Assembly: GCA_006212015.1 (NCBI GenBank)
Contig: SDAY01000003.1
Span: 1 to 64,000 of the forward strand
Length of the DNA stretch: 64,000 bases
Direction: 5' to 3'
From: Halothiobacillaceae bacterium
GTDB lineage: Bacteria; Pseudomonadota; Gammaproteobacteria; Halothiobacillales; Halothiobacillaceae
In this document: in pieces, positions 1 through 64,000 of the stretch
How the letters are laid out: the number at the start of each line of letters is the position of its first letter
How positions within the stretch are numbered: the stretch's first letter is position 1
Made by a program: the position numbers and the translations under genes
Notes under the pieces: generated by a model
What the model was told of the DNA's origin: nothing
Database searches by the model: none
Seen by the model: the letters and a program-made list of their open reading frames with translations, nothing else

Positions 1-74
1 ACTCAGAAGTGAAACGCGCCATCGCCGATGATAGTGTGGGGCTTCCCCATGTGAAAGTAGGTCACCGCCAAGCA
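1..74 (+). rRNA. rrf: 5S ribosomal RNA, 3' part (5' end outside window)
   Basis: The first bases match the conserved 3' half of bacterial 5S rRNA: the stretch from CTCAGAAGTGAAAC through GATAGTGTGGGG, CCCCATGTGAAAGTAGG and CACCGCCAAGCA. The gene is cut by the window edge, so an rRNA operon on the plus strand must lie just upstream. A strong intrinsic terminator follows 7 bases later, which fits the end of an rrn operon. The exact 3' end is placed by comparison with the usual acceptor helix and could be off by a base or two. Confidence 0.93.
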
Positions 75-81
75 CCTATCC

Positions 82-118
82 AAAAACCCCCTCAGCCCAA
101 AAGGCTGGGGGGGTTTTT
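82..118 (+). terminator. Intrinsic terminator of the rRNA operon
   Basis: A 16-bp stem (AAAAACCCCCTCAGCC against GGCTGGGGGGGTTTTT, one G-T wobble) closes a CAAAA loop and ends in five T. Because the arms begin with A and end with T, it can also act on the minus strand and may terminate murU, whose stop lies at 153. Confidence 0.93.
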
Positions 119-152
119 ACCTTGTGCTCACCTGGAAGATTTGAATAAACCG

Positions 153-818
153 CTAGTTGTTTTTCAGGCACCTATTCAAGGCCTCGAGCCGCTCCTGCGT
201 GCCAATATCGTCCCAGATCCCCATGTGGCGCTCTCCGCTGACGAGTCCTTCGGATGCTGCCTTGCGAAGAAAGGGGGCAAGTTTATGGGGCCCTGGTTCG
301 GCGTTGCGTATGAGCCGGGGGCGGATCACGCTTATCCCTGAAAAGGTCAACCTGCTTTCCCCGTCATTGTGAATTTTCCCATTCTTCAATGCGAAATCGC
401 CGCTTGGGTTGTGGGCGGGGTTGTCGACCATGACGAGGTGGGCCACGCCTTTCAGGTCTGGCGAAAGTTTCGTGAAGGGGTAGTCAGTCCAGACGTCCGC
501 ATTCACGAGGATGAAGGGCTCCTCCCCCAGGAGCGGCAGGGCGCGCGCAATGCCCCCCGCTGTTTCCAGGCCGGTCTTTGCTTCGTGCGAGTATCTAATC
601 GCCACGTTACCGAGCCATCTGTCCCCCAGTGCGGCGTGAATCTGTTTCCCGAGATGGGCGGTGTTGATGATGATGTCGGTGACGCCGGCGGAGGCCAAAC
701 GCTCGATGTGGTGGACAATGAGAGGCCTGTCGCCAGCAATCAGCAGTGGTTTTGGGGTTGACCGGGTCAGGGGAAGCATCCTTTCCCCTTTACCTGCCGC
801 CAGGATCATGGCCTTCAT
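153..818 (-). CDS. murU: N-acetylmuramate alpha-1-phosphate uridylyltransferase MurU
   Basis: The 221-residue nucleotidyltransferase begins MKAMILAAGKGERMLPLT, the G-x-G-x-R nucleotide-binding signature of sugar-1-phosphate nucleotidyltransferases, followed by the TPKPLL motif. A metal-binding NAD motif (residues NADVW) lies mid-protein. MurU makes UDP-MurNAc from MurNAc-1-phosphate in cell-wall recycling. The start at 818 is chosen because ATG overlaps the stop of amgK in an ATGA junction and the family signature begins there; a longer frame upstream is only amgK read in another frame. Pairing with amgK strongly supports the specific assignment over a generic mannose-1-phosphate guanylyltransferase. 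Confidence 0.88.
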   Translation of the reverse strand: MKAMILAAGKGERMLPLTRSTPKPLLIAGDRPLIVHHIERLASAGVTDIIINTAHLGKQIHAALGDRWLGNVAIRYSHEAKTGLETAGGIARALPLLGEEPFILVNADVWTDYPFTKLSPDLKGVAHLVMVDNPAHNPSGDFALKNGKIHNDGESRLTFSGISVIRPRLIRNAEPGPHKLAPFLRKAASEGLVSGERHMGIWDDIGTQERLEALNRCLKNN

Positions 819-1795
819 GAGGTTTCTTCCAGGCCTACACGATGATTCAGCCACAGCAGGAAGGGCTCGAACTCGGGATAGGGCAACAATGAGCGCGTGA
901 GGTTGCGCAGGGTGAGTGGAATGTCCTTCAGATATCCCGGCTTGCCGTCCCGATGGTTGAGCCGGGCAAATATCCCGGCCACCTTGAGGTGGCGCTGCGC
1001 GCTCATCAGGTCGAAGTCCTTGCGGAAGCTTTCCCAGTCTTTTTGGCTGGATCCCGCCCCCATCAAACGATGGTGAAATGCACGGACCCACTGCATCACG
1101 CGCTCTTCGGGCCATTCGATGTAGCTGTCGCGCAGCAAGGACGCGAGGTCATAGGTTATGGGCCCTGCGACGGCATCCTGGAAGTCGATCACCCCCGGTG
1201 ATTGCCGTTCGGTGATCATCAGGTTGCGCGAATGGTAGTCGCGATGCACGAAGACCCGCGGCTGGTTGAGGGCGCTTCGGGTTAGCTGATGGTAGGTGCG
1301 CGCCAGCATCCCCCGCTCCGACTCGGTCAGGGTCAGGTCAAGATGTCGCTCCAGGAACCATTGGTCAAACAGCCCCATCTCCCGCTGCAGCAAGGCCTCG
1401 TCATAGAGGGGGAGGCCATCGGTCGCGCATGCCTGCATGTGCTGCAGCGTATCCATGGCATCAGCATACAGCGCATCGGCAGTCGATGCGTTCAGCCGGT
1501 CGAGGTATGGGGTGTTGCCAAGGTCTTCAAGCAGCATCAGCCCCCTGTCCGGGCAGCTGGCATGAATATGAGGCACATGCACGGCATGCCCTTCAAGCAT
1601 TCGCGCGACGCGAACAAAAGGATGGATGTCCTCGTGTTCCGGTGGTGCATCCATCACGATCAAGGTGGTCGCATCGTGCATGACCCTGAAGTACCTTCGG
1701 AAGCTTGCATCCGATGAGGCGGGCTTGAGCGTGCCCGGATCGATGCCAAGCTCTGCCTTGAGCCAGTGCTGGATGAGGCTGATGCGATCGTGCAT
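815..1795 (-). CDS. amgK: N-acetylmuramate/N-acetylglucosamine kinase AmgK (aminoglycoside phosphotransferase fold)
   Basis: 326 residues with the APH-type kinase signatures: the catalytic loop HRDYHSRN at 184-191 (D186, N191) and the metal-binding IDFQD at 203-207. The family phosphorylates MurNAc at the anomeric carbon, giving the substrate of MurU, and so bypasses de novo UDP-MurNAc synthesis in bacteria that lack the MurQ route. It overlaps murU by 4 bases and starts 14 bases after the stop of the upstream DUF4010 gene, so the three form a likely operon. Function is inferred from the family motifs plus the murU partner. Confidence 0.87.
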   Translation of the reverse strand: MHDRISLIQHWLKAELGIDPGTLKPASSDASFRRYFRVMHDATTLIVMDAPPEHEDIHPFVRVARMLEGHAVHVPHIHASCPDRGLMLLEDLGNTPYLDRLNASTADALYADAMDTLQHMQACATDGLPLYDEALLQREMGLFDQWFLERHLDLTLTESERGMLARTYHQLTRSALNQPRVFVHRDYHSRNLMITERQSPGVIDFQDAVAGPITYDLASLLRDSYIEWPEERVMQWVRAFHHRLMGAGSSQKDWESFRKDFDLMSAQRHLKVAGIFARLNHRDGKPGYLKDIPLTLRNLTRSLLPYPEFEPFLLWLNHRVGLEETS

Positions 1796-1809
1796 ATCTC
1801 TGATTCAAA

Positions 1810-3063
1810 TCAAACAAAAAGGGTGCTGACACCAAGCGTGATAGCCGCCATGGTGGTGATTCCGGTGCGCATTCCAAGGGACCATCCGCCGATGAAGAGG
1901 GCAAGCATGAACTTGACGGCAGAGTTGGTGAAGGCCGCGATCAAGATCGCGTTGCGCGCGACATCGCTTTCCAGGCCCTGGAGACTCATTTTGGCGACCG
2001 AAAGCGTGATGGCGTCGACATCGGCAAGACCGGCGGCGAGGGCGAGGGCGTAGAGCCCCGAATTTCCGAATGTCTTCTCTGCGCCAGTGGCCATGATCAT
2101 GATGACGGCCAGCAGCAGGCCAAACTTGAGCGCGCTACCGAGCTCGAAGGGGTTGGGAAGGTTGGTCTGATGGATGCTCTCCTCGTTCGGAACCCTGCGC
2201 CAGAAATAGACGGCGACTGCCAGCATCACGAGCGCCATCGCGAGCATGGGGGGCGCGAGCGCCGGGATCAGCGTCGGGTTGATGGCGGCCGCCTCAATCA
2301 GCACGCGGGGGAACATGATGCTGCTGGCGGCGAGTATGCCCGCAGCCAAAAGGTTGCTCGAGTAGCGCCCTTCACGGGCATAACGTGAAAGGCTCAGCGT
2401 CATGGCGGTTGAGGACACGAGCCCACCCAGCAGGCTTGAAAGCATGATCCCTCGCCGGCTACCCGCAAGCTTGATCGACAGGTAGCCCATGAACGACAGG
2501 CCCGACACAAGCACAACCATCCACCAGGCCAAGTGAGGATTGAGGGCCGACCATGGACCGTAGCCCTGATTCGGCAGGAGTGGCAGCATGACCACGGAAA
2601 TCAAAAGGAATTTGAGGGCCGCGTTGAGTTCGCCTGCCGACAGGCGGGTTAGCCAGGCATGCAGCACGGGCTTCAGGCCGAGCAGGATGGTCACAATGAC
2701 GGCGCTGGCGGCCGCAATCAACGGGTAACCCAGGGTGCTTAACAGGCCCAGGGTGAATGTCATGAGCAGGGCGACCTCGGTCGTCATCCCCAACTGGTCG
2801 GCATCGTTTCGCACCGCCTGCCAGTAACCGACGATCACCAGCCCCGCGAAGCCCACAAAGGCAAGGCCGGCGAAGGCAACCGTCAGCTTGAGGGAGGCCA
2901 AGCCAATGAGCCCGCCAAGCAACCCGGCGAGGCCGAACGTCCGGATGCCCGCGACGCGCCCGCCTTCGGGCGCGGCGCGCTCGTGCCAGCCCCGCTCGGT
3001 GCCAATGAGCAGGCCAAGGGCGAGAGCGATGCCCAGTTGCTGAAAGATGACGAGACGTTCCAT
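1810..3063 (-). CDS. MgtC/SapB and DUF4010 membrane protein
   Basis: 417 residues, highly hydrophobic, with at least ten predicted membrane segments. The N-terminal ~130 residues look like the MgtC/SapB domain (LGIALALGLLIGTERGW, then RTFGLAGLLGGL), followed by the DUF4010 membrane domain ending ITLGVSTLFV. The family is widespread and its substrate is unknown; MgtC domains are linked to magnesium limitation but that role is not shown here. The start at 3063 (MERLVIFQQ) is preferred over an in-frame start 24 codons upstream because the family begins at this segment. It is the promoter-proximal gene of the minus-strand set that continues into amgK-murU. Confidence 0.8.
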   Translation of the reverse strand: MERLVIFQQLGIALALGLLIGTERGWHERAAPEGGRVAGIRTFGLAGLLGGLIGLASLKLTVAFAGLAFVGFAGLVIVGYWQAVRNDADQLGMTTEVALLMTFTLGLLSTLGYPLIAAASAVIVTILLGLKPVLHAWLTRLSAGELNAALKFLLISVVMLPLLPNQGYGPWSALNPHLAWWMVVLVSGLSFMGYLSIKLAGSRRGIMLSSLLGGLVSSTAMTLSLSRYAREGRYSSNLLAAGILAASSIMFPRVLIEAAAINPTLIPALAPPMLAMALVMLAVAVYFWRRVPNEESIHQTNLPNPFELGSALKFGLLLAVIMIMATGAEKTFGNSGLYALALAAGLADVDAITLSVAKMSLQGLESDVARNAILIAAFTNSAVKFMLALFIGGWSLGMRTGITTMAAITLGVSTLFV

Positions 3064-3267
3064 GCCCCTATTTAACCCGAACCCGTGCGCGGGCGCGACG
3101 TCGATCACCCCTTTCGCCTCGAATTGAGGGGACAATCAGTCTTGCCGTCACCCGCGAGGCGGCGTGCCGGGCCTCGGTCCTTCTCGTCGCGGCTGGCATG
3201 GGCCTGCCTGATTTGACCGCGGCATCATGTAACATGCACATATTAGAGAATTCTATCGAGGTGGGGC
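3064..3267. other. Divergent intergenic region, control sites not resolved
   Basis: This 204-bp gap separates the minus-strand DUF4010 gene from the plus-strand persulfide dioxygenase gene and must carry both promoters. The last 50 bases are clearly more AT-rich (around CATGTAACATGCACATATTAG), and GAGGTGGGG just before 3268 is the ribosome binding site of the downstream gene. I could not assign a convincing -35/-10 pair on either strand. Confidence 0.4.
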
Positions 3268-3954
3268 GTGATTCTTTTTCGACAGCTGTTTGACGAGGCG
3301 ACCTGGACGCTGACCTATATCCTGGCCGATGCTCGGACTCGTGAGGCCGTCATCATCGACCCCGTCATCGAGCAACGTGATCGCGATTTGAGCGTACTGC
3401 GTGAAATGGGCGTTACGCTCAAATACATACTTGAAACCCATGTGCATGCCGATCATGTCACCGGAGGAGGGGCGCTGCGGCGCGCCGCCGGGGCCATGTT
3501 TGTGGCGGGTGAGGGCACGGCGCTCGAGTGCGCGGATGTCCTCCTGGCCGATGGCGAAACGCTGGTATTCGGTGACGAGGTCATCCATGCGATGACCACG
3601 CCCGGGCATACCAATGGCTGCATGAGCTACCGCTGGCGTGACCGCTTGTTCACGGGCGACACCCTTTTGATCGATGCCTGCGGCCGCACAGATTTCCAGG
3701 AAGGCAGTCCTGACAAGCTGTATGACAGCCTGCAGAGGCTGCTGGCGCATCCGGACGAAACCCTGATTTTCCCGGGGCACGATTATAACGGCCGCAGGGT
3801 CAGCAGTGTCGCGCAGGAAAAGGGCGTCAACCCTTACGTTGCCGGACTGGATCGCGCAGCCTTCGTGGCCAGGATGGAGGCCCTGGACCTGCCGCGACCG
3901 CGTCGCATCGATGTCGCGGTTCCCGCCAACAGGAAGTGCGGGGACGCGGCCTGA
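3268..3954 (+). CDS. Persulfide dioxygenase-like metallo-beta-lactamase (ETHE1 family)
   Basis: 228 residues of MBL fold. The metal ligands are visible: HVHADH at 58-63, H114 in TPGHTNG, D131 in FTGDTLL and H171 in FPGHDY. The DACGRTDFQ segment (136-144) is typical of ETHE1-type persulfide dioxygenases that oxidise glutathione persulfide to sulfite, and this family keeps a mononuclear iron site. Translation starts at GTG 3268, supported by GAGGTGGGG a few bases upstream and by family length (about 230-250). A generic glyoxalase II-like hydrolase is the main alternative, less likely given the DACGRTDF segment. No other sulfur-oxidation gene is nearby. Confidence 0.82.
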   Translation: MILFRQLFDEATWTLTYILADARTREAVIIDPVIEQRDRDLSVLREMGVTLKYILETHVHADHVTGGGALRRAAGAMFVAGEGTALECADVLLADGETLVFGDEVIHAMTTPGHTNGCMSYRWRDRLFTGDTLLIDACGRTDFQEGSPDKLYDSLQRLLAHPDETLIFPGHDYNGRRVSSVAQEKGVNPYVAGLDRAAFVARMEALDLPRPRRIDVAVPANRKCGDAA

Positions 3955-4296
3955 GATGAATCGCATCACCGTCATGGGCGCGGGATTCGCCGCACCGGGC
4001 GCCCAAGCAGGCTCGCATGGCGGACCCGCAGGCGGTGGTCGCCGCTGAAAATCGTGTGGCCGAGCTTGCCGGCAAACCTGCGGACAAGACCTTCCGCCGG
4101 GAGCTGATTTGCATCATGGTCTCCTTGAGCAAGGGCATCCTCGTCCGCCGTGACCACAAACGCACGACGATCCTCCCGCCCCGCCGTCCGCTGCATTGGG
4201 GCAAGCGCATCTTCGAGGCGAAGCACCTCGGAAACTACCGCAAAGGCGCGTTGTCTGGCGGGGCGGGCATGGGTTACGCTGATCAACCCTGAATCC
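3955..4296. other. 342-bp stretch with no supported gene
   Basis: Open frames exist on both strands (for example 4017-4292 plus and 3972-4340 minus) but none resembles a known family, none has a convincing ribosome binding site, and they overlap one another. The region probably carries the promoter of the mpl operon, or is decayed coding DNA. No terminator hairpin with a T-run was found after the dioxygenase gene. Confidence 0.5.
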
Positions 4297-4827
4297 ATGG
4301 CCCTTCCCGTGCAGCCCGTACTCCAGCAACTCTTCGCCATCTGCCTTCTTCGGGCCGGCCCGCAGGACCTGCCCGCCGATGCGCGTTTGCCCCTCTGGCT
4401 GGCGGCGGCCTATGTCGTGGTGGGGGGGGGGGTGCTTTCCTCCGAACTGAGCTTTGGCGTCGGGGCGGCGCAAGCGGGCGCGGATGCCCTTTTGCTGGCG
4501 GCGTTCACCTGGGCGTTGCTGCGGTTTCGCGGGTTTTCATCGCGTTTCAACCAGACCTACGCCGCGCTGGTTGGCATCAACCTGCTGCTCGCCCTGCTGT
4601 CCTGGCCGCTGTTCGCCATGGCGCCGATGGACCCGGCGGCGACCCCGTTGAGCCTGCCCCAGATCGGCCTCGTCGTCGCCTTGCTGTGGACCATGATCGC
4701 CCAGGGGCAGGTGATCCGCAGCGCCATCGAGACCACGGCCGGCATCGGCCTGCTGCTGGCCTTCGTCTATTTCATCCTCGCCAGCCTGTTCATTGCCGCG
4801 GTCTTTCCGTCGGGGGGCGCGACATGA
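4297..4827 (+). CDS. Small polytopic membrane protein of unknown function, first gene of the mpl operon
   Basis: 176 residues beginning MALPVQPVLQQLF, with about four hydrophobic segments (near 32-50, 60-75, 88-108, 118-138, and a strong C-terminal one at about 148-172). I do not recognise a named family. The stop overlaps the mpl start (ATGA), so it is translationally coupled to mpl. The start ATG 4297 has no clear Shine-Dalgarno sequence, and the frame stays open upstream, so the N-terminus is uncertain. The codons for the GGG run after YVVV form an uninterrupted tract of eleven G at 4422-4432, a slippage-prone site inside the gene. Confidence 0.68.
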   Translation: MALPVQPVLQQLFAICLLRAGPQDLPADARLPLWLAAAYVVVGGGVLSSELSFGVGAAQAGADALLLAAFTWALLRFRGFSSRFNQTYAALVGINLLLALLSWPLFAMAPMDPAATPLSLPQIGLVVALLWTMIAQGQVIRSAIETTAGIGLLLAFVYFILASLFIAAVFPSGGAT

Positions 4828-6209
4828 AGCGCACCATCCACATCCTCGGCATCGGCGGCACCTTCATGGGCGGCATCGCCCAGCTCGCGCGCGCGGCGGG
4901 TTACACCGTGTCCGGCGCCGACCGCAACGTCTATCCGCCGATGAGCGACCAGCTCGCCGCCGCCGGCATCCCCTGGGTCGAGGGCTATGAGCCTTCGCAG
5001 CTCGATGGCTTTGACGGCGCCGGGGGCGACGTGGAGATGGTGGTCGGCAATGTCATACGGCGCGGCATGCCCATCACCGAGGTCATGCTCGATCGCGGCA
5101 TGGACTACACCTCCGGCCCCGAATGGCTCGGGCGCAACATCCTGCGCGGCCGCTGGGTGCTGGCCGTGGCGGGCACGCACGGCAAGACCACCACCAGCGC
5201 CATGCTGGCCTGGATCCTCGAATACGCGGGCCTCGCGCCCGGCTTCCTGATCGGCGGCGTGCCGAACAACTTCGGCATCTCCGCGCGTCTGGGCGAGGGG
5301 CCGTTCTTCGTGGTCGAGGCGGACGAGTACGACACCGCCTTCTTCGACAAGCGCTCCAAGTTCGTCCACTACCGTCCGCGCACCGCGATCCTGAACAACC
5401 TGGAGTTCGATCATGCCGACATCTTTCCCGATCTTGGCGCGATCCAGACCCAGTTCCACCACCTGGTGCGGATGATTCCCGGCGCCGGGCTGATCCTGCG
5501 CCCGAGCCGGGATGCCGCGCTGGACGCGGTGCTCGAACGCGGCTGCTGGACGCCGGTCGAGACCTTCGGCGCCGGGGGCGTCTGGTCGGTCGGCCCGTCC
5601 AGCCCGGACGGTTCGAGCTTCGAGGTGATGGTCGATGGCCAGCGGGCCGGCGAGGTCCGCTGGTCGCAGCTGGGCGAGCACAACGTTCACAATGGTCTCG
5701 CCGCGCTGGCCGCCGCGCGCCATGCCGGCGTGCCGGTGGCGGTCGGCATCGAGGCCCTGGCCCGCTTCACGGGCGTCAAGCGTCGTCTGGAAGTGCGCGG
5801 CGTGGCCCACGGGGTGACCGTGTACGACGACTTCGCCCATCATCCGACCGCCATCCGCACCACCCTCGATGGCCTGCGCGCCCGTGTCGGCGGCGCGCGC
5901 CTGCTGGTGGCGCTGGACCCGCGCTCCAACACCATGCGCATGGGCGTGCATGCCGACCTGCTCGCGCCTTCGCTCGCGGAGGCCGATGCCGTCTGGCTGT
6001 TCCAGCCCGAGGACGCCGGCTGGGATGTGCGCCGCGTGGCTGATGCCCTGGACTGCCCGAGCTGGAGCGGCAGCGTGGTCGAGGCCATGGTGGATGATCT
6101 GGCCGCGCAGGCGCGCCCCGGCGACCACGTCGTGCTGATGAGCAACGGCAGCTTCGGCGGGGCGCATGGGCGCCTGCTGGACGCCCTGCGCGCAAGGGAG
6201 GGCATGTGA
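4824..6209 (+). CDS. mpl: UDP-MurNAc:L-Ala-gamma-D-Glu-meso-DAP ligase Mpl
   Basis: 461 residues of the Mur ligase fold. The N-terminal Rossmann motif is HILGIGGTFMGG, the ATP P-loop is GTHGKTTT at 117-124, and the central VEADEYDTAFFDKRSKFVHY block distinguishes Mpl from MurC. Mpl attaches recycled murein tripeptide to UDP-MurNAc in the cytoplasm. The start at 4824 gives the family N-terminus and overlaps the preceding stop; the stop overlaps the ubiX start. With amgK-murU at the start of the window, this gives two separate cell-wall recycling functions within 6 kb. Confidence 0.95.
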   Translation: MKRTIHILGIGGTFMGGIAQLARAAGYTVSGADRNVYPPMSDQLAAAGIPWVEGYEPSQLDGFDGAGGDVEMVVGNVIRRGMPITEVMLDRGMDYTSGPEWLGRNILRGRWVLAVAGTHGKTTTSAMLAWILEYAGLAPGFLIGGVPNNFGISARLGEGPFFVVEADEYDTAFFDKRSKFVHYRPRTAILNNLEFDHADIFPDLGAIQTQFHHLVRMIPGAGLILRPSRDAALDAVLERGCWTPVETFGAGGVWSVGPSSPDGSSFEVMVDGQRAGEVRWSQLGEHNVHNGLAALAAARHAGVPVAVGIEALARFTGVKRRLEVRGVAHGVTVYDDFAHHPTAIRTTLDGLRARVGGARLLVALDPRSNTMRMGVHADLLAPSLAEADAVWLFQPEDAGWDVRRVADALDCPSWSGSVVEAMVDDLAAQARPGDHVVLMSNGSFGGAHGRLLDALRAREGM

Positions 6210-6817
6210 GCGCGCCGCGCGTCTTCCTCGGCGTGACCGGCGCCTCCGGCCTCGTCTATGCCGAGCGCCTGCTGGAGTGCATGCTGGCGGCGGGTGCTCG
6301 GGTGGACCTGTGCGTCTCCAAGGCGGCGCACCAGGTGGCGGCGCTGGAGATGGATACGCCCTGGCCGGCCCGTCCCGAGGAGCTGCGCCGCTTCTTTCTC
6401 GAACGACTGCCCGGCCTGCCGGGCGCCCTGACGGCCTACGGGCGCGAGGACTGGCTGGCGCCCGCGGCGTCGGGCTCGAATCCGCCGGACGCCGTGGTGA
6501 TCTGCCCCTGCACCACCGGCAGTCTCGCCGCCATCGCGCAGGGTCTGGGCGACAGCCTGATCGAGCGCGCCGCCGATGTCGCGCTGAAAGAGAAGCGCAC
6601 CCTGATCCTCGTGCCGCGCGAGGCGCCGTTCTCCGCCATCCATCTGGAGCACATGCTCGGCCTGGCGCGGCTCGGGGCGGTGATCCTGCCGCCCAATCCG
6701 GGCTTCTACCATCGCCCGCAGAGCATCCATGACCTGGTCGATTTCGTGGTCGCGCGCATCATGGATCATCTCAAGCTGCCGCATCAGCTGATGGCCCGCT
6801 GGGGGGAGAAGGCATGA
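6206..6817 (+). CDS. ubiX: Flavin prenyltransferase UbiX
   Basis: 203 residues with the FMN-binding GVTGASGLVYAERLLE motif at the N-terminus, the ICPCTTGSLAAIAQG segment and the VPREAPFSAIHLEHML block that binds the prenyl phosphate and flavin. UbiX makes prenylated FMN for UbiD decarboxylases, including ubiquinone biosynthesis. Translation starts at GTG 6206 inside a GTGA overlap with the mpl stop, and the stop overlaps the next gene. No ubiD lies in the window. Placement next to mpl is a common arrangement in gammaproteobacteria. Confidence 0.94.
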   Translation: MSAPRVFLGVTGASGLVYAERLLECMLAAGARVDLCVSKAAHQVAALEMDTPWPARPEELRRFFLERLPGLPGALTAYGREDWLAPAASGSNPPDAVVICPCTTGSLAAIAQGLGDSLIERAADVALKEKRTLILVPREAPFSAIHLEHMLGLARLGAVILPPNPGFYHRPQSIHDLVDFVVARIMDHLKLPHQLMARWGEKA

Positions 6818-7398
6818 GCGAAACCCTGCCCCTGTTCCCGCTGCATGCCGTGCTGTTCCCGGAGGGCGACCTCGCCCTGCGCGTGTTCGAGACCCGCTAC
6901 ATCGACATGGTGCGCGCCTGCCTGCGCGAAGGTGGGGGCTTCGGCGTCTGCCTGATCCGCGAGGGCAGCGAGGTGGGCGCGCCGGCCATGCCGCACGACA
7001 TCGGCACCTGCGCGCGCATCATCGACACCGGCATGCGCGCCGAGGGCCTGCTCGGCATCTACACCCGCGGCCACCGACGTTTCCGCATCCACGCGATGGA
7101 GGCCCGCCCGGACCAGCTGGTCATGGCCGAGGTCGAGTGGCTGGAGGATCTGGCCTGCGTCGCGCAACCGCCGGAGCCGCTGCGCCGCCTGCTCGCCGGC
7201 CTGATGGGCGTGGAACAGGCGGCCCCCGCCGGCCCCATGAACGACGCGCTCTGGGTCACCTACCGGTTGGCCGAGCGCCTGCCGCTGAAGCTTTGCGAGC
7301 GCCAGACTGTGCTTCAGGCCGACACCCTGGCCGAGGCGCAGGCCGTGATCGAGGCCGCCGTGCGCCGGCTGGGCCTGTGGACGGAGGCGGACGCATGA
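6814..7398 (+). CDS. LON substrate-binding (N-terminal) domain protein
   Basis: 194 residues starting MSETLPLFPLHAVLFPEG, the hallmark of the Lon protease N-terminal domain (PUA-like), with FETRYIDMVRACLREG following. There is no AAA or protease domain, so this is the stand-alone LonN type whose role is unknown, perhaps substrate recognition. It overlaps ubiX by 4 bases upstream and the thioredoxin gene by 4 bases downstream. Confidence 0.88.
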   Translation: MSETLPLFPLHAVLFPEGDLALRVFETRYIDMVRACLREGGGFGVCLIREGSEVGAPAMPHDIGTCARIIDTGMRAEGLLGIYTRGHRRFRIHAMEARPDQLVMAEVEWLEDLACVAQPPEPLRRLLAGLMGVEQAAPAGPMNDALWVTYRLAERLPLKLCERQTVLQADTLAEAQAVIEAAVRRLGLWTEADA

Positions 7399-7769
7399 GC
7401 CGGGTCATTCATGTCGACGAGCCCGGCCTGATGCGGGCCATCGCTGGGCATGAGCTGCTGTTGATCGCCTTCTGGGCGCCCTGGTGCGGCCCATGCCAGG
7501 CCTTCGCGCCGGTGTTCGATGAGGTGGCCGGGGACAACGAGGGCGTGGCGTTCGGCAAGATCAATGTCGATGCCGAGCCCGCGCTGGCGGCCCGGTTCGG
7601 CGTGCGCTCCATCCCCATGCTGATGGGCGTGCGCGAGGGCGTGGTGCTCTACCAGCAGCCGGGCGCGCTGTCGGCCGGCGACCTGGATGCCCTCGTCGGC
7701 CACCTGCTGGCGGTGGACATGGACGCGGTGCGCGCGGCCTTGCCCGCATCGGATGATCGCCGCGCATGA
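7395..7769 (+). CDS. Thioredoxin family protein
   Basis: 124 residues with the active site FWAPWCGPCQAF (C31, C34) and the cis-proline in RSIPML (P74), the complete thioredoxin fold. It has no signal peptide, so it is a cytoplasmic disulfide reductase or co-chaperone-like thioredoxin. The C-terminal tail beyond the fold (residues 105-124) is slightly longer than in thioredoxin 1. The start ATG 7395 sits in an ATGA overlap with the previous stop; a longer in-frame frame from 7137 is only a shadow of the LON gene. The main housekeeping TrxA is probably elsewhere. Confidence 0.9.
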   Translation: MSRVIHVDEPGLMRAIAGHELLLIAFWAPWCGPCQAFAPVFDEVAGDNEGVAFGKINVDAEPALAARFGVRSIPMLMGVREGVVLYQQPGALSAGDLDALVGHLLAVDMDAVRAALPASDDRRA

Positions 7770-8683
7770 TCCTGGTCATCGGCCAGATGACCGCCATGGT
7801 GCTGATCGGCCTGTGGTGGCAGTGGGCGAGGCCGGGCGGCTGGGAGGCCGGGCAGGCGCGCGGCGCGCTGACCACGCTGGTCTACCATGTGCTGCTGCCC
7901 GCGCTGGTGCTGGGCGTGCTCTGGCGCGCGCCGCTCGGCGCGGACAGCCTGCGCATCGCCGGCCTCGCCGCGCTGGGCGTGGTCGCAAGCATGGGCCTGA
8001 TGGCGCTCATCGCCCGCTTCATGACGCTCACGCGCGGCCAGACCGGCGCGCTGCTGCTGGCGGCCTCCTTCCCCAACGCGACCTACCTCGGCCTGCCGGT
8101 GCTCGAATCCCTGTTCGGCGACCATGGCCGCGCCGTGGCGGTGCAGTACGACCTGTTTGCCTGCACCCCGCTGCTTCTGAGCGTGGGCATCGCCATCGCC
8201 ATCCACTACGGTCGACCGCATGGCGACCAGCCGTTCTGGGTCGGGCTGCTGAAGGTGCCGGCCCTGTGGGCCGCCATCCTGGCCTCCGCGCTGAACCTGT
8301 CCGGCGTGCCTTTCCCCGAGGCGCTGGGCGGCATCCTGGACCGGCTCGGCGCCGGGGTGGTGCCGCTGATGCTGATCGCGCTCGGCATGGGGCTGCGGCT
8401 CGATGCGCTCAAGCCGGCGGCGCTGGCGCGCGTCAGTCCCGTGCTGCTGATCCAGCTCGTCCTCGCGCCCGCGCTGGTGCTGGGGGCGGGCCTGATGCTG
8501 GGCCTTGAGCCCCCCCTGCTGACCGCCGTGGTGCTGGAGGCCGGCATGCCGGTCATGGTACTCGGCCTGGTGCTGTGCGACCGCCACGGGCTGGACACCG
8601 GCCTGTACGCCGCCGCCGCCACGCTTTCCACTCTCCTGAGCCTGCTGACCCTGCCGTTCTGGCATGGCGTGGCGGGCGTTTGA
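7766..8683 (+). CDS. AEC family (auxin efflux carrier) membrane transporter
   Basis: 305 residues with about ten hydrophobic segments and the AEC hallmarks: an asparagine-containing break in LLLAASFPNATYLGLPVLESLFG and a C-terminal repeat with EAGMPVMVLGLVLC. AEC proteins export or exchange small carboxylates or related anions; the substrate here is not predictable. It is the last gene of the chain of 4-base overlaps beginning at 4297. Confidence 0.85.
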   Translation: MILVIGQMTAMVLIGLWWQWARPGGWEAGQARGALTTLVYHVLLPALVLGVLWRAPLGADSLRIAGLAALGVVASMGLMALIARFMTLTRGQTGALLLAASFPNATYLGLPVLESLFGDHGRAVAVQYDLFACTPLLLSVGIAIAIHYGRPHGDQPFWVGLLKVPALWAAILASALNLSGVPFPEALGGILDRLGAGVVPLMLIALGMGLRLDALKPAALARVSPVLLIQLVLAPALVLGAGLMLGLEPPLLTAVVLEAGMPVMVLGLVLCDRHGLDTGLYAAAATLSTLLSLLTLPFWHGVAGV

Positions 8684-8700
8684 ATACATTTGAGGTTGTC

Positions 8701-9228
8701 ATGAACATCAGCAAGGACAAGGTCGTTTTCATCCACTACACCCTGCGCGACGACGAGGGCCAGGTGCTGGACAGCAATGCCGGCGGCGAGGCGCTGCCCT
8801 ACCTGCATGGCCACGGCAACATCATCGCCGGGCTGGAGAGGGCGCTCGAAGGGCGCGCCAGCGGCGAGCGCTTCGAGCTGGCCGTCGAGCCGGCGGAGGC
8901 CTACGGCGAGCGCGACCCGGGCGGCCTGCTCGAGGTGCCGCGCGGCGCCCTGAGCGAGGAGGTCGAGGTCGAGATCGGCAACCTGGTGCAGACCATGGGG
9001 CCGGAAGGGCGCATGGAGTTCACCATCGCGGGCTTCGACGACGACATCGTGATCCTGGACGGCAACCACCCGCTGGCGGGCGTGACCCTGCATTTCGAGG
9101 TCGAGGTCGGCGCCATCCGCGACGCGCACCCGGACGAGATCAAGCACCATCGCGTGCATCCGGCCGGCCATCACCTGATGGTCTCCGACTCGTCCTTTGA
9201 TGAGTTGGCGGATCCGTCCAGGGACTGA
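8701..9228 (+). CDS. slyD: FKBP-type peptidyl-prolyl isomerase, SlyD-like
   Basis: 175 residues: an FKBP domain split by an insert-in-flap chaperone domain, with the motifs LDSNAGGEALPYLHGHGNII, VEPAEAYGERD and NHPLAGVTLHFEVEV. The C-terminus has several histidines (IKHHRVHPAGHH), suggesting metal binding as in E. coli SlyD, though it lacks the long Cys/His-rich tail. The start ATG 8701 follows GAGGTTGTC; an in-frame upstream opening is AEC sequence read in another frame. It lies 17 bases after the AEC gene and is probably cotranscribed. Confidence 0.88.
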   Translation: MNISKDKVVFIHYTLRDDEGQVLDSNAGGEALPYLHGHGNIIAGLERALEGRASGERFELAVEPAEAYGERDPGGLLEVPRGALSEEVEVEIGNLVQTMGPEGRMEFTIAGFDDDIVILDGNHPLAGVTLHFEVEVGAIRDAHPDEIKHHRVHPAGHHLMVSDSSFDELADPSRD

Positions 9229-9232
9229 GATG

Positions 9233-9365
9233 CTGTGAATAAATCTACTGCGCGTCCCGATAGCTGCGTTGGGCGGTACTCGCTCCTCGCCTATCGTGTT
9301 GATATGTCTCGTCGCTGCGTTCCGTCCGCCTTGCTCTCGGGCCGCTCGCTACGATTTTTTCACAG
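9233..9365. repeat. 133-bp MITE-like inverted-repeat element
   Basis: The element starts CTGTGAATAAATC and ends GATTTTTTCACAG, 13-base terminal inverted repeats with one mismatch. The GC-rich interior carries further partly palindromic pieces (TAGCTGCGTT, CGTCGCTGCGTTCCGTCCGCC). It has no open frame. It fills the gap between slyD and the M61 peptidase gene, ending 10 bases before the ATG, so it must contribute any leader of that gene. Short elements of this type are common as dispersed non-autonomous repeats in proteobacteria. Only one copy is seen in the window. Confidence 0.72.
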
Positions 9366-9375
9366 CCTCTGACCC

Positions 9376-11166
9376 ATGCTGCAGTATCGCATCGCCCCGG
9401 CCAGTCCGGAGAAGCGCGAGTACGCGCTGGAACTGACCGTGCCCGAGCCCGACGTCGCCGGGCAGGCCTTCGCCATGGCCGCCTGGACGCCGGGCAGCTA
9501 CATGGTGCGCGACCATGCGCGCCATGTGACCCGTGTCGAGGCCGAGGATGCGCGGGGGCGCGCCGTGCCGCTCGCCTGGCTGGACAAGCAGACCTGGCGC
9601 GCCGCGCCCTGCGAAGGGCCGCTGACCCTGCGCTGGCGAGTGCACGCGCATGAGCTGTCTGTCCGCACCGCGCATCTGGATAGCCTGTGGGGCTTCGCCG
9701 ACGGCGCGGCCCTGTGGATGCGGCCGCTGGGGCAGGAGCGCATGCCGTGCAGCGTCGAGTTGCTGCCCTCCGGCAGTCCGTTCGCGCGCGACTGGCGCGC
9801 CGGCATCATGCTCGCGCCCGAAGCGGTCGATCACGCGGGCCATGGCCGCTACATGGCCGAGGACGTCGAGGCCCTGCTTGATGCGCCGGTCGCCTTCGGC
9901 CCGTTGCGCGAGCTCGCCTTCGAGCTGCGCGGCGTGACGCATCGCTTCGCCTGGCTTGGGCGGGCGGAGTTTGACGAGGCGCGCCTCGCGGCCGACCTTG
10001 CGCGCGTCTGCGCGTCCGTCGCCAGCCTGTTTGGCGACGAGCCCCTGCCGTTCCCGCGTTACCAGTTCCTCGCCCTGGTCACCGGCGACGGCTACGGCGG
10101 GCTGGAGCACCGCGAGGGCACGGCCCTGCTCTGCCATCGCGGGCATCTCCCGCCGCCGGGCGAGGCGGCGACCACGCCCGGCTACCGCGAATTCCTGGGG
10201 CTGTGCGCGCACGAATACCTGCACGCCTGGCTGGTCAAGCGCATCCGCCCAGCCGCGCTGATGCCTTCGGCCGCGGGCGACCTGCCCCTGGGGGGCGAGG
10301 CCTACACCCGCCTGCTGTGGCTGTTCGAGGGCTGGACCAGCTATTACGACGACCTCGCGCTGGTGCGCGCCGGCCTGATCTCCCGGGACGAATACCTGGA
10401 CGCCGTCGCCGCCACCATGAGCCGCGTGCGCCGGACCCCGGGTCGCCTGCGTCTGTCGCTGGAGCATTCCAGCCTGACGGCCTGGACGCGCCTGTACAAG
10501 GCGGACGAGAACACGCCCAATGTCGGCATCAGCTACTACACCAAGGGCGCGCTGTTCGCCTGGGTGCTGGACGCCGAGCTGCGCCGCCGCAGCGACGACC
10601 GGGTCGGCCTCGATGACCTGCTGCGCGCGCTCTGGCAGGAGCATGGCCTGACCGGGCGCGGGGTCGCTGAGGACGCGCTGGAGGGCTGGTTCGAGGCGCA
10701 GGCCGGGGTCGCCCTGGCCGACCTGTTCGAGGCTGGCCTGCGCGGCACGGCCGAGCTGCCGCTGGAGGACGCGGCGGCCGCCCTCGGCCTGAGCCTGGAT
10801 TGGAGCGCCGAGCGCGAGACCCCATGGCTGGGCGCGGAGGTCAAGGCCGGCGCGCGTGGCGAGGCCGTGTTGGGCACGGTCTATTCGGGCGGCCCGGCCG
10901 AGGAGGCGGGGCTGGCCCCGCGCGATGTGCTGGTCGCCATCGATGGCATGCGGGTCGATGCGGCGAATCTTGATGACTTGCTGAAGCGCCATCGGGTTGG
11001 CCAGGCCGTGCGTATTCACGCTTTCCGTCGTGACGCGTTGTTTGAAACCCATCCCTGCCTGGCTGCCCCGCAAGACGTCCGGGCGCATCTGGCGGAGGAT
11101 GGGCAGGCCGGGGCGGCGGCCGTGCGGCGCCGCATGGCCTGGTGGAAAGGGCCCGGGGCCGATTAG
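9376..11166 (+). CDS. M61 family metallopeptidase with PDZ domain
   Basis: 596 residues. The zinc motif HEYLH lies at 279-283 and the third ligand E318 is in LFEGWTSYY, both characteristic of M61 glycyl aminopeptidases. The N-terminal beta domain contains FAMAAWTPGSYMVRDHARHV, and a PDZ-like domain occupies roughly 475-560 (LGTVYSGGPAEEAGLAPRDVLVAIDG). No signal peptide is evident, so it is probably cytoplasmic. The start ATG 9376 gives the standard N-terminus but has no Shine-Dalgarno sequence, because the repeat element ends just before it. It converges on motB with a 4-base overlap of the stops. Confidence 0.92.
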   Translation: MLQYRIAPASPEKREYALELTVPEPDVAGQAFAMAAWTPGSYMVRDHARHVTRVEAEDARGRAVPLAWLDKQTWRAAPCEGPLTLRWRVHAHELSVRTAHLDSLWGFADGAALWMRPLGQERMPCSVELLPSGSPFARDWRAGIMLAPEAVDHAGHGRYMAEDVEALLDAPVAFGPLRELAFELRGVTHRFAWLGRAEFDEARLAADLARVCASVASLFGDEPLPFPRYQFLALVTGDGYGGLEHREGTALLCHRGHLPPPGEAATTPGYREFLGLCAHEYLHAWLVKRIRPAALMPSAAGDLPLGGEAYTRLLWLFEGWTSYYDDLALVRAGLISRDEYLDAVAATMSRVRRTPGRLRLSLEHSSLTAWTRLYKADENTPNVGISYYTKGALFAWVLDAELRRRSDDRVGLDDLLRALWQEHGLTGRGVAEDALEGWFEAQAGVALADLFEAGLRGTAELPLEDAAAALGLSLDWSAERETPWLGAEVKAGARGEAVLGTVYSGGPAEEAGLAPRDVLVAIDGMRVDAANLDDLLKRHRVGQAVRIHAFRRDALFETHPCLAAPQDVRAHLAEDGQAGAAAVRRRMAWWKGPGAD

Positions 11167-11915
11167 GGCGGGGCCGGTTCAACGGGGTCGGACACGGCAA
11201 AGGAAATTTCCACGCGGCGATTCTGTGCGCGATGGGCATCGCTGTCGTTGGGGGTCAGCGGGCGATGTTCCGCCATGCCGCGCGCCTCAAGCCGGGCGGG
11301 ATCGACGCCGCCCTGGCTGATCAGTGTCTCCACCACCGTCGCCGCCCGTGCGGCGGACAGCTCCCAGTTCGAGCGGAAGCGCGTGCCGCTGATCGGACGG
11401 TCATCGGTGTGCCCGGTGATGATGATGGCGCCCGGGATCTCTCCCGCGGCCTGGGCCAGCTTGGCCAGGATCGGGGAGAAGTCGGCCTCCAGGTCGGCGC
11501 TGCCCGAGGGGAAGGAGGTCTTTTCCTGCAAGCGGACGATGATCTCGGCGGCACGCCGCTCAATGGTCAGCTTCTGCTCTGCAATTTCCGTTTTCATGAG
11601 CTCCCGCAGGCGTTCGGCGTAGGACTCGGCGCGTTGTTCTTGCGCGCCGGGCTCCCTGGGCCTCGGGTCTCCTCCACGCTCCGGCAACGGTGGGGCGGGC
11701 GGCAGGCTGCGCGCATGGGGCAGGACGCCGTCTCCACCGAGTGCAATCCGCATCGACTGGGCAATGGCGCGGTACTTGTCCGCGTCGACTTCGGAGTAGG
11801 TGAGCAACAGCACGAACAGGGCGAGCAGCAGGGTCATCATGTCCGCGAACGTGGTCATCCATGCGGGGGCGCCGCGCGTCCGATGCTTCCTGTTGCCTGG
11901 AGGGAGAGCGCGCAT
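11163..11915 (-). CDS. motB: Flagellar motor stator protein MotB
   Basis: 250 residues: one N-terminal membrane segment with the conserved ion-carrying aspartate D25 in TTFADMMTLLLALFVLL, a proline/arginine-rich linker with coiled-coil features (75-130), and a C-terminal OmpA-like peptidoglycan-binding domain with GHTDD at 168-172 and NWELSAAR at 183-190. With MotA it forms the stator complex that powers the flagellar motor and anchors to the cell wall. The gene lies 5 bases downstream of motA. The coupling ion (H+ or Na+) cannot be decided from the sequence. Confidence 0.92.
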   Translation of the reverse strand: MRALPPGNRKHRTRGAPAWMTTFADMMTLLLALFVLLLTYSEVDADKYRAIAQSMRIALGGDGVLPHARSLPPAPPLPERGGDPRPREPGAQEQRAESYAERLRELMKTEIAEQKLTIERRAAEIIVRLQEKTSFPSGSADLEADFSPILAKLAQAAGEIPGAIIITGHTDDRPISGTRFRSNWELSAARAATVVETLISQGGVDPARLEARGMAEHRPLTPNDSDAHRAQNRRVEISFAVSDPVEPAPP

Positions 11916-11920
11916 CGGCG

Positions 11921-12703
11921 TCAGCGGCGGTTGGGGAGCGAAGGATCGATCCGCCCGTATTCCGGCAGGTAGCTCATCAGCATTTGCCTCAGCAGGATGG
12001 GGCTCATCTGGGTCTGAATGCCATCCAGGCCTTCGAGGATCATGCCTTTCTGCATGGCTTCGGCCTCGCTGCGCAAGGCCAGCTTTTCAGCGATCGGCAG
12101 GGCGATGGCATGGGCGATGACGGCGCCGTACAGGGTGGTCAGCAGCGCCACGGCCATGGCGGGGCCAATGCTCTTGGGGTCGTCCATCTGCGCAAGCATC
12201 TGCACCAGTCCGATCAGGGTGCCGATCATGCCCATGGCAGGCGCCACGTCGGCGATCGAGCGGAACATGCGCTGGCCGATCTCGTGCCGTTGCAGGGACA
12301 GGTTGATGTCATTGCTCAAGCGGGCGCGGATGAGTTCGGGGGGCTGGCCGTCGATGCTCATCTGGATGCCGCGCTTGAGGAAGGCGTTGCCGATCTCCTC
12401 GTCCTCGAGCGCAAGCAGGCCGTCGTGCCGTGCGATGCGGGCCAGTTCGACGATGTGTTCGATCAGCTCCGGCGAGGATGCGTCGGTGTGGCTCAGGACC
12501 TGGGCCGCGACCCGGAATGAATGGATGAAGTGACGCAGCGACACCATCGCCAGGGTGACGGCAAAGGTCCCGCCGACCACGAGGATCAGCCCAGGGAGGT
12601 TGAAGAAGATCAGCAGGTTGCCGCCCAGTGCGATCGTGACCAGCAGGATGGCGAGGGCGGTGAGGATGGCAAGGAGAGTGACGGGGTCCACGGTATGCCT
12701 CAT
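11921..12703 (-). CDS. motA: Flagellar motor stator protein MotA
   Basis: 260 residues with four membrane segments of the MotA/PomA type: VTLLAILTALAILLVTIAL, NLPGLILVVGGTFAVTLAM, a large cytoplasmic loop, then APAMGMIGTLIGLVQML and LLTTLYGAVIAHAIALPIAEKLA. The conserved prolines of segments 3 and 4 are present. Size and the short N-terminus fit the PomA/MotC-like subgroup. The start at 12703 is chosen because the first membrane segment begins directly after it; upstream in-frame codons carry no family resemblance. Divergent from birA. Confidence 0.93.
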   Translation of the reverse strand: MRHTVDPVTLLAILTALAILLVTIALGGNLLIFFNLPGLILVVGGTFAVTLAMVSLRHFIHSFRVAAQVLSHTDASSPELIEHIVELARIARHDGLLALEDEEIGNAFLKRGIQMSIDGQPPELIRARLSNDINLSLQRHEIGQRMFRSIADVAPAMGMIGTLIGLVQMLAQMDDPKSIGPAMAVALLTTLYGAVIAHAIALPIAEKLALRSEAEAMQKGMILEGLDGIQTQMSPILLRQMLMSYLPEYGRIDPSLPNRR

Positions 12704-12748
12704 GTGGGTGTTGTCATGGCAACGGCACGCGGGAGATTTTCTGAAGTC

Positions 12749-12754
12749 TATAAT
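12749..12754 (+). promoter_or_regulatory. Perfect TATAAT -10 element for birA-coaX
   Basis: TATAAT lies 7 bases before the preferred birA start at 12762. No good -35 is seen at the normal distance. If this hexamer is used, transcription would begin at or within a few bases of the ATG, giving a leaderless or nearly leaderless mRNA; the alternative start ATG at 12753 would then lie inside the -10 element and can be excluded. Confidence 0.5.
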
Positions 12755-12761
12755 GCGCCTC

Positions 12762-13715
12762 ATGTCGAAACACTCATGCGATCGCGATGCCGTCCTCCTC
12801 ACCACCCTCTGGGACCGGGTTCTTCACCGGCTGGGGGACGGCCATTGGCATGCGCGTTCGGCCCTGTCCGCAGGCATGGGAGGCGCAACCGGGCGCATGC
12901 TGCGGCGCTTCCGGCACATGGGCGCGCCGCTGCGGTTCGATGCGGCGCGTGGCGTGCGCCTGGAATATCCCCTGACCCCGCTTGTGTCCCGGCGCGGGCT
13001 TGCCATCAAGGCGATGCGGCTTTTTGAGATCGACTCGACCAACGCGGAGATGCTGCGGCGTGCGTCCCGTGGGCTGCGCGGGCCACGGGCCTTGCTGGCC
13101 GAGCATCAGGCCAGGGGGCGCGGGCGGCGCGGGCGCGGCTGGGCCACCCCGCTCGGCGGCGGCATCGCCATGTCCCTGCTCATCCCCCGGGAGCGGATCG
13201 ACCGGCGCATGGTCGTGCCACTCGCCGTGGGCGTTGTGCTCGCTCGCGCCCTGCATCGCATGGGCCTGAAGCGGGTCGCGCTCAAGTGGCCCAACGACCT
13301 GTGGGTGGGGGGGCGCAAGCTTGGCGGCATTCTGGTCGAGGCGCGTGCTCAGGGGGTGGTGATTGGCGTGGGGCTGAATCACAGGTTTCCGCCCGGCTGG
13401 CGGGAGACGATCGGGCAACCGGTCACCAGCCTGGCCGATGAGATGGGCGCGTTGCTCCCCCCAAGGGCGCGGGTGGTGCGAGGCATGCTCGAGGCCTTGT
13501 CGCCGCTGGCAGGGGGGCTGGCTGTCGAATGGCGGGAAGGTTTTGCGCGTTTCGATGCCCTGGCGGGTCGGACGATCCGGGTTCAAGAGGCGTCGGGCGC
13601 GACTTGGGATGGGGAGGCGGGCGGCATTCGCGAGGATGGCGCCCTGCGGGTGCGGGTGGCGGCGGGGGAGCGCTTCTGTCATGCGGGGGATGTCTCCGTG
13701 AGGATGTCGTCATGA
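12762..13715 (+). CDS. birA: Bifunctional biotin--protein ligase/biotin operon repressor BirA
   Basis: 317 residues. The N-terminal ~70 residues look like the winged-helix DNA-binding domain (WDRVLHRLGDGHWHARSALSAGMG). The catalytic domain shows the biotinyl-AMP loop GRGRRGRGW at 119-127 and KWPNDLWVGGRKLGGILVE at 175-193, followed by the C-terminal beta domain. It activates biotin and attaches it to the carrier protein of acetyl-CoA carboxylase. ATG 12762 is preferred over 12753 (which overlaps the -10 hexamer); there is no Shine-Dalgarno sequence at either. The stop overlaps coaX (ATGA), a familiar birA-coaX operon. Confidence 0.93.
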   Translation: MSKHSCDRDAVLLTTLWDRVLHRLGDGHWHARSALSAGMGGATGRMLRRFRHMGAPLRFDAARGVRLEYPLTPLVSRRGLAIKAMRLFEIDSTNAEMLRRASRGLRGPRALLAEHQARGRGRRGRGWATPLGGGIAMSLLIPRERIDRRMVVPLAVGVVLARALHRMGLKRVALKWPNDLWVGGRKLGGILVEARAQGVVIGVGLNHRFPPGWRETIGQPVTSLADEMGALLPPRARVVRGMLEALSPLAGGLAVEWREGFARFDALAGRTIRVQEASGATWDGEAGGIREDGALRVRVAAGERFCHAGDVSVRMSS

Positions 13716-14479
13716 GGCTCCTGGTCGACGCCGGCAATACCCGCCTGAAGTGGCGGATGGGCGATGGCGTTACGGCATCATTGCTGCATGGGGGGGCATC
13801 CTTCGACCTGCTTCTGGACAGGGCGTGGGGAGGGCTTGAGCGCCCCTCCGCCGTGGTCGTTGCCTCGGTGACCGGTGCGCGGGTTCGAGAGGCATTGCAG
13901 GCCCGGTCGGAGGCGTTGTGGCCGGGTGTTCAGGTGCACTTCCTGAGCAGTCGCAAGGCATGCTGCGGCGTGCGGCTTGCCTATCCCGAGCCCGAGCGCT
14001 TTGGCATTGATCGGCTGGCGGCACTGGTCGCTGGGCATGCCCGGTCAACCGGCCGACCCTTGGTGATCGTCGATGCCGGCACCGCCGTGACCGTCGATGC
14101 CATGGATGGGCGGGGGAATCATCGGGGCGGGCTGATCATGCCGGGTCGGCGGCTGTTGAGTGAAAGCCTGGTCAAGGGGGCGGAGGCCCTTGGTCCCTAT
14201 GTGCAAGAGGCCGGCATGTCTCGAAGCGGTCCCTTGCAGGACAACACGGAAGACGCGGTGGCGGCAGGCGTCGAATGCATGCTGGTGGGCGGCGTCGAAC
14301 GGGCCATCCGGGAGGTCAGGGCCATGCTCGGGCCGGATGCATCGCTGCTCATCACCGGCGGCGATGGCGAGGTCGTCAGTCATGCGCTCGGTGAAGGGCA
14401 GGCGTGGACCCCCGATCTGGTGCTGGACGGCGTGGCCTTGATGGCGTCGGCGGGCATGTCAGGTTGCCAGCAAGGTTGA
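13712..14479 (+). CDS. coaX: Type III pantothenate kinase CoaX
   Basis: 255 residues of the ASKHA fold: the phosphate-binding VDAGNTRLKWR at 5-15 (D6), FGIDRLAALVAG at 97-108, DAGTAVTVDA at 121-130, and GGLIMPG after it. It catalyses the first step of CoA synthesis. It overlaps birA by 4 bases. The last 16 bases of the gene contain the -35 hexamer of the downstream tRNA promoter. Confidence 0.94.
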   Translation: MRLLVDAGNTRLKWRMGDGVTASLLHGGASFDLLLDRAWGGLERPSAVVVASVTGARVREALQARSEALWPGVQVHFLSSRKACCGVRLAYPEPERFGIDRLAALVAGHARSTGRPLVIVDAGTAVTVDAMDGRGNHRGGLIMPGRRLLSESLVKGAEALGPYVQEAGMSRSGPLQDNTEDAVAAGVECMLVGGVERAIREVRAMLGPDASLLITGGDGEVVSHALGEGQAWTPDLVLDGVALMASAGMSGCQQG

Positions 14480-14492
14480 AATGACCTAATAT
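14464..14492 (+). promoter_or_regulatory. Promoter of the tRNA-tufB operon
   Basis: TTGCCA (14464-14469), a 17-base spacer and TAATAT (14487-14492), followed by a GC-rich discriminator (CCGCGCCCG). The predicted start is only a few bases before the first tRNA at 14504. The GC-rich discriminator is typical of stringently controlled stable-RNA promoters. The -35 hexamer lies inside the end of coaX. Confidence 0.72.
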
Positions 14493-14503
14493 CCGCGCCC
14501 GTT

Positions 14504-14578
14504 GCCGGCATAGCACAGCGGTAGTGCAACCGCCTTGTAAGCGGTAGGTCGTGAGTTCGATTCCCACTGCCGGCACCA
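14504..14578 (+). tRNA. tRNA-Thr (anticodon TGT)
   Basis: A cloverleaf with acceptor GCCGGCA pairing TGCCGGC, anticodon arm CCGCC-TTGTAAG-CGG (TGT), T-arm GTGAGTTCGATTCCCAC and an encoded CCA end. It heads the Thr-Tyr-Gly-Thr cluster before tufB, the same order as the thrU-tyrU-glyT-thrT cluster of E. coli. Confidence 0.95.
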
Positions 14579-14626
14579 TGCTTGACAGCGTCCATCTGCT
14601 CTTGCAGAATGCGCAACTCGTTTGAC

Positions 14627-14711
14627 GGTGGGGTTCCCGAGCGGCCAAAGGGGGCAGACTGTAAATCTGCTGGCACTGCCTTCGAAGGTTCGAATCCTTC
14701 CCCCACCACCA
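14627..14711 (+). tRNA. tRNA-Tyr (anticodon GTA)
   Basis: A class II tRNA of 85 bases with a long variable arm. Acceptor GGTGGGG pairs with CCCCACC, the anticodon arm reads GCAGA-CTGTAAA-TCTGC (GTA), and CCA is encoded. Confidence 0.96.
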
Positions 14712-14755
14712 TATTCGCTGAGATTGTTCAGTGGATGATGGGAATTGCTCCCAAG

Positions 14756-14829
<74 letters not shown>

Positions 14830-14835
14830 GTTTTT

Positions 14836-14911
<76 letters not shown>

Positions 14912-14962
14912 TTTTCTGTTTGTTGTCCCAGTTGTCCATTTTGACCCATCCGGGGGTGTTTC

Positions 14963-16153
<1,191 letters not shown>

Positions 16154-16175
16154 TCCGCTCGGGTCTTGCTTTGAT

Positions 16176-16204
16176 GCGGGGAATCCGTTAGGATTTCCCG
16201 CTTT
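16176..16204 (+). terminator. Hairpin between tufB and tRNA-Trp, possible attenuator or processing site
   Basis: GCGGGGAATCC and GGATTTCCCGC form an 11-bp stem (one G-T wobble) with a GTTA loop, followed by TTTCCTGTT. The weak T-run suggests partial termination after tufB or an RNase processing site rather than full termination. The same bases can be read as a promoter (TTGCTT, 17-base spacer, TAGGAT at 16066+100 to 16094+100, that is 16166-16194) for tRNA-Trp-secE-nusG; both readings are open. Confidence 0.45.
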
Positions 16205-16225
16205 CCTGTTCAGTGCACGAAATAC

Positions 16226-16301
16226 AGGGCAGTAGCTCAATTGGCAGAGCGACGGTCTCCAAAACCGTAGGTTGGGGGTTCGATTCCCTCCTGCCCTGCC
16301 A
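16226..16301 (+). tRNA. tRNA-Trp (anticodon CCA)
   Basis: 76 bases; acceptor AGGGCAG pairs with CTGCCCT, anticodon arm ACGGT-CTCCAAA-ACCGT (CCA), T-arm GGGGGTTCGATTCCCTC, encoded CCA. Located between tufB and secE, as is usual in this part of proteobacterial genomes. Confidence 0.97.
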
Positions 16302-16352
16302 CCTTCATGGTGGTCAGGTGCCCAGTTTTTTCATCACAGAAAGCATATCCAC

Positions 16353-16730
16353 ATGGTCGCAAAGACTGAATCGTCGGCGTCCGCGCTAGACAATATCAAG
16401 CTCGCGCTCGCGCTCGGCATTCTGTTGGCGGGTGTGGTTGGTTTCTATTGGTTCGATCATGTTGCAACGGCTTGGCGCGTGCTGGCCCTGCTCGGACTCG
16501 TGGGTCTGGCGGCGGGCCTGGTCGCGCTGACGTCGATGGGGCGTGGTCTTTTCGGTTTTTCCCGTGATGCTCGAACCGAGCTGCGGAAAGTTGTGTGGCC
16601 GACGCGTCAGGAAACCCTGCAGGTCACGCTCTCCGTGCTGGTGCTTGTGTTCATCGTGGGTATTTTTTTGTGGCTCGTGGATGCGTTTCTCTTTTGGGGT
16701 GTGCGCATGATCACGGGGCAGGGGGGCTAA
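16353..16730 (+). CDS. secE: Preprotein translocase subunit SecE
   Basis: 125 residues with three membrane segments, the long E. coli-like form: two at about 18-36 and 45-62, then the conserved cytoplasmic RTELRKVVWPTRQETLQVT and the essential third segment LSVLVLVFIVGIFLWLVDAF. It forms the SecYEG channel with SecY, encoded later in this window. ATG 16353 is chosen because the family N-terminus begins there; upstream in-frame codons overlap the tRNA-Trp gene. Confidence 0.95.
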   Translation: MVAKTESSASALDNIKLALALGILLAGVVGFYWFDHVATAWRVLALLGLVGLAAGLVALTSMGRGLFGFSRDARTELRKVVWPTRQETLQVTLSVLVLVFIVGIFLWLVDAFLFWGVRMITGQGG

Positions 16731-16733
16731 TTC

Positions 16734-17267
16734 ATGGCCATGCGCTGGTATGTGGTCCAGGCCTTTTCTCAGTATGAGAATGCGGTCAAGCGTGCGCTCG
16801 AGGAGCGCATTCAGCGCGCTGGCATGCAGGATCACTTCGGTGAAATCCTGGTGCCTTCCGAGGAAGTGGTCGAGATGCGGGAAGGGGTGCGTCGCAAGAG
16901 CGAGCGCAAGTTCTTCCCGGGTTACGTCCTTGTCCAGATCGACATGAATGACGAGGCGTGGCATCTGGTGCGTTCCGTGCCGCGTGTGCTTGGCTTCATT
17001 GGTGGTACGCCGGATCGCCCGGCACCGATCAGCGAGAAGGAGGCGGATGCCATCCTCAATCGCATGAAAGAGGGTGCCGAGAAGCCACGCCCGAAGACCT
17101 TGTTCGAAGTCGGCGAGATGGTGCGCATCTGTGAGGGTCCATTCAACGACTTCAATGGCGTGGTCGAGGACGTCGACTACGAGAAGAATCGGATGCGTGT
17201 CGCGGTAAGTATTTTTGGACGCTCCACCCCGGTGGAGCTGGAGTTCGATCAGGTCGAAAAGGTCTGA
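16734..17267 (+). CDS. nusG: Transcription termination/antitermination factor NusG
   Basis: 177 residues: the NGN domain ([20 protein letters not shown], then [16 protein letters not shown]) that binds RNA polymerase, and a C-terminal KOW domain ([27 protein letters not shown] is its core, cut here for length to [12 protein letters not shown]) that contacts Rho or S10. It starts 3 bases after secE. Confidence 0.97.
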
Positions 17268-17292
17268 TCGTCAACGGGGAGCCCCAACAAGG

Positions 17293-17308
17293 CGTTTGCA
17301 CCCAAACG
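17293..17308 (+). promoter_or_regulatory. Small hairpin in the rplK leader, candidate L1 control site
   Basis: CGTTTG and CAAACG form a 6-bp stem with a CACC loop, ending 11 bases before the rplK start. In E. coli L1 represses L11-L1 synthesis by binding the rplK leader near the ribosome binding site, so this is the obvious place for such a site. The match to a specific L1 motif is not shown. Confidence 0.3.
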
Positions 17309-17319
17309 AGTGAGTAAAC

Positions 17320-17751
17320 ATGGCTAAGAAAGTCACGGCTTATATCAAGCTTCAGGTCAAGGCCTGTCAGGCCAACCCAAGTCCCCCCATCGGCCCGGCG
17401 CTGGGTCAGCATGGCGTCAACATCATGGGCTTCTGCAAGGAGTTCAATGCCGCGACCCAGGGCGTCGAGCCGGGTCTGCCGCTGCCGGTAGTGATTACCG
17501 TCTACAGCGACAAGAGCTTCACCTTCATCACCAAGACCCCGCCGGCATCCGTTCTGATCAAGAAGGCGATGGGGCTGAAGAGTGGATCGAGCAACCCGAA
17601 CACCACGAAGGTCGGCACCATCACCCGTGCCCAGCTCGAAGAAATTGCCAAGACCAAGATGCCTGACCTGACCGCCTCCGACATGGACGCCGCCGTGCGT
17701 ACCATCGCGGGCAGCGCGCGCAGCATCGGTCTGAATGTGGAGGGCGTGTAA
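17320..17751 (+). CDS. rplK: 50S ribosomal protein L11
   Basis: 143 residues, family length. Starts [19 protein letters not shown]; the proline-rich [20 protein letters not shown] segment is diagnostic, with the rRNA-binding C-terminal domain ending [14 protein letters not shown]11 forms the GTPase-associated stalk base and supports RelA activation. The stop and the rplA start share one A (TAATG). Confidence 0.98.
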
Positions 17752-18449
17752 TGGCCAAGCTCACCAAGCGTCAAAGGCTCAACCGCGAGAAGGTTGATGC
17801 AACCCGCGCCTACGCGGTCAAGGATGCGTTCAACCTGCTCAAGGAGCTCGCGACCTCCAAGTTCGTCGAGTCCGTGGATGTCGCCGTGAATCTCGGCGTC
17901 GATCCGCGCCGCTCCGATCAGGTCGTGCGTGGCTCCACCGTGCTGCCGCGCGGCACGGGCAAGACCGTGCGCGTCGCCGTGTTCGCCCAGGGCGCCAATG
18001 CCGAAGCGGCCAAGGCTGCGGGTGCGGATATCGTCGGTTACGAAGACCTGGCGGATTCCATCAAGGCGGGCAAGATGGATTTCGACGTGGTCATCGCCAC
18101 GCCGGACGCCATGCGTGTCGTCGGTCAGCTGGGTCAGATCCTCGGCCCGCGCGGCCTGATGCCGAACCCCAAGGTCGGTACCGTGTCCATGGACCCGGCG
18201 GCCGCCGTGCGCAATGCCAAGGCGGGTCAGGTTCGCTACCGTACCGACAAGGCCGGCATCATCCATTGCACGCTCGGCAAGGTCAGCTTCGATGAGGACG
18301 CGCTGCTGGAAAACCTCAACGCGCTGATCGGTGACCTGAACAAGGCCAAGCCGTCTGCCGCGAAGGGTATCTACCTCAAGCGCATCACCGTATCCACCAC
18401 CATGGGTCCGGGGCTGATGGTTGATCAGGGCAGTCTCGCGACGGTCTGA
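17751..18449 (+). CDS. rplA: 50S ribosomal protein L1
   Basis: 232 residues, starting [16 protein letters not shown]; conserved [20 protein letters not shown] and [14 protein letters not shown] blocks are present. L1 forms the mobile L1 stalk at the E site and autoregulates the L11 operon. Translationally coupled to rplK. Confidence 0.98.
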
Positions 18450-18534
18450 TGATGAAAACGGCGGGCTGGCTCACGTGCCGGTCTGCCATGATTTGGGCTC
18501 CCGGATTCGTCCGGTTGCGTCCAAGACCGCAGGT

Positions 18535-18662
18535 GCGTTGTTGGTTCAACGCTTAATCATGCCTGCGCAGACGGTGAGGCCCAGGATTCTTGCCTGGTGT
18601 AACACCGTAGGGTGGGATGGAAACATCCCGATTCTAGGCGATGCATGGCCCCAGGGCCGTGC
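18535..18662 (+). promoter_or_regulatory. L10 leader (autoregulatory site for the rplJL operon)
   Basis: The 230-bp gap before rplJ holds a run of stable hairpins: GCGTTG/CAACGC; an outer stem ACGGTG (18571-18576)/CACCGT (18603-18608) enclosing an inner stem CCAGG/CCTGG (18581-18597) with an asymmetric internal loop that could form a kink-turn; GGGATG-GAAA-CATCCC, a GNRA tetraloop hairpin; and GCATGGCC/GGCCGTGC just before the ribosome binding site. Known L10 leaders have a kink-turned stem bound by L10(L7/L12)4 that represses translation. The nested stem fits this role; the kink-turn itself is inferred. Confidence 0.72.
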
Positions 18663-18679
18663 AAACCGAGGTTATTTCA

Positions 18680-19207
18680 ATGGCACTGTCGCTCGAACAG
18701 AAACAAGCTGTCGTCGCTGAAGTCGCTGAAGTCGCCGCCAAAGCTTTTTCCGCTGTTGCAGCGGAATATCGCGGTATTTCGGTCGAGAAGCTGACTGCAT
18801 TGCGTGTAAAGGCCCGTCAAGAAGGCGTTTACCTGCGTGTGGTCAAGAACACCCTCGCCCGAATCGCTGTGCGCGGAACTGATTTCGAATGCATGGCCGA
18901 GGGGATGGTAGGTCCGCTCGTGCTCGCATTTTCGATGGAAGACCCGGGCGCCGCGGCACGTCTGATGCGTGATGCGGCCAAGGAGAACGACAAGCTGAAC
19001 GTCAAGCTTGTCGCCCTCAGTGGTCAGCTGATCGCGGCGTCCGAGATCGATCGCGTGGCCAACCTGCCGACTCGCGACCAGGCCATCAGCATGCTCATGT
19101 CCGTCATGCAGGCCCCGGTCACCAAGTTCGTCCGTACCCTCAACGAGGTTCCGGGCAAGCTGGTTCGTACGGTTGCCGCCATCCGCGATCAGAAGCAAGC
19201 GGCTTAA
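18680..19207 (+). CDS. rplJ: 50S ribosomal protein L10
   Basis: 175 residues starting MALSLEQKQAVVAEVAEVA, with RGISVEKLTALRVKARQEGVY and a C-terminal helix (ETLNEVPGKLVRTVAAIRDQK type) that carries L7/L12 dimers. It is about 10 residues longer than E. coli L10. ATG 18680 matches the family start; an in-frame ATG 13 codons upstream lies in the leader hairpins. RBS is the GAGG 5 to 9 bases before the ATG. Confidence 0.97.
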   Translation: MALSLEQKQAVVAEVAEVAAKAFSAVAAEYRGISVEKLTALRVKARQEGVYLRVVKNTLARIAVRGTDFECMAEGMVGPLVLAFSMEDPGAAARLMRDAAKENDKLNVKLVALSGQLIAASEIDRVANLPTRDQAISMLMSVMQAPVTKFVRTLNEVPGKLVRTVAAIRDQKQAA

Positions 19208-19252
19208 GACCTTCAGTTATTTAACAACCCTTTCGCTTTTAGGTACATAACC

Positions 19253-19627
19253 ATGGCAATGAACAAAGAAGACATCCTGGAGGCCATCTCCAACATGACC
19301 GTCCTGGAGATCGTTGATCTGATCTCCGCGATGGAAGAGAAGTTCGGCGTATCCGCCGCCGCTGCCGTAGCCGTGGCCGCGGGCCCCGCCGCCGCTGCTC
19401 CGGTTGTCGAGGAGAAGACCGAATTCGACGTCGTCATGACCTCCTTCGGCGAGAACAAGGTCAGCGTGATCAAGGCCGTGCGTGAAATCACCGGCCTGGG
19501 CCTGAAGGAAGCCAAGGACCTGGTTGAAGCCGCGCCCTCCACCGTGAAGGAAGGCATCTCCAAGGCCGACGCCGAAGCCGTGAAGAAGAAGCTCGAAGAG
19601 GCTGGCGCCAAGGTCGAGCTCAAGTAA
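19253..19627 (+). CDS. rplL: 50S ribosomal protein L7/L12
   Basis: 124 residues. N-terminal dimerisation domain [21 protein letters not shown], an alanine-rich hinge ([16 protein letters not shown]), and the C-terminal domain with [21 protein letters not shown] that recruits translation GTPases. Present in several copies per ribosome, so the rplL-rpoB boundary must reduce transcription of rpoBC. Confidence 0.98.
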
Positions 19628-19635
19628 TCGATACT

Positions 19636-19653
19636 GTTTCGCCGCGGCGAAAC
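19636..19653. repeat. 18-bp perfect palindrome after rplL
   Basis: GTTTCGCCGCGGCGAAAC reads the same on both strands and begins 9 bases after the rplL stop. It could be an RNA hairpin with a minimal loop in the rplL 3' region, a processing site, or a protein-binding site. It is separate from the terminator-like hairpin at 19664. Confidence 0.6.
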
Positions 19654-19663
19654 CCGGTATCTG

Positions 19664-19691
19664 GCTGGCGGCCTGTGTCGCCGGCCTTTTT
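19664..19691 (+). terminator. rplL-rpoB intergenic attenuator
   Basis: GCTGGCGGC and GTCGCCGGC form a 9-bp stem (two wobbles) with a CTGT loop, followed by C and five T. It sits 36 bases after rplL and 128 bases before rpoB. In E. coli the rplL-rpoB gap also holds an attenuator that lets only a fraction of transcripts reach rpoBC; this hairpin is in the equivalent place. Confidence 0.7.
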
Positions 19692-19818
19692 CCGCTTCAG
19701 GAACCGGAAGTTGCCTGTCGATATGCCCGGGCCCGTATCCGTCGGGACATGCCGACAGTCTGCTGTGCTTTTAAATGACGCTTGCCGTCAGTAAATAGTG
19801 TTACCTCAGAGGTAGTCG

Positions 19819-23907
<4,089 letters not shown>

Positions 23908-23969
23908 TTACACGCCTGGGCGGCGCGCGTTGATGCGCCGTCCCATGTTGCATTTGTGAGAGATTCGCC

Positions 23970-28169
<4,200 letters not shown>

Positions 28170-28191
28170 ACCGACGGGGCGTTGATTGGCA

Positions 28192-28220
28192 TTGACATGA
28201 AGGGTCTTGGTCACTAGAAT
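28192..28220 (+). promoter_or_regulatory. Promoter of the str operon (rpsL-rpsG-fusA-tufA)
   Basis: TTGACA (28192-28197, consensus), 17-base spacer, TAGAAT (28215-28220, one mismatch), then a GC-rich discriminator CCGGCCCC. The expected start near 28228 gives a leader of about 70 bases to rpsL. This is the best sigma-70-type match in the window, and its GC-rich discriminator suggests stringent control. Confidence 0.82.
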
Positions 28221-28297
28221 CCGGCCCCTTTCAATGCGGTGCTATGGCTTGATGATCGCCCCGCTTGATCCCATTTGCTGTTGGAGAAGATTTTTAG

Positions 28298-28672
28298 ATG
28301 GCAACAGTCAACCAGCTGGTGCGTAAGCCCCGCACGCGGGTGAGCGAAAAGTCCAATGTGCCCGCATTGCAGAATTCGCCCCAGCGTCGCGGCGTTTGTA
28401 CGCGCGTTTACACCACGACCCCGAAGAAGCCGAACTCCGCACTCCGCAAGGTTGCCAAGGTTCGCCTGACCAATGGCTTCGAAGTCATTGGTTACATCGG
28501 CGGCGAGGGTCACAACCTTCAGGAACACTCCGTCGTGCTGATCCGCGGCGGTCGTGTGAAGGACCTTCCGGGTGTTCGTTATCACATCGTGCGCGGTTCT
28601 CTGGACTGCCAGGGTGTTGCGAAGCGTCGCCAGGGCCGCTCGAAGTACGGCGCCAAGCGCCCGAAGGGTTAA
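28298..28672 (+). CDS. rpsL: 30S ribosomal protein S12
   Basis: 124 residues, [15 protein letters not shown] start; [19 protein letters not shown] includes K43 and the PNSALRK loop, and GVRYHIVRG is present, all wild type at positions where streptomycin resistance changes arise. S12 monitors decoding at the A site. Confidence 0.98.
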
Positions 28673-28688
28673 TGTTTTTTCAGGGTAG

Positions 28689-29165
<477 letters not shown>

Positions 29166-29180
29166 TCTAGAGAGACGAGC

Positions 29181-31280
<2,100 letters not shown>

Positions 31281-31308
31281 TTACAAGCATTAATGAGGTT
31301 CATGAATC

Positions 31309-32499
<1,191 letters not shown>

Positions 32500-32504
32500 T
32501 AAAC

Positions 32505-32816
32505 ATGGCGAAGCAAACCATCCGTATCCGTCTGAAGTCGTTCGATCATCGGCTGATCGACCGCTCGGCGAGCGAGATCGTTGATTCCGCCAAGCGTAGC
32601 GGTGCGCGTGTGAAGGGGCCGATCCCCCTTCCCACCAAGACCGAACGCTTTACGGTTCTCGTTTCTCCGCACGTCAACAAGGATGCCCGTGACCAGTACG
32701 AACTGCTGACTCACAAGCGTCTGCTTGAAATCGTCGATCCGACGGACAAGACCGTTGATGCGCTGATGAAGCTCGATCTCGCCGCTGGCGTGGATGTACA
32801 AATCAAGCTGAACTGA
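32505..32816 (+). CDS. rpsJ: 30S ribosomal protein S10 (NusE)
   Basis: 103 residues, [21 protein letters not shown] start and the LRIDPTDKT-like C-terminal region ([17 protein letters not shown]). Besides its 30S role it binds NusG/NusB. It begins 5 bases after tufA, so it is transcribed with the str operon rather than from its own leader, unlike E. coli where rpsJ starts the S10 operon. Confidence 0.97.
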
Positions 32817-32858
32817 TTCGCTTGCATTGAGCCGCGAAAGCGGTTCATTGCGCGGGGC

Positions 32859-32887
32859 TTTTCATTTGCCTTGATAGCTGCTATATT
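32859..32887 (+). promoter_or_regulatory. Candidate promoter ahead of rplC
   Basis: TTTTCA (32859-32864), 17-base spacer, TATATT (32882-32887). It follows a weak hairpin (AGCCGC-GAAA-GCGGTT near 32830) and lies in the 183-bp gap between rpsJ and rplC, whereas in E. coli these genes are adjacent. It would restart transcription for rplC and downstream genes. Confidence 0.5.
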
Positions 32888-32898
32888 GCGCAGCTCGC

Positions 32899-32929
32899 TC
32901 GACCTGGAGGGTTAAGTTCTCCGGGTCGA
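32899..32929 (+). promoter_or_regulatory. Leader hairpin ahead of rplC, candidate L4 (S10-type) attenuator
   Basis: TCGACCTGGAG and CTCCGGGTCGA form an 11-bp stem (one wobble) with a GGTTAAGTT loop, followed after TGTG by five T. It lies just downstream of the candidate promoter and 70 bases before rplC. In E. coli, L4 controls the S10 operon through leader hairpins followed by U-rich RNA located before rpsJ; here no such leader exists before rpsJ, so control may act at this place. Function is inferred from position and shape only. Confidence 0.5.
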
Positions 32930-32999
32930 TGTGTTTTTGAGGTTTCAGAAATTTTATTGGCGCCGGTCAATCGTAATCGGTGCTGTAAGAGGAAAAATC

Positions 33000-33650
33000 A
33001 TGTCGCTAGGTGTTGTCGGTCGTAAGGTCGGCATGACTCGCGTCTTTGATGACGCGGGCTTGTCGGTGCCGGTTACGGTGATCGAGGTCACGCCTAATCG
33101 CGTTACTCAGGTGAAAACGCTTGAGAGCGACGGTTACTCCGCCCTGCAGGTGACTGTCGGTGTGCGTCGCGCCACGCGCGTGACCTCGGCCGCTGCGGGT
33201 CATTTCGCCAAGGCGGGTGTCGAGGCGGGTCGTGGCCTGTGGGAGTTCCGCGTGGGTGAGGATGTCCTCTCCCAGTACGAGGCGGGCGCCCAGATCTCCG
33301 TGGAAATGTTCGAGTCTGGTCAGGCGGTTGATGTCACCGGCCAGAGCATCGGTAAGGGTTTTGCCGGTACGGTCAAGCGTCACAACTTCCGTACCCAGGA
33401 CGCGACCCATGGTAACTCCCGTTCGCACCGTGTGCCGGGTTCCATTGGTCAGCGCCAGACCCCGGGTCGTGTATGGAAGGGCAAGCGCATGGCCGGTCAT
33501 ATGGGCGACGAGCGTGTTACTGCTCAGAACCTGACGGTTGTGCGTGTCGATGCCGAGCGCGGTCTGCTGCTGGTCAAGGGCGCCGTTCCGGGCTCTGATG
33601 GCGGTGATCTGATCGTGCGTCCGTCCATCAAGGCGAAGGGGGCCAAGTAA
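33000..33650 (+). CDS. rplC: 50S ribosomal protein L3
   Basis: 216 residues starting [20 protein letters not shown]; contains the long loop near the peptidyl transferase centre with [25 protein letters not shown], including the glutamine that PrmB methylates in many proteobacteria. RBS AAGAGGAAAAATC precedes ATG 33000; longer in-frame starts upstream lie in the leader hairpin. The stop shares one base with the rplD start (TAATG). Confidence 0.96.
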
Positions 33651-34255
33651 TGGAGATCAAACTTCAGAATGGTGGCTCCGTTCAGGTTGCCGACGGCGTG
33701 TTTGGTCGCGAATTCAATGAAGGTCTGGTTCACCAGGCGGTGGTTGCCTACATGGCGGCCTCCCGTTCCGGTACCAAGGCCCAGAAGACCCGCTCCGAAG
33801 TGAGTGGTGGCGGCATCAAGCCATGGCGTCAGAAGGGTACGGGTCGTGCCCGTGCGGGTACGACCCGTTCCCCGATCTGGCGTACCGGTGGTCGCGCCTT
33901 CGCAGCCCAGCCGCGCAACTATGAGCAGAAGATCAACCGTAAGGCTTATCGCGTCGCGATGAGCGGGATCTTCTCCGAGCTGGTTCGCCAGGGTCGCCTG
34001 TTCGTTGTCGATGCTATCGATGTCGAGGCGCCGAAGACCAAGCTTGTTGTTTCCCTGCTCAATGGCATGGGTTTCAATGGCGTGACCCTGCTGGTCCCCG
34101 AGGTTGTGAGCGAGAACCTGTATCTTGCCGCGCGCAACCTGGGTGATGTGGGTGTGCTTGATCCGCGCGCGCTTGATCCGGTGAGTCTGGTCGGTTCCGA
34201 TCAGGTGGTTATCACCGTTGCCGCGCTGAAGATGGTTGAGGAGTGGCTGTCATGA
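33650..34255 (+). CDS. rplD: 50S ribosomal protein L4
   Basis: 201 residues, the E. coli length; [20 protein letters not shown] is the extended loop lining the exit tunnel. In E. coli L4 is the autogenous repressor of the S10 operon, both by attenuation and at translation. The stop overlaps the rplW start (ATGA). Confidence 0.97.
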
Positions 34256-34548
34256 ATGCTGAACGTATCCTTCAGGTTCTGCGTGCTCCGCACGTCACCG
34301 AGAAAGCTTCGCTTGTGAATGCGGTGGCTGGCCAGCACGTCTTCAAGGTTGCCACTGATGCAACCAAGATCGAGATCAAGCAGGCTGTCGAATCCCTGTT
34401 CAAGGTCACTGTTGAGCAGGTTAACGTGGTTAACGTCAAGCCGAAGCTCAAGCGTTTCCGTGGGCGAGAGGGCGCGCGTAAGGCATGGAAAAAGGCCTAC
34501 GTGAAGCTGGCTGCCGGTCAGACCATTGATTACGGCGTTGGCGCCTAA
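34252..34548 (+). CDS. rplW: 50S ribosomal protein L23
   Basis: 98 residues from ATG 34252 ([18 protein letters not shown]), which overlaps the rplD stop; an in-frame upstream start at 34243 would lie inside rplD. The VTEKAS motif and [20 protein letters not shown] tail are typical. L23 is the docking site for trigger factor and SRP at the exit tunnel. Confidence 0.96.
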
Positions 34549-34568
34549 GCTCACGAGGTTCAAGAATC

Positions 34569-35393
34569 ATGGCTCTTAAGAAAGCAAAACCGACATCACC
34601 GGGCCGCCGCGGCGCGGTGATGATCGACAAGTCGCACCTCTGGAAGGGCACCCCTTGGGCTGCCCTGGTGGAGAAAAAGACCAAGTCCGGTGGTCGTAAC
34701 CATTATGGTCGCATCACCGTTCGCCACATCGGTGGTGGTCACAAGCAGCAGTATCGCCTGATCGACTTCAAGCGCGACAAGGATGGCATTCCTGCCGTTG
34801 TTGAGCGCGTCGAGCACGATCCTAACCGCACTGCCCATATCGCCCTGCTCAAGTACGCGGATGGCGAGCGTCGCTACATTCTTGCCACCAAGGGCATGAG
34901 CGTGGGCGATGCCGTATCTTCCGGCGTCGAGTCCCCGATCAAGCCGGGCAATGCCATGCCGCTGCGCAACATTCCGGTCGGTTCCACGGTGCATGCCATC
35001 GAGCTGAAGCCGGGTCGTGGTGCCCAGATTGCGCGCAGTGCGGGCACCTATGCCCAGCTCATTGCCCGTGAAGGTGCTTACGCCACCCTGCGTCTTCGCT
35101 CCGGCGAGATGCGCAAGGTTCACGTTGATTGCCGTGCCACCCTGGGCGAGGTCAGCAACCACGAGCACAACCTTCGCAACTACGGCAAGGCCGGTGCGAA
35201 GCGTTGGTTGGGCATCCGTCCGACCGTCCGTGGTGTGGTGATGAACCCGGTCGACCACCCGCATGGTGGTGGTGAAGGCCGTACATCGGGTGGTCGTCAC
35301 CCGGTCACCCCGTGGGGCGTTCCGACCAAGGGCTACAAGACGCGCAACAACAAGCGTACTGATAAGTTCATCGTGCGTCGTCGCACGAAGTAA
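34569..35393 (+). CDS. rplB: 50S ribosomal protein L2
   Basis: 274 residues with the [20 protein letters not shown] motif, which contains the conserved histidine needed for peptidyl transferase centre assembly. The N-terminus [14 protein letters not shown] is typical. RBS GAGGTTCAAGAATC. Confidence 0.98.
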
Positions 35394-35407
35394 TTGAGGG
35401 ATTCAAG

Positions 35408-35683
35408 GTGCCGCGTTCATTGAAAAAAGGTCCCTTTGTGGACCACCACCTTTTCAAGAAGGTTGAGGATGCTGTCCAGGCGGGCAACAAGCGTCCCATT
35501 AAAACCTGGTCCCGTCGCTCCATGATTCTGCCGAACATGGTGGGCCTGACCCTTGCCGTGCATAACGGCAAGCAGCATGTGCCGGTCCTGGTGACTGACC
35601 AGATGGTTGGCCACAAGCTCGGCGAATTCTCCCCCACGCGTACCTACAAGGGTCACGTGGCGGACAAGAAAGCCAAGCGCTAA
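35408..35683 (+). CDS. rpsS: 30S ribosomal protein S19
   Basis: 91 residues starting at GTG 35408 (protein [21 protein letters not shown]), supported by the family N-terminus and by GAGGGATTCAAG upstream. It binds with S13 in the 30S head. C-terminus [20 protein letters not shown] is typical. Confidence 0.97.
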
Positions 35684-35694
35684 GGGGTGACGTG

Positions 35695-36027
35695 ATGCAA
35701 GCCAATGCCGTACACAAATACGCACATATTTCGCCCCAGAAGGTCCGCCTGGTGGCCGACCTCGTCCGTGGCAAGCATGTTGCCGAGGCCCTGCAGATCC
35801 TCAAGTTCACCAACAAGAAGGCCGCTGGCCTGGTGAGCAAGGTGATCCAGTCCGCCATCGCCAATGCCGAACACAATGCAGGTGCTGATATCGATGCGCT
35901 TCGCGTGGCCTCCATCAATGTTGATGAGGGTCCCGTGATGAAGCGTCTTCATGCTCGTGCCAAGGGTCGTGCTAACCGCATCGTCAAGCGCACCAGTCAC
36001 ATCAATGTGACTGTGGCCGAGAAATAA
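35695..36027 (+). CDS. rplV: 50S ribosomal protein L22
   Basis: 110 residues from ATG 35695, equal to E. coli L22. A GTG directly in front (35692) is in frame, but ATG 35695 is better spaced from the AAGGGG ribosome binding site. The [20 protein letters not shown] and [16 protein letters not shown] segments (tunnel-loop protein, macrolide-resistance region) are typical. Confidence 0.96.
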
Positions 36028-36039
36028 GGGAGCACTCGT

Positions 36040-36711
36040 ATGGGTCAGAAAATTCATCCGACGGGTTTCCGTCTCGGCGTATCTACCGGCTGGAATTCCA
36101 CCTGGTTCGCTGATAGCAAGACATTCCCAAAGTATCTGAATAACGACATTCAGGTGCGTGACTACCTCAAGAAGAAGCTTGCCCACGCCTCCGTGAGCAA
36201 GATCACCATTGAGCGTCCCGCGCGTTCGGCCTTCATCACCGTTCACACCGCCCGTCCGGGCATCGTGATCGGCAAGAAGGGTGAGGACATCGAGCGTCTG
36301 CGTGCCGAAGTGGCGCCGATGCTGGGTCTGCCCGTGGCCAACGTCAAGGTAAACGTTGAAGAGATCCGCAAGCCGGAAATGGATGCCCAGCTGGTTGCCG
36401 AAAGCATCACCCAGCAGCTCGAGAAGCGCATCATGTTCCGCCGCGCCATGAAGCGTGCCGTGCAGAACACCATGCGTCTCGGTGCCCAGGGCATCAAGAT
36501 CATCATGTCCGGCCGTCTGGGCGGTGCTGAAATCGCACGTACCGAATGGGTTCGTGAAGGTCGCGTTCCGCTCCATACACTGCGTGCTGAAATCGATTAC
36601 GGCTTTGCTGAAGCCAAGACCACCTACGGCATCATCGGCGTGAAAGTGCTGGTGTACAAAGGTGAAGTCTTTGGTGTTCAGGATGCCGCGTCGAAAAAGG
36701 CAAAGGCCTGA
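36040..36711 (+). CDS. rpsC: 30S ribosomal protein S3
   Basis: 223 residues with the type II KH domain ([21 protein letters not shown], GxxG loop intact) and [13 protein letters not shown] start. It helps form the mRNA entry helicase region with S4 and S5. The C-terminal tail is about ten residues shorter than in E. coli. Confidence 0.98.
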
Positions 36712-36721
36712 GGTTTAAGCC

Positions 36722-37135
36722 ATGTTGATGCCAAAAAGAACCAAATTCCGTAAGCAATTCAAAGGCAAGAATCGCGGCCTGGCGCAGGTTGGAAACGAAG
36801 TCAGCTTCGGCGAGTTCGGCCTGAAGTCCGTCGAGCGCGGCAATCTGACCTCCCGTCAGATCGAGGCCGCCCGTCGTGCCATCACCCGTCGCGTCAAGCG
36901 TGGCGGCAAGCTGTGGATTCGCGTGTTCCCGGACACGCCGATCACCACCAAGCCGCTTGAAGTGCGTATGGGTAAAGGCAAGGGTAGCGTCGAATACTGG
37001 GTGGCCAAGATCCAGCCCGGCAAGATGCTGTACGAAATCGAGGGTGTCACCGAAGATATTGCACGCGAGGCCTTTGGTCTTGCCGCCGCAAAGCTTCCGG
37101 TCAAGACAATCTTTGTGTCCCGGACGGTGATGTGA
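36722..37135 (+). CDS. rplP: 50S ribosomal protein L16
   Basis: 137 residues beginning [19 protein letters not shown]. The [20 protein letters not shown] segment contains the arginine hydroxylated by YcfD in some gammaproteobacteria. The stop TGA shares its A with the rpmC ATG (TGATG). Confidence 0.97.
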
Positions 37136-37326
37136 TGAATGTAAACGAACTTCGTGGCAAGTCTGCGGACGAGCTGAATCAGGAGCTGCTTGCATTGCGC
37201 AAGGAGCAATTCAATCTGCGCATGCAGGCTGGCCTTTCCCAGGCCGTCAAGCCGCACCAGGTCCGTCAGGTGCGTCGCGATATCGCGCGCATCAAGATGG
37301 TTCTTGGTGAAAGGGCTGAGGGTTGA
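37135..37326 (+). CDS. rpmC: 50S ribosomal protein L29
   Basis: 63 residues ([22 protein letters not shown]), the E. coli length, an all-alpha protein at the exit tunnel. ATG 37135 is chosen because it overlaps the rplP stop and gives the family N-terminus; a GTG three bases upstream is in frame. Confidence 0.95.
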
Positions 37327-37328
37327 TC

Positions 37329-37589
37329 ATGACTGAACATACCAAGAGCACCCTCGTGGGTACTGTCGTAAGCGACAAGATGGACAAGTCCATCGTTGTC
37401 CTGATCGAGCGTCGCGTGAAGCACCCGATCTACGGCAAATACATGACGCGCTCCACCAAGCTGCACGTGCATGACGAGAACAACGATTCTCGCGCGGGCG
37501 ACAAGGTGGAAATCGTCGAGTGCCGTCCGGTCTCCAAGACCAAGGCATGGAACCTGGTGCGCGTCATCGAACGCGCCACCGCAGGTTGA
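37329..37589 (+). CDS. rpsQ: 30S ribosomal protein S17
   Basis: 86 residues from ATG 37329 ([21 protein letters not shown]), two bases after the rpmC stop. OB-fold protein with the [22 protein letters not shown]-terminal strand; early 16S assembly factor. An in-frame TTG at 37323 lies in rpmC and is not needed. Confidence 0.95.
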
Positions 37590-37599
37590 GGACTAATCC

Positions 37600-37968
37600 A
37601 TGATTCAGATGCAATCCGTGCTGGACGCCGCCGACAACAGCGGCGCCAAGAAAGTGCAGTGTATCAAGGTGATTGGTGGCTCCCATCGTCGTTATGCTGG
37701 CGTGGGTGACATCATCAAGGTGAGCGTCAAGGACGCCATCCCCCGTGGCAAGGTCAAGAAGGGCGACGTCTACAATGCCGTCGTCGTTCGTACCGCCAAG
37801 GGCATCCGTCGCGCCGATGGCTCCGTCATCCGCTTCGACGGCAATGCCGCCGTGCTGCTGAACAACAAACTCGAGCCCATCGGTACTCGTATCTTCGGAC
37901 CAGTGACCCGCGAACTCCGCGGCGACAAGTTCATGAAGATCGTATCGCTGGCGCCTGAAGTGCTCTGA
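37600..37968 (+). CDS. rplN: 50S ribosomal protein L14
   Basis: 122 residues, [20 protein letters not shown] start and [13 protein letters not shown] near the C-terminus, both diagnostic. In E. coli it starts the spc operon; here it follows rpsQ by 10 bases with no visible promoter, so S10 and spc genes appear fused in one transcription unit. Confidence 0.97.
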
Positions 37969-37983
37969 GTGGGGTGCTGAAAG

Positions 37984-38301
37984 ATGCGCAAGATTCGTAA
38001 AGGCGATGAAATCGTCGTCATCACCGGCAAGGACAAGGGCCGTCGCGGCTCCGTCCTTAAGGTCGGCGAGGGTAACCGTATCCTCGTTCAGGGCATCAAC
38101 ATGGTGAAGAAGCACCAGAAGCCCAATCCGATGACCGGCGTTCCTGGTGGCATCATCGATAAAGAGATGCCGATTGAAGTTTCTAATGTAATGCTGTTTA
38201 ATCCCGCGACCCAAAAGGGTGATCGGGTAGGCTTCCGTACGCTGGACGATGGACGCAAGGTGCGTTTCTTCAAGTCCAACGGCGAAGTCGTTGACGCATA
38301 A
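37984..38301 (+). CDS. rplX: 50S ribosomal protein L24
   Basis: 105 residues with the N-terminal KOW motif ([22 protein letters not shown]); assembly initiator on 23S rRNA. Starts 15 bases after rplN. Confidence 0.96.
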
Positions 38302-38310
38302 GGTGCGCCC

Positions 38311-38850
38311 ATGGCCAGACTTAAAGATTATTATCGCCAGACCATCGTAAAGCAGCTTCAGGAGAAGCTGGGCATTGCGAATGTCATGGCCGTTCCACGC
38401 CTGGAAAAAATCACGCTCAACATGGGCCTGGGTGATTCCGCGCGTGACAAGAAAGTGATCGAGAATGCCGTTGCCGAAATGGCAGCCATTTCCGGGCAGA
38501 AGCCGGTCGTGACCTATGCGCGCAAGTCGATCGCGGGCTTCAAGCTCCGCGAAGGCATGCCGCTGGGCGTGAAGGTGACCCTGCGCAGCGAACACATGTA
38601 TGAGTTCCTGGATCGCCTGATCGCGATCTCCACGACCCGTATCCGCGACTTCCGGGGCCTGAACCCGAAGTCCTTTGACGGTCGCGGCAACTACAGCATG
38701 GGCGTTCGTGAGCAGATCATCTTCCCGGAGATCGATTACGACAAGATCGACGCCCTGCGTGGTATGGACATCACCATCACCACCTCTGCGCGTTCGGATG
38801 ATCATGCCCGTGCGTTGCTCGAGGCTTTTGAATTCCCGTTCCGTCGCTGA
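38311..38850 (+). CDS. rplE: 50S ribosomal protein L5
   Basis: 179 residues, the E. coli length. Conserved [17 protein letters not shown] and the P-site tRNA loop [15 protein letters not shown] are present; contacts 5S rRNA. In E. coli, S8 represses translation at the start of this gene; the short rplX-rplE gap (9 bases) would have to overlap such a site here. Confidence 0.97.
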
Positions 38851-38860
38851 GGGCTGACTG

Positions 38861-39166
38861 ATGGCAAAAACTTCAATGCTGATGCGTGAAAAGAAGCGCA
38901 CCCAGCTGGTAACCAAGTACGCCGCCAAGCGTGCCGAACTCAAGAAGATCATCTCTGCTGAAGAGACCTCCTTCGAGGACCGTATGGCGGCCATGGCCAA
39001 GCTGAGCACGCTTCCGCGCGACTCCAGCAAGTGCCGTCAGCGCAACCGTTGCGAAGTCACCGGTCGTCCGCATGGTGTTTACCGCAAGTTCGGCCTCGGC
39101 CGTAACAAGCTGCGTGAACACGCCATGTCGGGTGATATTCCGGGTCTGCGCAAGGCCAGCTGGTAA
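38861..39166 (+). CDS. rpsN: 30S ribosomal protein S14 (long, zinc-free form)
   Basis: 101 residues; the long E. coli-type form without a CxxC...CxxC zinc site. C-terminus [20 protein letters not shown] and IPGLRKASW are diagnostic. Confidence 0.97.
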
Positions 39167-39182
39167 TTCGGAGAGTCTATAA

Positions 39183-39575
39183 ATGAGCATGAATGATCCG
39201 ATCGCCGACATGCTGACCCGCGTACGCAACGGTCAGTCGGCGCGTAAGGCCGAAGTAGCCATGCCGTCCTCCAAGCTCAAGCTGGCCATGTGCCAGGTGC
39301 TGAAGGACGAGGGCTACATCGCCGAGTTTCAGGTGAGTTCCGACGTGCGTCCGGTTCTGACCATCAAGTTGAAGTATTTCGAAGGCCGCCCGGTCATCGA
39401 GAAGATCCAGCGCGTAAGCCGCCCGGGTCTGCGTATCTTCCGTGGTGCAACTGAGCTGCCCAAGGTCCTCGGTGGACTGGGTGTGGCCATTGTCTCCACT
39501 TCGCATGGCGTGATGACCGATCGCGTCGCCCGTGCCGCAGGGCATGGTGGCGAGGTGCTTTGCACCGTTAGCTAA
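39183..39575 (+). CDS. rpsH: 30S ribosomal protein S8
   Basis: 130 residues, identical in length to E. coli S8. Start [19 protein letters not shown]-terminal [20 protein letters not shown] binds 16S helix 21. S8 is the known autoregulator of the spc operon. Confidence 0.97.
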
Positions 39576-39594
39576 GAAATTCAGGTAATAAGTA

Positions 39595-40128
39595 ATGTCC
39601 CGAGTCGCTAAACAACCTATCACAGTGCCCAAGGGCGTCGAGGTGGTACTGGATGGTATGACGCTGCGTGTCAAGGGGCCGAAAGGCGCTCATGACCTCA
39701 ACGTCCACCCGCAGGTCAAGGCTGAAATCAAGGATGGCGTCATCCAGTTCGGTCCGGCTGACGAGGCGCAGGCCTCCAATGCCCTCGCGGGTACCATGCG
39801 TGCCGTTGCCCAGAACATGGTTACCGGCGTGAGTGCTGGTTTTGAACGTCGCCTGCAATTGGTGGGCGTCGGTTATCGCGCCCAGGCCCAGGGCGCGACG
39901 CTCAACCTGAGCCTTGGCTTCTCCCATCCCGTGAACTATGCACTCCCGGCAGGCGTGACAGCTGAGACTCCGTCCCAGACTGAAATCGTCATCAAGGGAA
40001 GTGACAAGCAGGTCGTAGGTCAGGTCGCGGCTGAAATCCGCGGCTTCCGTCCGCCCGAGCCGTACAAGGGCAAGGGCGTCAAGTACGCGAATGAGATCAT
40101 TGTGCGTAAGGAAGCGAAGAAGAAGTAA
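39595..40128 (+). CDS. rplF: 50S ribosomal protein L6
   Basis: 177 residues with two related RNA-binding domains; the second contains [19 protein letters not shown] at the C-terminus. ATG 39595, start [17 protein letters not shown]. Confidence 0.97.
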
Positions 40129-40137
40129 GGTGCCAGC

Positions 40138-40494
40138 ATGAACGCCAAGAAAGAACAACGTCTGCGCCGCGCACGTCGCGGCCGCGCAAAAATCAGCGAG
40201 CTCGGGATGCCGCGTCTGTGCATCTACCGCACGCCGCGTCATATCTATGCTCAAATCATTGCTGCCGATGGCGCCCAGGTCATCGCCAGCGCCTCGACGG
40301 TGGTTGGCGATGTCCGCTCGGGTGTGAAGTACACCGGTAACGTTGATGCCGCTACCGCCGTGGGTCGCACCATCGCCGAGAAGGCGAAGGCGGCAGGTGT
40401 CGAGAAGGTCGCCTTCGACCGCTCGGGTTTCAAATATCACGGTCGTGTGAAGGCGCTGGCGGATGCCGCGCGTGAACACGGTCTGCAGTTCTAA
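40138..40494 (+). CDS. rplR: 50S ribosomal protein L18
   Basis: 118 residues, a 5S rRNA-binding protein. Basic N-terminus [18 protein letters not shown] and C-terminal [20 protein letters not shown] are typical. Confidence 0.97.
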
Positions 40495-40499
40495 GGTGC

Positions 40500-41012
40500 A
40501 TGACGATGAAGGTTGAAGCCGAAAACACCACTACCGACGGCATGATCGAGAAGCTCGTGTCCGTCAACCGTGTATCCAAGACGGTCAAGGGTGGTCGTAT
40601 TTTCTCCTTCACAGCACTGACTGTGGTGGGTGATGGGAATGGCCGCGTAGGCTTCGGTTATGGCAAGGCGCGTGAAGTGCCGGCTGCCATCCAGAAGTCC
40701 ATGGAAAAAGCGCGCCGCAATATGTTCAACGTCGCGCTCAACAACGGCACCCTGCAATATGACATCAAGGGCCGTCATGGCGCCGCTTCTGTATTCATGA
40801 AGCCCGCCAGTGAAGGTACCGGTCTGATTGCGGGCGGTGCGATGCGCGCCGTGTTCGAGGCCGTGGGCGTCCGTAACGTACTTGCCAAGTGCGTCGGCAC
40901 CCGCAACCAGATGAACATGATTCGCGCGACCATCAATGGCCTGCGCGACATGAGTTCGCCAGAGCGCGTAGCCGCCAAGCGTGGCAAGCGCGTGGAAGAT
41001 ATCCTGGGATAA
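40500..41012 (+). CDS. rpsE: 30S ribosomal protein S5
   Basis: 170 residues; double-stranded RNA-binding N-terminal domain with [20 protein letters not shown] and the spectinomycin-region loop (VSKTVKGGR). Two ATG codons (40500 and 40506) are possible; 40500 lies 4 bases after AAGG, 40506 has a more usual spacing, so the N-terminus may be two residues shorter. Confidence 0.96.
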
Positions 41013-41016
41013 TGTC

Positions 41017-41205
41017 ATGACCGATAAAGCGAAAATCAAGGTTACGCTCGTCAAGAGCGTCGCCGGCCGACTCCAGGCCCACAAGGCCTGTGTGCGCGGC
41101 CTTGGCTTGCGCCGCATGAATCACACTGTCGAAGTCATCGACACGCCTGAGAATCGCGGTATGATCAACAAGGTTCATTACCTTCTGAGCGTGGAGGCCA
41201 ACTGA
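41017..41205 (+). CDS. rpmD: 50S ribosomal protein L30
   Basis: 62 residues ([20 protein letters not shown]), the short bacterial L30 with [23 protein letters not shown] 41017 starts 4 bases after the rpsE stop; an ATG at 41012 is out of this frame. Confidence 0.95.
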
Positions 41206-41206
41206 G

Positions 41207-41635
41207 ATGCACCTGAACGATCTCAAGCCTGCCGAAGGCAGCAAGAAGGCCCCGCGTCGCGTCGGTCGTGGCATTGGTTCAGGCCTGGGCAAGACGGCTG
41301 GTCGTGGCCACAAGGGCCAGCATTCCCGCGCCGGTCACTACAAGACCGGCTTCGAAGGCGGTCAGATGCCGATGCAGCGTCGTCTGCCCAAGGTCGGCTT
41401 CGTGACCATGAAGTCACTTGTCAGCGCAGAACTTCCGTTGTCCGCGTTGAACAAGGTCGACGGCTCCGAAGTCAGCCTGGCAACCCTCAAGTCCTCCGGC
41501 ATCATCCGTCGTGATATTCGCTTCGTGAAAGTCGTCCTTTCCGGCGAAGTCACCAAGGCGGTCACGCTGAAGGGCATCAAAGCTACCAAAGGTGCTGTCG
41601 CTGCGATTGTCGCGGCCGGTGGCCAGGTGGAGTAA
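41207..41635 (+). CDS. rplO: 50S ribosomal protein L15
   Basis: 142 residues; glycine/basic-rich N-terminus [20 protein letters not shown] typical of L15, followed by a compact C-terminal domain ending [11 protein letters not shown]. Starts one base after rpmD. Confidence 0.97.
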
Positions 41636-41638
41636 AAC

Positions 41639-42985
41639 GTGTCGCGAAACGCAGGCATCGCTGCGCTGGCCGGGGCTGGGAAATTGTCCGAGCTCCGCCA
41701 GCGCATTTTTTTCGTACTTGGCGCCCTGGTGGTGTTCAGGATCGGTACCTTCATCTCCTTGCCGGGCATCGATGCCCAGGTCATGGAGGCGTTGTTCGAA
41801 CAGTCGCGCGGCTCGATTCTGGACATGTTCAACATGTTCTCGGGTGGCGCGCTTGAGCGCATGTCGATCTTCGCGCTTGGTGTCATGCCGTACATTTCGG
41901 CCTCCATCATCGTGCAGCTCCTGACAGTCGTGGTCCCGAGCCTTGAGCAGCTCAAGAAGGAAGGCGATGCCGGCCGGCGGAAAATCACCCAGTACACGCG
42001 TTATGGGACGCTGGGTCTCGCCCTGTTCCAGGCCCTTGGCGTGTCGATCGCGCTTCAGGGGCAACAGGTCGGCGGGGAGTCGCTCGTCATCAACGCCGGT
42101 TACGGCTTCCTGCTGACGGCGACCCTGACGCTGGTCACGGGAACCATGCTCCTGGTCTGGCTCGGTGAGCAGATCACCGAGCGGGGCATAGGCAACGGCA
42201 TCTCCCTGATCATCTTCGCCGGTATCGTGGCTGGCTTGCCCTCTGCGATCGGCGGCACCTTCGAGTTGGTCCGTACCGGGGAGATGAATCTTCTGGTGCT
42301 TTTCCTCCTCATCGGGCTCGCCGTTGCGGTGACCGGCTTCGTGATCTTCGTGGAGCGTGGCCAGCGGCGTATCACCGTGAACTACGCCAAGCGCCAGCAG
42401 GGTGGGCAGATGATGGGTGCTCAGACATCCCACCTGCCGCTCAAGTTGAACATGGCGGGCGTCATTCCGCCGATTTTCGCCTCGAGCATCATCCTGTTCC
42501 CGGCGACCCTGGGCGACTGGTTCGGTCGTTCGGAGGGTATGGAGTGGCTCAAGAACCTTGCCGCCACCCTGTCTCCCGGGCAGCCGTTGTATGTGATGTT
42601 CTATGCCGCGGCGATCATTTTCTTCGCCTTCTTCTACACCGCGCTGGTCTTCAACGCGCGTGAGACGGCGGACAATCTGAAACGATCCGGGGCATTCGTT
42701 CCAGGCATCCGTCCTGGTGAGCACACCGCGCGCTACATCGATGGCGTCCTGACTCGTCTTACATTCTGGGGCGCGATCTACATCACCGTGGTCTGCCTGC
42801 TGCCGGAATTCCTGATCCTGTACTGGAATGTACCGTTTTATTTCGGCGGCACCTCGTTGCTCATCATTGTTGTCGTACTTATGGATTTCATGGCCCAGAT
42901 GCAGGCGCACATGATGTCTCACCAGTACGAAGGCCTGATGCGCAAGGCCCACCTGCGCGGGCTTGGTGGCCTCGGCGGCCGCTGA
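41639..42985 (+). CDS. secY: Preprotein translocase subunit SecY
   Basis: 448 residues with ten membrane segments. The plug and lateral-gate region after [20 protein letters not shown] and the cytoplasmic C5 loop ([22 protein letters not shown]) needed for SecA are intact. Translation begins at GTG 41639 (protein [12 protein letters not shown]), three bases after rplO, with GGTGGAG as binding site. The next gene is rpsM; rpmJ is absent. Confidence 0.96.
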
Positions 42986-43002
42986 ACATTCGAATTAACC
43001 TG

Positions 43003-43038
43003 TTGAATTAACGAGGCGCGGGGGATATAATCCCGCGC
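43003..43038 (+). promoter_or_regulatory. Promoter of the alpha operon (rpsM-rpsK-rpsD-rpoA-rplQ)
   Basis: TTGAAT (43003-43008), 17-base spacer, perfect TATAAT (43026-43031). The -10 region is embedded in inverted repeats: GCGCGGG (43016-43022) with CCCGCGC (43032-43038), and GGGAT-ATA-ATCCC at 43022-43034. The expected start near 43038 leaves only about 25 bases of leader, too short for the E. coli S4-binding pseudoknot. Confidence 0.75.
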
Positions 43039-43062
43039 TTCCCATTTTCCTGGGGGAAAAAC

Positions 43063-43419
43063 ATGGCACGTATCGCTGGTATTAACATCCCGGTGAACAA
43101 GCACACTGTCATTGCACTGACTTCGATCTACGGCATCGGCAACGTCCGCGCCAAGCAGATCTGCGTAAGTGCTGGCGTGCGCCCGGACGCAAAGGTTCGT
43201 GATCTGGCGGAAGCCGAGGTCGAGGCCCTGCGCGCCGAAGTCGCTAAGTTCACCGTGGAAGGTGACCTTCGCCGCGAAGTTTCCATGAGCATCAAGCGTT
43301 TGATGGACATGGGTTGCTACCGTGGTCTGCGTCACCGTCGTGGTCTTCCGGTTCGCGGTCAGCGTACCAAGACTAATGCGCGTACCCGCAAGGGCCCGCG
43401 TCGCCCGGTCCGTAAGTGA
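43063..43419 (+). CDS. rpsM: 30S ribosomal protein S13
   Basis: 118 residues, the E. coli length. [20 protein letters not shown] start, helix-turn region [10 protein letters not shown], and C-terminal [20 protein letters not shown], which contacts tRNAs. RBS GGGGGAAAAAC. First gene of the alpha operon here because rpmJ is missing. Confidence 0.97.
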
Positions 43420-43457
43420 TTCGGGCTCAATACTTCTGAGTTCAGAGTAGGATTTAA

Positions 43458-43847
43458 ATGGCTAAAGCATCGGCTCAGTCGCGTAAGAAAGTGAAGAAGG
43501 TCGTCACCGACGGCCTCGCTCACATTCACGCGTCTTTCAATAACACCATCATCACGATCACGGATCGCCAGGGCAATACCCTGTCCTGGGCCACCTCGGG
43601 TGGTTCCGGTTTCCGTGGTTCCCGCAAGAGCACGCCGTTTGCCGCGCAGGTGGCGGCCGAGCGCGCTGGCGAGGCCGCCAAGGCCTATGGCCTGAAGAAC
43701 CTCGACGTTCTCGTCAAGGGTCCGGGTCCCGGTCGCGAGTCCGCGGTCCGCGCGCTCAACAATGTGGGCTACAAGGTCGGCAGCATCACTGATGTGACCC
43801 CGATCCCCCACAACGGTTGCCGTCCCCCCAAGCGCCGCCGCGTGTGA
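43458..43847 (+). CDS. rpsK: 30S ribosomal protein S11
   Basis: 129 residues, the E. coli length; [19 protein letters not shown] and the C-terminal [13 protein letters not shown] (binding near the 16S 3' end and the anti-Shine-Dalgarno platform) are diagnostic. Confidence 0.97.
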
Positions 43848-43861
43848 TGGAGTATTGATCA

Positions 43862-44491
43862 ATGGCACGTTATATCGGTCCCAAGTGCAAACTGAGCCGT
43901 CGCGAAGGCACGGATCTGTTCCTCAAGTCTGGCGTTCGCGCGCTGGACAGCAAATGTCATCTCGAACGCCCGCCCGGTCAGCATGGTGCTGCCGCGCGTC
44001 GTCCGAAGATCTCCGACTACGCATTGCAGCTGCGCGAAAAGCAGAAGCTGCGTCGTATTTACGGTGTCCTCGAGCGCCAGTTCCGCAACTACTACAAGAA
44101 GGCCTCGGGTCTCAAGGGCTCTACCGGTGAAAACCTGTTGCGTCTTCTCGAGGCGCGCCTGGACAACGTCGTCTACCGTATGGGCTTTGCCACCACGCGC
44201 GCCGAAGCCCGTCAGCTGGTCAGCCACAAGGCGATCGCTGTCAACGGCCAGACCGTGAACATCGCGTCCTACCAGGTCAGCCCCGAAGACGTTGTCGCCG
44301 TGCGTGAGAAGTCCCGCAAGCAGCAGCGCATTGCCGATTCCATCGAGATTACCGCTCAGCGCGGCGGTGCTCCCGAGTGGATGTCGGTGGATGCTTCCAA
44401 GTTCGAAGGCGTGTTCAAGCGTATGCCTGACCGTGCCGATCTGCCTGCCGACATCAACGAGTCGCTGGTCGTAGAACTCTATTCCAAGTAA
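43862..44491 (+). CDS. rpsD: 30S ribosomal protein S4
   Basis: 209 residues with the S4 RNA-binding domain ([37 protein letters not shown]). It is of the zinc-free type. S4 nucleates 30S assembly and is the autoregulator of the alpha operon in E. coli. Confidence 0.97.
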
Positions 44492-44508
44492 GACTGGGGA
44501 CTAGCTTC

Positions 44509-45510
44509 ATGCAGGACAAAATGAATGAGCTGCTGAAGCCTCGTGCCATCCAGGTTCAGGCTCACAATCCGCGTCAGGCGCGGGTTGTCCTTGAGCCCCT
44601 GGAACGTGGTTTCGGTCATACTCTGGGTAACGCCCTGCGCCGCATCCTTCTTTCCTCCATCCCGGGCGCTGCGGTGACCGAGGCGGAGATCGAGGGCGTG
44701 GTGCATGAATACACCGCGCTCGAGGGTGTCCAGGAGGATGTCATCGAGATCCTCCTGAACCTCAAGGGGCTGTCGATCGCGCTGCATGGACGTGACGAGG
44801 CATCCTTGACCGTGCGCAAGCAGGGCCCGGGTGTCGTCACCGCAGCCGACCTGAAGGGTGATGCGGCCATCGAGATCCTGAATCCGGATCACGTGATTGC
44901 CCACCTCAACAAGGAAGGCAATCTGAACATGACCTTGCGTGTTGAGCGTGGTCGCGGCTATGTGCCGGCCTCCCAGCGTCGCGCCGATGCCGACGAAAGC
45001 TCTGTCATCGGTCGTCTGCGTGTCGATGCGTCATTCTCTCCGGTCCGCAAGGTCGCGTATGCGGTTGAGCGTGCGCGTGTCGAGCAGCGCACTGACCTGG
45101 ACTCGCTGGTTCTCGATATCGAGACCAACGGCGCTGTCTCCCCGGAAGACGCCATCCGCAACGCGGCGGGCATCCTCCAGGAGCAGCTTGCCGTGTTCAT
45201 CGACCTTCAGGCGGAAAGGATCGAGCGTCCGGTGGTCCGCGAAAGCGGCGTCGATCCGGTGCTTTTGCGTCCGGTCGACGATCTCGAGCTGACCGTGCGT
45301 TCCGCCAACTGCCTGAAGGCGGAGAATATCTACTTTATCGGTGACCTGATTCAGCGTACCGAGATTGAACTGCTCAAGACCCCCAATCTTGGCAAGAAGT
45401 CTCTGACCGAGATCAAGGACGTGCTTGCAAGGCATGGCCTCTCTCTCGGCGTCAAGCTTGAAAACTGGCCGCCGGCTGAACTTCAAAACCTCTCTGACAA
45501 GTCCGCCTGA
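44509..45510 (+). CDS. rpoA: RNA polymerase subunit alpha
   Basis: 333 residues: N-terminal dimerisation/assembly domain ([37 protein letters not shown]), linker, and C-terminal domain ([40 protein letters not shown]), which carries the UP-element and activator-binding surface. [12 protein letters not shown] start at 44509; a second ATG at 44521 would remove only four residues. Confidence 0.97.
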
Positions 45511-45538
45511 TCGGCGGATATGTTGAAGGACTAAGACA

Positions 45539-45916
45539 ATGCGTCACCGTAATATTGGACGTCAGCTGAGCCGCGATGCAGAGCACCGCAACCTCATGCT
45601 GCGCAACATGACTAACTCGCTGTTCACGCACGAGGTCATTCGTACCACCTTGCCGAAGGCGAAGGAACTCCGTCGCATCGCCGAGCCGCTGATCACCCTG
45701 GCCAAGGTTGACAGCGTCGCCAAGCGTCGCCTGGCTTTTGCGCGCACGCGCGACAACGACGTGGTCGGAAAGCTGTTCACTGACCTGGGTCCGCGCTTCA
45801 AGGAGCGTCCGGGTGGTTACATCCGTATCCTCAAGTGTGGTTTCCGCCCTGGCGACAATGCACCGATGGCCTACGTCGAGCTCGTGGACCGTCCGGTTGC
45901 CGCCGACGCTGAGTGA
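45539..45916 (+). CDS. rplQ: 50S ribosomal protein L17
   Basis: 125 residues; [20 protein letters not shown] and [19 protein letters not shown] are diagnostic. It closes the 31-kb block and is followed by an intrinsic terminator. Confidence 0.97.
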
Positions 45917-45944
45917 TTTCTCATGCGCTGTTGATGCGTGATTG

Positions 45945-45972
45945 AAAAAGCCGGGTTCATCCCGGCTTTTTT
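45945..45972 (+). terminator. Intrinsic terminator of the ribosomal protein supercluster
   Basis: AAAAAGCCGGG and CCCGGCTTTTT pair perfectly (11 bp) around a TTCAT loop, then T-rich DNA. Clear rho-independent terminator 28 bases after the rplQ stop. Confidence 0.95.
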
Positions 45973-46046
45973 ATTTTGTGTCGATGGGGTAGGGCATTGA
46001 ATGAAGTAAGTGCCTTTACCCGCATGCTTGCTGAATTTCAGGCCAT

Positions 46047-46073
46047 AAAAAAACCGGCCAATGGCCGGTTTTC
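46047..46073 (-). terminator. Intrinsic terminator of rpsT
   Basis: AAAACCGGCC and GGCCGGTTTT form a perfect 10-bp stem with an AAT loop; read on the minus strand the hairpin ends in a run of seven T. It lies 22 bases beyond the rpsT stop. It could also back up the rplQ terminator on the plus strand. Confidence 0.93.
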
Positions 46074-46094
46074 TTCAGGAAGAGCGTTCTGTTA

Positions 46095-46358
46095 TCAGGC
46101 CATGGCCTTGATGTTGCTGTTCAGGCGGCTCTTGGCGCGCGCGGCGGTGTTCCTGTGCAGGATGCCCTTGTTGACCATGCTGTCGATGACCGGCTGGGCT
46201 TCCTTGTAGGCGGCATGGGCCGCGACCTTGTCGCCGCTCCAGATCGCCTTCAGGGTCTTCTTGATGAAGGTGCGCACGCGGGAGCGCAGTGCTACGTTGC
46301 GGATGCGGTTGTTTTCGCTCTGACGAGCGCGCTTCTTGGCGGATGCGATATTAGCCAC
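46095..46358 (-). CDS. rpsT: 30S ribosomal protein S20
   Basis: 87 residues, the E. coli length, starting at GTG 46358 (protein M-ANIASAKKRARQSENN). The family N-terminus begins exactly at this GTG and AGGAG lies 6 bases in front; the only upstream ATG would add 15 unrelated residues. E. coli rpsT also uses a weak start codon (UUG), so low initiation strength may be part of control. All-helical protein of the 30S body. Confidence 0.95.
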   Translation of the reverse strand: MANIASAKKRARQSENNRIRNVALRSRVRTFIKKTLKAIWSGDKVAAHAAYKEAQPVIDSMVNKGILHRNTAARAKSRLNSNIKAMA

Positions 46359-46417
46359 GGAGGTCTCCTGGAAATTTGGCCCTATAACAGGGAGGTATTG
46401 CAAATATGAGGCCGTGC

Positions 46418-46445
46418 ATTATCCGTCAATCCGCGCGGTTGTCAA
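46418..46445 (-). promoter_or_regulatory. Promoter of rpsT
   Basis: On the minus strand TTGACA (46440-46445), 16-base spacer, GATAAT (46418-46423). The -35 is consensus and the -10 differs at one base. The predicted start lies about 50 bases before the GTG start. Confidence 0.65.
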
Positions 46446-46492
46446 ATATGCGGGTGCGCGCGGGGCTTGTTCCGTGCTGTAGAGTGTTGGCC

Positions 46493-48682
46493 ATGACTCC
46501 GGATGTCCAAATCATAAGTGTTGCGGTGGCGGCCCCCCTTGAAGGCGAGTTTCACTATGTGCCGCCCGCGGGCATGACGGCCGAGGCCTGTCCGGTGGGC
46601 GCGCGCGTGCGCGTCCCCTTCGGGGCGGGGGAGCGCCTGGGGATAGTTCTGGGGCGCCAGGATGGCTCTTCGTTGCCGTTGGATGAACTCAAGCCCATTG
46701 CATCCCTGCTTGACGAGGATGCCTTGCTTGCCCCGGCGGATATCAGGCTTGGCGAATGGCTGGCCAGGTATTACCACGCTCCCCTGGGCGAGGTGTTGGC
46801 GCAGATGCTGCCCGTGGCCCTGAGGGATGGCGGGGGTATGGATCTTCCCGTGCCCCAGGGCTGGGTCGTGGATGATGCCGCGCCCCATGCGGCCAGCCGC
46901 TCAAGGCTGCAAACCGCCCTGTTGGAGCGGTTCCGGTCCTCGGGGGGCATGCTTTCCGACGCTGATCTCTCGGGTCATGCGGCAACCCTGCGTGCCATGC
47001 GTGACAAGGGCTGGGTGCGCCGCATCGCCCTTCCCCAGGGTGGGGGGGGTGTCGCGGATGCGCTCGTTCCGTCGGGCGTGTCATTGAATGAGGAGCAGCA
47101 GGCCGCGTGCTCCATGATCCTGTCCGGGCGCGAGGCCTTTTCCGCCTTCCTGCTCCACGGGATCACGGGCAGCGGGAAGACGGAGGTTTACCTCGCGCTG
47201 ATGGACGATGTGATCGCGCGCGGCGGGCAGGTCCTGGTGCTCGTGCCCGAGATTTCACTGACCCCGCAACTTGTTGAGCGTTTCTCGTCACGGCTCCCCG
47301 GCGGCGTCGTGGTCCTGCATTCGGGCATGACGGACAATGCGCGGCGCGAGGCATGGATAAGAAGCTGGAAGGGTCAGGCCAGGGTCATCATCGGCACGCG
47401 TTCGGCGGTATTCACGCCCATGCCCCGACTTGCCCTGATCGTTGTGGATGAAGAGCACGATGGCTCCTACAAGCAGCAGGAAGGGATGCGCTATCACGCG
47501 CGCGATGTTGCCGTGGTGCGCGCGATGCAGCGCGGGATACCCATCGTGCTTGGCTCCGCGACGCCATCCCTTGAGAGTCTGTTCAATGTCGAACAAGGGC
47601 GCTACAGGCTTTTGCGCCTCAAGAAGCGTGCCGCTGGGGCACGGCTGCCGCGCATGGAGGTGCTGGATGTCCGGCGCCGCCCCATGCATGAAGGCTTGTC
47701 GGCCCCGCTGATTGAGCGGATGCGCGATCATCTGGTCGCGGGCGGGCAGGTGTTGCTGTTCCTCAACCGGCGGGGTTTCGCCCCCGCGCTCCTGTGCCAT
47801 GCCTGCGGCGGGCATGAGTCATGCCGTCAGTGCAGCGCGCCGATGACGGTGCATCGATCCCGCCATCGGCTGGTCTGCCATCACTGTGGCGCGGAGCGCC
47901 CGCTGCCGCGCCATTGCTCAGCCTGCGGCTCGAGCGAGCTGGACATGCCGGGGCAGGGCACGGAGCGCCTGGAGATGGTGATTCAGGGCCTGTTCCCCGA
48001 ATTCCCCTTCGAGCGCATCGACCGGGACACCACCCGTCGCAAGGGCGCGCTTGAGGCGAAGCTTGCCCGCGCCAGGGCCGGCGAGGCGCGGATCCTCCTC
48101 GGGACCCAGATGCTGGCCAAGGGGCATGACTTTCCGGGGGTGACCCTGGCGGTGGTGCTGGATGCCGACCGCGGCCTGTTCAGCAATGATTTCCGTGCGC
48201 CGGAACGGCTGGTGCAATTGATCGTGCAGGTCGCGGGGCGCGCGGGGCGCGCGGAACGCCCCGGAGAAGTGCTCATTCAGACCCACCAGCCCGAGCACCC
48301 CTTGCTGCAGGCGCTGCTGCGGGGTGGGTTCGATGCGTGTGCCAAGGCATTGATGCATGAGCGGCGCCTGGCCAACTTGCCGCCATTCAGCCATCTCGCC
48401 ATGCTCAGGGCCGAGGCCAGGGATGCCGCACGCAGTCTGGCCATGCTTGAGCGCTGCGGCGAATGGATCGCGAGCATGCCGGCGGATGTGCATGTCTACG
48501 GCCCTGTCCCTGCCCCGTTGGAGCGCAGGGCGGGGCGGTTCCGGCATCAGCTGATGCTCTCCAGTCGGCGCCGGGAGGCGCTGCACCTGCTGCTGGACAG
48601 GCTGCTTCCGGCGGTGCGCTCATGGCCTGAAAGCCGTGGGGTACGATGGTCGCTGGATGTCGATCCGCAGGACATGGGCTAA
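46493..48682 (+). CDS. priA: Primosomal protein N' (replication restart helicase PriA)
   Basis: 729 residues. Helicase motifs: ITGSGKTEVYL (Walker A, 224-234) and DEEHD (319-323), plus the zinc-binding insertion with paired cysteines (CHACGGHESCRQCSAP, then CHHCGAERPLPRHCSACG). The N-terminal DNA-binding domain starts VQIISVAVAAPLEGEFHYV. PriA reloads the replisome at stalled forks. ATG 46493 matches the family start; longer in-frame starts lie in the rpsT promoter region. Confidence 0.95.
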   Translation: MTPDVQIISVAVAAPLEGEFHYVPPAGMTAEACPVGARVRVPFGAGERLGIVLGRQDGSSLPLDELKPIASLLDEDALLAPADIRLGEWLARYYHAPLGEVLAQMLPVALRDGGGMDLPVPQGWVVDDAAPHAASRSRLQTALLERFRSSGGMLSDADLSGHAATLRAMRDKGWVRRIALPQGGGGVADALVPSGVSLNEEQQAACSMILSGREAFSAFLLHGITGSGKTEVYLALMDDVIARGGQVLVLVPEISLTPQLVERFSSRLPGGVVVLHSGMTDNARREAWIRSWKGQARVIIGTRSAVFTPMPRLALIVVDEEHDGSYKQQEGMRYHARDVAVVRAMQRGIPIVLGSATPSLESLFNVEQGRYRLLRLKKRAAGARLPRMEVLDVRRRPMHEGLSAPLIERMRDHLVAGGQVLLFLNRRGFAPALLCHACGGHESCRQCSAPMTVHRSRHRLVCHHCGAERPLPRHCSACGSSELDMPGQGTERLEMVIQGLFPEFPFERIDRDTTRRKGALEAKLARARAGEARILLGTQMLAKGHDFPGVTLAVVLDADRGLFSNDFRAPERLVQLIVQVAGRAGRAERPGEVLIQTHQPEHPLLQALLRGGFDACAKALMHERRLANLPPFSHLAMLRAEARDAARSLAMLERCGEWIASMPADVHVYGPVPAPLERRAGRFRHQLMLSSRRREALHLLLDRLLPAVRSWPESRGVRWSLDVDPQDMG

Positions 48683-48764
48683 TTAAATAAGGGGCGGGGC
48701 TCCCCGGCGCGCCCTGGGCTGGTTAAAATGATCGATTGCAACATCGTCCCGATGGGTATTTTCC

Positions 48765-50525
48765 GTGAAAGAACAGCTTGAACATCTCGTCTCCCGTGCG
48801 CTGGACGCCTTGCGCGCCGAGGGGCTGCCGCTGCCGGAAAACATCAGCCCGCAGCTGACGCGGGCCAAGGACCGTGGCCACGGCGACTTCGCGTCCAACA
48901 TCGCCATGCAGCTGGCCAAGCCGCTGGGCATGGCCCCGCGCGCCTTCGCCGAGCGCCTGATCGCCGCGCTGCCGTCTGCATCGCTGCTCGAAAAGGTCGA
49001 GATCGCGGGTCCGGGCTTCATCAACCTGTTCGTGCGCGAATCCGCCGTGTTCGACGCCGTCCGTCAGGCGCTGGACGCGGGCGATGCCTTTGGTCATTCC
49101 GCGCACGGGGCGGGCAGGAGGGTCATGGTCGAGTTCGTCTCCGCCAACCCGACCGGCCCGCTGCATGTCGGGCATGGTCGTGGCGCGGCCTATGGCGCGG
49201 CGGTGGCCGACCTGCTGGCCGCCGTCGGCTATGACGTACACCGCGAGTACTACGTCAACGACGCCGGCCGCCAGATGCACATCCTCGCCACATCGATCTG
49301 GCTGCGCTATCTGGAGCTGTGCGGCGCGCGGTTCGCCTTCCCGGCCAACGGCTACAAGTCGACCGGCTATGTCTACGACATCGCCCGCAAGCTTCGGGCC
49401 GAGCATGGCGACGCCTATGCCGCGCCCATCGAGCAGGTGTTCGACGGCATCCCGCCCGACGCCCCTCAGGGCGGCGACATGGACGCCCATATCGATGCCC
49501 TGATCGCCCGTGCCCAGGCCCTGCTTGGGGACGTGCGCTACCGCTACATGTTCGACCTTGGCCTGAACGACATCATCGACGACATCCGCGATGACCTCGA
49601 AGGCTTCGGCATCCGCTTCGAGCGCTGGTATTCCGAGCGCGGCCTGATCGAGCGCGGCGCGGTGAATCGCGCCATCGAGCAGCTGCGCGAACGCGGCCAT
49701 GTCTACGAGCAGGATGGCGCCCTGTGGTTCCGCTCCACCGCCTTCGGCGACGAGAAGGACCGCGTGGTGCAGCGCGCCAACGGCCAGATCACCTACTTCG
49801 CCTCCGACATCGCCTACCACCTGGAAAAATACGAGCGCGGCTTCGAGCGCATGATCGACGTCTGGGGGGCCGACCACCACGGCTACGTGCCGCGCGTGAA
49901 GGCCGCCCTGACCGCGCTGGGCTATGACGCGGCCAGGCTCGACGTGCTGCTGGTGCAGTTCGCCATCCTCTACCGTGGCGGCGAGCGGGCGCAGATGTCC
50001 ACCCGATCCGGCGATTTCGTCACCCTGCGCGACCTGCGCGCGGAGGTGGGCTCGGACGCGGCGCGCTTCTTCTACGTCATGCGCAAGAGCGAGCAGCACC
50101 TCGACTTCGACCTGGACCTCGCCAAGAGCCAGTCCAACGAGAATCCGCTGTACTACATCCAGTACGCCCATGCCCGCGTGTTCAGCGTGCTGCGCCAGCT
50201 GGAGGCCAAGGGCCTGAACCACGACGTGGCGGCGGGCGAGGCCGCCATGGGGCGGCTTGAGCTCGACATGGAGGCCGGGATCGCCCGCCAGATCGGCCAG
50301 TTCCCGGAGCTTGTGCAGCGCGCTGCGCTGGCCTGCGAGCCCCACCAGCTGGTGCACTACCTGCGTGAACTGGCCAGCCAGTTCCACAGCTATTACAACG
50401 CCCACCAGTTCCTGGTGGACGATGCCGAGCTGCGCCATGCGCGCCTGAACCTGATTCGGGCGGTGCGCCAGGTCATTCACAACGGGCTTCGCCTGCTGGG
50501 CGTGAACGCGCCGGAGAGCATGTAA
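48765..50525 (+). CDS. argS: Arginyl-tRNA synthetase
   Basis: 586 residues. N-terminal additional domain (about 1-110), class I signature HVGH in [19 protein letters not shown], catalytic core with [11 protein letters not shown], and a C-terminal DALR anticodon-binding domain ending [10 protein letters not shown]. Starts at GTG 48765 ([13 protein letters not shown]) with only a weak GATGGG in front. The stop is immediately followed by the ATG of the SPOR protein gene. Confidence 0.96.
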
Positions 50526-51158
50526 ATGGCACGCGCCAGGCAGGCCAGTCGCAAGCGTTCGGCGCCTGCCGTGCCGCGCGCCCTGTGGGGCATGCTGGCC
50601 GCGGTGGTGATCCTGTTCGTGGTGCTGCTGGCCTGGCTTGGGACGCGCGCGCCACAACCGGACAGCCGTGTTTCCCAGCCGCTGCCGGCGGAGAAGCCCC
50701 GGCAGGCGCCGGCGCAGCAGGATGCGCGCGCGGTGGCCGCGCCCCCGGTCAAGGAGCTCACCCCGCCGCCGCCGCGTTACGAGTTCTACAACATGCTTCC
50801 GGCGCAGAAGGTGGAGGTTCCACCGCCGCCGGCTTCCGCGCCTTCAGCCCCGCCACGGGTGGTCGCACCTGCCGATATCCCTCCCAGGCCGGAGGTGGCG
50901 GTGACCACGCAGGGCGCCACCAGCGGGAGCCGCTTCGAGTTGCAGGTGGGTTCTTTCCGCCGCTATGAAGAGGCCGACCGGCGCAAGGCCGAGCTCGCGC
51001 TGCTCGGGTTTTCCGCCAACATCCAGTCGGCCAACGTGCATGGCGAAACATGGCATCGGGTCAAGGTGGGCCCCCTGCCGGAGGTGGATGCGCGCAAGGT
51101 GCGTGATCGCCTCAAGGCCGTGGGCATGAACCCGCTGCTGGTCAAACAGGGCGGCTGA
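50526..51158 (+). CDS. SPOR-domain inner-membrane protein (FtsN-like)
   Basis: 210 residues: short basic N-terminus, one membrane segment (about 19-40, ALWGMLAAVVILFVVLLAWL), a long proline/alanine-rich periplasmic linker (42-130), and a C-terminal SPOR domain (134-208, FELQVGSFRRYEEADRRKAEL). This is the FtsN architecture and the gene follows argS directly, as ftsN-like genes do in many betaproteobacteria and gammaproteobacteria. SPOR domains bind denuded septal peptidoglycan. Whether it is the essential FtsN is not shown. Confidence 0.85.
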   Translation: MARARQASRKRSAPAVPRALWGMLAAVVILFVVLLAWLGTRAPQPDSRVSQPLPAEKPRQAPAQQDARAVAAPPVKELTPPPPRYEFYNMLPAQKVEVPPPPASAPSAPPRVVAPADIPPRPEVAVTTQGATSGSRFELQVGSFRRYEEADRRKAELALLGFSANIQSANVHGETWHRVKVGPLPEVDARKVRDRLKAVGMNPLLVKQGG

Positions 51159-51215
51159 TTCGCGCCGGAGTCAGCCGAAGCGGTCGTGCTTCAGGATGGG
51201 CGCGTGGATGACCTT

Positions 51216-51347
51216 GGGGCACCTCGAAAAACCGTCATCGCGAGCCGCGAAGCGGCGCGGCGATCCATTCAGTCTCGATAGAACCATGCGTTATGGATTG
51301 CTTCGCTTCGCTCGCAATGACGAGCCCCAGGTTTTTCGAGGTGCCCC
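51216..51347. repeat. 132-bp element with perfect 18-bp inverted termini
   Basis: GGGGCACCTCGAAAAACC (51216-51233) and GGTTTTTCGAGGTGCCCC (51330-51347) are exact reverse complements. Inside them lies a second inverted pair, CGTCATCGCGAGC (51233 on) and GCTCGCAATGACG (ending 51322), the same core as the repeats near and inside nadE. It has no coding capacity. It ends 4 bases from the pilR stop and 57 bases from the SPOR gene, so it may serve as a two-way terminator for the convergent genes. Confidence 0.82.
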
Positions 51348-51351
51348 TTGC

Positions 51352-52659
51352 TCATTTGATGCCCATCTTTTCCAGTCGATAACGCATCTGCCGGAGCGTC
51401 ATGCCCAGCGATTCGGCGGCCTTGGTGCGATTCCAGCGGTGGCCCTCCAGCGCCTGCAGGATGCTGGCCTCATCATCGTCCTGCGTGCCTGGGTATGGCG
51501 GCGGGGCGATGGTCGGGCCGTGGCTGAAGGACAGGTCGTCCACCCGGATGACCTGGCCATCGCCAAGGGCCACCGCGCGCTCAAGGATGTTCTCAAGCTC
51601 GCGAACATTGCCGGGGAAGTCATGCGCCTGCAGTCGCTTTGCGGCCTCGGGCGACAGGGTGTGCAACGGCTGCCGGTTGCGTTTGGCCAGCGTTTGCAGG
51701 ATGCGCTCGGCAAGCGCCGGGATGTCCTCGGGGTGCTCGCGCAGGGCGGGCGCATTGAGCTGGATCACGTTGAGCCGATAGAACAGGTCCTGGCGGAAAC
51801 TGCCATCCTGCACCCGTTGGGCCAGATTCTTGTGCGAGGCGGAGATGACCCGTGCATCGACGGGTTCCTCGCGGGTGGCGCCGACCGGGCGCACCGAGCG
51901 CTCCTGCAGGGCGCGCAGCAGCTTGACCTGGACCGTCAGCGGCAGGTCGGCCACCTCGTCGAGGAACAGCGTGCCACCATGGGCGGCCTGGAACAGCCCT
52001 TGCTTGTCCGCCGTGGCGCCGGTGAAGCTGCCCTTGCGATGACCGAACAGTTCGCTCTCGATCAGTTCGGAGGGGATGGCGCCGCAGTTGATGGGCACGA
52101 ACGGGGCATCCGCGCGCGGGCCGATGTCATGGATCAGGCGGGCGATGACCTCCTTGCCGGTGCCTGATTCGCCCTGGATGAAGACCGGGGCCTGGCTGCG
52201 CGAGACCTTGGCGATCTGCTGGCGCAGTTCGCGCATCACCGGCGCATCGCCGAGCAGCCGCTCCGCGCCCGCATCCTTGGTCGGCGGGCGCATCTTGAGC
52301 GCGGTTTCCACCATGCCGCGGAGGCGATCGAGGTCGAGGGGCTTGTTGACGAAGTCATAGGCCCCCGCCTTGAGCGCCTGCACGGCGCTCTGCATGTCGC
52401 CATGCGCGGTGATGACGGCGACCGGCAGACCCGGCTGCAGGTGCTGGATGTCGTGCACCAGCATCAGGCCGTCACCGTCGGGCAGGCGCAGGTCGGTCAG
52501 GCAGAAGTCGAACCGTTGCGCCGCGAGCGCCTTGCGCGCCTCGCCCAGGTCGGCGGCGGGCTGGGACTGGATACCCATGCGTTCGAGGCTGATGCCGAGG
52601 AGGGTGAGGATGTCAGGCTCGTCGTCAACGATGAGGGCGCGGGGGGGATGGGTTGTCAT
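51352..52659 (-). CDS. pilR: Sigma-54-dependent response regulator PilR
   Basis: 435 residues: receiver domain with phospho-acceptor D56 (FCLTDLRLPDGDG), AAA+ domain with Walker A GESGTGKE (163-170) and GSFTGA (210-215), the sigma-54 contact loop in its PilR-typical GSFTGA form, and a C-terminal Fis-type HTH (RTKAAESLGMTLRQMRYRL). PilR activates pilA from a sigma-54 promoter. It overlaps pilS by 4 bases (ATGA). Confidence 0.93.
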   Translation of the reverse strand: MTTHPPRALIVDDEPDILTLLGISLERMGIQSQPAADLGEARKALAAQRFDFCLTDLRLPDGDGLMLVHDIQHLQPGLPVAVITAHGDMQSAVQALKAGAYDFVNKPLDLDRLRGMVETALKMRPPTKDAGAERLLGDAPVMRELRQQIAKVSRSQAPVFIQGESGTGKEVIARLIHDIGPRADAPFVPINCGAIPSELIESELFGHRKGSFTGATADKQGLFQAAHGGTLFLDEVADLPLTVQVKLLRALQERSVRPVGATREEPVDARVISASHKNLAQRVQDGSFRQDLFYRLNVIQLNAPALREHPEDIPALAERILQTLAKRNRQPLHTLSPEAAKRLQAHDFPGNVRELENILERAVALGDGQVIRVDDLSFSHGPTIAPPPYPGTQDDDEASILQALEGHRWNRTKAAESLGMTLRQMRYRLEKMGIK

Positions 52660-54260
52660 GCCAGTGCTTCGCGGTGTTCCTGGGGTGGTTCGTGGCGGGG
52701 AAAGATCAGGCGGAAGCAGCTCTCCCCCCGCATATCCGGGTGGTACTGCACGCTCAACTGGTTGGCTTCCGCCAGTTCGCGGGCGATGAACAGGCCCAGT
52801 CCGGTGCCTTGGGGGTGGGTGGTGAAGAAGGGCTCGAACAGGCGCTCGCGCAATTCGGGCGGAATGCCGGGGCCGTCGTCACAAATCTCGATGCAGGGGC
52901 GCTTTTGCGGGCCGAGCGGGCGGGCGTCAATGCGGATATGCGCGTGGCCGACGCGGGGGGCGCCGTGCAGGCGGGCGTTGTCCAGCAGGATAAGGAGCAC
53001 CTGCTCGAGATGGCCGGGATCGACCTGGACGAGCAGCGTGGGTGACGGGGCAAGCTCGATGACCGCATCCTCCGAGGCATGAAGTTCGCGGTACTGTTCG
53101 ATGAAGTGCCCCAGCCAGTCCGACAGCTCGATCGCCTGGGGTTCCGCCAGCTTGCGCCGGGAGGTGAGCAGCACGTTCTCGACGATGCGGTTGATGCGTC
53201 CCACATGGCTGCGAATGATGCCCAGCAGGCGGCGATCCTGCGCATCCTCGATCGTCTGCTCAAGCAGCTGCCCGGCCTGGCCGATGGCGCCGAGGGGATT
53301 GCGCAGTTCATGGGCGATGCTGGCGGTCAGGCGGCCGATGGCGGCCAGCTTGTCGCGTTGCAACTGATCCATCAGGTAGGCGTCGTCCTCGATGAACAGG
53401 GCCGCCGGCCCCTGCGGATTATCCGTAAGCGGCGTGATGCGGACATGCAGCCTTTCTGGCCGGGCGATGCGGACCACGGCCAGACTGTCTTCAGGGTGCA
53501 GGCGCCAGGCGCGCACGGCCTCGGCCAGTTCGGGGTTGATGTCACCGAGTTGCCGATTGCCATGATGCTGGCAATGCAGCAGGCGCAGGGCCGCCTCGTT
53601 GGCATGGTGGGTGTCATTGTTCTCATCGATGACGATGACGCCTTCGTGGGTCCGCGCGAGGATCAGCTGGTTCAGCTGGGTCTCGTTGGCCAGGTCGATA
53701 CCGCGTTGCGCCGCGATCCTCTCCGTCTGTGCAAGCCGCCGTGCCAGGTCGCGCGCGAGAATGGCGACCGCGAACAGGGCCATGCCGAGCAGGCCGGCAT
53801 GGGTGAACAGCATGTCGGCGGGGCCACCATGCTCCACATCCCATTGCGCGAGCACGAGCAGGTGGATGCTGCCCAGCGCGGCAAAGGCCAGCGATTCCCG
53901 CCCACCCAGAAGCAGCGATGCATAGGCCATGCTGATGATCATCAGGATCTGCAGGTTGGCCGCAGGGGCGCCTTCCACATGACCGAGCAGGCCAAGCATC
54001 AGCAGATCCAGCGCCAGCCCAACCTGCAGGCGCGTGGCATAACGGCCCCGTCGCAGCTCGTCGAAGGCCAGCAGCGCCAGTGCGGCAACACCGTAGATCG
54101 CGCTCAAGAGCGTGAACGTGTCATCCTTGTCGAGCTGGAGAAAGGACGATTTGTCGGGCAGGGCATGCGCCGCGAGCAGCAGGGCGGCAACGATCAGACG
54201 ATAGGCGTTGAAGAAGCGCAGGCCGCGCCAGTTGGGCGCGCTGGCGACGGGTTCGCTCAT
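52656..54260 (-). CDS. pilS: Sensor histidine kinase PilS
   Basis: 534 residues: six N-terminal membrane segments, a PAS-like domain (about 195-300), HisKA with H317 in SIAHELRNPLG, and an HATPase_c domain (ILLDNARLHG N box, DDGPGIPPELRERLFEPFF, TGLGLFIARELAE). It phosphorylates PilR in control of type IV pilus genes. ATG 54260 is taken because it overlaps the PP0621 stop; the longer frame upstream is that gene read out of frame. No pilin genes are in the window. Confidence 0.92.
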   Translation of the reverse strand: MSEPVASAPNWRGLRFFNAYRLIVAALLLAAHALPDKSSFLQLDKDDTFTLLSAIYGVAALALLAFDELRRGRYATRLQVGLALDLLMLGLLGHVEGAPAANLQILMIISMAYASLLLGGRESLAFAALGSIHLLVLAQWDVEHGGPADMLFTHAGLLGMALFAVAILARDLARRLAQTERIAAQRGIDLANETQLNQLILARTHEGVIVIDENNDTHHANEAALRLLHCQHHGNRQLGDINPELAEAVRAWRLHPEDSLAVVRIARPERLHVRITPLTDNPQGPAALFIEDDAYLMDQLQRDKLAAIGRLTASIAHELRNPLGAIGQAGQLLEQTIEDAQDRRLLGIIRSHVGRINRIVENVLLTSRRKLAEPQAIELSDWLGHFIEQYRELHASEDAVIELAPSPTLLVQVDPGHLEQVLLILLDNARLHGAPRVGHAHIRIDARPLGPQKRPCIEICDDGPGIPPELRERLFEPFFTTHPQGTGLGLFIARELAEANQLSVQYHPDMRGESCFRLIFPRHEPPQEHREALA

Positions 54261-54493
54261 CGCGGGTGATGCTCTTGCCAGGCGCGGGCGTGCCTGGTCG
54301 AGCAGAAGGGCACGCCATTCATGCGCACGGCCTCCTTCTCGGGCAGGACCAGGCCGCACTGGGCGCAGCGGATCGTGCGGACGGGTGGCTGAACATCCGC
54401 GGCCTGCGGCTTTTGTCCGACCGGCCGCATGCGGCGCCAGCGGTAATAAAGGATGGCGAGCAGGATCAGGACAAGCAGAATGACATAGCGCAT
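54257..54493 (-). CDS. PP0621-family small membrane/zinc-ribbon protein
   Basis: 78 residues: one N-terminal membrane segment (MRYVILLVLILLAILYYRW) and a small metal-binding module with CAQC (C43, C46) and CSTRH. The family is often found directly upstream of pilS, with 4-base overlap as here, but its function is unknown. First gene of the PP0621-pilS-pilR operon. Confidence 0.82.
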   Translation of the reverse strand: MRYVILLVLILLAILYYRWRRMRPVGQKPQAADVQPPVRTIRCAQCGLVLPEKEAVRMNGVPFCSTRHARAWQEHHPR

Positions 54494-54538
54494 AGATCGC
54501 TAATGTATCCCAGCCGGGATGGCTTGCAAGCGCCGGCG

Positions 54539-54567
54539 TTGTCCGCGTCGCCCGAATCCATCAAAAT
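54539..54567 (+). promoter_or_regulatory. Candidate sucCD promoter
   Basis: TTGTCC (54539-54544), 17-base spacer, CAAAAT (54562-54567). Each hexamer has two mismatches to consensus. It lies in the 116-bp gap divergent to the PP0621-pilSR operon and is the best pair found there. Confidence 0.35.
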
Positions 54568-54609
54568 GTGACGTTTATCTGAATCTGACCCGCAAGGCGG
54601 AATGCACGC

Positions 54610-55779
54610 ATGAATCTGCATGAATACCAGGCCAAGGCCCTGCTGCGCGATGCAGCCGTGGCCGTGCCCGAGGGGCGCGTCATCCGCGCCATTGAAGATG
54701 TCGCCCCGGCGCTCGAGGCCCTGGGCGATGGCCCCTGGGTCATGAAGGTGCAGGTCCATGCGGGCGGGCGCGGCAAGGCGGGCGGGGTGCGCCGGGTGAA
54801 AAGCATCGACGAGGCGCGGGCCTTCGCCGATGGCTGGCTGGGTCGCCGGCTGGTCACGATCCAGACCGGCGCGGCCGGCCTGCCGGTCGATGTCCTCTAC
54901 ATCGAGCCCGCGACCGCCATCGCGCGCGAGCTGTACCTGAGCCTGATCATCGACCGCGCGACCTCGAAAGTGACCTTCATCGCCTCCGACGCGGGCGGCA
55001 TGGACATCGAGGAGGTCGCCGAGACGACCCCCGGGCGCATCCACGCCCTCAGCGTGCATCCGGCCGCCGGCCTGATGCCCTACCACGCGCGCAAGCTCGC
55101 CTTCGCGCTGGGCCTCTCCGGCGATGCGGCCAAGGCCTTCGGCCCGATGCTCAAGGGCCTGTACGAGGTGTTCACCCGCAAGGACGCCAGCATGCTGGAG
55201 ATCAACCCGCTGGCGGTCACCGAGGCCGGCGAGCTGATCGCGCTGGACTGCAAGTTCGTGCTGGATTCGAGCGCCGGCTACCGCCAGCCCGCCATCATGG
55301 CGATGCGCGACGAGGCGCAGGAAGACCCGCGCGAGCGCGAGGCCGGCAAGCACAGCCTCAACTACGTCACCCTGGACGGCGACATCGCCTGCATGGTGAA
55401 CGGCGCGGGCCTGGCCATGGCGACCATGGACCTGATCCAGCTCGAGGGCGGCACGCCGGCCAACTTCCTCGACGTGGGCGGCGGCGCGACCGCCGAGCGC
55501 GTGGCCGAGGCCTTCAAGCTGATCCTCTCCGACAGCAAGGTGCGCGCCATCCTGATCAACATCTTCGGCGGCATCGTGCGCTGCGACCTGATCGCCGAGG
55601 GCATCCTGCAGGCGGTGCGCGAGGTCGATCTCAGGCTGCCGCTGGTGGTGCGCCTGGAGGGCACCAACGCCGAGCAGGGCCGCGCCATGCTCGCCCACTC
55701 GGGCCTTGCCATCATCGCCGAGACCGACCTGACCCGCGCCGCGCAGGCGGCCGTCCGTGCCGCACAAGGGGACATCTGA
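54610..55779 (+). CDS. sucC: Succinyl-CoA synthetase subunit beta
   Basis: 389 residues, E. coli length 388. ATP-grasp domain with [19 protein letters not shown], and the C-terminal CoA-ligase domain ([33 protein letters not shown]). Converts succinyl-CoA to succinate with substrate-level phosphorylation in the TCA cycle. Separate from sucAB, which is not in this window. Confidence 0.97.
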
Positions 55780-55781
55780 AC

Positions 55782-56672
55782 ATGGCCATCCTCATCGACG
55801 GCAACACCCGCGTCATCTGCCAGGGCTTCACCGGCAAGCAGGGCAGCTTCCACTCCGAGCAGGCCATGGCCTACGGCACCCGCATGGTCGGCGGCGTCAC
55901 CCCGGGCAAGGGCGGCACCCGCCACCTCGACCTGCCGGTGTTCGACACCGTATCCGACGCGGTCCGGCAGACCGGCGCGGAGGCAAGCATGATCTACGTG
56001 CCCGCGCCCTTCGCGGCCGACGCCATCCTGGAGGCCGCCGACGCGGGCATCCGGGTGATCGTCTGCATCACCGAGGGCATCCCCGTGCTGGACATGCTCA
56101 AGGTCAAGGCCGCGCTGAAGGACGACCCCGGCGCCCGCCTGATCGGCCCGAACTGCCCCGGCGTCATCACCCCGGGCCATGACGGCCATGGCTGCAAGAT
56201 CGGCATCATGCCGGGCTACATCCACCAGCCTGGGGCAATCGGCATCGTCTCCCGCTCCGGCACCCTGACCTACGAGGCGGTGCACCAGACCACCGGCGCG
56301 GGCCTCGGCCAGAGCACCTGCGTCGGCATCGGCGGCGACCCGATCCACGGCATGAGCTTCATCGACTGCCTGCGCCTGTTCGAGGCGGACCCGCAGACCG
56401 AGGGCATCATCATGGTGGGCGAGATTGGCGGCACGGCCGAGGAGGAGGCCGCCGAGTTCATCCGCGCCTCCGTCAGCAAGCCGGTGGTGGCCTACATCGC
56501 CGGGGCGACCGCGCCCAAGGGCAAGCGCATGGGCCACGCCGGCGCCATCGTCGCGGGCGGGCAGGGCACCGCCGAGGCCAAGTTCGCCGCGCTGGAGGCG
56601 GCTGGCTGCCACATCGTGCGCTCCCCGGCGCGGATGGGCGCACGCATGGCCGAAGTGCTCGGGCGTGGCTGA
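55782..56672 (+). CDS. sucD: Succinyl-CoA synthetase subunit alpha
   Basis: 296 residues. CoA-binding domain start [21 protein letters not shown], conserved FAADAILEA and [11 protein letters not shown] segments, and the phosphohistidine H252 in [10 protein letters not shown]. Starts two bases after sucC and forms the heterodimer/tetramer with it. Confidence 0.97.
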
Positions 56673-56699
56673 TTGAGCGCCAAGAAGCAGGTCTTCGCT

Positions 56700-56730
56700 C
56701 GTCATTGCAAGCGACGCGAAGCAATCCATC
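56700..56730. repeat. Partial copy of the CGTCATTGC repeat between sucD and nadE
   Basis: CGTCATTGCAAGCGACGCGA followed by AGCAATCCATC matches one arm of the core repeat inside the 132-bp element at 51216 and the copy inside nadE. Only one arm is present here, in the 95-bp sucD-nadE gap. Confidence 0.72.
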
Positions 56731-56767
56731 CCTCGCCCGGAAGGGGCATGAGCCGGAAGGTGTCGCC

Positions 56768-58663
56768 ATGAGAATCGCCCTCGCCCAACTCAACCTCACC
56801 GTCGGCGACATCGAAGGCAACGCCGCCAGGGTCATCGACTGGACCCGCCAGGCCGTCGATCGCTTCCAGGCCGACCTGATCGTCTTTCCCGAACTGACCC
56901 TCAGCGGCTATCCGCCGGAGGACCTGGTCAAGCGCGCCGACTTCATGGCCGCGTGTGATGCCGCCGTGCAGCGCCTGCTGCGTGAACTGCCGCAGGGCAT
57001 CGGCGTGGTCATCGGCCTGCCGGAAAACATCGACGGCAAGCGCTACAACAGCGCCATCGTCCTGCGCGACGGCGAGATCGTCGCCCGCTACCACAAGCAT
57101 CGACTGCCCAACTACGGCGTGTTCGACGAACTGCGCTACTTCAGCCCCGGCGCCGAGGCTTGCGTCTTTGAATGGTCCGGTAGGCCTGGCAACGCCAAGG
57201 ACTCGCCGAAAGGCCCGTCCTCCGTCATTGCGAGCGAAGCGAAGCCATCCAACGCGCCCGCAGGGCCATGCGCCCCTGGCTCGCCACGACCCTCTGGGCC
57301 TCGCTATGACGAGATGCATCGGCCGAGTAGCCCGGATGAAGCCTTGGCGGAATCCGGGACGGGCGCCCCCGGACTACACGCCCTGGCGCTGACCCTCTGC
57401 GAGGACATCTGGCACCCCGCGCCCATCGCCCAGGCCCGGGCCGCCGGCGCGCGCCTGATCCTCAACCTCAACGCCTCGCCCTACCAGCACGACAAGCCCG
57501 GCCTCCGCGAACAGACCCTGCGCGCCCGCGCGGCGGAGACCGGCCTGCCCATCGTCTACGTCAACCTCATGGGCGGCCAGGACGAACTGGTGTTCGACGG
57601 CGGCTCCATGGTCATGGATGCGAAAGGCGAGGTGGTCCACCGCCTGCCCATGTTCGAGGAGGCCTTGGGCTGCGTCGAGCTTGCCCCTCTTGAGGGGGAG
57701 GCGGCCTTTTCTCCCCTCTCCCTTGAGGGGAGAGGGGTTGGGGGAGAGGGTGCAGGGCGCCAAGCGGAGGCGCCGGGGTTCTCGATACGCCCCATCGACG
57801 CCATCCGCGCCGAACCGCTGGACGAGACCGCCGCCATCTACCGCGCCCTCGTCCTCGCCATCCGCGACTATGCCCACAAGAACGGCTTCAGGGGCGCACT
57901 GCTGGGGCTCTCGGGGGGCATCGACTCGGCCCTCACCCTGGCGCTCGCGGTCGACGCGCTGGGCGCGGACCAGGTCGAGGCCGTCATGCTGCCCAGCCGC
58001 TACACCGCCGACATCAGCCAGACGGATGCCGCCGCCGAGGCGCAGGCGCTGGGCGTGACCTACCACGTCGTGCCCATCGAGCCCGCGTTCACCGCCTTCC
58101 AGCAGATGCTCGCCCCCCTGCTGCATGGCCCGACCGAAGGCGCCACCGACGAGAACCTGCAGGCCCGCTCGCGCGGCGTGATCCTGATGGGCCTCTCCAA
58201 CGCCACCGGCAAGCTCCTGCTCACCACCGGCAACAAGAGCGAGATGGCGGTCGGCTACGCCACCCTCTACGGCGACATGGCCGGCGGCTTCGCGCCGCTC
58301 AAGGACGTGCCGAAGATGCGGGTCTACCGCCTCGCCAACTACCGCAACACCCTCTCGCCGGTCATCCCCGAACGGGTCATCACCCGCCCCCCCTCCGCCG
58401 AACTGCGCCCCGACCAGAAGGACGAGGACAGCCTGCCGCCCTACCCGGTGCTGGACGCCATCCTCGAGGCCTACATCGAGCGCATGGAAGGCATCCCCGA
58501 GATCGTCGCCAAAGGCTTCGACGAGGCCACCGTGCGCCGCATCGTCCGCATGGTCGACCTCGCCGAATACAAGCGCCGCCAGGCCCCGCCCGGCGCCAAG
58601 GTCACCTCCCGCGCCTTCGGCCGCGAACGCCGCTTCCCGATCACCAACGGGTTTCGGCGCTGA
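56768..58663 (+). CDS. nadE: Glutamine-dependent NAD+ synthetase NadE with in-frame repeat insertions
   Basis: 631 residues against about 540 usual for this two-domain form. N-terminal nitrilase-type glutaminase: catalytic E42 (FPELTLSGY), K110 (YHKHRLPNYGVFDE) and C211 (TLCEDIWHP), all present. C-terminal ammonia-dependent NAD synthetase with the ATP motif SGGIDS (382-387) and YATLYGDMAGGFAPLKDV. Residues about 137-203 and 306-333 have no counterpart in the fold and are encoded by palindromic repeats (see separate entries); they fall between K110 and C211 and in the interdomain linker. ATG 56768 follows GGAAGGTGTCGCC; an earlier in-frame ATG lies in the upstream repeat. Whether the enlarged enzyme is fully active is not known from sequence. 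Confidence 0.93.
   Translation: MRIALAQLNLTVGDIEGNAARVIDWTRQAVDRFQADLIVFPELTLSGYPPEDLVKRADFMAACDAAVQRLLRELPQGIGVVIGLPENIDGKRYNSAIVLRDGEIVARYHKHRLPNYGVFDELRYFSPGAEACVFEWSGRPGNAKDSPKGPSSVIASEAKPSNAPAGPCAPGSPRPSGPRYDEMHRPSSPDEALAESGTGAPGLHALALTLCEDIWHPAPIAQARAAGARLILNLNASPYQHDKPGLREQTLRARAAETGLPIVYVNLMGGQDELVFDGGSMVMDAKGEVVHRLPMFEEALGCVELAPLEGEAAFSPLSLEGRGVGGEGAGRQAEAPGFSIRPIDAIRAEPLDETAAIYRALVLAIRDYAHKNGFRGALLGLSGGIDSALTLALAVDALGADQVEAVMLPSRYTADISQTDAAAEAQALGVTYHVVPIEPAFTAFQQMLAPLLHGPTEGATDENLQARSRGVILMGLSNATGKLLLTTGNKSEMAVGYATLYGDMAGGFAPLKDVPKMRVYRLANYRNTLSPVIPERVITRPPSAELRPDQKDEDSLPPYPVLDAILEAYIERMEGIPEIVAKGFDEATVRRIVRMVDLAEYKRRQAPPGAKVTSRAFGRERRFPITNGFRR
57223..57311. repeat. Palindromic repeat A inside nadE
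   Basis: CGTCATTGCGAGCGAAGCGA at the left and CCTCGCTATGACG at the right are imperfect inverted repeats (the outer 13 bases pair with two mismatches), the same family as inside the element at 51216. It is translated in frame within nadE as SVIASEAKPSNAPAG and onward. Confidence 0.8.
57327..57377. repeat. Palindromic repeat B inside nadE
   Basis: GTAGCCCGGATGAAGCC at the left and CCGGACTAC at the right are inverted ends with one mismatch; the interior GCGGAATCCGGGACGGG is typical of a repeat widely dispersed in proteobacterial genomes. It is read in frame as part of the same insertion as repeat A. Confidence 0.75.
57684..57758. repeat. Palindromic repeat C inside nadE (interdomain linker)
   Basis: The CTCCCCTCTCCCTTGAGGGG core followed by AGAGGGGTTGGGGGAGAGGG is a purine/pyrimidine palindrome of a kind common as dispersed repeats in gammaproteobacteria. 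A smaller inverted pair CCCCTCTTGAGGGG precedes it at 57684. It encodes the linker peptide around SPLSLEGRGVGGEG, with no stop codon in the frame used. Confidence 0.75.
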
Positions 58664-58702
58664 CTCCTGCCAGAAGCGTCCTCGTGCTCTACGCTTAAGA
58701 GC

Positions 58703-60304
58703 ATGAAGGCGCTTTCACGTCACTCAATCCAGCTTCCAGGCAGCACCTCGGCGAGAGTATTGCTGGGCGTGGGTATCGCGCATTTCCTGTTTATCCTGTG
58801 GTTGGGCCTGACCCGCCATTGGGGTTACCTGACCAGCGCGAATGACCTGGGCGTCTATGACCAGGCCATTTGGGGCATCCTGCATGGCGCCCCCTTCCTC
58901 AATACCGCCACGGACTTCGCCCAGCCCATCAGCCGCCTGGCGATCCATTTCGATCCCATCCTGGCCCTCTTCGCGCCCTTCTATGCAATCTATCCAGCCG
59001 CCGAGTGGCTAATCCTTGCCCAGGCCCTGGCCATTTCCATCACGGCATGGCCCCTCTACCTGCTGGGCATCAGGGTGATGCGATCCGAGAGCGCGGCCCT
59101 GCTCTGGGCCTTGGTCTATCTCTTCAATCCCTTCGTCATCAGCGCGGCAGCATGGGACTTTCAGACCGTCTCGCTGGCCGCGCCGCTGATGGCCCTGGCC
59201 ATGCTGGCCATCGAATCCAGGAATGCGCGGCTGCTGTTGGCGAGCTGCTTCATGCTGCTCATGATCCGTGAGCATTACGGGATTGCCTTGGTGGGGTTCG
59301 GGGTGCTGTGGTGGCTGCGTCAACGCACCTTGCGTCCCGCCCTGCTTGCGGCGGGTATGGGGCTGGGAGGGTTTGTGCTGGTGCTCGGCGTCATCATGAC
59401 CGCCCTCTCGCCCACGGGTGGGCACGTGATGATGAGCCAGGAACTTGGCCAGCTCAGTCGATATGGATGGCTTGGGAACTCCTTGCCTGAGGTGTTGACA
59501 ACGCTGTTGCTCCACCCCGTGGATGTCATGCGCACGGTATGCCTCGAGATGGGGGGCGCGGACTACCTGCTTCTTCTCCTCGGCCCCTTGTTGTTCATGC
59601 CGCTGGTCGGGGTTGAGATGCTTCTCCCGGCGCTGGCGGATCTCGCGGTGAACCTGCTTTCGCACAACCGCATGCCGCGCAGCATATTCGCCTACCATTC
59701 GATCGCGATCATCCCCCTTCTCATGGCCGCCGGGATGCTTGGGGCGGCGCGCATTGCCAGACTCAGTCGTTATTTATCGCTGGGAATCGGTGTGTTGGTT
59801 TTAGGGTCATCCTTGCCCATGACCTACATGGCCTTGCCCATGGCCCTGCCGGGTGCGGCAAATATCTGGCACCCCCTGGAGCGACCGCTGTGGCCCGATC
59901 CGTCCCTGGCGGAAATCAGGACGCTTCTGCCGCCCGACGCGAGCGTGTCGGCCCAAGCCCATGTGGCGCCCCATTTCATGCATCGATCCAGCATCAGGGC
60001 ATTTCCACATGGCGTGGGAGAGGCCGATTGCGTGGTGCTGAGGCTCGCCAGCCCCACAAGCAATAGGGGGGGCGATCCGGGGGAAATTGGCAGCTTGGCC
60101 CATCACCTGAAAATGCCGCCTTCGGTCTATCTCGACGAGGTGCGCGATCTGGTCATGTCTGGGAACTACGGACTCAAGTACTGGAATGCCCCTTGGCTGG
60201 TGCTCTGCAAGGGGCTGGATCTCCCGGCGGAGGAGGCAGACATGATCTTGGTGCGAACGCGGATGCTTGAGCGGACATGGCGGCCGCCTCATGCAGATCA
60301 ATAA
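58703..60304 (+). CDS. DUF2079 membrane protein
   Basis: 533 residues, with about ten membrane segments in the first ~390 residues and a soluble C-terminal part. The region DLGVYDQAIWGILHGAPFLNT with the later HFDPILALFAPFYAIYP is the DUF2079 signature; members resemble GT-C-type membrane glycosyltransferases but have no proven function. It starts 39 bases after nadE and precedes the methyltransferase by 17 bases. Lower GC and more AT-ending codons than the preceding genes. Confidence 0.85.
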   Translation: MKALSRHSIQLPGSTSARVLLGVGIAHFLFILWLGLTRHWGYLTSANDLGVYDQAIWGILHGAPFLNTATDFAQPISRLAIHFDPILALFAPFYAIYPAAEWLILAQALAISITAWPLYLLGIRVMRSESAALLWALVYLFNPFVISAAAWDFQTVSLAAPLMALAMLAIESRNARLLLASCFMLLMIREHYGIALVGFGVLWWLRQRTLRPALLAAGMGLGGFVLVLGVIMTALSPTGGHVMMSQELGQLSRYGWLGNSLPEVLTTLLLHPVDVMRTVCLEMGGADYLLLLLGPLLFMPLVGVEMLLPALADLAVNLLSHNRMPRSIFAYHSIAIIPLLMAAGMLGAARIARLSRYLSLGIGVLVLGSSLPMTYMALPMALPGAANIWHPLERPLWPDPSLAEIRTLLPPDASVSAQAHVAPHFMHRSSIRAFPHGVGEADCVVLRLASPTSNRGGDPGEIGSLAHHLKMPPSVYLDEVRDLVMSGNYGLKYWNAPWLVLCKGLDLPAEEADMILVRTRMLERTWRPPHADQ

Positions 60305-60321
60305 AGACGAGGAACCTGTCC

Positions 60322-61053
60322 ATGAACCCTGATATTTACACCCGAATGGCCGAGATCGAGGGCGATCATTGGTGGTTCCGTGCCCGGCGCGAGATCGTGG
60401 CCTCGCTCATCAAGGGACTTCACCTTCCACCAAGGGCAAGGGTGCTCGATGCGGGAAGCGGCACGGGAGGCAATCTTTCCATGCTCGGTGGGTTCGGCGA
60501 GGTTGTAGGCATGGAGCTGGATGAGGGGGCGCGCGCCTTGGCCGCCAGAAAGACGGGGGCGCCCGTGCTGGCAGGACGCCTGCCCGACCAGCTGCCCTTT
60601 CCCGAGGGCAGTTTTGATCTCATCACCCTGCTTGATGTCCTTGAGCATGTGGAAGAAGACCAGCAGACGCTCGTCAAACTTGCAGGGCTGCTCCAGCCGG
60701 ACGGCCATCTTCTTCTGACCGTGCCGGCCTTCCCGTTCCTGTGGAGTGATCACGATGTCGTGCATAGGCACTACCGTCGTTACCGCCTCCGGGCGCTGGT
60801 GAACAGGGTGGAGGCGGCGGGGCTGCGGGTCACCTATGCCAGTTATTACAATACCTTCCTGTTTCCGCTCATTGCAGCAATCCGGCTGATGGAGAAGGCG
60901 GCGGGCATGAAGGGCGGGCATGACCTTGCCGTTCCGTCGCCCTGGCTGAACCGGTTGCTTGGCTGGATCTTTGCCAGCGAGCGGAGGTGGTTGGGGCGTG
61001 TCGTCTTCCCCTTCGGGGTTTCCATCGTGCTCCTGGCGAGGCGCCCATCATGA
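60322..61053 (+). CDS. Class I SAM-dependent methyltransferase
   Basis: 243 residues with motif I VLDAGSGTGGNLSML (about 38-52), the acidic MELDEG that binds the ribose, and LLDVLEHVEEDQQTL. The C-terminal part has HDVVHRHYRRYRLRALV and a hydrophobic stretch, seen in membrane-associated sugar- or lipid-linked methyltransferases next to glycosyltransferases. ATG 60322 follows GAGGAACCTGTCC. It overlaps gtrA by 4 bases. Substrate unknown. Confidence 0.85.
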   Translation: MNPDIYTRMAEIEGDHWWFRARREIVASLIKGLHLPPRARVLDAGSGTGGNLSMLGGFGEVVGMELDEGARALAARKTGAPVLAGRLPDQLPFPEGSFDLITLLDVLEHVEEDQQTLVKLAGLLQPDGHLLLTVPAFPFLWSDHDVVHRHYRRYRLRALVNRVEAAGLRVTYASYYNTFLFPLIAAIRLMEKAAGMKGGHDLAVPSPWLNRLLGWIFASERRWLGRVVFPFGVSIVLLARRPS

Positions 61054-61442
61054 TGTTGATCCAGTTCATCAAGTTCGGCATCGCGGGACTGGCGGCAACC
61101 CTCATCCATGTGCTCATGGTGTTCATCCTGGTCGAAATGGCGGGCTGGAGTCCGGTCCTGGCCACCTTCCCCGCGTTTCTCTTCGCCTTGGCGGGCTCCT
61201 ATCTTATAAATCACCGCTGGACGTTTGCCGCAATGGGGGAGCATGGTCGCCATTTTCCGCGTTATGCCGTCATTGCAATGATGGGTCTGGGTTTGAACCT
61301 GTTGCTCATGGCCTTGGCTGTGAATGTGTTGCATCTGGGGTACGCATGGGGGCTTGCCTTGGTGCTCATGGTCGTTCCGTTGGCGGGCTTCCTGCTCCAG
61401 CGCAATTGGTCCTTCACCCCGGGCGACGCGGAGGCGAGATGA
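61050..61442 (+). CDS. GtrA family membrane protein (polyprenyl-phosphate-sugar flippase type)
   Basis: 130 residues with four membrane segments: FIKFGIAGLAATLIHVLMVF, then an NHRWTF motif after the second (SYLINHRWTFA), and a C-terminal LLQRNWSF motif, the twin signatures of GtrA. GtrA proteins are believed to flip undecaprenyl-phosphate-linked sugars. ATG 61050 overlaps the methyltransferase stop and its stop overlaps the GT2 start, a tight three-gene unit. Confidence 0.9.
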   Translation: MMLIQFIKFGIAGLAATLIHVLMVFILVEMAGWSPVLATFPAFLFALAGSYLINHRWTFAAMGEHGRHFPRYAVIAMMGLGLNLLLMALAVNVLHLGYAWGLALVLMVVPLAGFLLQRNWSFTPGDAEAR

Positions 61443-62398
61443 CGATGTCAACGACGCTGACCATCCTGGTGCCGGTCTTCAACGAGGCCGAGACGCTCCC
61501 CGCCTTTCACCGGCGTCTTGCGACCGTGCTGGACGGGCTCGATCTTGCCGCCGACATACTCTATGTCGACGATGGCAGCACCGATGCCAGTCGGGCGGCG
61601 ATCGCCGCCCTGCGTGAGCAAGATGCCCGCGTCGGCCTGCTTGCCCTGTCGCGCAATTTCGGCAAGGAGATCGCCATGGCCGCGGGGCTTGATCATGCGA
61701 AAGGCGATGCCGTGGTCATCATCGACGCGGACCTTCAGGACCCGCCCGAGCTCATCCCCCAGCTGGTGGCGAAATGGCACGAAGGCTATGACGTGGTCTA
61801 TGCCACGCGCACGGATCGCGACGGGGAGTCCTGGCTGAAGAAGGCGACGGCGCATGCCTTCTACCGCGTGATCCACCATGCGGCCACCTTCGAGATCCCG
61901 CGCGACACCGGGGATTTTCGCCTGCTCAGTCGCCGCGCGGTCGAAGCCCTGCGCCGCCTGCCGGAACAGCATCGCTTCATGAAGGGGCTGTTCACCTGGA
62001 TCGGCTTCCGCCAGACCGGCATCCCCTATCACCGCGAGCCGCGCCATGCCGGCCAGACCAAGTGGAACTACTGGCGGCTGTGGAACTTCGCCCTGGAGGG
62101 CATCACATCCTTCACCACGGCCCCCCTGCGCCTGGCGACCTATCTGGGTTTTCTGATTGCGCTGCTCGCCTTCGCCTATGGCCTTTGGATCGTGCTCGGT
62201 ACGCTCCTGCACGGCAATCCGGTGGCCGGTTACCCCTCCCTGATGGCGGTGGTGCTGTTCCTCGGCGGCATCCAGTTGCTCTTCATCGGCATCCTCGGCG
62301 AATACATCGGCCGCATGTTCGACGAGAGCAAGCGTCGCCCGCTGTACCTGATCGACGCCTACCAACCCTCAGTCTTGACCCGGAGCGAGAGCACATGA
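61439..62398 (+). CDS. GT2 glycosyltransferase, GtrB/DPM-like (undecaprenyl-phosphate glycosyltransferase)
   Basis: 319 residues. GT-A domain with VPVFNEAETL, DDGSTD (44-49) and DADLQDPPE (96-104); GDFRLLSRRAVEALRRLPE and HRFMKGLFTWIGF are typical of GtrB/YfdH proteins. Two C-terminal membrane segments follow (about 235-256 and 270-292, AVVLFLGGIQLLFIGILGEYIGR). These enzymes load a sugar onto undecaprenyl phosphate at the inner face of the membrane for flipping by GtrA. Overlaps gtrA and the next gene (4 bases each). Confidence 0.92.
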   Translation: MTMSTTLTILVPVFNEAETLPAFHRRLATVLDGLDLAADILYVDDGSTDASRAAIAALREQDARVGLLALSRNFGKEIAMAAGLDHAKGDAVVIIDADLQDPPELIPQLVAKWHEGYDVVYATRTDRDGESWLKKATAHAFYRVIHHAATFEIPRDTGDFRLLSRRAVEALRRLPEQHRFMKGLFTWIGFRQTGIPYHREPRHAGQTKWNYWRLWNFALEGITSFTTAPLRLATYLGFLIALLAFAYGLWIVLGTLLHGNPVAGYPSLMAVVLFLGGIQLLFIGILGEYIGRMFDESKRRPLYLIDAYQPSVLTRSEST

Positions 62399-63930
62399 CC
62401 CTCCATCGACTCGTCGCCTGGCTGACCCTGCCCAGGCTGGCCTTTGCCATCCTTTTTCTTGCCCTGCTGGTGACCCGTGACCTGTGGGATCCCGACTATT
62501 TCTGGCACCTCGCCACCGGGCAGTACATCGTCACGCATGGCGAGATCCCGCGTGCGGACATCTTCTCCTTCACCCATCCGGGCAAGCCCTGGGTCGCGCA
62601 TGAATGGCTTTTCCAGGCCATGCTCTACCTGATCCACGAAGGATTCGGCGACTGGGGCGTAAAGCTCATGACGGCCCTGTTGCCGATGACGGCGCTGTAT
62701 TTCGTCTACCGTGCGGCACGCATCGTCCAGCCCACGGGGTGGATGCCGGTCATCGGCTTGATGGTGATCATGATCCTGCTGAGCAGTTTCAGTACGCCGC
62801 GCCCGCAACTCGTCAGCTTTGTACTGTTTGCCTTTCATCTATTCCTGCTGTTCCGGGTCAAGTACGCCAAGGCCGATACGCGCATCCTCGGCTGGTTCGT
62901 GCCGTTCATGGCCCTGTGGGTGAACATGCATGGCGGATATGTCGCGGGCTTCGCCCTGGTGGGGCTGTTCGCCGCGACGGAGGCCATTCAGGCCTGGTAT
63001 CGCGGATGGACCGCCGAGGATGGGCGGGGGCTCAGGGTCCTGGCGTGGGTTCTGGTCGGCATGCTGCTCGCTTCGGCGCTCAACCCGGATCACGTCCGGC
63101 ACTGGCTTTATCCCTTCGAGGTCATGGGCATGGAGGCCTCGCGCAGCATGATCAGCGAGTGGGCGAGCCCCGACTTTCACTACCTGTCGGGCCAGCTCTT
63201 CCTGCTGCTGGTGTTCGGCTATTTCGCCCTGTCGGCCTGGCGGGTCTCCCGGCCGGATCTGACCGAACTTGCCATGCCGATGTTCTTCATCCTCATGAGT
63301 CTCGTCGCCGTTCGACACCAGCAGCTCGCCCTGCTGGCGTTGCTGCCCTTCATGGCCCGGGCCTGGTCACAACTGCCGTTCGAAACCCTGCGCATCCGCT
63401 TTGCGCGGCTGGAGGCCAGGTGGGCGGCGCGCAAGGGTCGGGAGATGGGCGGCCAGCTCGAGGGCGTCCTGAACCTGATCCTGCTGGGCGTGGTGCTGCT
63501 CATCGTGGTGGCCTATGCGCCGGTGCGTGAAGCCTCCTTCACCGAGCGCAGGGATGAACTGGCGCCCTTTGGTGCGGTCGAGTTCATCCAGCAGCATGGC
63601 TTGCGGGGGCGCATCTTCGGCACCTACCACTATGGCGGTTATCTGATTCACGCGCTCTACCCCGAGCAGAAGGTCTTCATCGATGGCCGCGCGGACATGT
63701 ATGGCGACGCCTTCCTCAAGGAACATGGCGATATCTACAGCGGCAAGGTCGGCTGGGACAAGGCCTTCGATCACTGGCAAATCGACATGGTGATGACCGA
63801 ACTGAACGCGCCCATTCATCAGTTGCTCCTGGTTCGCGGGGACTTCGTGCCGGTCTACGCAGACCAGCACAACGGCCTGCTTGTTCGCCGCGAGCTGGCG
63901 AAAGAAAAAAATCTTCCGATTCTTCCTTGA
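62395..63930 (+). CDS. Large polytopic membrane protein, GT-C-like
   Basis: 511 residues with about ten membrane segments in the first ~400 residues and a soluble tail (about 425-511). The first loop holds an acidic motif, D32-P-D34-YFWHLATGQYIVTHG, followed by FSFTHPGKPWVAHEWLFQ, which places conserved acidic residues where GT-C glycosyltransferases have their catalytic D-x-D/E. The tail contains GTYHYGGYLIHALYPEQKVFIDGRADMYG. Following GtrA and GtrB it is a candidate for the transferase that moves the flipped sugar to its acceptor. No name can be given. ATG 62395 overlaps the GT2 stop. Confidence 0.75.
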   Translation: MTLHRLVAWLTLPRLAFAILFLALLVTRDLWDPDYFWHLATGQYIVTHGEIPRADIFSFTHPGKPWVAHEWLFQAMLYLIHEGFGDWGVKLMTALLPMTALYFVYRAARIVQPTGWMPVIGLMVIMILLSSFSTPRPQLVSFVLFAFHLFLLFRVKYAKADTRILGWFVPFMALWVNMHGGYVAGFALVGLFAATEAIQAWYRGWTAEDGRGLRVLAWVLVGMLLASALNPDHVRHWLYPFEVMGMEASRSMISEWASPDFHYLSGQLFLLLVFGYFALSAWRVSRPDLTELAMPMFFILMSLVAVRHQQLALLALLPFMARAWSQLPFETLRIRFARLEARWAARKGREMGGQLEGVLNLILLGVVLLIVVAYAPVREASFTERRDELAPFGAVEFIQQHGLRGRIFGTYHYGGYLIHALYPEQKVFIDGRADMYGDAFLKEHGDIYSGKVGWDKAFDHWQIDMVMTELNAPIHQLLLVRGDFVPVYADQHNGLLVRRELAKEKNLPILP

Positions 63931-64000
63931 CGAACGATGGAGTGTCTCCTAAAAAAGAAGTACGAGGGATTGAAAGCCTGCCGGTTGGCAAGCCCCTCGG
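63931..64000. other. End of window, no gene seen
   Basis: After the stop at 63930 come 70 bases with no supported start or terminator. The locus may continue beyond the window. Confidence 0.5.

Follow-up and report, generated by a model that had tools for sequence, protein, structure and literature searches.

The segment extending from position 51217 to position 51346 of the DNA analysed here (64,000 nucleotides, hereafter the window) is very probably a 130-bp non-autonomous MITE of the IS5 family that carries a REPIN-like pair of palindromes. Its terminal inverted repeats (TIRs) are common to transposase-coding insertion sequences, it is bordered by a 4-bp duplication, it is short and devoid of a transposase gene, and it exists in several copies. 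A sequence-only reading of the window had already suspected a non-autonomous mobile repeat at this place, and this view is now strongly supported by the several copies, by the ends shared with transposase-coding elements and by the 4-bp target duplications. It can be proposed that a transposase of the IS5_4 type, presumably acting in trans, recognised the 17-bp ends GGGCACCTCGAAAAACC, moved the unit and left a 4-bp duplication, here CTTG. The cargo would be a REP-like palindrome (CGTCATYGCGAG...ATCCAT), amplified separately and present here as an inverted pair; the composite would spread by IS5 transposition, the core also existing alone in many copies. The features of the locus are as follows.

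50526..51158, + strand: SPOR-domain gene, left neighbour, convergent (open reading frame; SPOR name taken from the sequence-only reading)
51213..51216, no strand: left target-site duplication CTTG (read in the sequence; exact 4-bp duplications in 57/98 members of the family)
51217..51233, + strand: left TIR GGGCACCTCGAAAAACC, IS5-family end (same ends on IS5-family elements)
51227..51231, - strand: pilR-direction RNA, U5 tract that the TIR provides immediately behind the core stem (putative terminator role)
51234..51268, + strand: left core palindromic unit GTCATCGCGAGCCGCGAAGCGGCGCGGCGATCCAT
51293..51321, - strand: right core palindromic unit, inverted, GTCATTGCGAGCGAAGCGAAGCAATCCAT on the - strand
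51322..51329, no strand: 8-nt spacer GAGCCCCA from right core to right TIR
51330..51346, - strand: right TIR
51347..51350, no strand: right target-site duplication CTTG (read in the sequence)
51352..52659, - strand: pilR, right neighbour, convergent (open reading frame, orthologs at 69-71% in two congeners; name taken from the sequence-only reading)

The arms GGGGCACCTCGAAAAACC (51216-51233) and their reverse complement (51330-51347) form the sole exact inverted repeat of at least 14 bp with a loop of at most 150 within the 64-kb window, and by our own estimate about 5e-4 inverted repeats of 18 bp would be expected by chance. Thus, the 18-bp exact repeat initially described does exist, but it does not coincide with the element end. 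Direct reading of the sequence shows that the 18th pair is made up of the G that ends one CTTG copy and the C that begins the other, so that the outermost pair belongs to the target duplication. The true mobile unit is therefore 51217-51346, with 17-bp terminal inverted repeats GGGCACCTCGAAAAACC, an end defined by comparison with other elements. Inside the arms, the second inverted pair is present as described (CGTCATCGCGAG at 51233-51244, CTCGCAATGACG at 51311-51322), as are its relatives at 56700 (one mismatch) and 57223 (exact). On the left side, the core abuts the TIR directly, without spacer. With 130 bp, the element is far too short to contain a transposase gene, and the listed open reading frames merely cross through it.

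In the genome to which the window belongs (a draft assembly of 2.39 Mb in 227 contigs, 99.3% complete), the search for further copies advocated in the sequence-only reading found several of them at unrelated places. One copy is identical over 131/131 positions, in the opposite orientation (C166:6789-6919), another is 87% identical (C52:18734-18864), and a decayed full-length copy on C115 reaches 88% over the core. Five decayed arm-core junctions were also found. On C208, C163, C190 and C49, an arm is joined to a core unit with zero gap, and the arm-plus-core pattern is matched with 2 to 5 differences. Single-copy status together with conservation in place had been put forward as the finding that would speak against mobility; the element is multi-copy, and the downstream neighbours of pilR differ in two congeners. 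As to target duplications, CTTG is found on both sides of the window element. Two copies are nevertheless less favourable to an IS5-family MITE: the flanks of the C166 copy, CCGT/CAGT, match at 3/4 positions and do not form a clean 4-bp duplication, and those of the C52 copy share 6 bp, TCCATA, rather than 4 bp. A 59-bp decayed mini-element also occurs in this genome (L364, 84-142; C15:28033-28091), where a degenerate TIR pair surrounds a core-unit fragment (GTCATCGC...).

The origin of the ends is indicated by the elements that share them. At least 119 stretches with these ends were found in a scan of named genomes, mostly in beta- and gammaproteobacteria and in Mariprofundaceae, a host range to be taken as a lower bound. 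The end pairs define short size classes, near 99, 110, 143 and 161 bp (short MITEs of 99-161 bp), and a class of long elements (1232-1294 bp). Where intact, the long elements encode a transposase of about 345 residues with the DDE_Tnp_1 and DUF772 domains, which scores 300.9 bits against NF033581 (IS5 family, IS5_4), the cut-off being 140. Duplications of 4 bp border long elements in Methylomonas fluvii (CCTT, L139), Pseudogulbenkiania (TAAA, L180) and Duganella lactea (TTAA, L202). Among the short elements with flanks, exact 4-bp duplications are seen in 57 of 98 and exact 5-bp duplications in 0 of 98; shifted comparisons, which served as control, give 0 to 4. Two elements bounded by TIRs are as small as 66 and 59 bp (L137, 1940-2005, and L193, 709-767) and have exact 4-bp duplications; they may approach the minimum size of such a MITE.

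Within Halothiobacillaceae, a Halothiobacillus genome (G008) has two intact copies of the parent insertion sequence. In the genome of the window, a relic of it is found at C52:198-1014 (L265, 198-1014), with TIR-like sequence at both ends. Its transposase is 82% identical over residues 1-159, and the catalytic middle has been deleted in-frame. Against the IS5-family assignment, it can be held that an intact cognate transposase was not found in the 99.3% complete draft assembly, where this catalytically deleted relic alone was seen. Insertion sequence copies are often missing from draft assemblies. Plasmid and phage records gave only partial, core-side matches.

Elements of this kind have precedents. 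IS5-family MITEs are known from BrickBuilt, MITE293 and MITE700 of Porphyromonas gingivalis and from ATR of Neisseria (PMC4596501); like the window element, they are short, non-coding and have TIRs matching IS5-family insertion sequences. BrickBuilt is a precedent in general design, as an IS5-type MITE that also encloses another kind of repeat (PMC4596501); however, its cargo is a minisatellite and not an inverted palindrome pair, and its host and interior differ. The Correia elements of Neisseria are likewise TIR-bounded, non-autonomous, of 100-155 bp and of high copy number, with a suggested link to the IS5 family through IS1106 (PMC3898611), but they have 26-bp ends and a TA duplication, as compared with 17-bp ends and a 4-bp duplication here. 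In the literature collection searched, no relevant paper on the arm and core sequences was found. Taken singly, the window element is of a basically commonplace non-autonomous mobile type, with a mild novelty in that it combines two repeat systems within one unit. An orphan palindromic repeat is hereby tied to a concrete transposition system, and the explicit end sequence together with the target duplication gives a means to find a broad class of proteobacterial MITEs.

The core has a distribution of its own. The unit CGTCATYGCGAG is present in 104 exact copies in the genome of the window and in 0-2 copies in each of four congeners; the reversed pattern, taken as control, has 0 copies in the same genome. 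Core units begin with CGTCAT; many of them are paired in inverted orientation, a pair measuring about 67-159 bp, and most core copies are without the IS5-type arms. Moreover, the stems co-vary between units, ATTGC/GCAAT being replaced by ATCGC/GCGAT, and GCCGC/GCGGC by GCCCC/GGGGC. The 104 exact units with their inverted palindromic pairing, the armless state of most copies and the co-varying stems would fit a REPIN-type element, in which a REP-associated tyrosine transposase mobilises the inverted CGTCATYGCGAG pair and to which the arms belong only incidentally. However, the corresponding domain, Y1_Tnp (PF01797, RAYT), is absent from this genome, in a search for which control genomes gave matches, and from another genome holding many core copies (G042). 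In other core-bearing genomes, the Y1_Tnp loci are not flanked by the core. On these grounds, a RAYT/Y1_Tnp protein was rejected as mover of the core. A GT(A/G)G head, as in RAYT-linked REPs (PMC2817692), is also missing from the core units, and the supposedly incidental arms are conserved and go with a 4-bp duplication. An origin of the whole unit by RAYT-driven mobility is, therefore, very improbable. Compared with REPs and BIMEs with RAYT (PMC2817692), the core shares the inverted pair of a high-copy palindrome and the co-varying stems but has neither a GTRG head nor a RAYT in its genome. It is REP-like in form, with high-copy inverted pairs, and falls outside the RAYT-associated REPs.

Two further arrangements of the core were observed in the same genome. 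At 57223-57311 of the window, a core pair lies inside the nadE open reading frame, the translation of which contains additional residues around SSVIASEAKPSNAPAGPCAPGSPRPSGPRYDEMH, as if a palindrome had inserted in-frame. Elsewhere, core units form short direct tandem arrays with periods of about 30 and 37 bp (L365, G000:C19:7111-7212, and L366, G000:C130:3537-3621).

As had been described, the neighbours of the element are convergent, with the SPOR gene on the + strand and pilR on the - strand, and the pilR stop is 4 bases from 51216-51347. The insertion point lies 1 bp plus the target duplication behind this stop. The C-terminus of PilR is intact and matches the C-termini of its orthologs, so that PilR was not truncated by the insertion. 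Downstream of the pilR ortholog, a pilin-like gene was read by eye in congener G002 and a toxin-antitoxin-like pair in congener G004. Synteny behind pilR is thus lost in both congeners with an ortholog, so that an orthologous empty junction cannot be demonstrated, a point that weighs against an IS5-family MITE. When the flanks of sibling elements were joined and compared with all retrieved loci, just repeat-like matches or self-matches were obtained.

These comparisons also bear on the idea that the segment belonged to the pilR locus ancestrally, as a conserved regulatory RNA or intergenic element. A strong predicted fold would agree with it; nevertheless, the element is missing downstream of pilR in G002 and G004 and is multi-copy in its own genome, and no Rfam match was obtained at the gathering score, nor any better than E 0.96 in a relaxed search. 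Such an ancestral element is refuted for the congeners tested, G002 and G004, by its absence there, and its overall probability is close to nil.

A structured bidirectional terminator, kept by selection between the convergent genes and with a mobility that is only historical, is a better candidate, though still an unlikely one. Both strands are predicted to fold near -74 kcal/mol, with z about -8, and in the pilR direction the core stem (-42.9 kcal/mol for a 98-nt piece) runs straight into UUUUU. Moreover, the element lies between convergent genes, and a consensus scan called no other terminator in the SPOR-pilR intergenic stretch. However, the stability of the fold follows from the nested inverted repeats themselves, copies of the element are found at unrelated places, and in the SPOR-gene direction (+ strand) U5 follows the core stem at a distance of about nine nt. 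The consensus scan, a weak test as it considers loops of 3-8 only, found no site in the element. The two-way terminator suggested from the sequence is, therefore, not supported, the stem abutting U5 on the - strand alone. A one-way role for pilR is plausible on the basis of the predicted stem and its U5 tract: having inserted as an IS5-family MITE, the element may now help to end pilR transcription, in that direction only.

Finally, the ends recur around at least six unrelated interiors. In Halothiobacillus G008, a 110-bp MITE with these IS5 ends (L348-L359) is abundant and encloses an inverted pair of the pattern ATTCCC(N8)GGGAAT, found within one mismatch in 12/12 elements read out. This pattern is that of the dRS3 and NIME repeats of Neisseria (PMC3898611). 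These sister MITEs thus resemble dRS3/NIME, but the core of the window element does not have the pattern, its stems being ATTGC/GCAAT or ATCGC/GCGAT. Almost every element of the 143-, 110-, 130- and 120-bp classes has GTC(A/G) or CGTC immediately after the TIR at one end, and none has it at both. Furthermore, the 110-bp (dRS3-like) and 130-bp (CGTCATYGCGAG) classes have in common the layout TIR, GTCAT, pair, GACGA, about 8 nt, TIR. The one-ended continuation suggests a shared ancestral end, and it is possible that the same short sequence has acted as a capture point for palindromes starting with CCGTCAT. It is conceivable that a single lineage of IS5-type MITEs swaps its palindromic cargo, such palindromes being captured or exchanged via the short shared sequence; it would then be a recurrent vehicle for repeats devoid of a transposase. 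This scenario has perhaps a minor chance of being correct. If true, it would provide a testable answer to the question of how palindromic repeats without a transposase of their own reach new sites. The roles of prokaryotic MITEs, including possible ones as terminators, have been reviewed (PMC10969869).

A second MITE with the same IS5-type ends, of 153 bp and rich in hairpins, was seen in the genome of the window, on contigs C4, C95, C127, C7, C83 and C133 (L031, 1498-1650; L063, 1501-1653; L065, 1501-1653; L032, 2-154; and others). Where both flanks are present, its duplications are TGAA, AATT and TTTT.
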